Shown here piece by piece: positions 1 to 64,000 of a stretch of DNA of 64,000 nt. The stretch is from Azospirillum brasilense (GTDB lineage: Bacteria > Pseudomonadota > Alphaproteobacteria > Azospirillales > Azospirillaceae): NCBI RefSeq assembly GCF_007827795.1, contig NZ_VITI01000003.1, forward strand, positions 156,090-220,089, read 5' to 3'. The notes under the pieces are model-generated. The model had not been told where the DNA came from. It ran no database searches and saw nothing but the letters and a program-made list of their open reading frames with translations. Positions within the stretch are counted from its first letter, which is position 1; every line of letters starts with the position of its first letter. The translations under genes and the position numbers were made by a program.

Positions 1-711
1 AAGCTGGCCGGGGACGATTACGCGGAAAAGCTGGTGCACCCGGAGATCGCCAGCCTCGTCTACGAATTCGTGTCGAAGCACAACCCGGAGAATTTCTATT
101 CGATCAACCGCGCGGACATCCAAGGCTTCCTGCTGCGGGAAGCCCGCCAGCAGTTCCCCACCCCGCCGACCGATCTGCAATCCTTGAAGCTGCCCCCCGG
201 CACGACGGCGGACGATTACAGCTCCGTGATGATCCGGATCGAGGACGTGCTGGTGGCCGGGGTCAGTTTCCCGCCGCTGGTCCGCCAAGCCATCGACCGC
301 AAGATCGAGCAGCAGCAGATCATGGAGGAATACGACTTCCGCATCGCCCGCGAGATCAAGGAGCGTGACCGCAAGCGGATCGAGGCGGAGGGCGTGCGCG
401 ACTTCCAGGACATCGTCGCCCGCAACATCACGCCGGAGTATCTGCGCCTGCGCGGCATCGAGGCGACGCGGGCCTTTGCCACCTCATCGAACGCCAAGAC
501 CATCATCATCGGCGGGCGGGACGGTCTGCCGGTCATCCTGAACACCGGGGACGACGCCAAGTCGGGAACGGCGGCCGGTTCGGCGGCCGGTTCGGCGGCC
601 GGTACCGCCGCCAAGGAGCCGGACGGTCTGGCGGGACGCCTGTCCACCCTGGACGAACCGCCGCCTGAGAACACCGCGTCGGAAGCTCCGCCGGACACCG
701 CCGGGCGCTGA
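1..711 (+). CDS. SPFH/band-7 (prohibitin-like) protein, 5' truncated by the window
   Basis: The frame is open from base 1, so the gene begins outside the window; the GTG at 34 is only an internal codon. The visible 236 residues resemble the C-terminal part of SPFH/band-7 proteins, membrane-anchored scaffold proteins that oligomerise. A long charged helix follows the core (repeated I/E/R/K at about residues 95-140), as in the coiled-coil tail of this family. The end is low complexity, with an AAGS repeat encoded by three 12-bp units. The stop codon lies inside a 9-bp hairpin. The family call rests on overall pattern without the N-terminal domain, so it is moderate. Confidence 0.6.
   Translation, partial: KLAGDDYAEKLVHPEIASLVYEFVSKHNPENFYSINRADIQGFLLREARQQFPTPPTDLQSLKLPPGTTADDYSSVMIRIEDVLVAGVSFPPLVRQAIDRKIEQQQIMEEYDFRIAREIKERDRKRIEAEGVRDFQDIVARNITPEYLRLRGIEATRAFATSSNAKTIIIGGRDGLPVILNTGDDAKSGTAAGSAAGSAAGTAAKEPDGLAGRLSTLDEPPPENTASEAPPDTAGR
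570..605 (+). repeat. Three tandem copies of a 12-bp unit
   Basis: The unit GGCGGCCGGTTC occurs three times in a row (570-581, 582-593, 594-605; the last ends in TAC). It encodes an in-frame AAGS/AAGT repeat near the C-terminus of the SPFH protein and could vary in copy number by slippage without shifting the frame. Confidence 0.85.
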
Positions 712-720
712 CGCCCGGCG
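699..720. terminator. Hairpin between convergent genes
   Basis: CGCCGGGCG pairs perfectly with CGCCCGGCG around a CTGA loop that includes the stop codon of the SPFH gene. There is no T-tract on either side. Its position between convergent genes fits a bidirectional transcript end, but termination is inferred. Confidence 0.5.
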
Positions 721-745
721 GGACCGCCCTCGCCAAAGGGGCCGG

Positions 746-2740
746 CTACTCGGCGGCCTCGGCGAGGGTCCGGGCGAAATCGCGCTCCATCTCGTCCAGC
801 AGGCGGACCACCTCCGCCGAGGCCCGCTTCATCTCGGCGGCGTGGCGTTCGGCCTCCGTGCGGTTGCCGGCCTGGAGGGCGAGCAGAGTCTCGCGGCCCG
901 ACTCATGAACGGTCCGGTGCGGCGTGGCCATTCCCTTGTAGGTGGGCAGGCGCATCGTCCTGGGATCGTTCACGCTGTCGTACCAGCGGCCGAGGCGGCA
1001 GGAGTGATGGGTGGACAGGTCCGCCGGCAGCAGCGTGCGCTGGCCGCCCACCGCCTCCATGATCTTGTCCACGAAGGCGAGATGGTCCTGCTTGGCCAGC
1101 CGGACCAGTTCGCCCACTCCGTCGCGGCTCATGCGGTCCACCTCCTCGCGGCCGATCTTCCGCTCGTCGAAGCGGATGTGCAGCCGGTTGTCGTGCCGCG
1201 CCACCACCGAGCCGCGCAGGGACAGCTTGTAGCCGGGAAGCGACACGGTGACCTGCCCGCCGGTGGGCGCCACGCCTTTCGTCTCGGCGTAGCAGCCGCA
1301 TTCGGAGATGTCGCGGACCAGCGCGGGCGTCTGGTCCACGCTGCCGTCCAGCAGGACCGGACGGCGGCGCGTGTGGCGCCGGTTCGCCAGATCGGAGGAG
1401 GTGCGGATGGCCCGCGCCAGCAGGGACGGCAGCGTGTCCAGCGCCTCCTGCATGCGGTTGGCGCTTTCGCCGACGGTGTAGGCCGCGGTGGTGGCGCGCT
1501 GCGTCTCGCCGCTGACCTCGGTCATCCGGCTGGCGATGCCGCGGAAGATGCCGGCGACCTCGCCGATGTTGCGGGCGATCTCGCGCGAGGCGGAGGACTG
1601 CTCCTCCACCGCCGCGGCGATCGAGGAATTGATCTCCTGCATGGTGGTGATGGTGGTGGCCACCCCGTCCATGCCGGTGATGGCCTGCTCCGCCACCGCC
1701 TGGATGGCGCCGACCTTGGCGGCGATCTCGTCCGCCGCCTTGGCCGACTGTCCGGCGAGATTCTTCACCTCCGTCGCCACCACGGCGAAGCCCTTGCCGG
1801 CTTCCCCGGCCCGCGCCGCCTCGATGGTGGCGTTCAGCGCCAGCAGGTTGGTCTGCCCGGCAATGGCACGGATGATGTTCAGGATGCCGCCGATCTCCTG
1901 CGCCGCGGTGCTGAGCTGGGCCATGATCTGGCGGGCCTCGCCGCTCTTCTCCACCGCCTCGCCGGCGATCCGGGAGGCGCCGCCGACCTGCTCCGAGATC
2001 TCGCCGACCGCGGCCTGAAGCTGCTCCGCCCCCGCGGCGACGGTCTGGGCGGCGTCCAGCGCCTCCGCCGTGTCGGCGGAGGTGCCGGCGATGCTGTCCT
2101 TCACCGCCGCGCAGACGCTGTCGAGATCGCCGACCGTGCGGCGCAGGTCCGCGGTGTAGCTGGCGACGCTGTCCACCACGTCGTTGGCCTCGTGATCGAT
2201 CGAGTCGACCATCGCATCCACCGCCTGGAGCCGCTCGTCGATCAGGCGGTCCCAGTAGACGGACAGCGCGGCGTCCAGATCCATCAGCACCGCCGACACC
2301 ACGGCGCGCTGCAGGGTCACGATGGCACCCAGCCGGCCGCCGGTCAGCAGGGTCCCGCCCATGCTCTGCGCCAGGGCCGCCATAATTTCCCCCAGGATGA
2401 AGGCGTAGCCGCCGACGTACCAGCTCGGGCTCAGCCCGATGCGGTGGTGGGCGATGCCGACCGCGCGCACGGACTCCTTGTAGCCGTCGTCGAAGCGGCC
2501 CTCGAACAGCCGGGTCCAATGCGCGATCTGGGCGCGCTTGGCCCCCTCGACCTGCGCCGGATTGGCGAACAGGCCGGCCAGTTCGGGCTGGGCCATCGTG
2601 CGGGCGTAGAAGCGGTCCAGAATTCCCGGCAGGGCCCTGGAGATGATCGGCAACGCCTCCCGCAGGCTGCCGACCGATTCCGGTCCCAAATCGAAATAGG
2701 CGGTCTTGGCGACATCAAGGGCGCGCAGCGAGTCCGGCAT
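746..2740 (-). CDS. Globin-coupled methyl-accepting chemotaxis protein with PilZ and CZB domains
   Basis: A soluble chemoreceptor of 664 residues from the ATG at 2740. The N-terminus (about 10-170) is a protoglobin sensor with a likely proximal haem ligand at His98 in the AHHRIGL motif. The MCP signalling domain follows, with the conserved hairpin tip [20 protein letters not shown] PilZ domain at about 450-545 carries both c-di-GMP motifs (RRHTRRR and DISECG). The last 100 residues look like a CZB zinc-binding domain ([12 protein letters not shown]). No convincing membrane segment is present in this form. The frame extends to 2959, but those 73 codons are AT-rich and unlike the rest, so I prefer 2740. 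It should signal haem-ligand (oxygen) state to CheA/CheW. The four-module combination is unusual. Confidence 0.9.
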
Positions 2741-3088
2741 GGCGAATGTTTGTATTCTGTAATGAAGGAACGCCAACCGATAACATCTCCGCCACATCAA
2801 AGGTATCGCTAAAAGGAATTCGCATGCGGCATGCTGTCCCACTTCATGATTAACAGATGGTTTAGTTTGTGCACCGCCGAACAAGATCGCAGTGAATAAG
2901 CCTGATAATACAATCACTTTCCTCAAAATAGGCGACCAATACCGCAACGACACCTTCACATTGTACCGCCGCGGTGCGTCCAGCGGCTGACAAAATTATT
3001 TGTTACAAATACGGGACAAAGGTTACCAATGCGCCGCCTTCCCGGTGCCTCCGGGACGACCCGACGGTTTTTAAGGAGTTCATGGCCG
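2741..3088. other. Divergent intergenic region between two chemoreceptor genes
   Basis: This stretch is clearly more AT-rich than its surroundings and must carry promoters for both flanking receptor genes. No clean -35/-10 pair stands out. The minus-strand frame stays open here by chance or as an N-terminal extension of the globin receptor (which would include a hydrophobic stretch), so the upstream limit of that gene should be checked. Confidence 0.5.
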
Positions 3089-5083
3089 ATGAATCCCCTC
3101 CGCACGTTCAGCCTTGCGACAAAGCTGACCATTCTGTGCACGCTCGGCCTGATTGCCCTGTCCGGTGCCCTGACCTACGCGACGATCGTCAAGGTCACCG
3201 CCAGCATCGGCAAGGACGCGGCGGAACGGAGGGAGCAGGCCATCACCAACTTCCGGATGCTGCTCGACCAGAAAGGGTCCGAGTACCGGCTCAAGGACGG
3301 CGCGCTGTACATCGACGAATTCAAGCTGGACGGCGCGAACGACATCGTCGACACCGTCCGCAGCGTGACCGGCGGCGTGGCCACCATCTTCCGCGGCGAC
3401 ACCCGCGTGGCGACCAACATCCACAACGCGGACGGCAGCCGGGCCGTCGGGACGAAATTGGCCCGCGGCCCCGTCTACAGCGCCGTCATCGACGGTAAGG
3501 AGCCCTTCCGCGGCGAGGCCGACATCCTGGGCGACGCCTATTTCACCGCCTACGACCCGCTCATCGACCAGAATGGCGAGGTCATCGGCGTACTGTTCGT
3601 CGGCCTGAAGAAGAGCGTCGCGCTGCGCGTGCTGGACGAGGTGGTTCCCAACATCATCCAGGTGGCGGCGGTCATCACCGCCGGCATGGCCCTGGTGATG
3701 CTGCTGGTGGTCCGGCGCCAGTTCCGCACGCTGGACCAGATCCGCGGCACCATGTTCCAGCTGGCCGAGGAACGGTACGAGGTAACGGTGCCCGGCCTGG
3801 ACCGCCAGGACGAGATCGGCGCCATGGCCAAGACCGTCGAGATCTTCCGCCAAAAGGGCATCGACAACCAGCGCCTGCGCGAGGCGCAGGAACGCGAGCG
3901 CCGCGAGGCCGAGGCCGCCAAGATCGCCGCCCTGGAATCGATGGCCCGCACGGTGGAGCAGGAAACCCGCACCGCCGTGGACCGCGTCGCCGAACGCTCC
4001 GTCTCGATGGACAGCAACGCCCAGGCGATGGCCAACTCGGCCGAGACCGTCTCCGCCAACTCCCAGAGCGTGGCGGCCGCGGCGGAACAGGCGTTGGGCA
4101 ACGCCCAGGCCGTGGCGGCGGCAACCGACCAGCTCACCGCGTCCATCGCCGAGATCACCGGCCAGGTTACCTTCGCCAGCCAGATTTCCCGCCGCGCCGT
4201 GGAAAGCGGCCGCCGGACCGAAGACGTGGTGCTCTCCCTGTCCGAGGCCATCGGCCACATCGGGGAAGTCGCCACCTTCATCCAGGACATCGCCAGCCAG
4301 ACCAATCTTCTGGCGCTGAACGCCACCATCGAGGCCGCAAGGGCCGGCGAGGCCGGCAAGGGTTTCGCCGTGGTGGCCCAGGAGGTGAAGAACCTCGCCA
4401 CCCAGACTTCCAAGTCGGCGGAGGAGATTTCCCGCCAGATCACCGACCTGCAGAGCATGACCGCCGGGGCCGTCGACGCGGTGCAGGACATCGGTCGGAC
4501 CATCACCGAGATCGACGGGGTCGCCAGCAGCATCGCCAGCGCCATGGACGAGCAGGGTGCGGCGACCAGCGAGATTTCCCGCAACGTCGGCCAGACCGCC
4601 GCCGCCGCGCAGGAGGTGTCGTCCCGCATCGCCCATGTGTCGGAGGAAGCGGCGGTGACCGGCAGCCGCGCCGACGAGGTGCGCCGGGTCGCGTCCGATG
4701 TGGCGGGAAGCATCGACCAATTGCGCCAGATGCTGGTCCGCGCCGTGCGCACCGCGACGCCCGAGGTGGACCGCCGGCGCGCTCCGCGGTTCGAGGTCAA
4801 CCTGTCCTGCACCATCGCCGGGGCGGTGGGATCGCTGACGGGACAGCTCACCAACCTGTCGGAAGGCGGCGCCACCATCCACGGCCTGGACCGGATGCAG
4901 GTGGGCAGCCGCGGCGTGCTGACCATTCCCGGCTGCGCCATCTCCATTCCCTTCGCGGTGCTGGGGGGCAAGGAGCAGGATCTGCACGTCCGGTTCGAGC
5001 TTACCCCGGATCTCGCCGACCGCTTCGCCGCGGATTTCAAACGCCTCACCGCGGGACTCCACCCGCTTCCGGCGGTCGCCTGA
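3089..5083 (+). CDS. Methyl-accepting chemotaxis protein, Cache-HAMP-MCP-PilZ
   Basis: Membrane chemoreceptor of 664 residues. Start chosen at the ATG at 3089 because AAGGAG lies 10 bases upstream; an upstream in-frame ATG at 3029 has none. TM1 is at about 8-33, followed by a periplasmic single-Cache-type sensor to about 185, TM2 at 187-209, HAMP, then the MCP signalling domain with the [19 protein letters not shown] tip near residue 402. The C-terminus (about 558-657) is a PilZ domain with DRRRAPRF and NLSEGG motifs, so c-di-GMP binding is expected. The layout matches the Azospirillum Tlp1-type energy-taxis receptor, but the ligand cannot be read from sequence. Confidence 0.92.
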
Positions 5084-5111
5084 GCCGGAAGTCTTCAAGA
5101 CTGGCGGCACT

Positions 5112-5133
5112 GGAGGGGCAACCGTGCCCCTCC
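5112..5133. terminator. Hairpin between convergent genes
   Basis: GGAGGGGCA pairs perfectly with TGCCCCTCC around an ACCG loop, midway between the ends of the chemoreceptor and cytochrome genes. It lacks a T-tract. A bidirectional terminator role is inferred from position. Confidence 0.55.
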
Positions 5134-5164
5134 CGGCCGCGCCATGCGTGGTCTATCGGACGTT

Positions 5165-5536
5165 TCAGCTGTTCTTCTTCAGGAAGGCGATCAGGTCCTT
5201 GCGGGCCTGCTCGTTCTTCACACCGGCGAAGGCCATCTTGTTGCCGGGGACGGTGCCCTTCGGATCGGCCAGATACTTGTCGAGATTGGCCTCGTCCCAG
5301 GTGAGCCCGGCGCCCTTCATCGCGTCGGAATACTTGAAGCTCTCGATGGAGCCCGACGCACGGCCGGCGACGCCATGCAGGTTCGGGCCGACGCGGTTGG
5401 GACCGCCGGCCTCGATGGTGTGACAGGCCTTGCACTGGTTGAACACCTTCTCGCCCGCATCGGCGTCCTGCGCCAAGGCGATGCCGGGAAGGGCGGCGAA
5501 CAGGCCGAAGGCCAGAACGGCAACACTACGCTTCAT
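5165..5536 (-). CDS. Periplasmic class I cytochrome c (c2/c550 type)
   Basis: A 123-residue protein starting at the ATG at 5536, which gives a clean signal peptide (MKRS..., hydrophobic core, cleavage after ALA). The mature part has the haem-attachment motif CKACH and a later methionine ligand in PGNKMAFAG, with the NRVGPNLHG and LDKYLADP segments typical of mitochondrial/c2-type cytochromes. It would carry electrons between respiratory complexes in the periplasm. It stands alone, convergent with the chemoreceptor gene. Confidence 0.92.
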   Translation of the reverse strand: MKRSVAVLAFGLFAALPGIALAQDADAGEKVFNQCKACHTIEAGGPNRVGPNLHGVAGRASGSIESFKYSDAMKGAGLTWDEANLDKYLADPKGTVPGNKMAFAGVKNEQARKDLIAFLKKNS

Positions 5537-5830
5537 TGCGCTATCCTCATTTTCCAATGCCCAAAAGACAGGCACGACCACCCAAGCCCCACAGGACGTC
5601 CTGTGCTATTCGCCTCGTCACGATCAATATTCATCGCATCGGCGCGCGGCGTCCGCCGGTCCGTTACTTGGCCTCGATCATGACAGGCGGCTTGGGAAAC
5701 CAGCCGTCACCTCGGCCGGCGTTTTAATCCCGGTATGCTGGCATGCACAATGCCGGGCATGGGCGGCGGGCGCGACATGCGACAAAATGTCCAACTCTTT
5801 GCGAAAATTTTTTGGGATTAAAATTCGCGG

Positions 5831-7117
5831 TCACTTCATGCGGCAATGGACCAGCGTCGTCCCGGTGGTGTTGGCCGTCTCGATGTCGGTGTCGCGCAGG
5901 TCGGCGCCTGACAGGTTGCAGTTGGTCAGGTCCGCCCCGGTCAGCCGCGCCCCCCGCAGGTCGGCGCCGCGGATGTCGCTGTCGGCCAGCAGGGTGTTGC
6001 GCAGATTGGTCGGCCACATCCGTCCGGTGGGCTGGCCGTCCGCCGCCAGAAGCTCGATGGCGCGCATCACCGCGTTGCGCATCATGGCGCGGGTCAGGTC
6101 GCAGCCCTCGAAACTGGCACCGGACAGCTCCGAATTCTCGAAACAGGTTTCGCGCATGCGGCAGCCGGGAAACTGGGCAATCTGCAGCTTGCTGTCGCGG
6201 AAGCTCGCCCGCGTGAAGTCGCAGTTGCGGAAGATCGCCCCGCTCAGGTCGCAGCCATCGAAGTCAGTTCCGACAAAGGCCCCGTCCGACACGTCGAACC
6301 GCTTGCCCTGCTTGCCGTTGCTGTTGATCCACCGGACATGGCCCTCCAACCCCTCCCGGATTTCCGGTGGTAAGGCGGATTGGTCTCGATGGAAGATGGC
6401 GCCTGCCATCCGCGCCTCCGCCCAGTCGGCGGTGGCCATGGCGACGTTGCGCAGTTCGGCGTCACGCAGGTCGGCGCCCTGGAAGGTGGCCCCGGCGACA
6501 GCGGCGTTGTTCAGGATGGCGCCCTTCAGCTTCGCCATGCTGAAATCCGCGCCGCGCAGATCCGCGCCGCTGAGGTTGACGCCGAACAAGGCGGCGTTGC
6601 TGAAATCCGCCCCTTCCAAACTGGCGCGGGTCAGGTTGGCGCCGGTCAGATCGGCGTCGGTGAAGTTCGCGTTGACCAGGACGGCTTCCCGCAACGCCGC
6701 CTCCTGCCGGGCCTTGCGCCGATCCTTCCACAGCACCAACTGGCCGGGGCGAAGGTCAGCCCGCTCGAACAGGGTGTTGCGCAGGCACGCCTTGGTGAAG
6801 TTCGCCCCGCGCATGTCCGCCCCGACCAACGAGGCTTCCCGCAGGTCGGCGGACACGAAGCTGGCACCGAACAAATCCGCTCCGTCGAAGTTGCAGCGCT
6901 GGAGAACACTGCGCCGGAAATTCGCCCCGGTCAGGATGGCGTCGGACAAAACCAGCCCCGACAGGTCGAAACCGGTCAGGTCCGCCGCCTTCAATTGAAG
7001 ACGCAGTCCGTTCGGGCGCGCCGCCAGATAGAGCCGGTGGGCTCTGATGGCCTGCGCGAGATCTTCCAGGCTCAGGTCCGCCCCATCGCCCGGCCCGCCT
7101 GTCGGGGCAACACTCAT
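5831..7117 (-). CDS. Pentapeptide-repeat protein
   Basis: A 428-residue protein made largely of A(D/N)LXX repeats (for example LTGAN, LRGAD, LSGAD), expected to fold as a right-handed quadrilateral beta-helix. Two non-repeat insertions interrupt it: a basic segment (WKDRRKARQEAALRE) about a third of the way in, and a segment with an LEGHVRWINSNG motif in the middle. The ATG at 7117 is preferred because the repeats begin soon after; longer versions to 7267 run into AT-rich sequence. The biochemical role is unknown. Some pentapeptide proteins mimic DNA and protect gyrase, but nothing here proves that. Confidence 0.8.
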   Translation of the reverse strand: MSVAPTGGPGDGADLSLEDLAQAIRAHRLYLAARPNGLRLQLKAADLTGFDLSGLVLSDAILTGANFRRSVLQRCNFDGADLFGASFVSADLREASLVGADMRGANFTKACLRNTLFERADLRPGQLVLWKDRRKARQEAALREAVLVNANFTDADLTGANLTRASLEGADFSNAALFGVNLSGADLRGADFSMAKLKGAILNNAAVAGATFQGADLRDAELRNVAMATADWAEARMAGAIFHRDQSALPPEIREGLEGHVRWINSNGKQGKRFDVSDGAFVGTDFDGCDLSGAIFRNCDFTRASFRDSKLQIAQFPGCRMRETCFENSELSGASFEGCDLTRAMMRNAVMRAIELLAADGQPTGRMWPTNLRNTLLADSDIRGADLRGARLTGADLTNCNLSGADLRDTDIETANTTGTTLVHCRMK

Positions 7118-7544
7118 CCCGGTCCCCAGCACCCCTATGGTCGACTCCACGCCCGCTTCGTGGACAGAAACAAGATTGCACGAAAAATTATTTGAAAATT
7201 TATTAATAAACCCGCATAAGCCTACATGGCAGCCCCGCGTTTGTGCCGCGCGTTCCAATCGATGCAAAGAATAGGCGCCTCAAGCGCGCCCAATTCACGC
7301 TATTCCATATCAAAGCTAAGGAATAGGACCGCCCTCTTTTGGGGTGCGCCCACTCTATCGGGCATAACCTGTAGGGGGTATTTGACCTTTTCTCCCTTAA
7401 TTGCCTCACCCCTCCGTGCTACTCGTCCCGGTCAGCTTCGCCGGTATCCGACGTCTCCGCTCGGGTTTCGGCGGCGGGCGGGATGCGCGTCTCATCGACG
7501 CCGTTCCGGCATCGCAGCCGGCAGAACGACAAGAGGGATAAGGG
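7118..7544. other. Divergent intergenic region, AT-rich
   Basis: No gene seen. The stretch around 7175-7215 is very AT-rich and includes a 12-bp perfect palindrome, TTTATTAATAAA at 7199-7210. It probably holds promoters for the pentapeptide gene and for the response-regulator cluster. I could not fix -35/-10 elements with confidence. Confidence 0.4.
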
Positions 7545-7976
7545 ATGACCAACCCGATCAACAGGTCACCACAGGCCCGGACGGATGAGACATTGATCGC
7601 TGATGCCGCTCCCGTCCGTGTCCTGGTCGTCGAGGATGAGACGATCGTCGCCATGTATCTGACCGATATGTTGGAGGAGTTGTCCTACGAGGTCTGCGGC
7701 GTCGCCGCCAACGCCGCTGACGCGCTGAAGATCGCGGAACGGGAGCGCCCCGCCCTGGCACTCGTGGACATCGGCCTTGCCGGGCCGCAGGACGGCATCG
7801 AGACGGCGCAGGCGTTGCGCGAGCGCTTCGCCGTGGGCAGCATCTTCATGTCCGGGGCCAGCGATCCCGTCCTTCTGGAACGCGCCCGCGCCGCCGGCCA
7901 TCACGGCTTCATCCAGAAGCCCTACGACGAGCGCCAGTTGAAGACCCTGTTGAACAACGCCGCCCCCCGGCATTAG
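7545..7976 (+). CDS. Stand-alone response regulator receiver protein
   Basis: A 143-residue protein consisting of one CheY-like receiver domain with a short N-terminal tail. Residues expected for phosphorylation are present: acidic pair Glu30/Asp31, phosphoacceptor Asp75 (ALVDIGLAG), a serine in FMSGAS and Lys125 in IQKPY. It has no output domain, so it should act as a phosphotransfer intermediate or by binding a partner. It lies upstream of two hybrid kinases on the same strand and is probably their partner. Confidence 0.9.
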   Translation: MTNPINRSPQARTDETLIADAAPVRVLVVEDETIVAMYLTDMLEELSYEVCGVAANAADALKIAERERPALALVDIGLAGPQDGIETAQALRERFAVGSIFMSGASDPVLLERARAAGHHGFIQKPYDERQLKTLLNNAAPRH

Positions 7977-8117
7977 CTTCCGCCGCCTCCCGCTTGCCGT
8001 CCCGTGGCTGCGCCGCTCCGGCGCGCGGCCATTCCGGCGTTCCGCCGGGCGCGCCGTCGATCGTGCGCAAGGGGACATCCGAGACACAGGCCTGGACTTC
8101 TTAGGGACCATCGCGTC

Positions 8118-11100
8118 ATGACGATGACGGACGCTCACGACCGGCTCTCCCCCCAGCTTCTCCTGCGCGCGCTGCGCCAGTTCCGCAAGGGCGACTTCTC
8201 CGTTCGCCTGCCGCTGGACCTGGACGGGCTTGACGGCGAGATCGCCGCCGCCTTCAACGACGTGGTGGAGATGAACGAAGCCCTGGTGGAGGACGTCGGC
8301 CGGGTCAGCGTCGCCATCGGCAAGGAGGGGCGAATCGGCCAGCGCGTCCGCCTGCCCACCGCCTCGGGCGGCTGGGGAGCCTGCGTGGACAGCGTCAACG
8401 CCATGGTCGCCGACCTGACCCAGCCGACCCAGGAGATGGCCCGCGTCATCGGCGCGGTCGCCAAGGGGGACCTGTCGCAGTCGATGCCGCTGGAGGTCGA
8501 CGGGCGCCCGCTCCAGGGCGAATTCCTGCATACCGCCCGCACGGTCAACCTGATGGTCGAGCAGCTCGTCACCGTGACGGCGGAGCTGACGCGGGTGGCG
8601 CGCGAAGTCGGCATCGAGGGCAAGCTGGGCGAGCAGGCCCAGGTGAAGGACGTCGCCGGCACCTGGAAGGACCTCACCGACAACGTCAATCTGATGGCCG
8701 CCAACCTGACGGCCCAGGTCCGCAACATCGCCGACGTCACCACGGCGGTGGCCAAGGGCGACCTGTCGCGCAAGATCACCGTGGACGTGAAGGGCGAAAT
8801 CCGCGAGCTGAAGGACACCATCAACACGATGGTCGACCAGCTCAACAGCTTCGCCAGCGAGGTCACCCGCGTCGCCCGCGAGGTCGGCAGCGAGGGCAAG
8901 CTCGGCGGACAGGCCCAGGTGAAGGGTGTGGCCGGCACCTGGAAGGATCTCACCGACAACGTCAACCTGCTGACCGGCAACCTGACCAATCAGGTCCGCA
9001 ACATCGCCGACGTGACGACCGCCGTCGCCAACGGCGACCTGTCGCGCAAGATCACCGTCGACGTGAAGGGCGAAATCCGCGAGTTGAAGGACACCATCAA
9101 CACGATGGTCGACCAGCTCAACAGCTTCGCCAGCGAGGTCACCCGCGTGGCGCGCGAGGTCGGCACCGAAGGCAAGCTGGGCGGGCAAGCGCAGGTGAAG
9201 GGGGTGGCTGGCACCTGGAAGGACCTCACTGACAACGTCAACGCGATGGCGACCAACCTGACCAGCCAGGTCCGCAACATCGCGGAAGTCACCACCGCGG
9301 TGGCGAAGGGCGATCTGTCGCGCAAGATCACCGTGGACGTGAGGGGCGAGATCCTGGAGTTGAAGGACACCATCAACACGATGGTCGACCAGCTCAACAG
9401 CTTCGCTTCGGAAGTCACCCGTGTGGCGCGCGAGGTCGGCAGCGAAGGCAAGCTCGGCGGACAGGCCCAGGTGAAGGGTGTCGCCGGCACCTGGAAGGAC
9501 CTGACCGACAACGTCAACCTGCTGACCGGCAATCTGACCAATCAGGTCCGCAACATCGCCGACGTCACCACGGCGGTGGCCAACGGCGACCTGTCGCGCA
9601 AGATCACCGTCGATGTGAAGGGCGAGATCCTGGAGCTGAAGGACACCATCAACACGATGGTCGACCAGCTCAACAGCTTCGCTTCGGAAGTCACCCGCGT
9701 GGCGCGCGAGGTCGGCACCGAGGGCAAGTTGGGCGGACAGGCCCAGGTGAAGGGTGTCGCCGGCACCTGGAAGGACCTCACCGACAACGTCAACATGATG
9801 GCCGCCAACCTGACCGGTCAGGTGCGCGGCATCGCCGAGGTCGTGACGGCGGTCGCCGAGGGCAACCTGAAGCGCAAGCTGACCGTCGCGGCGCGCGGCG
9901 AGATCGCGGCGCTGGCCGACACCATCAACGGCGTGATCGAGACGCTGGCCATCTTCGCCGATCAGGTCACCAACGTGGCGCGCGAGGTCGGCATAGAAGG
10001 CAAGCTGGGCGGTCAGGCGAAGGTGCCCGGCGCCACCGGCGTCTGGGGCGACCTGACCGACAACGTGAACCAGCTCGCCGCCAACCTGACCACCCAGGTG
10101 CGCGCCATCGCCGAGGTGGCGACCGCGGTGACCAAGGGCGACCTCACCCGCTCCATCGCCGTCGAGGCGTCGGGCGAGGTGGCGGCGCTCAAGGACAACA
10201 TCAACGAGATGATCCGCAACCTGCGCGACACGACGCAGAAGAACGCGGAACAGGATTGGCTGAAGACCAACATCGCCAAATTCACCCGCATGCTCCAGGG
10301 CGAACGCGATCTGGTCACCGTCACCAACATGATCCTGTCGGAGATCGCGCCGCTGGTGAACGCCCAGCACGGCGTCCTCTACGTCACCACCCGTGACGGC
10401 GACGAGCCGGTCCTCGATCTGGTCGCCAGCTACGCCCTGAAGGAGCGCGACGGGCTGGGCACCCGTTTCACGCTGAAGCAGGGGCTGGTCGGCCAGTGCG
10501 CCCACGAGAAGAAGCCGATCCTGCTGACCAACGTGCCGAAGGACTATGTCCGCATCAGCTCCGGCCTCGGCGAGGCAGCGCCGCTGAACATCATCGTCCT
10601 GCCCGTGCTGTTCGAGAACGAGGTGAACGCCGTGCTGGAGCTGGCCTCCTTCGGCCATTTCAGCGAGACGCACCGCTCCTTCCTGGAGCAGCTGACGGAG
10701 AGCATCGGGATCGTCCTGAACACCATCGCCACCAACATGCGGACCGAAGGGCTGCTCAAGCAGTCGCAGCGCCTGACCGCCGAGTTGCAGAGCCAGCAGG
10801 AGGAGCTGAAGACCACCAACGAGCGGCTGGAGCACCAGGCCGCCTCGCTCCGCCAGTCGGAGGAACTCCTGATGGCCCAGCAGGAAAAGCTGCGCCAGAC
10901 CAACGAGGCGCTGGAGGAGAAGGCGGAGCAGCTCTCCCTCACCTCCAAATACAAGTCGCAGTTCCTGGCGAACATGAGCCACGAGCTGCGCACCCCGCTG
11001 AACAGCCTGCTGATCCTGTCCAAGCTGCTGTCCGACAACGGCGACCACAACCTGACACCCCGGCAGGTGGAGTTCGCCCGCACCATCCACGCCGCCGGGT

Positions 11101-13052
11101 CCGACCTGCTGAACCTCATCAACGACATCCTCGATCTGTCGAAGATCGAATCCGGCACGGTCACGCTGGAGATCGGCGCGGTGGTGCTCGACGACCTGCG
11201 CGGCCATGTGGAGCGCACCTTTGCCCAGCTGGCCGAGGAAAAGGGGCTGCGCTTCGACATCGACATGACCCCGCCGCTGCCCGCCGCCATCCAGACCGAC
11301 CAGAAGCGGCTGGAACAGGTGCTGAACAACCTGCTGTCCAACGCCTTCAAGTTCACCGAAACCGGCGGCGTCACCTTCCGGGTCGGGTTGGCCGGCGAAG
11401 GCTGGAGCGCCGCCCACCCCGTGCTGAATGCGGCGGAGGGGGTGCTGGCCTTCACCGTCGTCGACACCGGCATCGGCATCCCCGAGAACAAGCAGCGCAT
11501 CATCTTCGAGGCCTTCCAGCAGGCCGACGGCACGACCAGCCGCAAATACGGCGGCACCGGCCTTGGCCTGTCGATCAGCCGCGAGATCGCCCGCCTGCTC
11601 GGCGGCGAGATCCGCGTGCAGAGCGAGTCCGGGGCGGGCAGCGCCTTCACGCTCTATGTGCCGATGGAGTTCGACGTCGCCCGCTACGGCGATCCGGCGC
11701 CAAAGCTGGCCCCCTTCCCGACGCCGACGCGGCCCATCGTGGTGCCGGGACCGGAGGAACGTCTGGCGCTGCCGCAGCAGCACCCCGTCGCCGACGACCG
11801 CGAGCGCATCCGGCCCGGCGACCCGGTGGTGCTGATCGTCGAGGACGACGTGAAGTTCGCCTCGATCCTGGTCGATCTGGCGCGGGAGAAGGGCTTCAAG
11901 GCGATCCTCTCCCACGCCGGAAGCCCGGCCATGCCGATGGCGCGCAAATTCCGCCCGGACGCGGTGATGCTGGACATCGGCCTGCCGGACATCGACGGCT
12001 GGGCACTGCTCGACCTGCTGAAGCGCGACCCGCACACCCGCCACATCCCGGTGCACGTCATCTCCGCCAAGGAGGAGCGGCGCCGCGGCCTTGCCATGGG
12101 CGCCTTCGACTACACCGAGAAGCCGGCCGACCGCGAAGCGATCTTCGCAGCACTCGCCAAGGTCAAGGGCTTCGTGGAGCGGCACCAGCGCCGGCTGCTG
12201 ATCGTCGAGAAGCTGCCCAACCCGGAAACCGGCGGCATCGCCGGCCTGATCGACCACGACAAGGGCGAGGACGACATCGCCATCAGCACCGTCACCTCCG
12301 CAGAGGCCGCCCGCGCCCTGCTGGCGCGGGAGCGGTTCGACTGCATGGTGCTCGACCTGACGATCCCCCAGCCCAGCGATTTCGAGCTGATCGACAGCCT
12401 GCGCACCCGCGACTCCACCGCCTGGATGCCGGTCGTCGCCTATGTCAGCGACGCGATCGCGCCGGAGGACGAGGCGCGGCTGCGCCGGCTGGCCGAAACG
12501 GTGGTGCTGCGCAGCGTGCATTCCCCGGACTCGCTGCTTGACGAGACGGCGCTGTTCCTGCACCGGGCGGTGGACCGGCTGCCCGACGACAAGCGCAACG
12601 CGCTCGACCAGATGCGCCAGCGCGACCCGGTGCTGGCGGGGCGCAAGGCGCTGATCGTGGACGACGATTTCCGCAACATCTTCTCGCTCGCCAGCGTCCT
12701 GGAGGCCCACGACATGACGGTGCTGCACGCCGAAAGCGGGCCGGAGGGGCTGGACCTGCTGAAGGCGCACCCCGACCTGGACGTGGCGCTGGTGGACATC
12801 ATGATGCCGCTGATGGACGGCTATCAGACCATCCGGGAAATCCGCGCCACCGCAGCCGGGCGCGGCCTGCCGGTGATCGCCGTCACCGCCAAGGCGATGA
12901 AGGGCGACCGCGAGAAGTGCATCGAGGCGGGGGCGACCGACTATCTCGCCAAGCCGGTGGACATCGACCACCTGCTGTCGCTGCTGCGGGTCTGGGCGGG
13001 ACGACGGCAGGACGACGGCCCCGCCGTAAGCCACAACGCCGGACGGGAGTGA
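8118..13052 (+). CDS. Soluble poly-HAMP hybrid histidine kinase with three receiver domains
   Basis: A 1644-residue hybrid kinase with no membrane segment, started at the ATG at 8118 (MTMTDAHD) since the sequence upstream is non-family and Arg-rich. About residues 15-700 are eight ~92-residue HAMP-type units ([26 protein letters not shown] pattern). Then come a GAF domain (about 710-885), a coiled coil, HisKA with His955 in SHELRTP, and an ATPase domain with DTGIGIP and GGTGLGLS. Receiver 1 (about 1233-1355) and receiver 3 (about 1508-1631) look complete. Receiver 2 keeps LDLTIP but has VEK for the acidic pair and no clear lysine. The layout is reminiscent of fungal group III (Nik1-type) kinases. 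The signal sensed is unknown. Confidence 0.93.
8370..10314 (+). repeat. Tandem 276-bp repeats encoding the poly-HAMP region
   Basis: The codons for the GTW(K)DL motif recur at 8658, 8934, 9210, 9486, 9762 and 10038, each exactly 276 bp apart. A more diverged unit precedes them by 288 bp. The middle units are near-identical at the DNA level over long stretches, so recombination between them could change the number of HAMP units in frame. Confidence 0.92.
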
Positions 13053-13062
13053 GGAGAAGCCC

Positions 13063-15147
13063 ATGCCCCACACCCAGATTCCCAGCATCACCGAGATCGA
13101 GGATGCCACCCTGCCGCCGCCGGAGGTCCGCGTGCTCGTCGTGGACGACGATCCGCGGAACCTGCTGGCGATGCGGGAAACGCTGGCCGACCTCGACGCC
13201 ACGGTGATCCTCGCCCGCTCCGGCGAGGAGGCGCTGAAGCGCGTGCTCGACCAGGATTTCGCGGCGATCCTGATGGACGTCCACATGCCCGGCATGGACG
13301 GCTACGAGACGGCGGAGCTGATCCGCAACCGCCGCAAGTCGCGGCACATCCCCATCCTGTTCCTGACCGCCATCAACAAGGACGAGATGCACATCTTCCG
13401 CGGCTATTCCGCGGGGGCGGTCGATTACATGTTCAAGCCGGTGGACCCGGTCATCCTGCGCAGCAAGGTCACCGTCTTCGTCGAACTGTACCGCAAGACG
13501 GAGGAGGTCAAGCGGCAGGCCGCCCTGCGCGAGCGGCTGATGGCCGAGAACTACCGCGTGCGGGCCGAGAAGCTGGAGGCCGAACAGGCGCTCCGCCGGT
13601 CGGAGGAGCGGCAGGCGATGATCGCCCGCTCCCTGCCGATCCTGCTCTACACCGCCGGGCCGGAGCGCGGCACGCCCTTCCGCTACGTCACCGAGAATGT
13701 CGAGGCGCTGTTCGGCTTCCCCGCCGAGCGCTTCCTGACGGACGGCGGTTTTTGGGAATCGCGCCTGCATCCGGACGACCGCGAGCGCGCCGCCGTCCAG
13801 TTCGACGCGATGCGGCAGGGCGGCGTGTCCACCGTCGAATACCGCTGGCGCGCCGCCGACGGGCAGTACCGCACGCTTCTGGAGAAGGCGATGCTGTTGC
13901 CGGGCGAGGACGGACGGCCGCCGGAACTCTGCGGCACGGTGCTGGACGTCACCGACACGCGCGAGCTTCAGCTGCAGCTCGCCCATGTCCAAAAGATGGA
14001 GACCATCGGCCAGTTGACCGGGGGCATCGCCCACGACTTCAACAACATGCTGACCGTGGTCATCGGCAGCCTGGAGCGGCTGGGCCGCATGACCTTCGAC
14101 GACCCCAAGGCGGCGCGGCGGGTGGAGATGGCCCTTCAGGCGTCGCTGCGCTGCTCCGACCTGACGCGGCGGCTGCTCGCCTTCGCGCGGCGCCAGCAGC
14201 TCCACCCCGAGAGCGTGGACATGGAGGCGCTGGTCCGCAACATGGGCGAGCTGATGGAGCGCACGCTGGGCTCGGCGATCACCGTCGAGATCGACAGCGC
14301 GCCGTCCTTGTGCCCGGCGCTGGTGGACCGCACGCAGGCGGAATCGGCCCTGCTGAACCTCGTCATCAACGCGCGCGACGCCATGCCCGCGGGCGGAAGG
14401 CTGACCATCGCCACCGCGATGGTGGAGGCCGAAGAGGGGGATGCGGAGTTGCGCCCCGGACGCTATGTGCGGATGACCGTGAGCGACACCGGCTGCGGCA
14501 TGCCGCCGGAGATTCTAGCCCGCGCTTTCGAACCCTTCTTCACCACCAAGGAGATCGGCAAGGGCACCGGGCTGGGGTTGAGCATGATCCACGGCTTCGT
14601 GAAGCAGTCGGGCGGGCTGATCCGGGTGGAGAGCGAGCCAGGGCGCGGCACCTCCTTCCACCTCCATCTGCCCTGCGCGCCGGCGGCCGTCCGTCAGGCG
14701 AAGACGCCGGAGGAGAGCGAGGACACCGGTCCGCTGCCCGGCCAGGGCGAGGTGATCCTGGTGGTGGACGACGACCGCGACGTGCGTCAGGTCGCCGTCC
14801 TGACCCTCCAGGATCTGGGTTACACGGTGGTCGAGGCGGAGAACGGGCCGGAGGCGCTGGCCGTGCTGGCCGGGGAGCCGCGGGTGGACCTGCTGTTCAC
14901 CGACGTGGTGATGCCCGGCGGCATGAACGGGCTGGAACTGGCCCAGGAGGCGCAGCGCCGATATCCGGCCTTGAAGGCGCTCTATGCCTCCGGCTACGCT
15001 CATGGTGTGGCCGGCGGGCTGAGCGGCGAGGGGCTGAGTGCCGAGTTCCTGATCAAACCCTACCGCGACCGCGATCTCGCCCGCGCCGTCCGCAAGGCGC
15101 TGTGCGGCGCCGTGGCTGATGCCTTCCCGAAGTTGAAGAGCGCCTGA
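13063..15147 (+). CDS. Hybrid histidine kinase, REC-PAS-HisKA-HATPase-REC
   Basis: A 694-residue cytoplasmic kinase beginning 10 bases after the poly-HAMP kinase, so the two are co-transcribed. It has an N-terminal receiver (about 22-140, [22 protein letters not shown]), a short coiled coil, and a PAS_3-type domain (about 185-310). HisKA follows with His324 in GGIAHDFNN, then an ATPase domain ([27 protein letters not shown]) and a C-terminal receiver ([22 protein letters not shown]). The N-terminal receiver probably takes phosphate from the neighbouring kinase or lone receiver and gates this kinase. That wiring is inferred from gene order. Confidence 0.92.
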
Positions 15148-15265
15148 CGATTGCCATCTCTATCAGACGCCGTCTCTGAATGGTCATTGTCGCCCTTTTG
15201 CCCCAACCTTGAGCGGGGCCGCGGTGTTCAGATGACGGTCGCGTTGCAATAAAGGAGTAGCTGAC

Positions 15266-15850
15266 GTGTCCGCTGTCCGCCTGTCCGGGATTCGCTTCGC
15301 CTCGGTCCTGTGCCTTGGCCTGTCCGTCGCCCTTCCCCTGACGTCCGCGCCCGCCACGGCGCAGGTGTTCACCCAGGGCGGTTACGGCGCGCCGACCCAG
15401 ACCGCTCCCCAGTCCAACGGCGGAAACACCACCTTCGGCATCGACAACGACCTGCTGGGCAAGCTTGGCGGGGCCGCCGTGGGAGCGCTCGCCGGATCGC
15501 AGATCGGCAAGGGCTCGGGCAACCTGCTGGCCATCGGCGCCGGCGGCCTGCTCGGCTACTTCGCCGGCGGCTATCTGATGGAGCAGCTGAGCCCCGGCAG
15601 CCGCGACGCGGCGCAGAGCGCGGAGACCCGCGCGCTCGACGCGCCGGTCGGTCAGACCATCCGCTGGAACAGCCCGGACAGCGCGAACACCGGCGGAACC
15701 ATCACCCCGATCCGCGCCGGGCGCGATTCCGCCGGGCGGGAGTGCAAGGAGTTCCAGCACAAGGTGACCATCGACGGCCGCCAGGAATCAGCCACCGGCA
15801 CCGCCTGCCGCGGCGACGACGGCCAGTGGCGCCTCGCCGCCAATCCGTAA
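15266..15850 (+). CDS. Glycine-zipper surface-antigen-like lipoprotein/outer-membrane protein
   Basis: A 194-residue exported protein. The GTG start at 15266 has AAGGAG 8 bases upstream, and the N-terminus is a signal peptide ending near ATAQ. The central part is a glycine-zipper 2TM segment (GKLGGAAVGALAGSQIGKGSGN and onward), as in 17-kDa surface antigen relatives. The C-terminal half has a paired-cysteine domain (GRECKEFQHKV, GTACRGDDGQW). The family is envelope-associated; no specific function is known. No lipobox was obvious. Confidence 0.8.
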   Translation: MSAVRLSGIRFASVLCLGLSVALPLTSAPATAQVFTQGGYGAPTQTAPQSNGGNTTFGIDNDLLGKLGGAAVGALAGSQIGKGSGNLLAIGAGGLLGYFAGGYLMEQLSPGSRDAAQSAETRALDAPVGQTIRWNSPDSANTGGTITPIRAGRDSAGRECKEFQHKVTIDGRQESATGTACRGDDGQWRLAANP

Positions 15851-15856
15851 CGCAGG

Positions 15857-16651
15857 TTACAGCCCAGCCTTCACGCCGACGGTGTGGACGAGCACCGTCA
15901 TCGTGTCGGTCGGCACCTCCACCGTCACGGGGACGACGCGCCCGCTCTCCGGCGCGCGGGCGAACCACACCGTCGCCTTGCGCTCCACCCCCTCGGCGAA
16001 GAAACGGTCCCGGTCTCGGTCGCCCTGGAAGCCGGCCACCGGGCGGACGGTGACCGCGCAGACCTCCGCCGTTCCCGTGGCGATGCGGTAGCGCGACGAC
16101 GGCAGGTCGCCCTTGCCCTGCGGCGTCATGATGATGTCGTAGCGGCGGCGCCCGTCATAGACGGGATATCGTCCGCCGCAGCCGCCCGCCCGGCTGGCGG
16201 TCAGGATCACCGCCGCCCCGGCGCTCAACGGATCGATGCTGCCCCGGCGGCTGTCCGGCGGCACCCGCGCCGCCTTGTCGGGGCTGAGCGGCGGGTCGGC
16301 GGTCACATCCACCCCGTCGGGGCCGAAGGACAGGGTCATGATATCCATCTTGCGGCGCAGACGCCGTTCGCCACGGAAGCGATCCGGCTCGGCGGCGCCC
16401 GCCTCCAGCCTTCCGGCGGACTCGGCGCGGTAGCGGAAATTGGTGAAGAGGCCGAGCCAGGGCACCGCTTCCGCCTCCAGCGCCGCCCGGTAGCGACTGT
16501 TTGCCCCCTCCGCCTCCTCGGTCAGCACGACGCTGCCGCGCGCCAGGGACACGCCGCCGCCATAGGCGGCGAAGTCCAGCTCCAGCGTCGCGGCCCGGCT
16601 AGCCGTCGGCAGAAGAGACAGCAGGCCGGCGGCCAGGAGAATCCGCTTCAC
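15857..16651 (-). CDS. DUF3108-type exported protein
   Basis: A 264-residue secreted or periplasmic protein starting at a GTG at 16651, with GAGG just upstream and a good signal peptide (KRILLAAGLLSLLPTASRA). Features fit DUF3108 proteins: beta-rich, with an ALEAEAVPWLGLFTNFRY segment near the start and a two-cysteine region (GGCGGRYPVYDG, AEVCAVTV). It begins 10 bases after the GNAT gene in the same direction, so it is probably the last gene of the glucosidase operon. Function unknown. Confidence 0.75.
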   Translation of the reverse strand: MKRILLAAGLLSLLPTASRAATLELDFAAYGGGVSLARGSVVLTEEAEGANSRYRAALEAEAVPWLGLFTNFRYRAESAGRLEAGAAEPDRFRGERRLRRKMDIMTLSFGPDGVDVTADPPLSPDKAARVPPDSRRGSIDPLSAGAAVILTASRAGGCGGRYPVYDGRRRYDIIMTPQGKGDLPSSRYRIATGTAEVCAVTVRPVAGFQGDRDRDRFFAEGVERKATVWFARAPESGRVVPVTVEVPTDTMTVLVHTVGVKAGL

Positions 16652-16661
16652 GGCGATCGCC

Positions 16662-16958
16662 TCACGTCGATGGTCCGCCCTCCGCGACGACCAGATCCTG
16701 GTACTCCGGGTGGCGCTGGATGTATTTGGCCACGAAGGGGCAGACCGGCACAACCTTCTGCCCGCTGGAGCGCGCGTCCTCCAGCGCGCCGCGCGCGAGG
16801 GCGGAGCCGATGCCCTGCCCGGCCATGCTCTCCGGAACCTCCGTGTGGGTGAAGACGATGGCCCCGTCGCGCTTTTCGTACTCCACCACCGCGGTGGCGT
16901 CGCCCACGGTCAGCTCGTAACGGTTCCTGGCCGCGTTGTTCTTCACGTCTCCGCTCAT
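16662..16958 (-). CDS. Small GNAT N-acetyltransferase (YjdJ/NATD1-like)
   Basis: A 98-residue protein spanning the minimal GNAT fold of this subfamily. It contains FTHTEVPESMAGQGIGSALARGAL, whose GQGIGSAL part is the acetyl-CoA pyrophosphate loop, and the ending KVVPVCPFVAKYIQRHPEY that is diagnostic for the YjdJ/NATD1 group. Its start overlaps the stop of the glucosidase gene by 4 bases, indicating translational coupling. The substrate is unknown. Confidence 0.88.
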   Translation of the reverse strand: MSGDVKNNAARNRYELTVGDATAVVEYEKRDGAIVFTHTEVPESMAGQGIGSALARGALEDARSSGQKVVPVCPFVAKYIQRHPEYQDLVVAEGGPST

Positions 16959-18583
16959 TCCCCACCCTTTCCCTTGTCGTCGAAGCCGATCACCACCCCT
17001 TCATCGGGCCGCAGGCGAAGGATGCCGGACACCGGTTCCCCGCCGCGGTCGAGATGGGTGGACAGCCGGATATGGGCACCGCCCGGCACCGCGTCCACCA
17101 TCCGCTCCTCCGCCGACAGGTTCAGCAGGATGCGGAAGCGGCCGGTTCCATGGCGTCTCTCATAGGCCAGGACGTCGTCCTCCGCCGACACCGGATCGTA
17201 GCGCCCGACCGACAGGGCCGGCTCGGCCCGCCGCAGCGCCAGCAGGGCGCGGTGCAGTGCCAGCATGGAGGATGGGTCGGCCGCCTGCGCCGCGACGTTC
17301 ACCCGGTCGTGGTCGGAACCGAGCGGCAGCCAGGGCTCGCCCGTCGTAAAGCCGCCCTGCGGGCTGCCGTCCCAGGGGATCGGCGTGCGCACCGGATCGC
17401 GGCCCAGCCCCAGGCCGGGGATGTTCTTCTCCCAAGGGTCCTGCACGCGGTCCGGCGGAATGGGCACGTCGGTCATCCCGATCTCGTCGCCCTGGTAGAG
17501 CGTCGGCGTGCCGCGCAGGGTCAGCAGGAGCATGGCCGCCACCCGCGCTTGTCCCGGCCCAAGCCGGCTCGCCACGCGGGAGCGGTCATGGTTGCCGAGC
17601 ACCCAGTTCGGCCAGCCGCCGGGCGGCAGGGCGGCCTCGTAGGTGCGGATCAGGGCGGCCAACGCCTTCGCCTCCCACGGGGTGGACAGCAGATGGAAGT
17701 TGAAGGGAAGCTGGAAGCCGGTCAGGTCGGCGCCGTAATAAGCCATCAATTGATCAATGGGCAGATAGGCCTCGCCGATCAGCACTCGGTCGGGCCCGTA
17801 GCCGTCCGCCACGCGGCGCATGGCGGCGATGGCGTCATGCACCTCCGGCTGGTCCACGGTGTGGAGGCGGATCACCCGGCGGACCGGCGACATGCCCTCC
17901 CGCCAGCCGGGGTTCGGCGGGTTGTCGCGGAACCGCGCGTCCTTGATCAGATGGTGGATGGCGTCCACCCGGAAGCCGTCCACCCCGCGGTCCAGCCAGA
18001 CGCGCAGCGCGCCGAGCATCGCCTCGCGCAGCGCCGGGTTCCGCCAGTTGAGGTCCGGCTGCTCCTTCAGATAGGCGTGGTAATAATACTGGCCGGTCAC
18101 CGCGTCCCATTCCCAGGCGCTGCCGCCGAACTCCGACAACCAGTTGTTTGGCGGCCCACCATCGGGGGAAGGATCGTGCCAGATGTACCAGTCCCGCTTG
18201 GGATCGCTGCGGGACGAGCGGCTGGCCTGGAACCACGGGTGCCGGTCGGAGCTATGGTTGGGCACGAAGTCCAGGATGAGCGTCATGCCCCGGCGGTGCA
18301 GTTCCACCAGCAGCCGGTCGAAGTCCTCCATCGTCCCGAACAGCGGATGGATGCCCGTGTAATCCGACACGTCGTAGCCGAAGTCGGCCATCGGCGACGG
18401 GTAGATCGGGGACACCCACAGCGCATCCACCCCGAGCGTTTCGAGATGGTCGAGCCGGGCCAGGATACCCGGCAGGTCCCCCACCCCGTCGCTGTTCGAA
18501 TCCTGGAAGGAGCGCGGGTAGACTTGATAGATCACCCCGCTTTGCCACCACGCGAAGCCGTCCGCCATGAAGCTGTCCGCCAT
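16955..18583 (-). CDS. GH13 alpha-glucosidase (oligo-1,6-glucosidase/trehalose-maltose type)
   Basis: A 542-residue cytoplasmic enzyme with the usual GH13 order: N-terminal strand IYQVYPRSFQDSNSDGVGD, DFVPNHSS, nucleophile Asp in GFRVDAIHH, acid/base Glu in LIGEAY, and the transition-state Asp in VLGNHDRSR. It hydrolyses alpha-glucosides such as isomaltose, maltose or sucrose; the exact bond is not resolvable by eye. No signal peptide is seen, so its substrate must be imported, possibly through the sugar ABC system at 46.5-50.6 kb. It lies 10 bases after the SDR gene. Confidence 0.93.
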   Translation of the reverse strand: MADSFMADGFAWWQSGVIYQVYPRSFQDSNSDGVGDLPGILARLDHLETLGVDALWVSPIYPSPMADFGYDVSDYTGIHPLFGTMEDFDRLLVELHRRGMTLILDFVPNHSSDRHPWFQASRSSRSDPKRDWYIWHDPSPDGGPPNNWLSEFGGSAWEWDAVTGQYYYHAYLKEQPDLNWRNPALREAMLGALRVWLDRGVDGFRVDAIHHLIKDARFRDNPPNPGWREGMSPVRRVIRLHTVDQPEVHDAIAAMRRVADGYGPDRVLIGEAYLPIDQLMAYYGADLTGFQLPFNFHLLSTPWEAKALAALIRTYEAALPPGGWPNWVLGNHDRSRVASRLGPGQARVAAMLLLTLRGTPTLYQGDEIGMTDVPIPPDRVQDPWEKNIPGLGLGRDPVRTPIPWDGSPQGGFTTGEPWLPLGSDHDRVNVAAQAADPSSMLALHRALLALRRAEPALSVGRYDPVSAEDDVLAYERRHGTGRFRILLNLSAEERMVDAVPGGAHIRLSTHLDRGGEPVSGILRLRPDEGVVIGFDDKGKGGE

Positions 18584-18593
18584 AAGCGGGCCC

Positions 18594-19379
18594 TCAACCG
18601 ATCAGCAGGGATTCGGCGCCGTCGATCCAGACGGGGGTGCCGGTGATGTGCTTCGACCGGTCCGACGCCAGAAACAGGGCCAGTTCCGCCACGTCGGCGC
18701 TGCTGCCCGGCTTGCCGCGGGTCAGCGGGATTTCGCCGTCGGGATACTCGGCGGCCTCCTCGGCCTTCTCGGTGTTGCGCGACTGGGTGTTGTCCTGGAT
18801 CGCGGTGTCGATCATCCCCGGACAGATGGCGTTGACGCGGATGCGGTGCTTGGCAAGCTCCAGCGCCAGCATCTGGACCATAGCGACCTGCGCCGCCTTG
18901 GTGCAGGAATAGGCGGTGGCCCCGGCGTTGCTGAACACTCGCGTGCCGTTGATCGAGGCGGTCACCAGCACCGACCCGCCGCCCGCCGTCTTCAGATGCG
19001 GCACCGCGTGGTGCAGCGTCAGGTAGGTGCCGCGCAGGTTGATGTTGATGGTGCGGTCCCATTCCTCCGGAGTCAGCTCGTCGATCGGCGCCCAGACGCC
19101 GTTGATCCCGGCGTTGGCGAAAATGATGTCCAGCCGCCCGTATTCCTGGACCAGCCGGTCCACCGCCCGCTTCACCGCCTCGCTGTCAGCGACGTCGGCG
19201 ACCAGGGGGATGGCCTTGCCGCCCGCCGCAGTGATCTCCTCCGCCGTCTTGCGGATCTCGTCCTCGGTGCGGCTGAGCACGCCGACGCTCGCTCCGGCGC
19301 TGGCGAACAGGATGGCCGACGCCTTGCCGATGCCCGACCCCGCCCCGGTGATGAGGGCGACTTTTCCGTTCAAATCCAT
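18594..19379 (-). CDS. Short-chain dehydrogenase/reductase
   Basis: A 261-residue classical SDR. The NAD(P)-binding glycine motif is TGAGSGIGKA, followed by the NAG motif (FANAGING) and catalytic Ser (VTASING), Tyr and Lys (YSCTKAA). The serine at the end of beta-2 (LSRTEDE) suggests NADP or mixed use, but this is weak. It is encoded directly upstream of the alpha-glucosidase, so an oxidation step on a sugar is plausible, as in glucose 1-dehydrogenases. Substrate unproven. Confidence 0.9.
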   Translation of the reverse strand: MDLNGKVALITGAGSGIGKASAILFASAGASVGVLSRTEDEIRKTAEEITAAGGKAIPLVADVADSEAVKRAVDRLVQEYGRLDIIFANAGINGVWAPIDELTPEEWDRTININLRGTYLTLHHAVPHLKTAGGGSVLVTASINGTRVFSNAGATAYSCTKAAQVAMVQMLALELAKHRIRVNAICPGMIDTAIQDNTQSRNTEKAEEAAEYPDGEIPLTRGKPGSSADVAELALFLASDRSKHITGTPVWIDGAESLLIG

Positions 19380-19452
19380 GATGAAGCCGGCTCCGCTGCT
19401 TGTGCTGGGACAGCAGAGCCAACCGATGGGGACCGGGGCGGTTCCCGTCTTT

Positions 19453-20409
19453 CTACGCGCCTGCGGCGGGCGCGCGGCGGTTCACCAGCCAGATGCCGGC
19501 GCAGACCAGCAGCATCGCCGCGGCGAGGCTGGCGCTGACCCGCTCGCCCAGCAGCAGGGCGCCGGACAGCACGCCGAACAGCGGCGTCAGGAAGGTGAAG
19601 GCCGAGAGGCGGGCCGCCGGGTAGCGGGCGACCAGCCAGAACCAGGCGAGGTAGGAGGCGAAGGCCACCACCACGATCTGGAAGGCGAGGCAGAGCAGCG
19701 CCAGCGGGCCGGGCGCGGTCACCCCCGCCTCCCCCATCAGAAGCGAGGCAGCCGGCATCATCGCCCCGGACACGGCGAGCTGGTAGAACTGCACCTTGGT
19801 CGAGCTGGCCCGGACCAGCTTGCTGCCCTTGATCACCAAGGTGGTGGCCGCCCACAGCACCGCCGCCGCCAGCACCATCAGATCGCCGATCATCTCGCGG
19901 TTCGTCGGCAGGCGCAGCCCGTCGGCGAAGGCCACCGCCACACCGACGAAGGCGCAGGCCAGTCCGGCCGCCTGGACGCCGCGCATCCGCTCCCCCGGCA
20001 GCAGCAGATGCGCGCCGACCGACACCAGGAAGGGTGCGGTGTAGAGGAACAGGATGCTGCGCGACACCGTGGTGTAGGACAGCCCGGCATAGACCAGCAG
20101 GAACTCCCCGGCGAACAGCAGCCCGGCCAGCAGGCCCAGCCCAAGAGTCCCGTCCCGCTCGAACAGGCGCATGCCGCGCAGCGCCGCCCAGGCCCACAGC
20201 AGCGCCAGCGCGCCCAGCGAGCGCAACCCGCCCTGGAGCACCGGCGAGAATCCGGTCATGGCGACCTTGATGGCGACCTGCTGCAAGCCCCAGAGCAGAC
20301 AGAGCAGAACCAGAGTGGCGGAGGCGCCGCCGTCCAGCTCCGCGCGGCGTTCGGTCATGGCGATGGCGGTCATGATGTTGGCTGCGGTGGCGCGGCGGTC
20401 TGTCGCCAC
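19453..20409 (-). CDS. EamA/DMT-family transporter
   Basis: An inner-membrane protein of about 318 residues with ten hydrophobic segments forming two EamA repeats of five helices each. The first begins TLVLLCLLWGLQQVAIK; the second covers about the last 150 residues and includes FTFLTPLFGVLSGALLLGE, a typical DMT signature. Members export or import small metabolites and amino acids. The start is uncertain: GTG at 20409, or ATG at 20373 or 20358; none has a well-spaced Shine-Dalgarno. It lies upstream of the SDR gene on the same strand. Confidence 0.88.
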   Translation of the reverse strand: MATDRRATAANIMTAIAMTERRAELDGGASATLVLLCLLWGLQQVAIKVAMTGFSPVLQGGLRSLGALALLWAWAALRGMRLFERDGTLGLGLLAGLLFAGEFLLVYAGLSYTTVSRSILFLYTAPFLVSVGAHLLLPGERMRGVQAAGLACAFVGVAVAFADGLRLPTNREMIGDLMVLAAAVLWAATTLVIKGSKLVRASSTKVQFYQLAVSGAMMPAASLLMGEAGVTAPGPLALLCLAFQIVVVAFASYLAWFWLVARYPAARLSAFTFLTPLFGVLSGALLLGERVSASLAAAMLLVCAGIWLVNRRAPAAGA

Positions 20410-20675
20410 CCCTCACCGCATGTCCTCCCCGTTTTCTTGCTTCGGCACACAGAATGGGGCGGCGCCGGGAAGCCGGTCAACGAACGCCTGCGAAGGGCTG
20501 ACCCGCGCCGGGGAGCGATGGCCCGAACGCACTTTTGTGCAATGCGGTACGCAGGCATGCCCACAATGCGCAGCTCACCGCCGTCCCGAGGTTCATATTG
20601 AACGGGCAATTGACGACGGCGCCAATGTGGCGCTCGCCAATTTCATGACAAGTTCACACGACAGAAGGAATGGAC

Positions 20676-20858
20676 GTGATCCACAAGATCATGGACAAGA
20701 TCGACCGCGTCATCGCCCAGAAGCGCGAGGCCGGCGAACTTGATGCTTGGCTGTCCAACGGTACCGCTCGCCGTTACTGCCAGGAACTGACGGTTTCACA
20801 GAAGCACTATTATCCCGCCCTGCTGCTGTATGTGGAACGGCACGCCGGGATCGGGTGA
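20676..20858 (+). CDS. Small conserved-looking protein, unknown function
   Basis: A 60-residue protein. I chose the GTG at 20676 over the ATG at 20670 because AGAAGGA ends 6 bases before the GTG and almost touches the ATG. The sequence is amphipathic, with an N-terminal helix (IHKIMDKIDRVIAQKREAGE) and a hydrophobic end containing YYPALLLYVERHAG. No family recognised. It is convergent with the DUF1289 gene. Confidence 0.6.
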   Translation: MIHKIMDKIDRVIAQKREAGELDAWLSNGTARRYCQELTVSQKHYYPALLLYVERHAGIG

Positions 20859-20866
20859 GGCGGCGG

Positions 20867-21163
20867 TCACTCCGCCGCTTTGGCGGACGGCCCCTCCAGT
20901 TCCAAACGACGGGCGCGCAGGGTGGCGAGCTTCGCCTCAATCTTGCGGATTTTCCTGTCGAGCTTCTTCGCGCGCCTGCCGTCCTTCTTGGAGATGGTGC
21001 CGCCGCGCGCGGCGATGCGGGCGTTGATCGCCGCCTTCGTCTCGTCCGGCAGGCGCTTCCAATGCTTCACCTCCGCGCGGGTGCGGAAGCAGCCCATGCA
21101 GCGGTCCGCCGCGTCGTAGCGGCAGAGCTTCGTGCAGGGATTGCGGGTGTCGTGCGTGCTCAT
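20867..21163 (-). CDS. DUF1289 protein (Fe-S-like cysteine motif)
   Basis: A 98-residue protein from the ATG at 21163. The N-terminus has the DUF1289 signature with four cysteines (NPCTKLCRYDAADRCMGCFRT) followed by EVKHWKRLPDETKAAI. The C-terminal half is a basic coiled coil (KKLDRKIRKIEAKLATLRARRLE), longer than in minimal family members. Metal binding is likely from the cysteine spacing; the cellular role is not known. Confidence 0.88.
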   Translation of the reverse strand: MSTHDTRNPCTKLCRYDAADRCMGCFRTRAEVKHWKRLPDETKAAINARIAARGGTISKKDGRRAKKLDRKIRKIEAKLATLRARRLELEGPSAKAAE

Positions 21164-21254
21164 AGCGCCATAGGATGGGTGCGGCAGGGACGTTGGAAAA
21201 GCCCCGGCCGCCCCGTCCTGCGGGCGTTTCTCAAAAAAGGCGGGTTTCAAACGA

Positions 21255-21599
21255 TCAGGGGGTCACGCGCCCGGACAGGCAGGACGCCCGCGCCCGCTCG
21301 TCCACCGCCGCCGCGGCGGCGCTGGCCGCACCCTCCCCGCCATAGAGCGCGATGGGAAGCGGCCGGCCGGTGGCCCCGCCCTCCTTGCGGTGCCAGGATA
21401 GGATGCAGGAGCAGACCCGCACCGCCGCCTCCGTGGAGCCGGTGTTCCGCGCGGCGAAAGGGCTGGCCTCGCAGGCAGCCAGGAAATCCCGGTTCGCGTC
21501 GGTCCGCCCACCGTCCGGCGGGTCGCCGCTGAACACCAGCAGGGCCGCCAGCGACGCGAAGAAGAACACGAACAGCAGCGAACGCGGGTTGCGGAACAC
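21255..21599 (-). CDS. Hypothetical membrane-anchored or secreted protein
   Basis: A 114-residue protein from a GTG at 21599 with GGGAGGGG 7 bases upstream. The ribosome-binding site lies just past the stop of the chemoreceptor gene, so the two are an operon and probably coupled. A single N-terminal hydrophobic segment (SLLFVFFFASLAALLVF) suggests a signal anchor. The rest has cysteines in FLAACEASPF, VRVCSCILSW and ASCLSG. No family recognised. It may modify or accompany the receptor, which is inference. Confidence 0.6.
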   Translation of the reverse strand: MFRNPRSLLFVFFFASLAALLVFSGDPPDGGRTDANRDFLAACEASPFAARNTGSTEAAVRVCSCILSWHRKEGGATGRPLPIALYGGEGAASAAAAAVDERARASCLSGRVTP

Positions 21600-21614
21600 G
21601 GACTACCCCTCCCG

Positions 21615-23303
21615 TCAGGCCGAACGGATTTGGCGCAGGAACGCGCCGGCCTGCTCGCGCAGGGCCAGCGCCTGCTGGCCCAGATCGGCGGCGGCGGACC
21701 GCACCTCCGACGCCATGGTGCCGGTCTCGTACGCGGAGGCCGACACGTCGCGGACGCTGTGGGTCACCTCCGACGTACGGTCGGCGGCGCGCTGGACGCT
21801 GCGGGCGATCGCGCCGGTGGTGGCGTTCTGACGGTCGGCGGACTCGGCGATGCGGCCGACCAGATCGCTGACCGCGACGACCGAGCGCCCGATGCCGCCG
21901 ATGGCCGTCACCGCGCTGCCGGTCACCGCCTGGATTTCCGCGACCTGCTGGGCGATCTCGTCGGTCGCCTTGGCCGTCTGGTTGGCGAGGCCCTTCACCT
22001 CGTTGGCGACGACGGCGAAGCCCTTGCCGGCCTCCCCCGCCCGCGCCGCCTCGATGGTGGCGTTCAGCGCCAGCAGGTTGGTCTGCGCCGCGATGCTTTG
22101 GATCAGCGTCACCACCTCGCCGATCTTGCCGGCGGCGGCGGCGAGCCCTTCCACCGTGTGGTTGGTGCGTTCCACCTCCTCAACCGCGTTGCGGACCATG
22201 CGGGAGGATTCGTCGATCTGGCGGGACACCTCGACGATGGAGGCCGTCAGCTCCTCGGTGGCGCCGGCCACGGTCCGCACGTCGTCGCTCGCCTCGCCCG
22301 CAGCGCCGCTGACCGCGGCGGCCTGCCCGCTGCTGCTCTCGGCAATGCCATGGAGGCGCTGGGCGTTGGATTCGAGCTGGGCCGTGGTGGCGCTCAGCGT
22401 CTCGACGACGCTCAGCATCGTCCCTTCGAAGGAACGGGCGACCGACTCCAGCGCGTCGCGGCGGTCCCGCTCGGCGCGGGCGCGCTCCTCCGCCTGGGCG
22501 GCGTCGAGCCGGGCGACCCGCTGTGCGTTCTCCTTGAAGACGCTCAATGCCTGGGCCATGCCGCCGATCTCGTCCTTGCGGTCCAGCGCCGGGACGGCGA
22601 CCGACAGGTTCCCCGCCGCCAGCTGCTCCATGGCGCCGCGCATGGTGGTCAGCGGACGGAAGATGCGCCGCGACACCAGCAGGCAGCCGCCGGCCACCAG
22701 AAGCGTCACCACGGCGCCGAGTCCGCCGATCATCGTCTGGGTGTCGCGGATCGGGGCGAAGAACTCCACCTTCGGCACGCCGACATAGAGCACGCCGACC
22801 ACCGTGCCGGACCGGTCCTTGATCGGGTCGTAGGCGGTGTAGAAGGGAACGCCCAGGATGTCGGCCTGCCCGCGGTACGGCTCGCCCCGCACCAGCACGG
22901 CGTCATAGACCGGCCCCTTGGCCAGCTTGGTGCCGACGGCCCGCGCCCCATCCGGCTTCTGGACGTTGGTGGTGACGCGGGTGTCACCCATGAACAGCGT
23001 GGCGGTGCCGCCGACCAGCGTCTTCACGCGGTCGACCGGCTCGAAGAAGCCGTTCAACGCCCGGTCGCCGGCGTAGAGCGTGCCGTCGCGGACGCTGATG
23101 TCGCGCCCATACTGGTTCAGCACGTCCCAAGCGACGCGCATGTTGGTTTCCTGCCGCTCGACCGCCATGCGCTCGGCATAACGGCTCAGCAACGTTTCGT
23201 TGACCAAAAAGGTGACGCCCGTCAACAGCGCCAATCCACCGACACACAGCGACACCGTCTTGCCCGAAAGCGACAGCGAGCCGACCCCCGTCAGCAACCC
23301 CAT
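21615..23303 (-). CDS. Methyl-accepting chemotaxis protein, Cache-HAMP-MCP
   Basis: Membrane chemoreceptor of 562 residues from the ATG at 23303; the frame extends to a TTG at 23357, but the ATG has GGGGG before it and better placement of TM1. TM1 lies at about 10-35, then a single-Cache-type periplasmic domain with [14 protein letters not shown] and [18 protein letters not shown], closely similar in layout to the receptor at 3089. TM2 is near residue 190, then HAMP and the MCP domain (tip near residue 404). Unlike the other three receptors here it has no PilZ domain. Confidence 0.92.
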
Positions 23304-23467
23304 GACGAACCCCCGCGCCCAATGATGCCCATTGAATCCAAGCGTTTCGTACCCCAACGAACCGCACCGGCATAAAGGCGTCAGAGGCTCTTAACAAATC
23401 GTTCCGCGTTGCACCATGCTCCGTCCAGGGCGGCGCGCAGCCATGCCTTTTTAGAGCGATTCAAATA

Positions 23468-23489
23468 TATATGAACACCTATTCATATA
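23468..23489. promoter_or_regulatory. Perfect 8-bp inverted repeat upstream of the mntP promoter
   Basis: TATATGAA and TTCATATA flank a 6-base spacer and end two bases before the TTGACA element. Size, AT-richness and position fit an operator or activator site for a metal-responsive regulator such as MntR or a Fur/Mur relative. The identity of the binding protein is inferred. Confidence 0.6.
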
Positions 23490-23491
23490 GA

Positions 23492-23520
23492 TTGACACCC
23501 AGACTTACCGGCGTTAGGGT
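23492..23520 (+). promoter_or_regulatory. Probable sigma-70-type promoter for mntP
   Basis: TTGACA at 23492-23497 is a perfect -35 element. Seventeen bases later TAGGGT at 23515-23520 is a weak -10. The start of transcription would then fall just before the riboswitch. Confidence 0.55.
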
Positions 23521-23521
23521 C

Positions 23522-23720
23522 GGCCCCGTCATTGGGGAGTAGCCACCCTCCGTCGAGAGGGGCGCGTGCCAACAGACTCGGGACCGTCCTGCATCAGGCC
23601 GTCCCGTGGCGCGCGCGGCAGCCGGACAGCGTCCGGCCGGTTCGGCAAGACCGATGGTGCGGACGCTCCCGAAGGCCAACCGGGTGCAGACGTGCTGTCG
23701 TGTCCGTTTGGCCGGAGCCT
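23522..23720 (+). ncRNA. yybP-ykoY (mntP leader) manganese riboswitch
   Basis: The 200-base leader of mntP has the two conserved stretches of this class: GGGGAGTAG at 23534-23542 and GCGCGTGCCAACAGACTCG at 23562-23580, the latter very like proteobacterial mntP leaders. This class binds Mn2+ and turns on manganese-export genes. The 5' edge and the expression platform between 23581 and the ATG at 23727 were not folded; GC-rich complementary segments there could form it. Confidence 0.85.
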
Positions 23721-23726
23721 GTTGCC

Positions 23727-24290
23727 ATGTTCGGTGCCACCTCCCTCGTCCTCGCCGTCAGCCTCTCCATGGACAGCTTCGCCGCGGCGCTCGGTCGCGG
23801 CGCTGTTCAGAAGCGTCCCGGCCTGTCGGAGGCCTTGCGCGTCGGCTTCGCCTTCGGCGCCTGCCAGCTGTCGATGGCCGCCATCGGTTGGGCGGTGGGT
23901 TCGGCCTTCGCCGGCTTCGTCCAGGCGGTGGATCACTGGATCGCCTTCGGCCTGCTGCTGATGATCGGCGGCTCGATGATCCGCAATGCGCTTGCCGGAG
24001 AGAAGGATGACGAGGCGGCGGCCACCCGGTCGGGCTGGCTGGCCCTGCTGACCGTGGCGGTGGCGACCAGCATCGACGCCAGCGCGGTCGGGGTCGGCCT
24101 CGCCATGGCGGATGTGAACATCGCGGTGACCGCCAGCCTGATCGGCGTCGTCACCTTCCTGATGGGCTTCGGCGGCGTCCTGCTGGGCCGGGCCGCCGGC
24201 CCGCTGCTGGGCCGCCGGGCGGAACTGATCGGCGGCCTCGGCCTGCTCGCCATCGGCACCAAGATCCTGGTCGAGCACACCCTGCTGTAA
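23727..24290 (+). CDS. mntP: Manganese efflux pump MntP
   Basis: A 187-residue inner-membrane protein with six hydrophobic helices in two repeats. Each repeat has the family aspartate motif: MDSFAAALGRG near the start and SIDASAVGVGLA in the middle. It exports Mn2+. The ATG at 23727 is chosen because the protein then starts at the first membrane helix, as in the family; the open frame upstream belongs to the riboswitch leader. The riboswitch and upstream dyad point to control by manganese. Confidence 0.95.
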   Translation: MFGATSLVLAVSLSMDSFAAALGRGAVQKRPGLSEALRVGFAFGACQLSMAAIGWAVGSAFAGFVQAVDHWIAFGLLLMIGGSMIRNALAGEKDDEAAATRSGWLALLTVAVATSIDASAVGVGLAMADVNIAVTASLIGVVTFLMGFGGVLLGRAAGPLLGRRAELIGGLGLLAIGTKILVEHTLL

Positions 24291-24316
24291 CGTCCAATCT
24301 TCGGCGGTCGCTGCCC

Positions 24317-24784
24317 TCAGGCGGCGACGGCGTGGCTGGTGTGGCCGGCGGCGGCGGCGGCCACCGTCTGGGCGATCAGGCCCGGACGCTCCTGAACCCG
24401 GTCGCAGACGGCGCTGAAGTCGATGGACAGCGCCCGCTCACCGCGGTCGCTCAATTCGCCGCAGCGCCGCCCGGCATGCTCCAGCGTCGCCACGGCGGCC
24501 CGAATGACCCCGGCCGCGATCTTCAACCGGCTGGCCCGCGTGGCCTCGGCGATGCGCGGTTCGTTCTGCGCCAGCCAGTGGGACAGCCCTTGTGCCGCCA
24601 GCGCGAACTCCCGCTCCAGCGCCGCCGGGTCGCACAGCACGGCACCGTCGGGCAGATGCAGCCGGCCGTTGGCCGACGGGAGCGACAACGCCGCCGCGAT
24701 GATCGCGGAGGCCAGCTCCTGCCCGGAAAATGGCGTCGTCATACAATCGCTCATCATGCAGGCGTTCATCATACAAGCGTTCAT
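24317..24784 (-). CDS. Hypothetical protein with Cys-Met-Met repeats at the N-terminus
   Basis: A 155-residue protein from the ATG at 24784, chosen because GGAGAG lies about 8 bases upstream. It begins MNACMMNACMMSDCM, encoded by a 15-bp imperfect direct repeat. The remainder is predicted helical and alanine-rich (SGQELASAIIAAALSLP, RLKIAAGVIRAAVATLEHA). No family recognised. The regularly spaced cysteines and methionines could bind a soft metal such as Cu(I), which is speculation. It is convergent with mntP. Confidence 0.6.
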   Translation of the reverse strand: MNACMMNACMMSDCMTTPFSGQELASAIIAAALSLPSANGRLHLPDGAVLCDPAALEREFALAAQGLSHWLAQNEPRIAEATRASRLKIAAGVIRAAVATLEHAGRRCGELSDRGERALSIDFSAVCDRVQERPGLIAQTVAAAAAGHTSHAVAA

Positions 24785-24833
24785 CGATTCGCTCTCCAGC
24801 AGGACCCGGCGCCCGGTCAGGGCACGGACAAGG

Positions 24834-25202
24834 TCAGGGCACGGACAATTGCGCGCGGGCCATGCCACCGTGCAGCGTGTCGAAGCAGACCACGCACTCC
24901 GGCGAGTCGGCGATGTAGGCCAGAACGTCCGCGTAGGGACCGTCGATGTGGATGAGTTCCGCGCCGCGATCCTCCGCCGCCCCCCGGCTGTGGGTGATCG
25001 TCAGCATGTCCATGCGCGGGCCGCGCCCGCCGGTGGTCGCCGCCAGCACCGCGGCCCGCTGCCGGTGATCAGAATGGCGATGATCGGACGGCCGGTGATC
25101 GGGGCGCAGGGCGACCACGACGCCGGCGGGAGCGGCATCGTCGGCGCCGCGGACGGCGTTCGAGCGGCTTCCGGGACGGACGGCGGAAAGGGTCTTGACC
25201 AT
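24834..25202 (-). CDS. Hypothetical protein
   Basis: A 122-residue protein starting at the ATG at 25202, with TGAGGTGAG just upstream. The N-terminal half is basic, with a His/Asp-rich repeat (PDHRPSDHRHSDHR). The C-terminal half looks folded (ELIHIDGPYADVLAYIADSPECVVCFDTLHGG). No family recognised. It precedes the Cys-Met-Met gene by 49 bases on the same strand and may share its transcript. Confidence 0.55.
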   Translation of the reverse strand: MVKTLSAVRPGSRSNAVRGADDAAPAGVVVALRPDHRPSDHRHSDHRQRAAVLAATTGGRGPRMDMLTITHSRGAAEDRGAELIHIDGPYADVLAYIADSPECVVCFDTLHGGMARAQLSVP

Positions 25203-25287
25203 GGCTCACCTCAAGGGCTCGGGCTGGCGATACGGATGGACGGTCTGGCTTGGCGGAAGGGGCGGACAATCGCCCCGCCTCACTGTT

Positions 25288-25295
25288 GGTATACC
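25288..25295. promoter_or_regulatory. GGTATACC palindrome, possible GntR-type operator
   Basis: The core TTGGTATACC resembles the TGGTATACCA consensus of FCD-type GntR regulators. It sits in the 283-bp divergent region between the hypothetical gene ending its upstream side at 25202 and the hydrolase starting at 25486. An 8-bp palindrome can occur by chance, so this is a weak call. Confidence 0.3.
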
Positions 25296-25485
25296 GTATC
25301 CCAGAACAATCTTAGTCTCAAGAGCGATTTTGCGAAATTTTCATCCCGCTCCGCAGCAAGACACCCTTTGACCTCAGCGTCGGCGTGGCTTTTCCGCAGG
25401 GAGGAAAAGCGAAGGCTCCGCGCTGGACAGGCGGGCGTGGTCGTGGTCAGAGGATAGGGTCGGTCACTGTCACGGGAATCGGTCC

Positions 25486-26175
25486 ATGGACCCGGTCGCC
25501 ACTTCCGTCATCCTCGTCCACGGCGCTTTCGCCGACGGCTCCGCCTGGAGCCGCGTGATCCCCCTGCTCCAGGCCCAGGGGCTGGAGGCGATCGCCGTAC
25601 AGAATCCGCTGACCTCGCTGGAGGAGGATGCCGCCCACGTCCAGCGCGCCATCGACCGCGCCAAGGGGCCGGTGGTGCTGGTCGGCCATTCCTGGGGCGG
25701 GGCGGTGATCACCCAGATCGGGAATCAGGACAAGGTGAAGGCGCTGGTCTATGTGGCGGCCTTCGCGCCGGGGATCGGCCAGTCGCCGAACGACACGCTG
25801 AAGCCCTTCCCGCCCTCGCCCGGCCTGTCCAGCGTGTCGATGGACCGCACCGGCTATCTGCATCTGCCGGCGGAGAGTCTGGCGGCGAACTTCGCCCAGG
25901 ATGTGCCGGCGGCGGAGGCGGCGCTGCTGGCCGCGACCCAGGGGCCGGTCCATGCCGGCTGCTTCCGCACGCGGGTGACCGCCGCGGCGTGGGAGCATAA
26001 ACCATCCTGGTACATCGTCGCCAGCGAGGACCGGATGCTTCCCCCGGCCTTCCTGCGGGCGACCGCCGAACGCATCGGCGCGCGGACGGTGGAGGTCGGG
26101 GCCAGCCACATCCCTCACGCCTCCCGGCCCGACGCGGTGGCGGCGGTGATCATCGAGGCGGCGGGCGCCCGCTGA
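25486..26175 (+). CDS. Alpha/beta hydrolase
   Basis: A 229-residue cytoplasmic alpha/beta-hydrolase. The oxyanion motif HGAF, nucleophile Ser in GHSWGG, acid Asp in ASEDRML and catalytic His in GASHIPHAS are all present and in order. It resembles the small esterase group with VILVHGAFADGSAW at the N-terminus. The substrate is unknown. It is a single-gene unit with a divergent hypothetical gene upstream. Confidence 0.9.
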   Translation: MDPVATSVILVHGAFADGSAWSRVIPLLQAQGLEAIAVQNPLTSLEEDAAHVQRAIDRAKGPVVLVGHSWGGAVITQIGNQDKVKALVYVAAFAPGIGQSPNDTLKPFPPSPGLSSVSMDRTGYLHLPAESLAANFAQDVPAAEAALLAATQGPVHAGCFRTRVTAAAWEHKPSWYIVASEDRMLPPAFLRATAERIGARTVEVGASHIPHASRPDAVAAVIIEAAGAR

Positions 26176-26212
26176 CGGGCACCCGACCGCTCTCGGTCAT
26201 AACATCACGGCA

Positions 26213-26392
26213 TCATCCGGCGGCGCAGCAGCAGGCGGGCTCCGGATCGGACTCGTCGTCGTTCGCGGCGACGCAGCCGTGCGCCGTGCCCAGCAGGCGG
26301 TGGAGATAGTCGTTCCACAGCGACCCGCAGGCCGGAGCCGACGGCGGCGACGTTTGTGGCAGAGGTGGCTCCGCGTTCCGGTCGAAGGTCAT
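26213..26392 (-). CDS. Small cysteine-rich hypothetical protein
   Basis: A 59-residue ORF supported by a strong Shine-Dalgarno (GGAGGA 7 bases before the ATG at 26392). It ends in PACCCAAG, a run of three cysteines near the C-terminus, preceded by an acidic stretch (NDDESDPE). No family recognised. A longer reading of the same frame to 26806 has no supported start and runs through a divergent promoter region. Confidence 0.55.
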   Translation of the reverse strand: MTFDRNAEPPLPQTSPPSAPACGSLWNDYLHRLLGTAHGCVAANDDESDPEPACCCAAG

Positions 26393-26648
26393 GGGCGTCT
26401 CCTCCAAAATGCCGCCTGCCGACCGGCAGGCGTCGGCGCTTGCTGCGCTCTGATGCGCGCCAAGATAGCGGAAGCCGGCGCGCCACACAGCCTGTTCGAA
26501 AGCCACCCCACCTCCGGCATAGAGGCCGTCATAGAAGACGGATCGGCTGGTCAGGCCCATCATCGGCACCGATAGCTGTGCCGTGACGCCGAACCCTTTC
26601 GTCTGTTGATGAGGCGCGAAGCTGCATCGACAAGGAGAGAGGCGCGTC

Positions 26649-27470
26649 ATGGCGAATCTACAGAACATTCTCGGCACCCTTCTGGCGACCGGCATGGGAG
26701 GGCACAGCCGCAGGAGCGCGCAGGATCTGGGCTCGATCCTGAACCGGTCGGGGATGGGCTCGGGGCCGGCGATGCACGCCCGCGGCGGCATGGGGGTCGG
26801 CCCCATGGCCGGGCTGGGCGCGCTGGCCTACCTCGCCTACCGCGCCTATCAGGAGCGTCAGCAGAATATGCCACCGTCGGGGCAGCCATCCTCCGGACAA
26901 GCACCGGCCCGCTCCGAGCAGCCGGGCGCCAGCCCGTGGGGTGCTCCGCCGACCGGCTCGGGCAACACGCCGGGGGGCATCCTGGGCGGCATCCTCGGTG
27001 GGGCCGGCGCTTCCGGCGGCGGATCGCTGGGCGAGCGGCTGTCCCAGGTCTTCCAACAGCGCTCCGCCCCTTCCCCTGACGCGACCCCGTCGGGGTCCGG
27101 CGAGGGCGCCTTTCCCGAACTCGCCATGGAGGACCAGCACGCCCTGCTGCTGATCCGCGCCATGATCGCCGCCGCCAACGCCGACGGCGAGATTTCCGCG
27201 GCCGAGCGCCAGCGCGTCATGTCCGCACTGGACGAGGCCGGCGGAGGCCCGGAGGAACGGCGGATCGTGGAGCAGGAGCTGTCCCAGCCGCAATCGCTCG
27301 ACTCGCTGGTCCGCTCCGTCACCGACCCGGACATGGCGGAGCAGGTCTATCTGGCGTCGCTGATGGCGGTGGACCGCGACCATGAGGCGGAACGCGCCTA
27401 TCTCACCTACCTCGCCACCCGCCTGAAGATCGCCCCGCAACGGGCGGAGCAGCTCAACCAGGCGGCGTGA
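26649..27470 (+). CDS. DUF533/TerB-like protein (YebE family)
   Basis: A 273-residue protein with a good ribosome-binding site (AAGGAGAG). The first 75 residues include a Gly/Ala-rich hydrophobic segment (GVGPMAGLGALAYLAYRAY). A Pro/Ser/Gly-rich linker follows, then a C-terminal TerB-like helical domain with the acidic motif ANADGEISAAERQRV and the ending AYLTYLATRLKIAPQRA. This matches DUF533/YebE, inner-membrane proteins of unknown function; tellurite resistance is not implied. Confidence 0.88.
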   Translation: MANLQNILGTLLATGMGGHSRRSAQDLGSILNRSGMGSGPAMHARGGMGVGPMAGLGALAYLAYRAYQERQQNMPPSGQPSSGQAPARSEQPGASPWGAPPTGSGNTPGGILGGILGGAGASGGGSLGERLSQVFQQRSAPSPDATPSGSGEGAFPELAMEDQHALLLIRAMIAAANADGEISAAERQRVMSALDEAGGGPEERRIVEQELSQPQSLDSLVRSVTDPDMAEQVYLASLMAVDRDHEAERAYLTYLATRLKIAPQRAEQLNQAA

Positions 27471-27485
27471 CGGCTCCAACCGCGA

Positions 27486-27511
27486 TGCCCCTCCCGCCGC
27501 AGGGCGGGCGG
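27486..27511 (+). terminator. GC-rich hairpin after the DUF533 gene
   Basis: CCCC-T-CCCGCC pairs with GGCGGG-C-GGGG around a GCAG loop, with one mismatch. It begins 15 bases past the stop. It has no T-tract, so factor-independent termination is doubtful. Confidence 0.35.
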
Positions 27512-27598
27512 GGGCCTTCCGTTGACCGCAGCCTATTGACCCTGCGGCCACAAGGGGCGCAGGGTCTTGGCCGTACCTCCGCCACCGGGACCCACGCC

Positions 27599-28192
27599 AT
27601 GCTGCTGGATGACGCCATCGACCGCGTGCTCCGCGATCTCGAAAGCTATGGGCGCGACAACGACGCACGCGAGGGCGACCGCGCCCGCAAGATGCTGAAT
27701 CTGGAGCGCGAGACGGCGGAGCTGCTGCACGTCCTGGTGCGCAGCGGACGCCGCCGCCGGGTGCTGGAGATCGGCACCTCCAACGGAGTCAGCACCCTAT
27801 GGCTTGCCGCGGCGTTGCAGGCCGTCGGCGCCACGGAACCGCTGACCAGCGTCGAGCGCGATCCGGGCAAGAGCGCCCAGGCCGCCACCAACCTGGAGCG
27901 CGCCGGGCTGGCCAGCCGCGTCAACCTGCTGGTCGGCGACGCGACGGAGACGGTGGCCGGGCTGGACGGCCCCTTCGACTGCGTGTTCTTCGACGCCGAC
28001 CGCTGGAGCGCCCCGGAGCAGTTGCGTCTTCTGCTGCCGAAGCTGGCGCCGGATTGCCTGCTGCTGGCCGACAACGCCCTGTCCCATCCACAGGAGATCG
28101 CCGGCTACATCGCGGCGGTGGAGGCCCTGCCCGGCTTCGGCTCCACCGTCTTCCCGGTGGGCAAGGGGCTGCACGTCGCCTGCCGCCCCTGA
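27599..28192 (+). CDS. Class I SAM-dependent methyltransferase, O-methyltransferase type
   Basis: A 197-residue protein from the ATG at 27599. It has the SAM-binding glycine motif in VLEIGTSNGVSTLW, an acidic motif II in TSVERDPGK, DATETV at motif III, and DCVFFDADRW matching the metal-dependent catechol-type O-methyltransferase fold. The C-terminal end (GKGLHVAC) is also typical. The substrate is not predictable. Confidence 0.88.
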   Translation: MLLDDAIDRVLRDLESYGRDNDAREGDRARKMLNLERETAELLHVLVRSGRRRRVLEIGTSNGVSTLWLAAALQAVGATEPLTSVERDPGKSAQAATNLERAGLASRVNLLVGDATETVAGLDGPFDCVFFDADRWSAPEQLRLLLPKLAPDCLLLADNALSHPQEIAGYIAAVEALPGFGSTVFPVGKGLHVACRP

Positions 28193-28204
28193 CCCTGCCG
28201 GTCC

Positions 28205-31200
28205 TCAGGCCGTCTCGCTCGCCAGCATTTCCGCGGCCAGCCGGCTGACGGCGGGGTAATCGGTCTTGCCGGTGCCGAGCAGGGGGATCGTCTCCACCCG
28301 GAGCACGTCGCGGGGAATGGCGATCTCCGGCGCGCCCTTGGCCTTGGCCGCCGCCGCCAGCGCGTCGCGGGTCAGACCGGTGCCGGCGGTGACCAGCACG
28401 ATCCGCTCGCCGCGCCGGGCGTCCGGCAGGGCGATGGCGGCGTGAGCGGCCTCCGGTTCGGCCTGGACCGCCAGTTCCTCGACCAGCCCCAGCGGGACCA
28501 TCTCGCCGGCCACCTTGGCGAACCGCCTGACGCGCCCGACGATGCGGATGAAGCCATCGGCGTCGATGTTCACGATGTCGCCGGTGTCGTGCCAGCCGTC
28601 CTCCGGCGGCTCCACCACGCCGGGGTTGTCGGCGCGCATGTAGCCCTTCATCACGTTCGGCCCGCGCACCCGCAACCGCCCGCCCACGGGCACGCCGGGG
28701 ACCGGAAGCAGTTCCGTCTCGATGCCGGGCAGGGCCTGCCCGACCGTGCCGGGGCGGAAGCGGGCCGGCGTGTTGACCGCGATCACCGGCGACGTCTCGG
28801 TGGTGCCGTAGCCCTCCAGCAGATGCACGCGCAGCCGTTCCGTGTAGGTGCGGCGCGTCTCCTCCTGCAACCGCTCCGCCCCGGCGAAGACCAGCCGCAG
28901 CGAGCGGAAGTCGTAGGGGTCCGCCGCCCGCGCCCAGGCGTTCAGGAAGAAATCCGTGCCGAACAGCACCGTGGCGTTGGTCTGGTAGACCAGTTCCGGA
29001 ATCAGCCGGACGTGGCGCGGGTTGGGGTAGAGCACCGTCTTCACCCCGTTCAGGATCGGCAGCAGCATGCCGCCGAGCAGCCCGAAGGAATGGAAGACCG
29101 GCAGGCAGTTGAACACCACGTCCTGCCGCGTGAAATCGACGACGGAGGCCACCTGCGCCATGTTGGCGAGCAGGTTGTCATGGGTCAGCGCCACGCCCTT
29201 GGGCGGGCCCTCCGACCCCGAGGTGAAGAGGATCGCCGCCACGTCGTCCGGCTGGCCCTGCTCCGGCAGGAAGCGCTCCGGCGCCACCGACGCGGCCAGG
29301 GCGCGCAGCTTGTCGCCGATGCCCAGCCCGCGCTTCACGTCCTCCAGATAAATGATGGTGTATTCGGCGGCCAGAGCCTCCACCAGCGGGCCGAGCCGTC
29401 CCATCTCCACGAAGCGGGCCGACGTGACGATGCGGCGCAGCCCGGCGGCGCGGCAGGCCGCCTTCACGGCACCCGCTCCGGCGGTGAAGTTCAGCATCGC
29501 CGCGGGCCGCCCGTGGGCCGCCAGCCCGAAGAAGACCGCCGCGGTCGGCGAGGCGGTCGGCAGCAGCACCCCAACCGCCTCCCCCGGCTCGGTGCCGCGG
29601 GCCAGGATGCGGCCCAGCACCAGGGAGCGCGCGGTCAGGGCGCGGTAGGACAGCATCGTGAAATCACCGTCCTGAACCGCCGCCTTGCCCCAGCCGGTCT
29701 TCCGCCCGGCCTCCAGCAGGGCGAGCGCCAGCGTGTCGGGCCGCTGCCCGGCGGCGAAGACGGTCTCCGTCATGACGCGCGACAGCCAGGACTTCAGCGC
29801 CGCCCGCCGCGTCTTGCCGGCCAGCCCGGTCACGTCCGGGGTGGCGACCGGCGGCATGACCGTGATGGTGATGCGCGGGAACAGGCCCAGCCGCAGCCGC
29901 CCATGCATCCGCGACAGGAAGGAGCGCTGGGCGCCCTCGATGCAGACCGGCACGATGGGGCAGCCCGCCTTGTCGGCCAGCATGCCGGGGCCGCCGTTGA
30001 TCTTCATCAGCGAGCCGGTGACGGTGATCCGCCCCTCCGGGAAGATGCAGATCTTGTGGCCCTCGGCCAGGGTGCGGGCGAGCAGGCGCGTGCCCATCGG
30101 CTTGGTCGGGTCGATGGTCACATGGTCGGCCAGCGCCAGGAAGGGCTTGGCCCAGGCCTGCTGCGCGATGAAGCTGTCCACCGCGAAGCGCATGCCCGGC
30201 AGGAAGGCGGCCAGCAGGGCGCCGTCCAGGAAGGACTGGTGGTTCGGCGTGATGACGGCCGCCCCCTCCAGCCGCTCCAGATGCTCGGCCCCGCGCAGCT
30301 CGACGCGGAAGGCCAGCCGGAAGAAGGCACGGGCCAGCGCCCGCCCCATGCCCACCGCATCGATGGCGAGCGCCAGGACGACGGCGGCCAACATGCTCGC
30401 CCCGCCCCAGGCGGCGACGGTCAACGGCGTCACGCCCAGCGCCAGCATGGCCGCCGCGATGCCCGAGCCGACCACCATGAACAGGGCATTGACCACGTTG
30501 GCCGCCGCGATCACCCGGGCGCGGGCCGAAACCGCCGCGCGGTGCTGGATCAGCGCGTAGAGCGGCACGGCGAAGGCGCCGCCCGCCGCGGCGATCAGGA
30601 ACAGGTCGGCCAGCAGCGGCATTGCCCAGGGCTGGGCCAGCAGCGCCAGCGCCGACAGCGGCTCCGCCGACGGAACGTCGGGCGTCAGGAAGGGCAGCGC
30701 CGCCCCGGCCACAGCCGCGACGAGGCCCGCCAGGGCGGCGCGGCGCGCGTCGGAGAGCGACGGCACCCGGTGCCCCAGCCCGGCATAGACCGAGCCGACC
30801 GCCACGCCGACAGCGAAGACCGCCAGCAGCAGGGTCGCCCCCTCGCTGTCCGTCCCCAGCGTTTCCCGCGCGATGGCCGGGAACTGCGCCATGACGACCG
30901 CGCCGACGCCCCAGAAGACGGAGATGCCATAGATGGCCAGCATCGACACGCGGTCCTGCGCGGTGGCGCGCAGCACGCGCAGGGTGACCGACACCGGGTT
31001 CAGCCCGACGCGCACCGTCCGGTCGGCGTTGCCCGCGCGCGGGATCAGCAGCGACGCCGCCAGCCCGCCCAGCGCCGTCGCCCCCAGCAGCCCCGGAAGC
31101 GCCAGCGGATGGGCCAGCGCCAGCGAGCCGCCGGCGATGGTGCCGAGCAGAATCGCGACGAAGGTGCCCGCCTCCACCAGACCGTTGCCGGCGGTCAGCT

Positions 31201-31615
31201 CCTCCGGTTTCAGCAAATCGGGGAGCAGCCCGTACTTGACCGGCCCGAAGACGGTGGAATGGGCGCCCATGCCGACCAGCGCGACGATCAGCACGCCGAG
31301 GTCGGCGCGCATGATGCCCCAGGCGGCGATCGCCATCAGGCCGATCTCCGCCACCTTCACGGCGCGGGCGATCAGCGTGCGGTCGAAGCGGTCGGCCAAT
31401 TGCCCGGCGGTCGCCGAGAACAGCAGGAAGGGGACGGTGAAGGCCGCCGCGGCGAGCGTCGAGATCAGCGCGCCGTCGCCCGCCGTCCCCGCCATGCCGT
31501 AGACCGCCAGGACCGCGATGGCGCCGCGCAGCACATTGTCGCCGAAGGCGCCAAGGAACTGCGTCACGAACAGCGGCAGGAAGCGCCGCGTGGCGAGAAG
31601 GCCCAGTTCGCTCAT
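28205..31615 (-). CDS. aas: Fusion of LplT-like MFS transporter, PlsC-like acyltransferase and acyl-ACP/CoA ligase
   Basis: A 1136-residue inner-membrane protein. Residues about 1-400 are an MFS transporter of the lysophospholipid-translocase type. A PlsC-like acyltransferase (about 420-620) follows, with the HX4D motif in NHQSFLDG near 459 and FPEGR near 525. An AMP-forming ligase (about 640-1130) has the nucleotide loop FTSGSEGPPKG near 797 and GYGTTETSP. In E. coli LplT and Aas are separate proteins that bring lysophospholipid inward and re-acylate it; this protein joins all three activities. It is the second gene of a tight unit with its TetR regulator, 3 bases apart. Confidence 0.93.
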   Translation of the reverse strand: MSELGLLATRRFLPLFVTQFLGAFGDNVLRGAIAVLAVYGMAGTAGDGALISTLAAAAFTVPFLLFSATAGQLADRFDRTLIARAVKVAEIGLMAIAAWGIMRADLGVLIVALVGMGAHSTVFGPVKYGLLPDLLKPEELTAGNGLVEAGTFVAILLGTIAGGSLALAHPLALPGLLGATALGGLAASLLIPRAGNADRTVRVGLNPVSVTLRVLRATAQDRVSMLAIYGISVFWGVGAVVMAQFPAIARETLGTDSEGATLLLAVFAVGVAVGSVYAGLGHRVPSLSDARRAALAGLVAAVAGAALPFLTPDVPSAEPLSALALLAQPWAMPLLADLFLIAAAGGAFAVPLYALIQHRAAVSARARVIAAANVVNALFMVVGSGIAAAMLALGVTPLTVAAWGGASMLAAVVLALAIDAVGMGRALARAFFRLAFRVELRGAEHLERLEGAAVITPNHQSFLDGALLAAFLPGMRFAVDSFIAQQAWAKPFLALADHVTIDPTKPMGTRLLARTLAEGHKICIFPEGRITVTGSLMKINGGPGMLADKAGCPIVPVCIEGAQRSFLSRMHGRLRLGLFPRITITVMPPVATPDVTGLAGKTRRAALKSWLSRVMTETVFAAGQRPDTLALALLEAGRKTGWGKAAVQDGDFTMLSYRALTARSLVLGRILARGTEPGEAVGVLLPTASPTAAVFFGLAAHGRPAAMLNFTAGAGAVKAACRAAGLRRIVTSARFVEMGRLGPLVEALAAEYTIIYLEDVKRGLGIGDKLRALAASVAPERFLPEQGQPDDVAAILFTSGSEGPPKGVALTHDNLLANMAQVASVVDFTRQDVVFNCLPVFHSFGLLGGMLLPILNGVKTVLYPNPRHVRLIPELVYQTNATVLFGTDFFLNAWARAADPYDFRSLRLVFAGAERLQEETRRTYTERLRVHLLEGYGTTETSPVIAVNTPARFRPGTVGQALPGIETELLPVPGVPVGGRLRVRGPNVMKGYMRADNPGVVEPPEDGWHDTGDIVNIDADGFIRIVGRVRRFAKVAGEMVPLGLVEELAVQAEPEAAHAAIALPDARRGERIVLVTAGTGLTRDALAAAAKAKGAPEIAIPRDVLRVETIPLLGTGKTDYPAVSRLAAEMLASETA

Positions 31616-31618
31616 GCT

Positions 31619-32200
31619 TCAGGCTCCCTTTCCGGTGCACAGGCCGCGCAGCAGCGCGTCGGCGACCGTATCGGCCAGCGTGCCGAGCGGGGCCGTCTGC
31701 CGTCCGTAAACGTGCGACTGGATGTTGAGGACGATGGCGCCGATGACGGTGTGAGCCAGGGCCTCGCGGTCGACATCGACGATGCTCCCCTCCGCGATGC
31801 CGTCGCCGACGATGGCGCAGACCACGTCCACCGGCGTTTCCAAACCGTCGGGCACCAGCGGCAGCGCGTCGTGCTGCGACAGCAGGAGGAAGCGCGCGCG
31901 GTCCGGCGCCGCCTCGGCCAGCCCGAATGCCCAGGCGATGACGCGGCGCAGCCGCTCCGGGGCCGGACCGGTCCCCGCCGCCTCGCGCAGGTCGTGCGAC
32001 AGGGCGGTGTATTCGGCGGCGAACAGGGCGGCGGCAAGATCCTCCTTGCTGGCCCAATGGCGGTACAGCGCTCCCTCCGACACCCCGGCGGCGCGGGCAA
32101 TGTCCTTGATGGTGGTCGCCTTCACCCCCTTCTGGGCGAACAGCGCGATGGCGGCGTCCCGGACCTTGTTGCGTGCATCGTTGCGGACATCTTTGGACAT
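31619..32200 (-). CDS. TetR-family transcriptional regulator
   Basis: A 193-residue regulator from the ATG at 32200 (MSKDVRN). The N-terminal helix-turn-helix is clear: AIALFAQKGVKATTIKDIA followed by AGVSEGALYRHWASKEDL. The C-terminal ligand domain is not informative. Its stop is 3 bases before the start of the fusion phospholipid gene, and a perfect 18-bp palindrome lies 27 bases upstream of its own start. Autorepression and control of the phospholipid gene, perhaps in response to an acyl compound, are likely inferences. Confidence 0.93.
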   Translation of the reverse strand: MSKDVRNDARNKVRDAAIALFAQKGVKATTIKDIARAAGVSEGALYRHWASKEDLAAALFAAEYTALSHDLREAAGTGPAPERLRRVIAWAFGLAEAAPDRARFLLLSQHDALPLVPDGLETPVDVVCAIVGDGIAEGSIVDVDREALAHTVIGAIVLNIQSHVYGRQTAPLGTLADTVADALLRGLCTGKGA

Positions 32201-32226
32201 GGCGTTCCCGTTCGTGACGGATATCA

Positions 32227-32244
32227 TGAGTGAACGTTCACTCA
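32227..32244. promoter_or_regulatory. Perfect 18-bp palindromic operator, likely for the TetR regulator
   Basis: TGAGTGAACGTTCACTCA is a perfect palindrome with the TGAAC/GTTCA half-sites common to TetR-family operators. It lies between the divergent tetR-aas unit and the M20 amidohydrolase gene and could control both. Confidence 0.85.
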
Positions 32245-32375
32245 CATCCTGCACGGAACCGGGCCACCCTGCAAGGGTGATGTGACGGCACCGCATCGCC
32301 ATGCGCTTTGCACCGCGGGTGCTTTTTTGGGCAAGATCGTTCGCACACACTCATGAAACACAGGGAATCAGGGAC

Positions 32376-33548
32376 ATGGTGAGGACGATCGACGGGACGG
32401 AGGCGCTGACGGCCGACATGACCGCGTGGCGGCGCGACCTGCACGCCCACCCGGAAACGGCCTTCGAGGAGGAGCGGACCAGCGATTTCGTCGCGGAGAA
32501 GCTGGCCTCCTTCGGGCTGGAGGTCCATCGCGGCCTCGCCAAGACCGGTGTGGTCGGCCTGCTGCGCAACGGCGAGGGGCCGGCGGTCGCCTTCCGCGCC
32601 GACATGGACGCCCTGCACATCCATGAGCAGACCAACCTGCCCCACGCCTCGCGCAATCCGGGGCGCATGCACGCCTGCGGGCATGACGGGCATACAGCGA
32701 TGCTGCTGGGTGCGGCGCGCCACCTGTCAGCGCATCCGAACTTCCAGGGCACCATCGCCTTCGTCTTCCAGCCTGCGGAGGAGAATGAGGGCGGCGGGCG
32801 CGTGATGGTCGAGGAGGGGCTGTTCGAGAAATTCCCCGTCGAGCAGGTCTACGGCATGCACAACTGGCCGGGTCTGGAGGTCGGCAAGATCGCGCTGCGC
32901 CCCGGCCCGATCATGGCCGCATACGACATCTTCGAACTGACCCTGACCGGCAAGGGCACTCACGCCGCCATGCCCCATCTGGGCACCGACACGATTCTGG
33001 CCGGCACCCAGATCGTCAACGCCTGGCAGACCATCGCCAGCCGCAGCGTGCATCCCGTCGATTCCGCCGTGGTCAGCGTCACACAGTTCCACGCAGGCGA
33101 CACGTGGAATGTCCTTCCCGCCACCGCCGTCCTGCGTGGAACCACCCGGACCTTCCGCAAGGAGGTGCAGGACATGGTGGAGCGGCGCATGGGCGAACTG
33201 GCCAAGGCCATCGCCGCCGGCTACGGGATCGAGGCGGAGCTGCGCTACGAGCGCCGCTACCCGTCCACGGTGAACGAGGCCGGGGCGACCGAACTGGCCC
33301 GGCGCGCCGCCGCCGGAGTCGTCGGCGAATTGGGGCTGGACCTCGACCCGATGCCCAGCATGGGGGCTGAGGATTTCGCCTTCATGCTGCAGCAGCGGCC
33401 CGGCTGCTACGTTTGGGTCGGCGCCGGGCCGTCGGACGGCGGGCGCAACCTGCACAGCCCGCATTACGACTTCAACGACGCGGTTCTGCCCATCGGCCTC
33501 AGCTATTGGGTGCGGCTGGCCGAAACGGTGCTGCCGCGCGCGGCGTGA
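32376..33548 (+). CDS. M20-family amidohydrolase (hippurate/N-acyl-amino-acid type)
   Basis: A 390-residue cytoplasmic metallo-amidohydrolase starting at the ATG at 32376 with CAGGGA upstream. Metal-binding motifs are present: ACGHDGH near residue 100, Glu pair in PAEENEGG, His in GMHNWPG, and the late His in NLHSPHYDFND. The dimerisation domain starts around TGKGTHAAMPH. Relatives cleave N-acyl or N-aryl amino acids such as hippurate or IAA-conjugates. It is divergent from the tetR-aas unit and may share its operator. A link to the ATC-hydrolase operon downstream is possible but separated by a palindromic element. Confidence 0.92.
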   Translation: MVRTIDGTEALTADMTAWRRDLHAHPETAFEEERTSDFVAEKLASFGLEVHRGLAKTGVVGLLRNGEGPAVAFRADMDALHIHEQTNLPHASRNPGRMHACGHDGHTAMLLGAARHLSAHPNFQGTIAFVFQPAEENEGGGRVMVEEGLFEKFPVEQVYGMHNWPGLEVGKIALRPGPIMAAYDIFELTLTGKGTHAAMPHLGTDTILAGTQIVNAWQTIASRSVHPVDSAVVSVTQFHAGDTWNVLPATAVLRGTTRTFRKEVQDMVERRMGELAKAIAAGYGIEAELRYERRYPSTVNEAGATELARRAAAGVVGELGLDLDPMPSMGAEDFAFMLQQRPGCYVWVGAGPSDGGRNLHSPHYDFNDAVLPIGLSYWVRLAETVLPRAA

Positions 33549-33568
33549 TGGTTATTGCACCCCATATT

Positions 33569-33751
33569 CCCTCTCCCCTCTGGGGAGAGGGTTAGGGTGA
33601 GGGGGTTGCGCTTGTGCCGAACGTTCCGCCACGCGCATCCCCCTCACCGGCTCTCAGCGGATGCCAGAGGCATCCGCCTGCCGCCGTCAGCGCTGGCTTT
33701 CAGCCAGCGCGAGAGGCCCTGCGGGCCACCCTCTCCCCAGAGGGGAGAGGG
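33569..33751. repeat. Composite palindromic intergenic element with four stem-loops
   Basis: The element is bounded by CCCTCTCCCC-N3-GGGGAGAGGG hairpins at 33569-33591 and 33729-33751, which are reverse complements of each other. Inside are the inverted pair GGTGAGGGGG (33596-33605) and CCCCCTCACC (33639-33648), a 9-bp-stem hairpin at 33657-33677 and another at 33690-33710. No ORF of note fills it. This is the structure of a dispersed extragenic palindromic or BIME-like repeat; other copies would be outside this window. Confidence 0.85.
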
Positions 33752-33787
33752 TTACAAAGGCAACCGCGTTCATTCCGGCACCTTTGT

Positions 33788-33817
33788 ACAAACCATTCCT
33801 ATCTCCCTATGGTTTGT
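33788..33817. promoter_or_regulatory. 9-bp inverted repeat upstream of the ATC-hydrolase/ABC operon
   Basis: ACAAACCAT and ATGGTTTGT form a perfect dyad with a 12-base spacer, about 107 bases before the FAD oxidoreductase start. The size and spacing fit a dimeric regulator's operator. No regulator gene is adjacent on either side, so its binder is unknown. Confidence 0.55.
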
Positions 33818-33831
33818 GTATGAAACAGGAA

Positions 33832-33858
33832 AATTACCGCGCCCCGTCCATGGTAATT
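33832..33858. promoter_or_regulatory. 7-bp inverted repeat upstream of the ATC-hydrolase/ABC operon
   Basis: AATTACC and GGTAATT flank 13 bases, closer to the operon start than the dyad at 33788. Two separate dyads in one leader suggest layered control, but this one is short enough to be chance. Confidence 0.4.
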
Positions 33859-33923
33859 GCCCGAGTATGCAATTTGTCCCATGATCGGGCCGATTTCACC
33901 CGACAGACGTGGGACAAGGCACG

Positions 33924-35249
33924 GTGAAGGCGATAGAGAACAAGACCGGTGTTCCTGGAACCGGCGGCATCTGGCAGCGGCCCGACTCCCTGTGGGAGGC
34001 CACGGCCCCGCCGCCGCCGGCCCTTCCGGCGCTCAAACACGCGGTGGAAGCCGACCTGCTGGTGATCGGCGGCGGCTTCACCGGCCTGTCGGCGGCCCTG
34101 CACGCCGCCGAATCGGGCAAGCGCGCCGTCGTCCTGGAGGCGTCGGAGATCGGGCGCGGCGCGTCCGGGCGCAACAACGGGCAGGTCATCCCGACCCTGA
34201 CCCGACCCGACCCCGAAGACCTCGTCGCCAAGTTCGGGCCGGAGCGGGGCGAACGCTTCGTCGCGCTGATCCGCGACAGCGCCGAGACCCTGTTCGCCCT
34301 GATCCGCCGTCTCGGCATCGACTGCGCGGCCGAGCAGACCGGCTGGGTGCAGCCGGTCCATTCGCCGGGCCGCATCGCCATCGCCGAACGGCGGGCCAAG
34401 CAGTGGGGCAGCCGCGGCGCTCCGGTGGAGCTTCTCGACCGCGCCGGCATTTCGGATCTGCTGGGCACCGACGCCTATTACGGCGGCTGGATGAACCGCA
34501 GCGGCGGCCACGTCAACCCGCTGGCGCTGGCCCGCGGGCTGGCCGGCAAGGCGGTCGAGGCCGGCGCGTCGGTCTATATCAACTCACCCGTCCTGTCGGT
34601 GGAGCGGCGCGGCGACCGCTGGGTCGCCCGCACGCCGGACGGCTCGGTGACCGCCCATGCCCTGGTGCTGGGCACCAACGGCTATGCCGCCGCCGTCTTC
34701 CCGGAGATCCGGACGGAGGTCGTGCCCGTCCTGTCCTGGCAGATGGCCACCCAGCCGCTGGACGAGGCGCAGCGGCGCAGCATCCTGCCCGGCCGTCAGG
34801 CCATGTCGGACACCCACGGCGACCTGCGCTTCATGCGCTACACCGCCGACCACCGGCTGGTCAGCGGCGGCGCGCTGCTGGTCCCCATCGACGGGGCAGA
34901 CCGGCTGCGGCGCATCGTCGGCCTGCGGCTGGCCTCCATGTTCCCCACCCTGCGCGGGCTGCGGTTCGACCATGTGTGGAACGGGCGGATCGCCATGACC
35001 ACCGACTACACTCCGCGGGTCCACCAGCTCGGCCCCAACGCCTTCACCTGGGCGGGCTGCAACGGGCGCGGCGTCGCCCTGTCCGTCTCGCTGGGGCGGG
35101 AGCTGGCCTACGCCGCGCTGGGCCGCGATCCGGCGGAGCTGGCGCTGCCGCTGACCGAGCCGCGTCCCCTGCCCTTCAACGACCTGCTGCAACGCATCGG
35201 GCCGTTCAAACTCCTGCAATACCGCTGGAACGACATCCGGGAAATCTGA
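33924..35249 (+). CDS. FAD-dependent oxidoreductase, DAO/PuuB-like
   Basis: A flavoprotein of about 441 residues. The ADP-binding motif is VIGGGFTGLSAALHAAE, preceded by the SLWEATAPPPPALPAL segment seen in gamma-glutamylputrescine-oxidase-like members. The C-terminal FAD motif is FTWAGCNGRGVALS. Such enzymes oxidise an amine or imino acid C-N bond to the imine. The start could be GTG at 33924 (GGGACAAGG upstream) or GTG at 33909. It opens a seven-gene co-directional set, with only 2 bases to the next gene, so it probably acts on the compound imported by the following ABC system. Confidence 0.88.
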   Translation: MKAIENKTGVPGTGGIWQRPDSLWEATAPPPPALPALKHAVEADLLVIGGGFTGLSAALHAAESGKRAVVLEASEIGRGASGRNNGQVIPTLTRPDPEDLVAKFGPERGERFVALIRDSAETLFALIRRLGIDCAAEQTGWVQPVHSPGRIAIAERRAKQWGSRGAPVELLDRAGISDLLGTDAYYGGWMNRSGGHVNPLALARGLAGKAVEAGASVYINSPVLSVERRGDRWVARTPDGSVTAHALVLGTNGYAAAVFPEIRTEVVPVLSWQMATQPLDEAQRRSILPGRQAMSDTHGDLRFMRYTADHRLVSGGALLVPIDGADRLRRIVGLRLASMFPTLRGLRFDHVWNGRIAMTTDYTPRVHQLGPNAFTWAGCNGRGVALSVSLGRELAYAALGRDPAELALPLTEPRPLPFNDLLQRIGPFKLLQYRWNDIREI

Positions 35250-35251
35250 CG

Positions 35252-35764
35252 ATGACTGAAGACACGAAGCCGCCCGCCGCCCCGGACCACGCCACGCAAC
35301 TGCGCAACGCCTACGCGATGCGGGCCGCGTCCTACGCCCACATGTTCGACGTGCTGCGCGAGCGCTACGGCACCGACACGGCGCTGGACATCGGGCGCGA
35401 GGCGACCCGCCGCCTGGGCGAGGCGATGGGCGTGAAGTACGCGGCGCACGGCCCCGACGACTTGGCCGGCCTGTGCCACGCCTTCCTCGACGGCATCCCC
35501 AACCGCGATTCCATGTTCGCGCCGGAGATCAAGCGCTGCGACGGCGACGCGCTGGAAATCCATTTCCACCGCTGTCCCCTCAAGGAGGCGTGGCAGGCCC
35601 AGGGCAAGTCCGACGAGGATCTGGAACTGCTGTGCAACATGGCCGGCGCGATCGACGGCGGCCTGTTCGAGGCAGCCGGCTTCGTCTTCCGCGGCGAGAC
35701 CTGGAAGCCGGGCGACGAGGGCTGTTGCCGCCTGAAGGTCCTGCCCGGCCCCAAGGCCGCCTGA
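35252..35764 (+). CDS. ATC-hydrolase-family protein (L-2-amino-thiazoline-4-carboxylate hydrolase-like), copy 1
   Basis: A 170-residue cytoplasmic protein. The region ending EIHFHRCPLKEAWQAQG and DLELLCNMAGAIDGGLFEAAGFVF matches the conserved core of the ATC-hydrolase family, whose characterised member opens a thiazoline ring on the way to cysteine. It is encoded 2 bases after the oxidoreductase. A second paralogue closes the operon at 40435. The true substrate is unknown; a cyclic amidine or thiazoline is possible. Confidence 0.78.
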   Translation: MTEDTKPPAAPDHATQLRNAYAMRAASYAHMFDVLRERYGTDTALDIGREATRRLGEAMGVKYAAHGPDDLAGLCHAFLDGIPNRDSMFAPEIKRCDGDALEIHFHRCPLKEAWQAQGKSDEDLELLCNMAGAIDGGLFEAAGFVFRGETWKPGDEGCCRLKVLPGPKAA

Positions 35765-35847
35765 TCCGCCCTGCCGCCAAGCCCTACCCTACGACGCTGC
35801 CCAACACCGGCCTCGAAGCCGGCCTTCACAAGAAAGGTTCACACGCG

Positions 35848-36960
35848 ATGACCGCCCTGAAGACCGCCTCCCTCGCCGCCCTCATGACTGCCGCGCTGGC
35901 CGGCACCGCCCTGGCCGCCGACACCGTGAAGATCGGCTACCAGCTTCCGCTGACCGGCGAGACCGCCCAGTACGGCCAGGATTTCCGCAAGGCCGCCGAG
36001 ATCGCGCTGGCCGAGTTCAACGCCGCCGGCAAGCCCTTCAAGGCGGAGATCGTCTTCGAGGACAGCCGCTCCGACGCCAAGGAAGGCACCAACATCGCCC
36101 GCAAGTTCGTGGACGACAAGGAAATCGTCGGCGTGTTGGGCGACTTCACCTCGGGCGTGTCGATGGCCTCGGCGCAGGTCTACAAGGACGCCGGGATGCC
36201 GCAGCTCTCGCAGACGGCCTCGCACCCCGACTACACCAAGATCTCCAAGTACCAGTTCCGCAACATCGCCACCCAGGCGCAGGAAGGCCCCTACAACGCC
36301 AAGTGGATGCTGTCCAAGGGCTACAAGAACATCGCCGTCATCGCCGAGCAGACCGACTGGGGCCAGTCCGTCGTCTCCGGCTTCACCGACGGCGTGAAGG
36401 CCAACGGCGGCACGGTGGTCTTCTCCGAGTTCTTCAACCGCGGCCTGAAGGACTACCGCTCGCTGATCAGCAAGCTGGAGCGCGCGAAGCCGGACGCCAT
36501 CTACACCGGCTTCTTCTACGAGGACGGCGCGCAGTTCCTGCGTCAGGTGCAGCAGCTCGGCATCAAGACCCCGGTCTACTCGACCTCCGCCGCCTACAGC
36601 CCGAAGCTGATCGAGCTGGCCGGCGAGGCGGCGGAGGGCGTGCACCTGACCTCCAACTTCCTGCCGACCGATCCGGCCCCGCACATCCAGCATTTCGTGA
36701 CGGAGTGGAAGGCCGCCTCCAACGGCGCGGTTCCGGGCCAGTTCCCGGCCCAGGCCTATGACGCCGTGCGCATCATGCTGGCCGCGGTCGAGAAGGCCTA
36801 CCCGAACCCGACCCGCGAGAAGGTGCGCGACGCCCTGGCCCAGACCAAGGACTTCGCCGGCGTGACCGGCAAGACCAGCTTCAGCGCCGACCGCGAGGCC
36901 GAGAAGGAGCTGGTGAAGGTCGAGGTCAAGGGCGGCGCCTTCGTGCCGGTCGCCGACTGA
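35848..36960 (+). CDS. Branched-chain-amino-acid-type ABC transporter substrate-binding protein
   Basis: A 370-residue periplasmic protein with a signal peptide cleaved near ALAA and AGAAAGG-type ribosome-binding sequence 10 bases before the ATG at 35848. The mature part begins TVKIGYQLPLTGETAQYG, the signature of type I LivJ/Leu-Ile-Val-like binding proteins. It delivers a ligand to the permeases encoded next. Family members bind amino acids, amides, urea or aromatic acids, so the neighbouring enzymes are the better guide to the ligand. An 83-base gap precedes it. Confidence 0.93.
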   Translation: MTALKTASLAALMTAALAGTALAADTVKIGYQLPLTGETAQYGQDFRKAAEIALAEFNAAGKPFKAEIVFEDSRSDAKEGTNIARKFVDDKEIVGVLGDFTSGVSMASAQVYKDAGMPQLSQTASHPDYTKISKYQFRNIATQAQEGPYNAKWMLSKGYKNIAVIAEQTDWGQSVVSGFTDGVKANGGTVVFSEFFNRGLKDYRSLISKLERAKPDAIYTGFFYEDGAQFLRQVQQLGIKTPVYSTSAAYSPKLIELAGEAAEGVHLTSNFLPTDPAPHIQHFVTEWKAASNGAVPGQFPAQAYDAVRIMLAAVEKAYPNPTREKVRDALAQTKDFAGVTGKTSFSADREAEKELVKVEVKGGAFVPVAD

Positions 36961-37007
36961 TCGCCTGACCGTCCCATAGACCCAACGATCTCCAGCGAAC
37001 GGCCCGC

Positions 37008-37922
37008 ATGATCGACCCATATTACCTCCAGCAGCTCGCCATCGGGCTGTCGCTGGGGATGACCTACGCGCTGATGGCGATCGGCTTCACGCTGATCTTC
37101 GGCGTGCTGAACGTCGTCAACTTCGCTCATGGCGAGGTCTACACGCTGGGCGCCTTCGCCGGGCTGGTGCTGATTTCCGCGACGGCCCCGCCGATCTTCG
37201 CGGTGATCTTCATCGCCCTGGCGATCGGCGCCATGGCCGGATTCTCACTGGAACGGATCGCCTTCAAGCCCTTCCGCCGCTTCACCGACGAGGCGTCGCT
37301 GAAGTCGCGGGCGATGCGCGAATCCACCCTGCTCTCCTCGCTCGCCGTGTCCATCGTGGTGCGCGAGGCGCTGGAGATCGTGTTCGGGTCGCAGATGCGC
37401 TCCGTCCCGTTCGAGTATCTCATCAACACGCCGGTGCGCATCGGGCCGGTGATCCTGGTGACCGGCGACTTCATCATCTTCGGCGTGGCCGCGGCGATGC
37501 TGATCGGTCTCCAGTATCTGCTGACCCGCACCCGCATCGGCCTGTCGATCCGGGCGGTGTCGAACAACCCGCTGGGCGCCAAGTATGTCGGCATCGACAC
37601 CGACCGCACCATCATCATGACCTTCGTCGTCGGCTCGATGATGGGGGCGGCGGCGGGCATCCTGACGGGGCTCTATTACGGGGCGATCTTCCCCGCCATG
37701 GGCTTCGTGCCGGGCATCAAGGCCTTCGTCGCCATGGTGATGGGCGGGCTGTCCTCCATTCCGGGTGCTGTGATCTGCGCCCTGATCCTGGGCATCTCGG
37801 AGAGCATGGCGACGACCTTCGTGTCGTCGGGCTGGTCGGACATGGTCGCCTACGGCTTCCTGATCCTGACCTTGATCTTCTTCCCCAACGGACTGTTCGG
37901 AGCGCGCCGTGAACGTGTCTGA
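37008..37922 (+). CDS. LivH-like ABC transporter permease
   Basis: A 304-residue inner-membrane permease with many hydrophobic helices. It carries the LivH-type hallmarks GLSLGMTYALMAIGFTLIFG at the start and GLSSIPGAVICALILGISE near the end. It forms the membrane channel with the LivM-like partner. Its end overlaps the next gene by 14 bases. Confidence 0.93.
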   Translation: MIDPYYLQQLAIGLSLGMTYALMAIGFTLIFGVLNVVNFAHGEVYTLGAFAGLVLISATAPPIFAVIFIALAIGAMAGFSLERIAFKPFRRFTDEASLKSRAMRESTLLSSLAVSIVVREALEIVFGSQMRSVPFEYLINTPVRIGPVILVTGDFIIFGVAAAMLIGLQYLLTRTRIGLSIRAVSNNPLGAKYVGIDTDRTIIMTFVVGSMMGAAAGILTGLYYGAIFPAMGFVPGIKAFVAMVMGGLSSIPGAVICALILGISESMATTFVSSGWSDMVAYGFLILTLIFFPNGLFGARRERV

Positions 37923-38937
37923 CCTGTCGGCGCCGCGGCGCGGGCAAGGCGCGCTGATTCCGCTCCTGCTCGCCCTGCTGGTCTTCGTGGGGCTGCCGGC
38001 CGTGCTGGCCGGCTTCGACCGCGGCTATTTCTACCAGATCGCCAATCTGGCGCTGATCTTCATCCTGCTGTCCGCCTCCATGCATCTGGTCACCGGGGTG
38101 GCCGGGCTGCTGCATCTCGGGCACGCGGCCTTCTACGGGGTCGGCGCCTACACCGCCGCCCTGCTCTCGACCAAGTTCGGGCTGGGCTTCACGGTGACGC
38201 TGCCGCTGTCCGGTCTGGTGGCGGCGCTGATCGCCTTCCTGGTGGCGCTGCCGACCATGCGGCTGGTCAGCATCTATTTCGCCGTGGCGACGCTGGCCAT
38301 CGGGCAGATGCTCTATCTGGTCATGCTGAACTGGGTGGAGTTCACCAAGGGCCCCAACGGCATCATCGTCACCAAGGGCCTGGAGCTGTTCGGCTTCAGC
38401 CTGTCGGGCCGGCTGGCCACCTACTACACGGTGGCGACGGTGGTGGCGCTGTGCGTGCTGGCGATCGGGCGGCTCAGCCACTCCTATTATGGCAACGCGC
38501 TGCGCTCGATCCGCGAGGACGACCAGTGCGCCGACGCCATGGGCGTCAGCACGGCGCGTCTGAAGCTGGAAGCCTTCACCCTGTCGGCCTTCTTCGCCGG
38601 GGTGGCGGGCAGCCTGTGGGCGCACATGACCGGCTACATTTCGCCGGGCGACTTCAAGTTCTCCGAATCCATCCTGATCCTGGCGATGGTGGTGGTGGGC
38701 GGCCTGGGCAGCCTGCCCGGCGCGGTGATCGGCGCGCTTCTGCTGATCCTGCTGCCGGAGGGGCTGCGCGCCTTCGGCGACTTCCGCAACATCATGGTCG
38801 GTCTGGTGATGTTCCTGTCGATCCTACTGCTGCCGAAGGGCCTGCTGGGCGAGGTTTCCGCGCTCCAGCTCGCGCGGCGCCAGCTGGGCGCGGCGTGGCG
38901 CAACACCGTGAAGGGCGAAGGGATCGGCTGGCGATGA
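37909..38937 (+). CDS. LivM-like ABC transporter permease
   Basis: A 342-residue inner-membrane permease from a GTG inside the end of the LivH-like gene. It has the LivM hallmarks HLGHAAFYGVGAYTAALL and VVGGLGSLPGAVIGALLLILLPE. A loop with RAIREDD-like sequence (LRSIREDDQCADAMGVS) is the expected coupling region to the ATPases. The next gene starts within its stop codon (ATGA overlap). Confidence 0.93.
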   Translation: MNVSDLSAPRRGQGALIPLLLALLVFVGLPAVLAGFDRGYFYQIANLALIFILLSASMHLVTGVAGLLHLGHAAFYGVGAYTAALLSTKFGLGFTVTLPLSGLVAALIAFLVALPTMRLVSIYFAVATLAIGQMLYLVMLNWVEFTKGPNGIIVTKGLELFGFSLSGRLATYYTVATVVALCVLAIGRLSHSYYGNALRSIREDDQCADAMGVSTARLKLEAFTLSAFFAGVAGSLWAHMTGYISPGDFKFSESILILAMVVVGGLGSLPGAVIGALLLILLPEGLRAFGDFRNIMVGLVMFLSILLLPKGLLGEVSALQLARRQLGAAWRNTVKGEGIGWR

Positions 38938-39701
38938 CCCATCTTCTCGACATCCGCAACGTCAGCCGCCGCTTCGGCGGCGTGCTGGCGGTGAACGACG
39001 TGACCGGCCATGTGGACGAGGGCGAGCTGGTCGGGCTGATCGGCCCGAACGGCGCCGGCAAGACCACCCTGTTCAACCTGATCTCCGGCTTCACGCCGCT
39101 GTCGTCGGGCACCGTCGCCTTCGACGGGCGGACCATCAGCGGGCTGAAGACCAACCAGGTCGCCCGGCTGGGCATCAGCCGCACCTTCCAGAACCTGCGC
39201 GTCTTCCCGAACATGTCGGTGTTCGACAACGTGTCGGTGGGCGCGGTGGGCGCGCTGCCGCAGGGGGCGCTGGGCGCCCTGTTCGGCTCCCTCGCCGGGG
39301 GCGGCGCCCGTTCCGCCGAGATCAGCCGCCGCACCTGGGAGGCGCTGGAGGCCGTCGGCCTGACCCATGTGGCGGGCGAACTGGCCGCCAACCTGCCCTA
39401 CGGCCAGCGCAAGTATCTGGAGATCGCCCGCGCCCTGGCGATGCAGCCGCGCTTCCTGATCCTTGACGAGCCGGCCGCCGGCCTCAACGACACCGAGACC
39501 CGCGCGCTGGCCGACTTCATCAAGCGGCTGCACGGCACCGGCCTGACCATCATGCTGGTGGAGCACGACATGACCCTGGTCATGAGTATCTGCCAGCGCA
39601 TCCTGGTGCTCGCCTCCGGCCGCAAGATCGCCGACGGCCCGCCCGACGCCATCCGCCGCGATCAGGCGGTCCTGGAAGCCTATCTGGGGGTGGACGCATG
39701 A
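38934..39701 (+). CDS. LivG-like ABC transporter ATP-binding protein
   Basis: A 255-residue ATPase. Walker A is GPNGAGKTT, the signature is LPYGQRK (the LivG variant of LSGGQ), Walker B is FLILDEPAAGLN, and the switch His lies in LVEHDM. It powers the LivH/LivM-like channel together with the LivF-like subunit. Four-base overlaps with both neighbours indicate coupled translation. Confidence 0.94.
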   Translation: MTHLLDIRNVSRRFGGVLAVNDVTGHVDEGELVGLIGPNGAGKTTLFNLISGFTPLSSGTVAFDGRTISGLKTNQVARLGISRTFQNLRVFPNMSVFDNVSVGAVGALPQGALGALFGSLAGGGARSAEISRRTWEALEAVGLTHVAGELAANLPYGQRKYLEIARALAMQPRFLILDEPAAGLNDTETRALADFIKRLHGTGLTIMLVEHDMTLVMSICQRILVLASGRKIADGPPDAIRRDQAVLEAYLGVDA

Positions 39702-40423
39702 CCCAGCCGCAATCCAATGGTCCCATTCTCTCGATCGAAAAGCTCCATGTGTCGATGGGGCCGCAGGAGATCCTGCACGGCATCGACCTGACCGTGGCGC
39801 AGGGCGCCATCGTCGCCGTGCTGGGCTCGAACGGCGTCGGCAAGACGACGCTGATGCGGGCGGTGTCGGGCGTCTACCGGGCGAGCCGGGGCGGCATCGC
39901 CTTCCGCGGCGAGCCCATCGCCAACCTGCCCGCCCACCGCATCGTCAAGCTCGGCCTGTCGCAGGCGCCGGAGGGCCGCCAGATCTTCTCCAACATGAGC
40001 GTGCGGGAGAATCTGGTGCTCGGCGGCGGGGACATCGGGCTGGGAGAACTCGACCGGATGCTCGACATGTTCCCGGTCCTGCGGGAGCGCCTGCGCCAGA
40101 ACGCCGGGTCGCTGTCGGGCGGCGAGCAGCAGATGCTGTGCATCGCCCGCGCCCTGATGCGCCGCCCCGCCCTGCTTCTGCTCGACGAACCGTCGCTGGG
40201 TCTGGCCCCGATGGTGGTCGCGCAGATCTTCGATCTGGTGCAGCGCATCCGGGCGGAAGGCGTGTCGATCCTGCTCGTGGAGCAGAACGCCCGCGCCGCC
40301 CTGCGGGTCGCCGACCACGCGGCGGTGATGGAAGACGGGCGCATCGTGCTGGCCGGTCCGGCTGCCCAACTGCGCGACGATCCCCGCATCGCCGAAGCCT
40401 ATCTCGGCGGTCACGCGCATTGA
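39698..40423 (+). CDS. LivF-like ABC transporter ATP-binding protein
   Basis: A 241-residue ATPase with Walker A GSNGVGKTT, the signature LSGGEQQM, Walker B LLLLDEPSLGLAP and switch His replaced by Gln (LLVEQNA), as is normal for LivF. Together with the LivG-like protein it forms the ATPase dimer. The next gene follows 11 bases later. Confidence 0.94.
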   Translation: MTQPQSNGPILSIEKLHVSMGPQEILHGIDLTVAQGAIVAVLGSNGVGKTTLMRAVSGVYRASRGGIAFRGEPIANLPAHRIVKLGLSQAPEGRQIFSNMSVRENLVLGGGDIGLGELDRMLDMFPVLRERLRQNAGSLSGGEQQMLCIARALMRRPALLLLDEPSLGLAPMVVAQIFDLVQRIRAEGVSILLVEQNARAALRVADHAAVMEDGRIVLAGPAAQLRDDPRIAEAYLGGHAH

Positions 40424-40434
40424 CGGAGACAGTG

Positions 40435-40938
40435 ATGACCGAACCGACCGACACGCCCCCGGCCAAGCCCGTGATGGGCATGTTGGAACGCCGCGGGATC
40501 GAGGCGGCGATCCTGAAGCCGGTCTACGAGGAAATGGCCGCCCGACTGGGCGAGGCCGTGGCGCAGGAGATTCTGGGCGCCGCCATCACCCGCGCCGCCG
40601 TCGAGTCCGCCGCCGCCTTCGCCGCGACCGAGCCGAACGGCACCAGCCTGAAGAGCTTCGCCGAGCTGCAGCCGCTGTGGACCAAGGACGACGCCCTGCG
40701 GCTGGACGTTCTGCACCAGGACGAGACGCGGTTCGACTACAACGTCACCCGCTGCCGCTACGCCGAGATGTACCGGGAGATGGGGTTGGGTCCCATCGGG
40801 CACCTGTTGTCCTGCAACCGCGACGCCGCCTTCTGCACGGGCTACGACCCGTCGATCAAGATGCAGCGGACGCAGACGATCATGCAGGGCGCCAGCCATT
40901 GCGACTTCCGCTACAGCGTGGACAAACCGCAAGGCTGA
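40435..40938 (+). CDS. ATC-hydrolase-family protein, copy 2
   Basis: A 167-residue protein with the strongest family signature of the pair: FDYNVTRCRYAEMYREMG, then GHLLSCNRDAAFC and a TQTIMQGASHCDFRY ending. The conserved cysteines and histidine in these motifs are the presumed catalytic residues of the ATC-hydrolase family. It differs from copy 1 in both length and sequence, so the two probably act on different substrates or form a hetero-complex. It is the last gene of the operon. Confidence 0.85.
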   Translation: MTEPTDTPPAKPVMGMLERRGIEAAILKPVYEEMAARLGEAVAQEILGAAITRAAVESAAAFAATEPNGTSLKSFAELQPLWTKDDALRLDVLHQDETRFDYNVTRCRYAEMYREMGLGPIGHLLSCNRDAAFCTGYDPSIKMQRTQTIMQGASHCDFRYSVDKPQG

Positions 40939-40958
40939 CGGGAAGACGCCCGAAACGA

Positions 40959-40997
40959 CGACGGCCCGGCGTTCCGCACGCCGGGCCGTCGCTTTTT
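40959..40997 (+). terminator. Strong intrinsic terminator of the ATC-hydrolase/ABC operon
   Basis: A perfect 14-bp stem (CGACGGCCCGGCGT with ACGCCGGGCCGTCG), a 5-base loop and a run of five T at 40993-40997, 20 bases after the last stop codon. This is the best terminator in the window. Confidence 0.93.
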
Positions 40998-41031
40998 CAG
41001 GCAAGTCTGCCGTTGGTCGGGCCGCCCTTCG

Positions 41032-43038
41032 TCAGGCCGCCGCCGTCGCCACCGGCTGAAGCCCGCGCGTCAACTGGCCGAACGCATCGCGGAAGCGCGG
41101 CAGGGCGACATCGCCTTCGGCGAAGCGGACATGAACCGCCGCCTTGTCGATGGCCCGCACCTCGAAGGCGACGGACAGGCCGAAGCGGTCGAGCCGCAGG
41201 GTGCCGCGGTCGCCCACGCCGAGACCGCCGATCCCGCTCAGCATGGCGCCGCCGTTCGACAGGTCGGTCAGGGTGCCGGACTGGTCACGCCCATGCACCA
41301 CGACGCCGCAGGCCTCGTTCACCCGGTAGCGCGGGCTGCGGCGGCGGTCGGCGTCGGTCGTGGAGGTGCGGACCACCCGCACCAGCACCCGGCGCAGCTC
41401 GTCGATGCTGCTCGCCACCTCGTCCGAGCCGGCCCGCACGCCCGACGCCTGCGAACCGGTCTGGTCGGCGTCGCTGGAGACGGCGGCGATGCGCACCGAC
41501 ACCTCCTGCGCGGCATTGGATGTCTCCACCACGTTGCGGCTGATTTCCTGGGTGGCGGCAGCCTGCTCCTCCATCGCGGCGGCGATGGCGCTGGAGATCT
41601 GGTCGATCTCGCCGATGGTGTCGCCTATCTCCGCCACCGCGCCCACGGCGGTGCTGGTCACACCCTGGATCTCCGCGATCAGGCGGGTGATCTCCTCGGT
41701 GGAGCGGGCGGTCTGGTTGGCGAGGTTCTTCACCTCCTGGGCCACCACCGCGAAGCCCTTGCCGGCCTCGCCGGCGCGCGCCGCCTCGATGGTCGCGTTC
41801 AGCGCCAGCAGGTTGGTCTGGCTGGCGATGTCGGTGATCAGCTTGACCACCTCGTCGATGCGGCCGACCGCCTCGGACAGCGACTGGATGGTGCCCTGGG
41901 TACGCTGGCCGTTCTCCACGGCGCGGCGGGTGACCGCGCTGGAATGGGCGATCTGCGCGGAGATCTCGCGGATCGAGGCCGCCAGCTCCTCCGTCGCCGC
42001 CGCCACGGTCTGGGCGTTGGCCAGCGCCTCTTCCGCCGCCGCGGCGACGTTCTGCGCGTTGATGCTGACCCGCTCGGCGGAGGTCGCCATGGCGTCGGCG
42101 TCCTGGGCCATGCCGCCGGTGCGCAGGGCCACCTGCTCCACCGCGTGGCTGGCCTCGCGCTCCACCGTCTCGGCCATCGACTGGAGGGCGGTGATGCGCT
42201 CCTCCTCCGCTTGGCGCTGGCGCTCCGCGCGCTCCTGGGTGGAGTAATTCAGCTTCGCCTTCACGGCGCGGATCTGCGACCGGATGCGGGCGAATTCCGC
42301 CACGCCGGAGCTGGGAACGTTGGTCATCAGGTCGCCGCGGGCGATGGCGTCGAGATGGGTTTCCACAAGTCCGAGCGGGCGCCGCACCGTGCCCAGCACG
42401 CTGAGCGTGCCGAAGCCGGCCACCAGCAGGCCGAACAGCATCAGCCCGGCGAAGATCCCGACGCTGTCACCGCCCGTCAGGCTCACCCCACCGAGGGCGA
42501 TAACGGTCAGCAGCAGAAGGCCGGTGGTCGCCAGGATGCGCCCGGCGATGCTGGACGCCAGAGCGCCCAACCAGACGCCGAAGCCGCGGCGGACGATCTG
42601 CCCCTCCAGCAGCCCGTACTGCTGGCCGCGCCCGGCGCGGATCTCGGCGTAGATGCGCTCCGCCTCCGCCACCGCGTCGCGGCTCGGCTTGGACCGGATG
42701 GAGATGTATTCTGTCACCACGCCCTTTTCGGTGATCGGGGTGACGTTCGCCTTGACCCAATAGTGGTCGCCGCTTTTGGATCGGTTCTTGACCAGCCCCT
42801 CCCACGGCCTGCCGTCCTTGATGGTTTCCCACAGGTTGGCGAAGGCCGCCGGGGGCATGTCCGGATGGCGCACAACATTGTGAGGTGCACCAAGTAATTC
42901 GGTTTCTGAGAAACCGCTAATATCAACAAATGCTTTATTGACGAACGTAATTTTGCCGCGGGTGTCGGTCCGCGACACAAGCAGCGTGTCTTCGGACATT
43001 TCGATTTCGCGGTTTGTAACCGGTCCATTGTCGCGCAT
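41032..43038 (-). CDS. Aer-like chemoreceptor, PAS-TM-HAMP-MCP-PilZ
   Basis: A 668-residue energy-taxis receptor from the ATG at 43038. The N-terminal PAS domain (about 10-125) has Aer-type motifs ([26 protein letters not shown] region), which in E. coli Aer holds FAD and senses redox state. A hydrophobic stretch around 165-220 anchors it in the membrane without a periplasmic domain. HAMP and the MCP domain ([19 protein letters not shown] tip) follow, and a PilZ domain near 560-660 has DRRRSPRY and DLSNGG. Azospirillum Aer has the same PAS plus PilZ layout. Confidence 0.93.
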
Positions 43039-43409
43039 AAGCCAGCACCCCGTCGCGGAGAACACGCATAAAACACTACTTAAATGCTACTTCTACTGTA
43101 TTAATGGCGGAAAATCATCACCATATTGTCGCACCGTCCCCGACCATGGTTGGGCGCATGCACGGCGCGCCCCCTGCGCTAGACCACTGCACATGTTGAG
43201 AAAATCGCCGATTTATCTTGTATTTTAAGCGTTTTCGCAGCGCTGCCGGCCCTATTGTGGATTCTACGGAGTCCGCTCCGTTTCAGGGTGGATCACGGTC
43301 CATCGCCCCTCCGATCCTCAGGGTTGCGGCCCGATGACAGGGGCGGCACCATCCTCCATGCGCGCCGTTGGAACGGACATCCCTCTCATACCGCATCAGG
43401 ACAGCCACG
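43039..43409. other. Intergenic region upstream of the Aer-like and FMN-reductase genes
   Basis: No gene seen. The segment 43060-43230 is AT-richer than the flanks and should carry divergent promoters, but no convincing paired elements or dyads were found. Confidence 0.4.
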
Positions 43410-44000
43410 ATGACCGACACCGCCACGCCCGTCCGCCTTCTCGGCCTTTCCGGCAGCATCCGCCGCCACTCCCACTGCACCGCGGTGCTGAACACGCTCG
43501 CCGACTCGCTGGGCAACCGGGCGGGCGGCAAGGCGGAGATGACGCGCTTCCCGCTGAACGACATCCCACCCTACGATCCCGACCTGGACGCGGAGAACAC
43601 CCCCGCCCCGGCCACCGCGCTGCGCGACGCCATCGCCGCGGCCGACGGGCTGGTCGTCATTTCCCCGGAATACAATTACGGCATGTCGGGCGTGCTGAAG
43701 AACGCGCTGGACTGGGCGTCGCGCCCGGCCATGAAGTCGCCGGTGCGGGGCAAGCCGATCCTCATCATGACGGCCTCCCCCGCCTTTACCGGCGGTGTGC
43801 GCGCCCAGCACGAGATGCGCGAGACGCTGTCCGGCATGATGGGCCGGGTCATTTCCCGCCCGCAGGTGGTCATCGGCACGGTTCACGAGAAGATCACGGA
43901 CGGACGGCTGACCGACCGGGCCGCGCTGGACTTCGCTCTGGCCGCCATCGACGATCTGCTGGCGGAAATCGCCCTGTTGCGCGGCGCCAAGGGCGCCTGA
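43410..44000 (+). CDS. NADPH-dependent FMN reductase
   Basis: A 196-residue flavodoxin-fold enzyme. The FMN phosphate loop is GLSGSIRRHSHCTAVL and the second signature is SPEYNYGMSGVLKNALDWASR, both diagnostic of the NADPH-dependent FMN/quinone/chromate reductase family. It uses NADPH to reduce FMN, quinones or xenobiotics; the substrate is unassigned. It is followed by a permease gene in the same direction, with a large dyad between them. Confidence 0.93.
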   Translation: MTDTATPVRLLGLSGSIRRHSHCTAVLNTLADSLGNRAGGKAEMTRFPLNDIPPYDPDLDAENTPAPATALRDAIAAADGLVVISPEYNYGMSGVLKNALDWASRPAMKSPVRGKPILIMTASPAFTGGVRAQHEMRETLSGMMGRVISRPQVVIGTVHEKITDGRLTDRAALDFALAAIDDLLAEIALLRGAKGA

Positions 44001-44048
44001 GCCTCCCGAAAGGCGGGGCAGCCGCGCAAAGACCGATGGGGCTGGCCG

Positions 44049-44080
44049 AAGCGTGTCGATATTAGTATATCAGCACGCTT
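44049..44080. promoter_or_regulatory. Long imperfect palindrome before the LctP-type permease
   Basis: AAGCGTG and CACGCTT enclose GATAT-TAGT-ATATC, giving a 32-base dyad with two non-complementary central-flank positions. It ends 24 bases before the permease start. It could be an operator or a transcript hairpin ending the upstream gene; no T-tract follows. Confidence 0.6.
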
Positions 44081-44104
44081 CATTCACGGTCCCCAGTCTC
44101 GATC

Positions 44105-45604
44105 ATGCCCCTGACCCTCCATTTGCTGCCGCTCGCCGCCACCGTCGCCCTTCTGGTGTCCCGGCGCGTCAGCATGCTGACCGCCGGAACCACGGGCATG
44201 GCGCTGGCCGCCGCGGTGCTCCTGGTGATGCTGAGCGCGGCGCAGCCGGGCGGCACTACCGCTCCGGACTGGCTGGCCCAACTGCCGGGCCTGTTGCCCA
44301 CACTGGCTCTGAAGGCCGGGGAAGGGGCTTGGCTGGCGTGGCACGCCATGTCGATCATCGCGGCGGGCCTGCTGTTCCACCGCGCCTTCGAGGCACGCGC
44401 CGTCAAGGCCGGGGCGCAGGCCGAGGCGAAGACACCGGCCGAGCGCCGCCGCGCCGTCTTCGTCGCCTGCCTGCTCGCCGGTCCCTTCGCCGAATCGGTG
44501 ACGGGGTTCGGCGTCGGGCTGGTGGTGGCGCTCGCCATGCTGCGCCCGCTGAACCTGCCGCCGGCCCACGCCGCGGCGCTGGGCCTGTTCAGCCAGATGC
44601 TCGCCCCCTGGGGCGCGCTGGGCGTCGGCACGCGGGTCGGGGCGGAGTTGATCGGCGTATCCTTCACCGAGCTGGGAACGGCTAGCGCCGCGCTAATGGT
44701 GGTCGTGCTGCCCAGCCTGCTGCTGGTGTTCTGGCGGCTGATCCACGGCGCCGGGCTGACCTCCAGCCTGACCGACCGGGCGAGGGACGTCGTCCTGATG
44801 CTGGCGCTGGCCGGGCTGCTCTGGCTGACCAACCGCTTCGTCGCTCCGGAGCTGGGCGGCGGGCTGGCGACGGCGGTGCTGCTGGTGGCGGTGGAGGCGC
44901 GACGCCTGCCGCGCGACGCCGCCGGCCTGTCGCGGCTCCTCGCCCTGCTGTGGCCCTACGTGGTTCTGGTCGGCGGGCTGATGGCGACGCGGCTGGTGCC
45001 GCCGCTGTCGGGCTGGACGGCGGACCGGCTGGTGCTCGACCCCTTCGGCGGATTGGCGCCGATGCCCCTGCTGCGCCACCCCTCGACATGGCTGGTCGCC
45101 ATCGCCCTGGTCATGCTGGCCGGCCTGCCGCGCGGGCGCGCCCTGCACGTGGCGGGACCCGCCCTGCGCGCGGCGCTGGTGCCGATGGCGGCGACTCTGG
45201 TCTTCGTCGAATTGGCCGCCTTCATGGCCGCTTCCGGCGGGGCGGCGGCCTTCGGGCAGGCGTGGCAGGAGGTGGCGGGTTCCGCCGCCGTGCTGGCCGT
45301 GCCGGTGCTGGGGGCGGCGACGGGCATGCTGACCGGCTCCAACACGGCGTCGAACGCCCTGATGATGCACATCCAGATCAATCTGGCGTCCGGCAGCAGC
45401 CTGCCGCTGATCGCCGCCGCCGCGATCCAGGTGGTGGCCGGCAGCGTCTGCACCCTGCTCACCCCCGGCCGGATCGTTCTGGCCTCCAGCATTCTGGGGC
45501 TGACCAAGGCGGAATCCGCGATCTACCGGCTGGCGCTGCCCATCGGCGTCGCCTCCACGGCGTCGCTGCTCGTTGTCGTCACCGCCTGGGTCTGGCTGGT
45601 GTAA
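44105..45604 (+). CDS. L-lactate permease-family transporter (LctP)
   Basis: A 499-residue inner-membrane protein with about 12 hydrophobic helices. The sequence LAGPFAESVTGFGVGLVVAL and GLFSQMLAPWGALGVGT are hallmark segments of LctP/LldP-type lactate and glycolate permeases, as is GMLTGSNTASNALMM near the C-terminus. It probably takes up a 2-hydroxy acid, but the exact substrate is untested. It converges with the DeoR-type regulator with 3 bases between their stops. Confidence 0.9.
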   Translation: MPLTLHLLPLAATVALLVSRRVSMLTAGTTGMALAAAVLLVMLSAAQPGGTTAPDWLAQLPGLLPTLALKAGEGAWLAWHAMSIIAAGLLFHRAFEARAVKAGAQAEAKTPAERRRAVFVACLLAGPFAESVTGFGVGLVVALAMLRPLNLPPAHAAALGLFSQMLAPWGALGVGTRVGAELIGVSFTELGTASAALMVVVLPSLLLVFWRLIHGAGLTSSLTDRARDVVLMLALAGLLWLTNRFVAPELGGGLATAVLLVAVEARRLPRDAAGLSRLLALLWPYVVLVGGLMATRLVPPLSGWTADRLVLDPFGGLAPMPLLRHPSTWLVAIALVMLAGLPRGRALHVAGPALRAALVPMAATLVFVELAAFMAASGGAAAFGQAWQEVAGSAAVLAVPVLGAATGMLTGSNTASNALMMHIQINLASGSSLPLIAAAAIQVVAGSVCTLLTPGRIVLASSILGLTKAESAIYRLALPIGVASTASLLVVVTAWVWLV

Positions 45605-45607
45605 GGG

Positions 45608-46405
45608 TCAGTCCTGGGGTTCCGGCTCCGTTGCGCGGTCGGGGAACAGTTCCTCCACCCGCACGCCGGACTCCCGGCAGATGCGGGCCAGCCGGTCAGA
45701 GGGAAGGACGTCGGTGACGAAGGTGTGGACCTGCGAGATGTGGCCGATGCGCACCGGGGCGGTGCGCTCCAGCTTGCCGCGATCGGCGACCAGGATGACG
45801 TGGCGGGCGTTCGCCATGATCGCCTGCGACACCCGCACCTCGCGGTAGTCGAAATCGAGCAGCGCCCCGCTCTCGTCGATGGCCGAGGCGCCGATCACCG
45901 CGAAGTCGGCCATGAACTGGTTGAAGAAATCGATGGCGGCCTCCCCGACGATGCCACCGTCCGACCGCCGCACCACCCCGCCGGCCACGATCACCTCGAT
46001 GTGCGGTTCGGGGCGCAGCAGGTTGGCGACGTTGATGTTGTTGGTGATGACCACCAGCCCGCTGCGCCCCTGGAGGGCGCGGGCGACTTCCTCCGTCGTC
46101 GTGCCGATGTTGATGAAGAGGGAGGAACTGTCGGGCACCAGTTCCGCCGCGCGGCGGCCGATGGCGCGCTTCTCGTCCTGGGCGATCAGCCGCCGCGCCT
46201 CGTAGCCGAGATTCTCCACCCCCGATCCGGCGACGGCGCCACCATGGACGCGCTGGAGGAGGCGGCGGTCGCACAGCTCGTTCAGGTCCTTGCGGATGGT
46301 CTGCGGCGTGACGTTGAAGCGGGCGGCCAAGTCGTCCACGACCACGCGCCCCTGCGTGCGGGCGAGCGCCAGGATGTCGGTCTGCCGGGGAGTCATGATG
46401 TCCAT
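45608..46405 (-). CDS. DeoR/GlpR-family transcriptional regulator
   Basis: A 265-residue repressor-type regulator from the ATG at 46405. The N-terminal DeoR helix-turn-helix (RQTDILALARTQGRVVVDDLAARFNVTPQTIRKDL) and the HGGAV hinge are textbook. The C-terminal sugar-phosphate-sensing domain has the IGTTTEEVA and GGVVRRSDGGIVG motifs. It is the last gene, 74 bases after the ATPase, of a sugar ABC operon and most likely controls it. The frame stays open upstream to 47440 by overlap with the ATPase gene, which is a shadow. Confidence 0.94.
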   Translation of the reverse strand: MDIMTPRQTDILALARTQGRVVVDDLAARFNVTPQTIRKDLNELCDRRLLQRVHGGAVAGSGVENLGYEARRLIAQDEKRAIGRRAAELVPDSSSLFINIGTTTEEVARALQGRSGLVVITNNINVANLLRPEPHIEVIVAGGVVRRSDGGIVGEAAIDFFNQFMADFAVIGASAIDESGALLDFDYREVRVSQAIMANARHVILVADRGKLERTAPVRIGHISQVHTFVTDVLPSDRLARICRESGVRVEELFPDRATEPEPQD

Positions 46406-46479
46406 GGCGGCATTCAAGCCGACCGCCGCTTCGCCCGCAAGTTCATTCGAAAGCAGGACGGCGCGCTCCACCCCTGTTT

Positions 46480-47556
<1,077 letters not shown>

Positions 47557-47560
47557 CGCC

Positions 47561-48394
47561 CTACCCCTTCACAGCGCCGGCGGTCAGGCCGGAGACGATC
47601 CGCCGCTGGAACAGCAGCACCAGCCCGATCAGCGGCACCGTCACCACCACCGACGCCGCCATGATCTGGCCCCAGGGCAGCTCGTACTGGCTGGCCCCCG
47701 ACATCAGCGCGATCGCCACCGGCACGGTGCGCGCGTCGTCGGTCAGGGTGAAGGTCAGGGCGAACAGGAACTCGTTCCAGGCGGCGATGAAGGCCAGCAG
47801 CCCGGTCGCCGCCAACGCCGGCCCCATCAGCGGCAGGAACACCCGCGTCACGATCACGAAGGGGCCGGCGCCGTCCACCATGGCGGCCTCCTCCAGCTCC
47901 TTCGGCAGCTCGCGCATGAAGGTGGTCAGCACCCAGACGGTGAAGGGCAGCGTGAAGATCAGGTAGGACAGCACCAGCGAGCCGATCCGGTTGTAGAGGC
48001 CGAGCCAGCGCACCAGCTCGAACAGGCCCGACAGCACGGCGACCTGCGGGAACATCGACACGCCCAGCACCACGAACAGCAGCAGTCCCCGCCCGCGGAA
48101 GCGCACCCGCCCCAGCGCGTAGGCGGCCAGAACCGCCAGCCCCAGCGACAGCGCCACCACCGAAGAGGCGGCCAGCAGGGAGTTCAGGATGTTCCGCCCG
48201 AAGGGCTGCTCCTTGAAGATGGCCGTGTAGTTCGCCAGCGAGGGCTGCGACGGCCAAGCCTCCACCGTGAACAGCGCGCTGCCGGCTTTCAGCGAGGTGA
48301 CGATGGCCCAGGCGAAGGGAAACACCGCCCAGGCGACGATCCCGAGAACCAGCAGGGCGAAGGCGACGCGGCCGATCATGCGTTTCAGGCCCAT
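47561..48394 (-). CDS. Carbohydrate ABC transporter permease (MalG/UgpE-like)
   Basis: A 277-residue inner-membrane permease. The ATG at 48394 is chosen over 48415 because GGAGG lies 8 bases upstream. The coupling-loop EAA motif is [21 protein letters not shown]. It pairs with the preceding permease to form the channel of a CUT1 importer. Confidence 0.93.
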
Positions 48395-48398
48395 TCCC

Positions 48399-50581
<2,183 letters not shown>

Positions 50582-50666
50582 GGGGCTCCTTCCATTCCCG
50601 GTCGATCCAGGTCCGGAAGGGAAACTCCAATGGCCGCGGTCGAGTTCCCTGCGCGGGTGTGCCGCG

Positions 50667-51302
50667 TCAGGCGGGGGTGGCGGCCTCGCGGCGGCAGTGC
50701 AGCAGACTGAACAGGCCGAAGGGCGGAACGGTCTGCAATTCCTCCACCTTCAGGCGGGAGCCGGACATCAGCGTGTCCAGCGTGAAGTCGGGCCGCCAGC
50801 CCAGCTTCTTGGAGAAGGGCGCCATCCAGTTCTCCACCGAGCGGCGAACGCCCGGCTTGTCGGCGGCGAAGTGGTTGACGATCAGGATGTCGCCGCCGGG
50901 ACGGCAGACGCGCTCCAGCTCGTTCATCGTACCCTGCGGGTCGGGGACCACCGTCATCACATACATGGCGACCACGAGGTCGAAGCTGCCATCGGCGAAG
51001 GCCAGCGTGCCGGCGTCCATCTCCAGCAGCCCTTCCACATTCTCCAGCCGCTCGCGGTCCACCCGGTCCTGGGCGACGCGCAGCATGTCCGACGACAGGT
51101 CGATGCCGACCACGCGGTTGTCCTTGCGGTAGTCGGACAGGGAGATGCCCGTGCCCACGCCCACCTCCAGAACGCGCAAGCCGCCCCGTCGGTTGATCCA
51201 CTTCACGGCGGCGTGCCGGCCGGACGCCAGCAGGTTTCCGAACACGGGGTCGTAGAAGCGCGCGTAGCGCCGGTAGGCGGCGCGGATGGAGTCGGCGTCC
51301 AT
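50667..51302 (-). CDS. pmtA: Phosphatidylethanolamine N-methyltransferase-like SAM methyltransferase
   Basis: A 211-residue soluble SAM methyltransferase. The SAM site is VLEVGVGTGISL, with VVGIDLSSDML and MDAGTLAFADGSFD downstream. The stretches VVAMYVMTVVPDP and ILIVNHFAAD, plus LGWRPDFTLDTL, match the Rhodobacter-type PmtA that makes phosphatidylcholine by three N-methylations of phosphatidylethanolamine. It is divergent from parA. The name is a similarity call. Confidence 0.85.
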   Translation of the reverse strand: MDADSIRAAYRRYARFYDPVFGNLLASGRHAAVKWINRRGGLRVLEVGVGTGISLSDYRKDNRVVGIDLSSDMLRVAQDRVDRERLENVEGLLEMDAGTLAFADGSFDLVVAMYVMTVVPDPQGTMNELERVCRPGGDILIVNHFAADKPGVRRSVENWMAPFSKKLGWRPDFTLDTLMSGSRLKVEELQTVPPFGLFSLLHCRREAATPA

Positions 51303-51452
51303 TGGGTCTCCCTCACGATTCCTGGCGCAGGATTTTCGGCCGCGACCATAGCGGCCTTTCGCACCACAGGAAAGCCGCAGCGCGCCCCCCTTGTTCCACG
51401 CCGGGCCGCAGTTCCGTGTCCGCTTCGGATCGTCATCACATGTGCGGCACGG

Positions 51453-51474
51453 ATGTTGACACCACCATCAACAT
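51453..51474. promoter_or_regulatory. Dyad over the parA promoter, possible ParA/ParB operator
   Basis: ATGTTGA and TCAACAT form a perfect 7-bp dyad with an 8-base spacer. A TTGACA hexamer (51456-51461) overlaps the left arm, 45-66 bases before parA. Autoregulation by the partition proteins is typical of P1/F-type systems and would use a site here. It is not a chromosomal-type parS. Confidence 0.5.
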
Positions 51475-51518
51475 GACTCATGGTGCCCGCGCGATCACCC
51501 CAAATGAGGGATGCCCCC

Positions 51519-52559
51519 GTGGCCCACGAGATGAGCGGCGAGGAGCTGCGCCGCTACCGCGAACAGCGCGGCATGAACCAGCAGGCCCTGGTCGGCTGGC
51601 TGAACGAGCGGCTGAACCGGCGCTACGACCGCGCCAAGATCTCCCGCTGGGAAACCGGGGCGGAGCGGATTCCGCAGATCGTCGCGGGCGCCCTGAAGAC
51701 CGTGACGGAGCCGGTGGGCATCCCCGCCGCGGCGGTGCGGGCCGCTCCGGTGGTGTTCTGCGCCGCCAACCAGAAGGGCGGAGTCGCCAAGACGACCACC
51801 TGCGTCAACGTCGCGTGGCTGCTCGCCCAGTCTGGGCAACCCAACTCGGGGAGGCGCGTGTTGCTGATCGACTGCGACCCGCAGGCCAACGCCACCGTGC
51901 ATCTGGGCGTCGATCCGCACGAGCGGGAGCTGGCCAAGGCCACCCTGACCCACGCGCTGAAGGCCAGCCGCCCGATGAGGGAGTTCATGACGCCGGTCTG
52001 CGACGGGGCGTTCGACCTGCTGCCCTCCTCCATCTCGCTGGCGGCGACCGACCGGGAGCTGCTGCGCCAGCCCAACGGCACGCTGATCCTGCGCGCCAAG
52101 ATCGCGCAACTGGCTGGCCAGTACGACTTCGTGGTGCTGGACTGCCCACCGCATCTGGGCGAGCTGACCGTCTCGGTGCTGAACGCCGCCGACCAGCTGC
52201 TGATTCCGACCCAGACGGAGATGCTGTCGATGATGGGCATCCCGCAGCTGTTCGAGACCATCGCCGGCGTGCGCGAGCTGGTGAACCCGCGCCTTCAGAT
52301 CCTCGGCATCCTGCCGACCATGTACAGCCCGCGCCGCCTCCAGGACGAGACGGTGATGAAGGAGCTGCGGGAGCTTGCGGCGGCGGAGCAGCTCCGCCTC
52401 TTCTCCCCCGTCAAGCGCGCCGCCGACTATTCCAAGAGCGTGATGGCCGGGCGTCCCGGCCTAGCCTACAACCCGAACTCGGCGGGGGCGGAGAGCTTCC
52501 GCGAGATCACGGACGCCCTGCTGGCCCTCGCCGGGGAGGAGATGCGCCATGGCGCGTAA
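51519..52559 (+). CDS. parA: ParA-family partition ATPase with N-terminal helix-turn-helix
   Basis: A 346-residue partition ATPase. I chose the GTG at 51519, with GAGGGA 7 bases upstream, over ATGs at 51480 and 51504. Residues about 5-60 form an HTH-like DNA-binding region (ELRRYREQRGMNQQALVGW, KISRWETGAERI). The deviant Walker A is NQKGGVAKTT near residue 85, followed by LIDCDPQANAT and VVLDCPPHLG. An N-terminal HTH places it with type Ia, autoregulatory plasmid ParAs such as P1 ParA and SopA. It overlaps parB by 11 bases. It positions the replicon during division. Confidence 0.93.
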   Translation: MAHEMSGEELRRYREQRGMNQQALVGWLNERLNRRYDRAKISRWETGAERIPQIVAGALKTVTEPVGIPAAAVRAAPVVFCAANQKGGVAKTTTCVNVAWLLAQSGQPNSGRRVLLIDCDPQANATVHLGVDPHERELAKATLTHALKASRPMREFMTPVCDGAFDLLPSSISLAATDRELLRQPNGTLILRAKIAQLAGQYDFVVLDCPPHLGELTVSVLNAADQLLIPTQTEMLSMMGIPQLFETIAGVRELVNPRLQILGILPTMYSPRRLQDETVMKELRELAAAEQLRLFSPVKRAADYSKSVMAGRPGLAYNPNSAGAESFREITDALLALAGEEMRHGA

Positions 52560-53406
52560 GCTCGACACCTCCAACGCCGGCCTGTTCAAGCGGGCGCTCA
52601 GCCGCACCGGCAGCGGCGGCGGCAGCAACGCCGCCCTGTTCGGCCTGTCCGGCAAGATGCGCCACCGCGAGATCCCGCTGGATCAGGTGGAGCCGAACCC
52701 CGACCAGCCGCGGCGCAACGCCCGCGGGGCCGACATCGCGGCGCTGGCCGCCTCGATCGGCGAGCGGGGGCTGCTGCAGCCGATCAACGTGCGGGAGGTC
52801 GCCCCCGACCGCTTCCAGATCGTGGCGGGGGAGCGGCGCTACTGGGCCTTCCGCGCGCTGGAGCGGGAGACCATCCCGGCGCTGGTCATCGACACCGACG
52901 ACGTCCAGGCGCTGGCCCTGATCGAGAACGCCCAGCGCGTCGACCTGCACCCCATCGACCTCGCTTTGACGCTCGCCAAGCTCATCGGGGACAAGGGGCT
53001 GACTCAGGAGCAAGCCGCCGTCCTGATCGGCAAGTCGCAGGAGTATGTGGCCCGCCTGTTGGGCATCCTGCGCCTGCCCGCCCGCATCCTGGAAGAAGCC
53101 CCGGACCGGTCCGCCGTCTCCGTCTCCCTCCTCATGGAGTTGGCCGAACTGCCCGACGAGGCGGTCCAGCTCGCGCTCTGGGTACGGGCCGGCGACGGCC
53201 TGACCGTGAAGGACGTGCGCAGCGCGAAGCAGGAGCGCAAGGCGGCCCGCCCGGCCGCTCCCTCCGCGACACCCGCGTTGCGCGCACTGCGCAGCAACGT
53301 GGACAAAATCCACAGCCTTCGCGCGTCCGGCCATGCGCTGGCCGAGGACCAGCGGCAGGAACTGCGCGACCTGCGCGACGCCATCGACGCGCTGCTTCAC
53401 GAGTGA
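52549..53406 (+). CDS. parB: ParB-family partition protein
   Basis: A 285-residue CTPase-fold partition protein. The N-terminal domain has the motif PNPDQPRR and the GERRYWAFRAL box (GERRxRA variant with Trp), and LIENAQRVDLHPID. A central HTH (LTQEQAAVLIGKSQEYVARLLGILRLP) binds the centromere. The C-terminal helical end (ALRSNVDKIHSLRASGHAL) should dimerise. It acts with ParA at a parS site that I could not locate. Confidence 0.94.
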   Translation: MARKLDTSNAGLFKRALSRTGSGGGSNAALFGLSGKMRHREIPLDQVEPNPDQPRRNARGADIAALAASIGERGLLQPINVREVAPDRFQIVAGERRYWAFRALERETIPALVIDTDDVQALALIENAQRVDLHPIDLALTLAKLIGDKGLTQEQAAVLIGKSQEYVARLLGILRLPARILEEAPDRSAVSVSLLMELAELPDEAVQLALWVRAGDGLTVKDVRSAKQERKAARPAAPSATPALRALRSNVDKIHSLRASGHALAEDQRQELRDLRDAIDALLHE

Positions 53407-53443
53407 GCGCCTCACGAAAATCCATGAATTAGAAATTTTTCGT
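53403..53443 (+). terminator. Hairpin and T-rich run after parB
   Basis: A 5-bp hairpin (GTGAG-CGC-CTCAC, 53403-53415) overlaps the parB stop, and ACGAAAA (53414-53420) pairs with TTTTCGT (53437-53443). The AT-rich run between them may end the parAB transcript. It could also hold a centromere-like site. Confidence 0.4.
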
Positions 53444-53537
53444 CACACTTTCGTTTCGATGGTGGTCATTGGACAGAACTCGACTCTTGCGCGATGCTTG
53501 GTAATGTTACGCCATCCGTCCCCAGAAGGGTGCAGCC

Positions 53538-54008
53538 ATGTCCGATACCGCCGTCGCCGAACCGACCGCTTCGACCATTCAATTGCCGGCGGTTCAAGCG
53601 CCCGCAGCGCCGTCCGCACCGCCGCCGAGCGGCGCCGCGGTCATCCAGAACGAGCAGGGCAAGGCGAACTCCCTGCTGAACACCATCGCGGACAAGCTGG
53701 AACGGCTGGTGACGCTGACGGTGGTGACCGCGATCGCCGACATCGACGTTGTCCAGGACGATCCCAATCAGGTCGGCTTCACCTGCCGTCCGAAAGCCGG
53801 CACGACCATCGAGGCGTTCCAGACCCAGGTCAATCTGGTCACCGGCGACATCGAGAACCTGGTCAGCCGTGATTTCGCGACCAACACCGCCTACCACAGC
53901 CTGACCGAGTTCCATCTCGCCCAGGTGACCAAGAGCAGCGACATCGTCAGCACCAACCTGAAGGCGATCCGCGACCTGGCCGTCCAGATCTCCGGCCGCC
54001 CGAGCTGA
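53538..54008 (+). CDS. Hypothetical protein downstream of parB
   Basis: A 156-residue protein with AGAAGGG 8 bases before its ATG. The first 40 residues are Pro/Ala-rich and probably disordered; the rest looks like a folded helical domain (ANSLLNTIADKLERLVTLTVVTAIADIDVV). No signal peptide or membrane segment. No family recognised. It starts a run of three co-directional unassigned genes. Confidence 0.65.
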   Translation: MSDTAVAEPTASTIQLPAVQAPAAPSAPPPSGAAVIQNEQGKANSLLNTIADKLERLVTLTVVTAIADIDVVQDDPNQVGFTCRPKAGTTIEAFQTQVNLVTGDIENLVSRDFATNTAYHSLTEFHLAQVTKSSDIVSTNLKAIRDLAVQISGRPS

Positions 54009-54099
54009 CCGTCCCCCCGGCCGGCGGGGGACCGTACCTCCCCCGCCGCCTCCCCGACGCCCTTCCCAACCCAGCGCCCCCAACCCAGCAAGGTGGCCG

Positions 54100-54951
54100 A
54101 TGTCCCAGTTCGTCGATCTGGCGCGCAACCTTCTCGCGCTCGAAATCAACACCGTGCTGAAGACCGGCATCTCGGCGGAAAAGATGCCGCTGGCGGGGGA
54201 TGCGCTGATCGATCTGGCGCAGGAATACTATGTCTTCCTGTGCGAGCAGTTGGACACCTTCGGCAGCAGCGAGACGGCGATCCTCGCCCCCTGGGCCGGC
54301 CGGATCTCGGAGACGTTCCATTGGGGGCTGGCCCCGTTCGCCCCGCCATCCGACACCGCCCGGCCCGACCGCTACGACCCGTTCTTCTTCAGCCGCGACC
54401 TGCCGGGCAACGACCCCGCCCGCGGCACCACGCTGAAGGTCTTCGACGACCTGCGCGAGGTGGCGAGCTGGCTGCGCGAGATGACCGACCGCACCCTGGA
54501 CGCCGCCCGGCAGCCCGGCGCCACCGCCGACGTGGTGTCCGCCGCCGCGATGATCGATGGGGACGCGCCGCCGATCCTGATGCGCATCCAGCGCAACTCC
54601 GACCAGATCAACGACGTGCTGCGGCGGCGCGGGCTGGACACCATCAGCTATCTGCGCGGCATGGCCGAGGAGGTCCGCCGCATGCCGGCGCTGAAGACGG
54701 CGGACGTGGTGACCATCCGCAAGGCGTGGGACGTGGGGACCGAGCTGGTGGTCATGCAGTCGACGATCCAGATCGACGGCGACGTGGTCACCCGCCTGCT
54801 GAAAGGGCGGGACAACGCCGGCAGCACCGTCATGATCGGCGTCCACAAGGACGCGGTGGACGTCTCCTTCCGCTATTGGAGCTTCCTGATCGACGCTCTG
54901 GGCCGGTTCGCCGGGAAAGCCGTGAACACCCTGGTGGGAGACACGGGGTAG
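54100..54951 (+). CDS. Hypothetical protein downstream of parB
   Basis: A 283-residue protein with AAGGTGG before the ATG. It is soluble and mixed helical, with an N-terminal helix (FVDLARNLLALEINTVLK), a Pro-rich middle (WGLAPFAPPSDTARPDRYDPFFF) and a C-terminal half without a signature I know. A stem-loop (54011-54032) sits between it and the preceding gene. No family recognised. Confidence 0.65.
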   Translation: MSQFVDLARNLLALEINTVLKTGISAEKMPLAGDALIDLAQEYYVFLCEQLDTFGSSETAILAPWAGRISETFHWGLAPFAPPSDTARPDRYDPFFFSRDLPGNDPARGTTLKVFDDLREVASWLREMTDRTLDAARQPGATADVVSAAAMIDGDAPPILMRIQRNSDQINDVLRRRGLDTISYLRGMAEEVRRMPALKTADVVTIRKAWDVGTELVVMQSTIQIDGDVVTRLLKGRDNAGSTVMIGVHKDAVDVSFRYWSFLIDALGRFAGKAVNTLVGDTG

Positions 54952-55021
54952 CCCGCTGCGCCGGCGCTTCCTCAGCGACCTCCCGCATGGCTTCGCCTGG
55001 CGGCGCGACGCCCTGACCGAG

Positions 55022-55594
55022 ATGGTCGGGCGGTTGCGCCGGGGCAAGGCCGGCCTGATTCCCCGGCGCGGGCATGGCATTGCGTTGACTCTTCAGTTCT
55101 TCGCCCAGGGCGGACGGACGATCGGCCTGCGCGTGCCGAGGGCCGAGTTATCAACCGATGATGGAAGAGGCGGCGTCCTGCGCACCATCCCGGTGCGCGT
55201 CTCGATCCAGCCGGACGGCGATGTCCTGGTCGCCCTGCCCCGCGCCGAAGTCGAAAGCGGGCGGTTCGACGCCACATCCGCGGCGCGCCTGACCGCGCAA
55301 CTGCGCCGGCTGGTGGGGCGGGTCACCACGACGAACCCGCTGTGGGGAATCGACGCGCTGCAGGCGCTGGGGGAGGCCGTCACCGCCGTGGCCGGCCTGT
55401 GCAGCGGCGCCGTTCTGCTGTGGAACGGGTTCGAGCGGATGACCGCCGGCCAATGGGCGCACAGCGGCGCGACGCTCACCCTGCTCGCCGCGCCGGCCGC
55501 GCTGGCGAAGCTGCGACCCTGGCTTCTCGGGGCGGTGGCGCCCAAGCTGTTCCCGCTCGCGCTCAAGGCCGGCGGGCGAATCCTGCGGATTTGA
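55022..55594 (+). CDS. Hypothetical membrane protein downstream of parB
   Basis: A protein of about 190 residues with two hydrophobic segments in the C-terminal half (around DALQALGEAVTAVAGLCSGAVLLW and SGATLTLLAAPAALAK). The N-terminal half is basic. The start is uncertain: the frame is open well upstream of the ATG at 55022, and a non-ATG start nearer 54951 would leave almost no gap to the previous gene. No family recognised. Third of three co-directional unassigned genes. Confidence 0.55.
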   Translation: MVGRLRRGKAGLIPRRGHGIALTLQFFAQGGRTIGLRVPRAELSTDDGRGGVLRTIPVRVSIQPDGDVLVALPRAEVESGRFDATSAARLTAQLRRLVGRVTTTNPLWGIDALQALGEAVTAVAGLCSGAVLLWNGFERMTAGQWAHSGATLTLLAAPAALAKLRPWLLGAVAPKLFPLALKAGGRILRI

Positions 55595-55710
55595 GTCGAA
55601 TCCAGCTGGCCACACCACTTGGTGCGTTGCAGTAAGGCTCTGAAAATTCATTTCTTATTGACATTCCTGTGAAAAATCGCATCCGCTCGCATCTGCGATG
55701 TTGCAGCGCA

Positions 55711-55739
55711 TTGGCCCGGGGCCGGACTTGTTCTATGTT
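55711..55739 (+). promoter_or_regulatory. Possible promoter for phaB
   Basis: TTGGCC and TATGTT are separated by 17 bases in the 291-base gap before phaB. A TTGACA at 55658-55663 is an alternative -35 without a good -10 at the usual distance. Confidence 0.4.
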
Positions 55740-55885
55740 ATGCCTGCCGCCGCGGTTGATGGCCCCCCCATAAGGACCATTGGCACGACAGCATCCGTAA
55801 CAAGAAGCAACCCCTTTGCTTCTGCGGTTCACCAGCGGGCTTGCCTCACCAGGAGCTGGCCGTTTCTATTACTGGAGCGATTGTA

Positions 55886-56626
55886 ATGTCTCAGAAGATC
55901 GCGCTCGTCACCGGTGCCATGGGTGGTCTCGGCACCGCCATCTGCCAAGCCCTGGCCAAGGACGGTTACATCGTGGCGGCGAACTGCCTGCCGAACTTCG
56001 AGCCGGCCGCCGCCTGGCTCGGCCAGCAGGAAGCCCTCGGCTTCAAGTTCTACGTGGCGGAAGGCGACGTTTCCGACTTCGAAAGCTGCAAGGCGATGGT
56101 CGCCAAGATCGAGGCCGACCTGGGTCCGGTGGACATCCTGGTGAACAACGCCGGCATCACGCGCGACAAGTTCTTCGCGAAGATGGAGAAGGCGCAGTGG
56201 GATGCGGTCATCGCCACCAACCTGAGCAGCCTGTTCAACGTCACCCAGCAGGTGTCGCCGAAGATGGCCGAGCGCGGCTGGGGCCGCATCATCAACATCT
56301 CCTCGGTGAACGGCGTTAAGGGCCAGGCCGGCCAGACCAACTACTCGGCCGCCAAGGCCGGCGTGATCGGCTTCACCAAGGCGCTGGCCGCGGAGTTGGC
56401 GACCAAGGGCGTCACCGTCAACGCCATCGCCCCGGGCTACATCGGCACCGACATGGTCATGGCCATCCGCGAGGACATCCGCCAGGCGATCACCGACAGC
56501 GTTCCGATGAAGCGCCTGGGCCGTCCGGACGAGATCGGCGGCGCGGTGTCCTACCTCGCCTCGGAGATCGCCGGCTACGTCACCGGCTCGACCCTGAACA
56601 TCAACGGCGGCCTGAACTACCAGTAA
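55886..56626 (+). CDS. phaB: Acetoacetyl-CoA reductase
   Basis: A 246-residue SDR that reduces acetoacetyl-CoA to (R)-3-hydroxybutyryl-CoA with NADPH, the second step of polyhydroxybutyrate synthesis. It has TGAMGGLGTA, NNAGITRD, catalytic Ser in NISSVNG and YSAAKAG, and the family-typical NVTQQVSPKM and GYIGTDM segments. GGAG lies 8 bases before the ATG at 55886. phaA and phaC, which often neighbour it, are not in the window. Confidence 0.93.
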   Translation: MSQKIALVTGAMGGLGTAICQALAKDGYIVAANCLPNFEPAAAWLGQQEALGFKFYVAEGDVSDFESCKAMVAKIEADLGPVDILVNNAGITRDKFFAKMEKAQWDAVIATNLSSLFNVTQQVSPKMAERGWGRIINISSVNGVKGQAGQTNYSAAKAGVIGFTKALAAELATKGVTVNAIAPGYIGTDMVMAIREDIRQAITDSVPMKRLGRPDEIGGAVSYLASEIAGYVTGSTLNINGGLNYQ

Positions 56627-56671
56627 TCTACTGGCGGCAAGGCGCTGGCAGGACACTGCCGAGCCGGCAAG

Positions 56672-56712
56672 CACACGGCCCGTCCCCGGCCTGACCGGGG
56701 GCGGGCCGTGTG
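56672..56712 (+). terminator. Long hairpin after phaB
   Basis: An 18-bp stem (CACACGGCCCG-T-CCCCGG with CCGGGG-G-CGGGCCGTGTG, one G:T pair) and a 5-base loop, 46 bases after the stop. No T-run follows, so termination strength is uncertain. Confidence 0.65.
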
Positions 56713-57006
56713 CCATTCGCTCTTCGCAGCACCCCTTCAAAGTAAAACGCCCGGGATCGGGCCGACCGTTCGCGCCGCGCACCTCCCCTTTGTGCCATGG
56801 CTTCGGTAACGGCCGGTCATCTGAACAGTATACTCCCGCAGATTTCCTGTTGAATCCGTTCGGGCCCCTGTACCCGCGCCCACCAGCGAGTATGCTCCCC
56901 AGCAGCACGCAAGTTGCGTCCTGAGGCTGCACCGCGCTCGTCTTCCGGAATCAACAGACGTCGAGAACCTGCACATGGGCACGTCCCATGCAGGAAGGGA
57001 GGAATC
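56713..57006. other. Intergenic leader of the acyltransferase gene
   Basis: No gene seen. It contains an imperfect direct repeat, AGTATACTCCC near 56827 and AGTATGCTCCC near 56889, about 62 bases apart, which could be regulator sites. No clear promoter found. Confidence 0.3.
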
Positions 57007-58182
57007 GTGCCTGAAACGCCGATACAGCACACTCTGCCGGGGGGCGGGCATGCCCGCCAAATGTCCGGGGCCGATTACGTCTACGGGATCGACATGGTGC
57101 GGTTCGCCGCGGCTTTGCTGGTCACCGGCTTTCACCTGACCTGGCGCGACCCCGCGGTCGCGGACGTCATGTGGTCCGGTTGGGCCGGGGTTCAGGTCTT
57201 CTTCGTGGTGTCGGGCTTCGTCATCGCGAATTCAGCCAACAACGCCACCCCGATCGCCTTCATCCGGTCGCGTCTGCTGCGCCTCTATCCGGCAGCCTGG
57301 GTCTGCTCCATCCTGTGCCTCGTCGCCCTTGTGCTCATGCCCGGACCCGACCCGGATCTGGCGCGGCGCTTCATCGCCTCCTTCACGCTGGCGCCCGCCG
57401 GCCCCTACATCGCGTCGGCCTACTGGACACTCCCGGTCGAGATCGCCTTCTACGCCGCGGTGTTCCTGCTGCTGTTCAGCGGCAACTTCCACCGGCTGCC
57501 CCATTTCGCCCTCGCGCTGACCGCCGCCAGTTCGGCCTATCTCGGCGTCTACAGCCTGCACGTCTTCGGCGTCGTCAGCCTGCCGTTCCTGGAGTTCGAA
57601 TACGGCATGCTGAACATGACGCTGCTGCGCCACGGCGTGTTCTTCGCGCTGGGGATTTTCCTGTGGCTGTGGTCCTGCGGCAAGCTGACCCGGACGGGCA
57701 TGGCCGGCGCCCTGCTGGCCCTGATCGCCGCGCCGCTGGAGATCACCGCCCGGTCGGTGGAGTTCGTGGAGCGCTCGCCCGTCCCGTTGAACCTCGCCGA
57801 TCTGTGGATGAACCCGCTGCTGATCTGGGGCCTGTCGCTTCTCGCCATCGCCGCCTCGGCGCGCTGGCGGGCGGAGATCGCCGCACTGCCGCAATCCTTG
57901 CTGTCCCTGCTGCGTCTCATCGGGCTCGCCACCTACCCGCTCTACCTGCTGCACGAGGTAATCGGCGGCTCGGCCAAGGCGCTGGCGATGCAGGCCGGGG
58001 CCTCCTCCATGGCCGGGGCGGTGACGGGCGGCGCCCTGTCCATCGCCGTGGCCCTGCTGGTCGCCGCGGTCCTGGAACCGGCGGTGCGCGACCGGCTGCG
58101 CCGTCTGCTCGACATCCCGCAGGCCGCCTTCTCGGCCCGCCCGGCCTTCAGCACCTTCTACCGCTCCGGCGGAACCGTGTGA
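57007..58182 (+). CDS. Acyltransferase-3 family membrane protein (OafA-like)
   Basis: A 391-residue integral membrane protein. The GTG at 57007 follows AAGGGAGG by 4 bases. Ten or so hydrophobic helices follow the early motif GIDMVRFAAALLVTGFHL, the signature of O-acyltransferases that acetylate surface polysaccharides or lipids. The His in that motif and RLLRLYPAAWV (the second family motif) are present. It heads a co-directional group with other envelope-type genes. Confidence 0.88.
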   Translation: MPETPIQHTLPGGGHARQMSGADYVYGIDMVRFAAALLVTGFHLTWRDPAVADVMWSGWAGVQVFFVVSGFVIANSANNATPIAFIRSRLLRLYPAAWVCSILCLVALVLMPGPDPDLARRFIASFTLAPAGPYIASAYWTLPVEIAFYAAVFLLLFSGNFHRLPHFALALTAASSAYLGVYSLHVFGVVSLPFLEFEYGMLNMTLLRHGVFFALGIFLWLWSCGKLTRTGMAGALLALIAAPLEITARSVEFVERSPVPLNLADLWMNPLLIWGLSLLAIAASARWRAEIAALPQSLLSLLRLIGLATYPLYLLHEVIGGSAKALAMQAGASSMAGAVTGGALSIAVALLVAAVLEPAVRDRLRRLLDIPQAAFSARPAFSTFYRSGGTV

Positions 58183-58252
58183 CCAAACGTCCAACCGTTA
58201 CCAAACGCTTCCACAAAAAACGATCGCCGTGAATTCCAGGGGAGATACCTGA

Positions 58253-59452
58253 ATGTACACCGACGCGCTTGGTGGCGATGTCCTGTGCCCCGCGTCCTCC
58301 ATCGAGATCGACCGGGTCGACCGCAGCGGCTGGTACGCCATTCTCGATGGCTTCGACGACGCCAACATCTTCCAAACCTGGGATTATGGCCGCATCGCCC
58401 ACGCCGGGCGGGAGCTGAGCCACCTCGTCGTGCGGCGCGACGGGCGTCCGGTGGCCGCGGTGCAGGTGCTGCTGCGCCGCGTGCCGGGCGTCGGCGGCTT
58501 GGCGCTGGTGATGTGGGGGCCGATGTGGCACCCGCGCGGCCAGGGGCCGGACCACGCCGCCCTGATGACCGCGCTGCACGCGCTGAAGGCGGAGTACGCG
58601 GACCGGCGCGGCCTGCTGCTGCGCCTGCTGCCCCATGTTTCCCAGACGGACGGGGAGACGGTGACGGCCGCCCTGGCCTCGCTGGGGATGCGGTTCCGGG
58701 AGGAGAAGGCCCCCTACCGCACCTTCATCACCGACCTGACGCCGGACGAGGCGGGCCTGCGCTCCAATGTGTCCCACCACTGGCGACGCGGGCTGAACAA
58801 GGCCGAGCGGATGGGGATCGAGGTCGTCGAAGGCTCCCATACCGAACTGCTGGAAACCATCGACGACATCTTCGTCGAGACGCAGCGCCGCAAGGGCTTC
58901 AAGGCCTACGACAGCCGCACCTTCACCCGCATCAACGACGCGCTGCCGCCGCGCCAAAAGATGCGCGCCTTCCTCGCCATGCATGAGGGGCGGCCGGTGG
59001 CCGGGGTGGTCGTGTCGCTGTTCGGCACCACCGGGCAGATGCAGAACTCCGCCACGCTGGAGGCCGGGTTGCGGGTCAACGCCGCCTATCTGCTGCAATG
59101 GCGGGCGATGCTGTGGATCAAGGCAAACGGCGGGCTGCGCTACGACCTGCACGGGGTGAATGCCCAGACCAACCCCGGCGTCTACCAGTTCAAGCGCGGT
59201 CTCGCCGGCAAGCATCCGGTCGAGACGCTTCACATCGGCACCTTCGAGACGCCCGGCCCGCTGCCCAGCCGCCTGCTGGTCCAGGGCGGCGAATCGATGC
59301 GCGCCCAGGCCGACCGCTGGAAGTCCCAGGCCGGCGCGATGGTGAGCCGGCTGCGCAACTGGAAACCTCCCCAGGCCGAGCCCGCCCCGGCGGAGGAGAT
59401 GGACGCCTCAGACGCCGCCGTCCTGGCAAAGGCCCCGACCGGCCCGGCGTGA
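58253..59452 (+). CDS. FemAB/GNAT-like acyltransferase
   Basis: A 399-residue cytoplasmic protein of the FemAB-like, two-GNAT-fold family. Typical segments are NIFQTWDYGRI in the N-terminal lobe, then SNVSHHWRRGLNKAERMG, and in the C-terminal lobe NAAYLLQWRAMLWIKANGGLRYDLHG and GVYQFKRGLAG. Members transfer aminoacyl or acyl groups in cell-wall or exopolysaccharide synthesis. The last 60 residues are Pro/Ala-rich. It lies 70 bases after the acyltransferase-3 gene. Confidence 0.85.
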   Translation: MYTDALGGDVLCPASSIEIDRVDRSGWYAILDGFDDANIFQTWDYGRIAHAGRELSHLVVRRDGRPVAAVQVLLRRVPGVGGLALVMWGPMWHPRGQGPDHAALMTALHALKAEYADRRGLLLRLLPHVSQTDGETVTAALASLGMRFREEKAPYRTFITDLTPDEAGLRSNVSHHWRRGLNKAERMGIEVVEGSHTELLETIDDIFVETQRRKGFKAYDSRTFTRINDALPPRQKMRAFLAMHEGRPVAGVVVSLFGTTGQMQNSATLEAGLRVNAAYLLQWRAMLWIKANGGLRYDLHGVNAQTNPGVYQFKRGLAGKHPVETLHIGTFETPGPLPSRLLVQGGESMRAQADRWKSQAGAMVSRLRNWKPPQAEPAPAEEMDASDAAVLAKAPTGPA

Positions 59453-59501
59453 GATTGGCGGAACGACCGTGTTATGATCGGCCTGGAACGGAGGCCGACC
59501 C

Positions 59502-60542
59502 ATGACCAGCATTCCCCTGATGATGCAGGAGGCCGCAGCCGCCCCCGCGGCGGTTCGGCGCCTGCTGGACTCCGACGTCGAAGCGGTGGCGGCCCTCGCC
59601 GGTCGGCTGCGGGCCGTGCCGCCGCCCTTCGCGATGACCATCGCGCGGGGCAGCAGCGACCACGCCGCCGGTTACGCCCGCTACCTGTTCGAAACGGCGC
59701 TGGGGCTGGTCACCGCCTCGGCGGCGCCGTCGGTCGTCACGGCCTATGGCGCCGGTCTGCGGGTGAAGGACGCCTTCGTTCTGGCCATCTCCCAATCGGG
59801 CCAGAGCCCCGACCTGCTGCGCGTCGCGGAAGCGGCGCGGGCCGGCGGCGCCTTGACCGCCGCGCTGGTCAACGCGGAAAAGTCACCGCTGGCGGGGCGG
59901 GTCGCCCACCCCCTGCCGCTGCACGCCGGACCGGAACTGAGCGTCGCCGCGACCAAGAGCTTCGTCGCCAGCCTCGCCGCCATCGCCCGGCTGACCGCCG
60001 TCTGGACGGATGACCGGACGCTTCTCGACGCGCTGTCACGGCTGCCCCAAGAACTGGAACGGGCCGGTGACGCGGACTGGTCGGCGGCGCTGCCGGTGCT
60101 GGAATCCGTGTCCAGCCTGCTGATCGTCGCGCGGGGCCGCAGCTATCCCATAGCCCAGGAAATGGCGCTGAAGTTCAAGGAAACCGCCGCCACCCACGCC
60201 GAACCCTTCAGCGCGGCGGAGGTGATGCACGGCCCGATGGCGCTGGTCGAGCCGGGCTTCCCCGTGCTGGTGGTGGCGGTGCGGGACGAGACGCTGGACG
60301 GCGTGCTGGACACCGCCCGCGCATTGAAGGAGGCCGGCGCCCATCTGCTGGTCGCCTCCGCCGAGGGGCGGGCGCTCGCTCTGGCCGACACGCCTTTGCC
60401 CCTGCCGCCGCCGCTGCACCCGGTGCTGGACCCCATCGCGGCGATCCAGGCCTTCTACCCCTTCATGGCCCGGCTGGCGGTGGCGCGCGGCTTCGACCCC
60501 GACCGGCCCCGCCATCTGCGCAAGGTCACCCGGACGGTTTAG
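59502..60542 (+). CDS. Double-SIS-domain sugar isomerase/deaminase-like protein
   Basis: A 346-residue cytoplasmic protein with two SIS domains. The first has ARGSSDHAAGYARY and AISQSGQSPDLL, and ATKSF in the middle; the second starts LLIVARGRSYPIAQEMALKFKE. This is the sugar-binding half of GlmS without the glutaminase domain, as in NagB-II or AgaS glucosamine-6-phosphate deaminases. It probably acts on an amino-sugar phosphate. Confidence 0.9.
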   Translation: MTSIPLMMQEAAAAPAAVRRLLDSDVEAVAALAGRLRAVPPPFAMTIARGSSDHAAGYARYLFETALGLVTASAAPSVVTAYGAGLRVKDAFVLAISQSGQSPDLLRVAEAARAGGALTAALVNAEKSPLAGRVAHPLPLHAGPELSVAATKSFVASLAAIARLTAVWTDDRTLLDALSRLPQELERAGDADWSAALPVLESVSSLLIVARGRSYPIAQEMALKFKETAATHAEPFSAAEVMHGPMALVEPGFPVLVVAVRDETLDGVLDTARALKEAGAHLLVASAEGRALALADTPLPLPPPLHPVLDPIAAIQAFYPFMARLAVARGFDPDRPRHLRKVTRTV

Positions 60543-60662
60543 GAATTACCTCGAATTCGCGGTGATCTTTTCGGCGCCGCCGCCACTGCCCGTTGACGCA
60601 CCCCGACCGGCTCGCGCTAGGCTTGCCGAAACCACGGCTTGGCAGCGAAACGGGACAACAGC

Positions 60663-61874
60663 ATGACCATCGGCATCGGTGCGGACGACCTTCTGCGGTT
60701 CGAAAGTCTCGGCGACAATTGCGAATTCGGCTTCGTCCTGCGCCGGTTGTCCTGCGAGGCGGGGAGCCTGTTCCGTTGGGCCTCGATGAAGCCGGACCAG
60801 CTTCTCGCCAAGCTGCGCGCCAACTTCGAGGGCATGTACCGGTTCGAGAATCTGTCGCCGCTGCGCACCGGCATGGTGCTGGATTCCGCCTACGGCATCG
60901 GCTGGCACAGCGATATGAAGTCCGACGTCACCGGCGGGCGACTGGTCTTCCGCGACGACGAGGCGACGCGGCGCGCCCTGCACCGCCGGGAGACGCGCAA
61001 GATCCAGTATCTCCAGGCCAAGTTCACCGCGCGGGCGGCGATGGGCGGGGTCATTTTCGTCGTGAAGTCGAACCCCGGCATCGCCCCCGCCACCATCGAC
61101 GGGCTGTACGAGGCGCTGGCTGCCCTGGCCGGCCACGACGACTTCGCCCTGCTGGAGGTGCAGGCGACGGACGATCCCGCCCGCATCGGCCGTGTGGACT
61201 GGCAGCGGCCCGGCCTGATGCGCGGCTATGTCAGCGGCTTCGCGCCGTATCATCAGGCGGACGACATTGACGCCGCGGCGTGGTTCGCCATCGTCCAGGG
61301 CGCGCTGCGCCTGTTCCCCTGCCACGACTGGGCGCAGCGCCACGCCGGTATGCGCATCGGCACGCCGGACGCGCTGGTTCAGCTCCGCTTCCCCTTCGGC
61401 CCCGATCAGGACCTGAGAAAGCCCATCATGGGCGACCTGCGCGCCGGAGCCGCCCGTCTGCTGAACGGAAACAGCTGGTGCCGTCCTTACGAGGGTCTGT
61501 TCCGCCTGCACGGCCCCGACCCGGAGCGGCCCGGCACCACGCTGCGCTGGACGGGGGTGCACGCACCCGGTCCCTTCCATCTCGGCGCCACCCTGCGCTG
61601 TCCCCTGCGCGATTCCGTCCCGCTCCGCGTCGTCGTGAGCATCGCCACGGAGGACGGCGCGACGCTGGCGGAGGAGCGGTTCGAGGTGCATCCCGGCCGG
61701 GCCACCGACCTTGTGCTGGACGTACCCACCCCGAAGGGTCCGGCGACCGTCGCGCTGACTGTGAACGCCGTGCGCCCGCTGGCCGAGGGGGAGCGCGCCG
61801 TGCTGGACCTGTCGCCGCCCGCCCTGCACCCGGAGCAGGTTTCAGCCCTCACCCTGCCGGCGAAGGCCGCGTGA
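60663..61874 (+). CDS. DUF1796-like protein (papain-like fold)
   Basis: A 403-residue protein. The N-terminus SLGDNCEFGFVLRR with FRWASM resembles DUF1796, predicted papain-like cysteine proteins often near glycosyltransferases. The C-terminal 150 residues look like a separate beta-rich domain. Start at the ATG at 60663; a longer option to 60639 has no better ribosome-binding site. Its stop overlaps the next gene's start (GTGA), so the two are coupled. Confidence 0.65.
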   Translation: MTIGIGADDLLRFESLGDNCEFGFVLRRLSCEAGSLFRWASMKPDQLLAKLRANFEGMYRFENLSPLRTGMVLDSAYGIGWHSDMKSDVTGGRLVFRDDEATRRALHRRETRKIQYLQAKFTARAAMGGVIFVVKSNPGIAPATIDGLYEALAALAGHDDFALLEVQATDDPARIGRVDWQRPGLMRGYVSGFAPYHQADDIDAAAWFAIVQGALRLFPCHDWAQRHAGMRIGTPDALVQLRFPFGPDQDLRKPIMGDLRAGAARLLNGNSWCRPYEGLFRLHGPDPERPGTTLRWTGVHAPGPFHLGATLRCPLRDSVPLRVVVSIATEDGATLAEERFEVHPGRATDLVLDVPTPKGPATVALTVNAVRPLAEGERAVLDLSPPALHPEQVSALTLPAKAA

Positions 61875-62560
61875 GTCGGATCACCAGGCCGGGATGGGCC
61901 GGGATCGCCGCTCTGCTGGCGTTTCTGGCCGTTCCGGCCCATGGCGAAACGCACGGCGAAATGCCCGTCGGGCCGCGCACGCAGCCGCCCTACCCGGACT
62001 GGCTGACGACGCGCATGGATACGATGCGGCGGCAGGACCCGAAGGCGATGCTGCTCGGGGACTCCCTGGTCGCCGGCTGGCCGCCCGACCTCGCCCGCCG
62101 GCTGTTCGACGCGGAGCCGATGAATTTCGGGGCTGGAGGCGACACCACGGGAAACCTGCTCTGGCGGGTGCGGCAGTCCTTCGGACCGGGCATGGGGCTG
62201 ACGTCCGCGCTGGTCCTGATCGGGACGAACGACCTGCCAAACCGCTCCGCCGCGGAGATCGCCGCTTCCATCGTAACCATCGCCACGGACGTGACGCGCT
62301 TCGCCCCCGGCGCCTGCGTCACCCTGCTCACCCTGTTGCCGCGGCGCGACGGCAACGCCGCCTTCGCCGAGCGCATCATGGACGTGAACCGGCGGCTGAC
62401 CGCCCTTACCGGCTCTGGCCTGCGCGTAGTGGACGCTTATGAGCCGCTGCGCGACGCCTGTCCGGCGGAGGGCGCCTGCCCGCTTTACAAGGACCCGGTG
62501 CATCTCACCCGCGCCGGCTACGAGCGTCTGACCACCCTCATCGGCAAGGCTGGATGCTAG
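61871..62560 (+). CDS. SGNH/GDSL-family hydrolase
   Basis: A 229-residue exported hydrolase from a GTG overlapping the previous stop. The signal peptide (GWAGIAALLAFLAVPAHG) precedes the four SGNH blocks: Ser in LLGDSLVAGWP, Gly in GAGGDTTGNLL, Asn in LIGTNDLP, and the Asp-His pair in DPVHLTRAGY. Such enzymes de-esterify polysaccharides or lipids in the periplasm, fitting the neighbouring acyltransferases. Confidence 0.9.
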   Translation: MSRITRPGWAGIAALLAFLAVPAHGETHGEMPVGPRTQPPYPDWLTTRMDTMRRQDPKAMLLGDSLVAGWPPDLARRLFDAEPMNFGAGGDTTGNLLWRVRQSFGPGMGLTSALVLIGTNDLPNRSAAEIAASIVTIATDVTRFAPGACVTLLTLLPRRDGNAAFAERIMDVNRRLTALTGSGLRVVDAYEPLRDACPAEGACPLYKDPVHLTRAGYERLTTLIGKAGC

Positions 62561-62602
62561 AAAGATGTCGAAGGCGGCGGGGCTTCGGGATATCTAGGGG
62601 CC

Positions 62603-63745
62603 ATGACCAGCGACACCGCCGCCGCCGACCGTACCGGCACCGATTTCGAGATCTTCATCGTCACAGCACCGGGCCTGGAATCCGTGCTCTGCGCGGAGGT
62701 GAAGGCCAAGGGCTTCCGCGACGCCACCGCCATCAAGGGCGGCGTCACCGTCCGTGGCGGCTGGCCGGAGGTCTGGCGGGCGAACCTGGAACTGCGCGGG
62801 GCGACCCGCGTGCTGGCCCGCGTCGCCTCCTTCCGGGCCTTCCACCTCGCCCAACTCGACAAGCGGGCGCGCCGGGTGCCCTGGGCCGAGTTCCTGCGCC
62901 CCGACGTGCCGGTCCGCGTCGAGGCGTCCTGCAAGGGCTCGCGCATCTACCACGCCGGGGCGACCGCCCAGCGCATCGAGCGCGCCATCACCGAAGAGCT
63001 GGGCGCCACCATCTCCGCCGAGGCGGAGGTCTCCATCAAGGCCCGCATCGACGACGACCTGTGCACCATCAGCGTCGACGCCTCGGGCGAATCCCTGCAC
63101 AAGCGCGGCCACAAGGAGGAGATCCACAAGGCCCCGCTGCGCGAGACGCTGGCCGCCCTGTTCCTGCACCATTGCGGCTTCGACGGCACCGAGCCGGTGG
63201 TCGATCCGATGTGCGGCTCCGGCACCTTCGTCATCGAGGCGGCGGAGATCGCCGCCGGCCTGCACCCCGGACGCAGCCGCCGCTTCGCCTTCGAACAGCT
63301 CGCCTCCTTCGACGACGCGGCGTGGCAGGCGATGCGCACCGCGGGCGGCAACGCTCCCACGCCCGCGTTTCGCTTCTACGGCAGCGACCGCGACGGCGGG
63401 GCCATCGCCATGAGCCGCGCCAATGCCGAGCGCGCGGGCGTCGCCGCTTTGACGGACTTCCAGAAACACGCGGTCAGCGACCTGATGCCGCCGGAAGGAC
63501 CGCCGGGCCTCGTCATCGTCAACCCGCCCTACGGCGCGCGGATCGGCGAGAAGAAGCCGCTGTTCGCCCTCTACGGCGCGCTGGGGCAGACGTTGCTGTC
63601 GCGCTTTTCCGGCTGGCGGGTTGGCCTCGTCACCAACGAAGCGTCGCTCGCCCAGGCGACCGGCCTGCCCTTCCAGCCCTCTGGCCCCTCGGTGTCGCAC
63701 GGCGGCCTGCGCGTGACGCTGCACAGCACCACCGCCCTTCCCTGA
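62603..63745 (+). CDS. THUMP-domain RNA guanine-N2-methyltransferase (RlmL N-half-like)
   Basis: A 380-residue methyltransferase. Residues about 60-165 are the THUMP RNA-binding domain. The catalytic domain has the SAM motif VDPMCGSGTFVIEAAEIA and the NPPYG motif of N2-guanine methyltransferases. It matches the N-terminal half of E. coli RlmL, which methylates G2445 of 23S rRNA; the second half (RlmK) is absent, as is usual outside gammaproteobacteria. Confidence 0.92.
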   Translation: MTSDTAAADRTGTDFEIFIVTAPGLESVLCAEVKAKGFRDATAIKGGVTVRGGWPEVWRANLELRGATRVLARVASFRAFHLAQLDKRARRVPWAEFLRPDVPVRVEASCKGSRIYHAGATAQRIERAITEELGATISAEAEVSIKARIDDDLCTISVDASGESLHKRGHKEEIHKAPLRETLAALFLHHCGFDGTEPVVDPMCGSGTFVIEAAEIAAGLHPGRSRRFAFEQLASFDDAAWQAMRTAGGNAPTPAFRFYGSDRDGGAIAMSRANAERAGVAALTDFQKHAVSDLMPPEGPPGLVIVNPPYGARIGEKKPLFALYGALGQTLLSRFSGWRVGLVTNEASLAQATGLPFQPSGPSVSHGGLRVTLHSTTALP

Positions 63746-63772
63746 CCCCGTCCCGCACCCATTTGTAGAATT

Positions 63773-64000
63773 ATGTCCAACCGCACCGCCCCCCGCCTGC
63801 ACGCCTCGGCCTGCCCGCATGACTGCCCGTCCACCTGCGCGCTGGAGGTCGAGGTGCTGGACGAGCGCCGCATCGGGCGCATCCGCGGCGCCGCCGACAA
63901 CAGCTACACCGCTGGTGTGATCTGCGCGAAGGTCGCCCGCTACGCCGAGCGGGTGCACCATCCCGACCGGCTGACCCAGCCGCTGCGCCGCACCGGCCCC
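63773..64000 (+). CDS. Molybdopterin oxidoreductase, 3' truncated by the window
   Basis: Only the first 76 residues are visible. They start at an ATG at 63773 and contain [15 protein letters not shown], the N-terminal cysteine motif that binds a 4Fe-4S cluster in BisC/formate-dehydrogenase-like molybdopterin enzymes, followed by the expected fourth cysteine in AGVICAK and the [12 protein letters not shown] segment. The substrate cannot be told from this fragment. Confidence 0.9.

Follow-up and report, generated by a model that had tools for sequence, protein, structure and literature searches.

The window analysed here is a stretch of 64,000 nt from Azospirillum brasilense (NZ_VITI01000003.1), in which the plus strand carries, between positions 33,924 and 40,938, eight co-directional genes in the order FAD oxidase, ATC1, binding protein, LivH, LivM, LivG, LivF and ATC2 (Table 1), one more than the seven counted in an earlier note on this DNA. 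The gap between the FAD oxidase gene and ATC1 is 2 nt and that between LivF and ATC2 11 nt, while three pairs overlap (LivH/LivM, LivM/LivG and LivG/LivF). The one strong terminator announced for the operon end was recovered, the remaining three terminator-like sites having stems of 5–7 pairs only; the number of such sites (four, vs. a shuffle mean of 4.2) is itself uninformative. The eight-gene operon is real.

Table 1. Features of the operon and its upstream region, with positions in the window.
Feature	Positions	Strand	Evidence or description
M20 aminoacylase-type amidohydrolase, probable part of the module	32376–33548	+	TIGR01891, 371.4 bits (cut-off 153.75)
Dispersed palindromic repeat between the M20 and FAD oxidase genes	33569–33751		24-nt perfect arms
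Small dyad AATTACC/GGTAATT, touching the −35-like element	33832–33858		dyad found in the leader
Promoter-like element TTGCCC-N17-CATGAT	33857–33885	+	aligned upstream regions
FAD-dependent DAO-family oxidase, AmaA-like	33924–35249	+	PF01266, 199.8 bits (cut-off 27.9)
ATC1, divergent PF14196 subfamily	35252–35764	+	PF14196, 47.7 bits (cut-off 28.1); separate deep clade
LIV/HAAT-type substrate-binding protein	35848–36960	+	Peripla_BP_6, 218 bits
LivH-type permease	37008–37922	+	PF02653, 139.9 bits
LivM-type permease	37909–38937	+	PF02653, 147.1 bits
LivG-type ATPase	38934–39701	+	PF00005, BCA_ABC_TP_C
LivF-type ATPase	39698–40423	+	PF00005; top NCBIfam model LivF, 223 bits
ATC2, canonical-type PF14196 protein	40435–40938	+	PF14196, 133.6 bits (cut-off 28.1); clusters with carbamoylase-linked PF14196 proteins
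Rho-independent terminator	40959–40991	+	14-pair stem, 12 G-C, then TTTTT

Upstream of the operon, the leader with two dyads described in the earlier note stands in part. Its large dyad is a dispersed repeat, the 196 bases around it giving 126 matching stretches in the same genome (overlapping ones counted), and most of this repeat is absent from A. brasilense Sp7, which rules it out as an operon-specific leader. The operon-proximal leader is the region 33,757–33,923, which holds smaller dyads. The one listed in Table 1, of which the upstream alignment reveals an AATTTCC/GGGAATT-like counterpart in the lipoferum group, is a possible operator. As for the promoter-like element, its TTGC and CAT are invariant in 9/9 aligned Azospirillum upstream regions, among which the window and locus L038 form a near-identical pair; a consensus promoter scan reported no promoter, and we regard the element as a putative promoter, not a proven one.

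The FAD oxidase shares its DAO family with the L-pipecolate oxidase AmaA (NF050086), the nearest NCBIfam model, but its score of 271 bits lies far below the cut-off of 600. Searched against the PDB, its profile returned no match at E 1e-30, and the single sequence matched dimethylglycine dehydrogenases (4e-12 to 1e-11). The five transport genes, which encode a binding protein and a pair each of permeases and ATPases, make up a complete LIV-type (HAAT) ABC importer, with scores that remain under the NCBIfam cut-offs for LivH (178 vs. 379), LivM (213 vs. 366), LivG (249 vs. 362) and LivF (223 vs. 441). Among solved structures, the binding protein has a relative in 3ip5 (E 1.8e-35), which we take to be Atu2422, and it retains a Phe at a position where 3ip5 and 3ipc differ, but it is nearer to 3hut, its nearest solved relative (E 3e-91). 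Atu2422 takes GABA, proline, alanine and valine (excerpts of PMC5924552). Finally, the M20 enzyme encoded upstream of the repeat is an aminoacylase-type protein: it obtains 29.8 bits with the carbamoylase model TIGR01879 (cut-off 204) and 337.6 bits with the ectoine-pathway model DoeB2 (cut-off 550).

ATC1 and ATC2 both belong to the ATC_hydrolase family PF14196 and, as had been noticed, are unlike in sequence (23% identity). ATC2 falls among the PF14196 proteins that adjoin carbamoylases, and ATC1 belongs to a separate, deep subfamily that the loci tie to the FAD oxidase; two subfamilies can thus be told apart where current annotation uses a single name. The AlphaFold model of ATC1 has a mean pLDDT of 96.0, and the predicted fold of both proteins is nearest to the MopR/PoxR phenol-sensor domains, TRAPP and H-NOX. 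For ATC2 against MopR, Foldseek gave E 1.2e-5, a probability of 1.00 and a TM of 0.52, while a second structural comparison yielded Z values of 9–10 over about 145 residues (rmsd of about 4.3) for ATC2 and of 8–11 for ATC1, values that can come from a common arrangement; the likeness covers the fold and not the function. In these models, the V4R/TRAPP/H-NOX likeness extends across most of the domain. ATC1 and ATC2 differ from MopR/PoxR in being free-standing, in their conserved residues and in a Cys spacing unlike that of MopR. By sequence, no credible match to either was found in the PDB, and the Pfam search matched them to PF14196 only, not to any domain for DNA binding or signalling. The two subfamilies have Cys residues at three shared positions, and many charged residues are invariant; a V4R similarity of PF14196 with a three-Cys cluster was described from sequence in the part of PMC5847659 accessible to us.

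A comparison of gene order around ATC-hydrolase homologues reveals that the grouping is conserved in Pseudomonadota. Among 69 ATC1 loci, the FAD oxidase is found near ATC1 in 55 (within 250 nt in 41 of these), all four Liv genes in 49, ATC2 in 38 and the M20 gene in 30. Because the grouping recurs in several orders of Pseudomonadota, it is not due to chance, and the outcome that the earlier note named as a refutation, a lack of conservation in related genomes, did not arise. The FAD oxidase gene is missing at the other 14/69 loci, even by profile at E 1e-10, and ATC2 is not visible at 17/55 loci with the oxidase (some of them incomplete), including those of Burkholderiales and of the A. canadense type. 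Outside Azospirillum, the M20 gene is near ATC1 in only 7/41 loci, some contigs ending early. A single probe (E 1e-10), applied to loci of at most about 24 kb, detected a carbamoylase at 0/71 ATC1 loci vs. 4/20 other PF14196 loci, where it adjoins the PF14196 gene; one of these carbamoylase-linked loci, L140, also carries a Liv set. Further neighbours of ATC1 are an Asp/Glu racemase (4/69) and a Glyoxalase_3 protein (9/69), both left unaccounted for by the thioproline scheme proposed below.

The same genome harbours a second full copy of the gene set, and A. brasilense Sp7 carries both operons. In this paralogous operon, the M20 gene lies inside and its product is 63% identical to that of the window, which, along with the 30 loci mentioned above, ties the M20 gene to the operon as the earlier note had supposed; it probably belongs to the module. 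Beside the second ATC1 (ATC1′) lie genes for a Cds1-like L-cysteine desulfhydrase, a Rid protein and an AsnC regulator. The Cds1-like gene is the only strong match of the genome (532.5 bits, the next one 91.5) and that of Sp7 reaches 535 bits (next family 131), both under the cut-off of 600 of the Cds1 model NF052478; it is a close relative of Cds1. The desulfhydrase-like gene and Rid support the cysteine end product of the earlier note. Since the paralogous operon of Azospirillum is the only place where Cds1 and Rid (of the kind used as probe) join the module (7/69 loci), the argument for cysteine is confined to one lineage. We do not count the AsnC regulator among the known cysteine sensors: it exceeded the cut-off of no NCBIfam model, and its closest PDB entry is 3i4p.

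Taken together, these data lead us to propose, with a probability of about 0.45, a module for a thiazolidine-4-carboxylate such as thioproline. While the gene content, its conservation and the subfamily relations are observed, we infer the substrate and all the reactions, each step having some precedent. The substrate would be a secondary amino acid with a ring, derived from cysteine; L-thiazolidine-4-carboxylate (thioproline) is the likeliest candidate, perhaps along with its 2-substituted relatives. Taken up by the Liv-type importer, this compound would be dehydrogenated at C2-N3 by the FAD oxidase to thiazoline-4-carboxylate, the ring of which the PF14196 proteins would hydrolyse to N-formyl- or N-acyl-cysteine; ATC2 would be the canonical ring opener, and ATC1 may act in the same step, in another step or in a complex. 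The M20 aminoacylase would then release cysteine, which the Cds1-like desulfhydrase and Rid of the paralogous operon may convert to pyruvate, ammonia and sulfide. Sarcosine oxidase is a member of the DAO family. One such enzyme oxidises L-thioproline as a minor substrate, slowly and with substrate inhibition, the C-delta lying 3.7 Å from FAD N5 (excerpts of PMC12582975). N-formylcysteine also formed when cysteine was combined with formaldehyde in buffer alone (PMC9814826, in part), so that no enzyme is strictly needed for its formation.

Alternatively, though we consider it unlikely, the substrate may be a non-sulfur cyclic secondary amino acid (pipecolate-, proline- or ectoine-like), which the oxidase would turn into a cyclic imine or amidine, to be opened by a PF14196 protein and deacylated by the M20 enzyme. 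Such a substrate would suit the nearness of the oxidase to AmaA, the DoeB2 score of the M20 enzyme and the relationship of the binding protein to 3ip5, and Rid and Asp/Glu racemase act on many amino acids; but the AmaA and DoeB2 scores are both under their cut-offs, the name of PF14196 comes from a thiazoline enzyme, and the Cds1-like desulfhydrase beside the paralogue would be left without a role. Ectoine itself was rejected on account of its DoeB2 score and the unexplained desulfhydrase.

By the canonical route, the operon would import 2-aminothiazoline-4-carboxylate (ATC) and open it to N- or S-carbamoyl-cysteine, the FAD oxidase and the M20 enzyme being otherwise employed. The clustering of ATC2 with carbamoylase-linked proteins and the Liv set of L140 speak for this, but the oxidase would be superfluous, and several lineages show the FAD oxidase together with ATC1 but no ATC2. 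Because the single probe finds no carbamoylase at the 71 ATC1 loci and the M20 enzyme falls in a different subfamily (TIGR01891 instead of TIGR01879), we have lowered the amidine, and ATC with it, as main substrate and deem this route quite improbable. The thiazoline idea in the earlier note is upheld in part: the dedicated uptake and ring-opening module and the link of the M20 gene to it are supported, and a thiazolidine is a likelier substrate than the amidine. We give equally little credence to ATC1 and ATC2 being small-molecule binders or sensors of the V4R kind in an operon for ordinary amino-acid uptake and oxidation (proline, D-amino acids or branched-chain ones), as their fold and the LIV-type importer might suggest, since ATC2 lies inside the carbamoylase-adjoining group, many charged residues are invariant, PF14196 stands alone in both proteins, and the partners include M20 and desulfhydrase-like enzymes.

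Among the closest known systems is the Pseudomonas pathway from ATC to cysteine, in which a PF14196 ring opener likewise stands beside an M20-fold amidase, cysteine being the predicted product here, and which uses an N-carbamoyl-cysteine amidohydrolase of the hydantoinase/carbamoylase family. Within PF14196, ATC2 branches with the carbamoylase-linked proteins recovered in our survey, but the operon adds the FAD oxidase, the deep-branching ATC1 and a dedicated importer, and its M20 enzyme is of the TIGR01891 type. The Pseudomonas intermediates are N- and S-carbamoyl-cysteine (PMC10821248, in part). Oxidation of thioproline, the same ring type, has been described in excerpts for ProC (PMC12899673) and sarcosine oxidase (PMC12582975), both with other main substrates, and for proline dehydrogenase in the title of a cited reference, but the present oxidase is genetically linked to a ring opener, an amidase and an importer. 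Among the matches listed in open-licence PMC articles, no title or beginning of abstract dealt with this operon or with a dedicated thioproline operon.

Thioproline arises where formaldehyde meets cysteine, and a conserved gene set with its own importer makes the question of its enzymes testable. In E. coli, though not in M. extorquens, it is said to drive the toxicity of formaldehyde (excerpts of a preprint, PMC13131673), and the turnover of N-formylcysteine in mammals is left to a ‘hypothetical enzyme’ in the accessible part of PMC9814826; our scheme, if true, would supply named enzymes for it. The module may even be, although we advance this with considerable doubt, the first dedicated system for thioproline utilisation, with an importer, a thiazolidine oxidase, a thiazoline ring opener of a new PF14196 subfamily and an N-formylcysteine deformylase, turning a product of formaldehyde stress into cysteine and formate. 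Altogether, Azospirillum and other proteobacteria seem to have in common a gene set that imports and opens a ring-shaped cysteine derivative, the predicted substrate, most likely recovering cysteine from aldehyde adducts.

The gene identities that the earlier note had assigned to the window operon were confirmed, but the genes number eight, not seven: an FAD-dependent DAO-family oxidase (FAD), two PF14196 (ATC_hydrolase) proteins (ATC1 and ATC2), a LIV-type binding protein and the importer genes LivH, LivM, LivG and LivF (Liv), with an M20 aminoacylase-type amidohydrolase upstream. The large dyad that the note counted in the operon leader belongs to a dispersed genomic repeat, which has matching stretches elsewhere in the genome and differs between close strains. 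The operon-proximal leader carries a promoter-like TTGCCC-N17-CATGAT, of which TTGC and CAT are invariant in an alignment of nine Azospirillum regions. The window's genome is an Azospirillum very close to A. brasilense. On plasmid p2 of A. brasilense Sp7 the orthologue is laid out identically, with annotations of M20 aminoacylase, FAD-binding oxidoreductase, two ATC hydrolases, binding protein and branched-chain ABC importer genes.

Features of the window, followed by features of loci fetched for comparison (L-numbers, each in its own coordinates)
Feature	Position	Description
Dispersed palindromic repeat	33569-33751	between M20 and FAD; 126 matching stretches in own genome
Operon	33924-40938	
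Terminator	40959-40991	14-pair stem, closes eight-gene operon
L007 (own genome, contig C9:112000-128000)	~7619-8299	third Liv-linked PF14196 gene, 3' of LivG-LivF-binding protein-LivH-LivM
L061	6987-7328	further gene of the Rid family (PF01042, as tested at this locus)
L110 (Enterobacter plasmid)	4995-5519	distant PF14196-type gene
L140	6796 to ~13200	PF14196 gene, carbamoylase-type amidase, own Liv set
L144	7288-10296	PF14196 gene amid Asp/Glu racemase, alpha/beta hydrolase and LamB/YcsF gene
L154	7585-9737	PF14196 place; Rid gene (48%) and beta-eliminating lyase nearby; M20 gene (50%) at ~13698

This gene set is a conserved, probably catabolic module, of which we found no published description among the open-licence PMC papers listed. 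ATC1 homologues, of the window or the paralogue kind, occur in 28 of 61 genomes searched (27/37 within the genus), and the window kind (at least 74% identity) in 23 of the 61. A scan using one genome per species yielded 69 ATC1 loci, including near-identical Azospirillum loci and the Roseomonas-titled L042, counted as Azospirillum. Within 9 kb of ATC1 lie FAD (55 loci), the binding protein (52), all four Liv genes (49), ATC2 (38) and M20 (30), while FAD, ATC2, M20 and the four Liv genes stand jointly at 29 loci; outside Azospirillum (n = 41), the numbers are 27 (FAD), 24 (binding protein), 21 (four Liv genes), 15 (ATC2) and 7 (M20), all these neighbour counts being lower bounds because several contigs end within the module. 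FAD is at most 250 nt from ATC1 in 41 of the 55 loci having it, and a FAD profile search of the other 14 gave no match. Since these include Planctomycetota, Chloroflexota, Deinococcota and Desulfobacterota titles, the full module is seen only in Pseudomonadota (plus L089, of the Burkholderiales kind). Among the hosts are several MAGs as well as members of Hyphomicrobiales, Burkholderiales and Pacificibacter; Xanthobacter, Methylocystaceae and Methylobacteriaceae, to which some hosts belong, are groups known for methylotrophy. Among the 69 loci, ATC2 was not seen at Burkholderiales and A. canadense-type loci.

Other neighbours of ATC1 are AsnC regulators (12/69), Glyoxalase_3 (9/69), Asp/Glu racemase (4/69) and, solely at loci of the Azospirillum paralogue kind, Cds1 (L-cysteine desulfhydrase-like) and Rid (7/69 each). 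Glyoxalase_3 (VOC) lies near FAD/ATC1 in unrelated lineages: L066, L068 and L075 (Rhizobiales), where FAD and ATC1 stand without a Liv set, L076-L078 (Burkholderiales) and L080-L082 (Azospirillum). The L061-type Rid gene, with relatives in L064 and L065, is upstream of FAD on the opposite strand, amid other unrelated-looking genes.

AlphaFold models of ATC1 and ATC2 (pLDDT 96.0 and 92.1) adopt a V4R/TRAPP/H-NOX fold, a V4R-type similarity of PF14196 having been noted from sequence in an excerpt of PMC5847659. Invariant residues include R19, R20, E23, R106, C107, E111, C127, D130, R145 and C156 in ATC2 (18 rows); in ATC1 (33 rows), C108, D135 and C159 never vary, and R24, K111, E112, C128 and C158 almost never do. 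PF14196 turned up in 31 of the 397 genomes surveyed across the phylum, and 20 places were fetched from these 31: a hydantoinase/carbamoylase-type amidase adjoins PF14196 in four, and no place among the 20 contains FAD at 40% identity or more (weaker matches in L150 and L152). No carbamoylase was found at the 71 ATC1 loci (the 69 plus two from Sp7). In a 70-row tree, where several long branches and five short fragments leave the details unsure, the split of the ATC1 rows and L157 from the rest falls on a long branch with full support; ATC2 rows intermingle with survey rows, and the clade linked to carbamoylases (100/100) is placed beside Azospirillum ATC2 (94/89). Judging from this split and the grouping of ATC2, the module couples a predicted canonical-type ring opener (ATC2) with a deep, separate subfamily (ATC1), still related to ATC2 in profile comparison (probability 96.6). 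L140 is likely a locus for uptake and degradation of 2-aminothiazoline-4-carboxylate (ATC). LamB/YcsF, present in L144, is linked to 5-oxoprolinase, and the L110 gene belongs to enterobacterial plasmids with insertion sequences near.

The own genome holds five PF14196 matches: the window and a paralogous operon on contig C7 (ATC1' and ATC2') account for two each, and the fifth is on C9 (L007), whose Liv set is only 23-43% identical to that of the window. Compared with the window, the C7 operon shows identities of 46% (ATC1'), 56% (binding protein), 51% (ATC2'), 59-69% (LivH, LivM, LivG, LivF), 63% (M20) and 45% (FAD). Upstream of it lie Rid and a PLP enzyme, with a divergent AsnC regulator, an arrangement shared by Sp7 plasmid p3. 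Cds1 is the family nearest to the PLP enzyme, which in Sp7 scores 535 bits, short of the 600-bit cut-off, against 131 for the family that comes next, and the single strong Cds1-like match of the own genome lies beside ATC1' (532.5 bits; next 91.5). Rid removes 2-aminoacrylate made by desulfhydrase-type PLP enzymes.

The window binding protein is related to PDB 3ip5, which we take to be Atu2422. F100 of the window protein aligns with the position distinguishing 3ip5 (Phe) from 3ipc (Ala), presumably shaping the ligand site. Of 21 aligned relatives, 20 have Phe here; the exception is the carbamoylase-linked L140, with Trp. Atu2422 binds GABA, proline, alanine and valine, according to an extract of PMC5924552. 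As to the oxidase, parts of PMC12582975 describe a sarcosine oxidase acting on L-thioproline (L-thiazolidine-4-carboxylate, the formaldehyde adduct of cysteine) slowly and with substrate inhibition, C-delta lying near FAD N5. Oxidation at that position would give a thiazoline, from which ring opening by a PF14196 enzyme could yield N-formylcysteine. Conversion of thioproline to N-formylcysteine is said, in a portion of PMC9814826, to occur in bacteria and mitochondria, and cysteine with formaldehyde in buffer also yielded N-formylcysteine there. That the module takes up and breaks down a cyclic amino acid is probable (about 0.75); a thiazolidine giving cysteine falls slightly short of even odds, and thioproline as the main substrate is less likely still.
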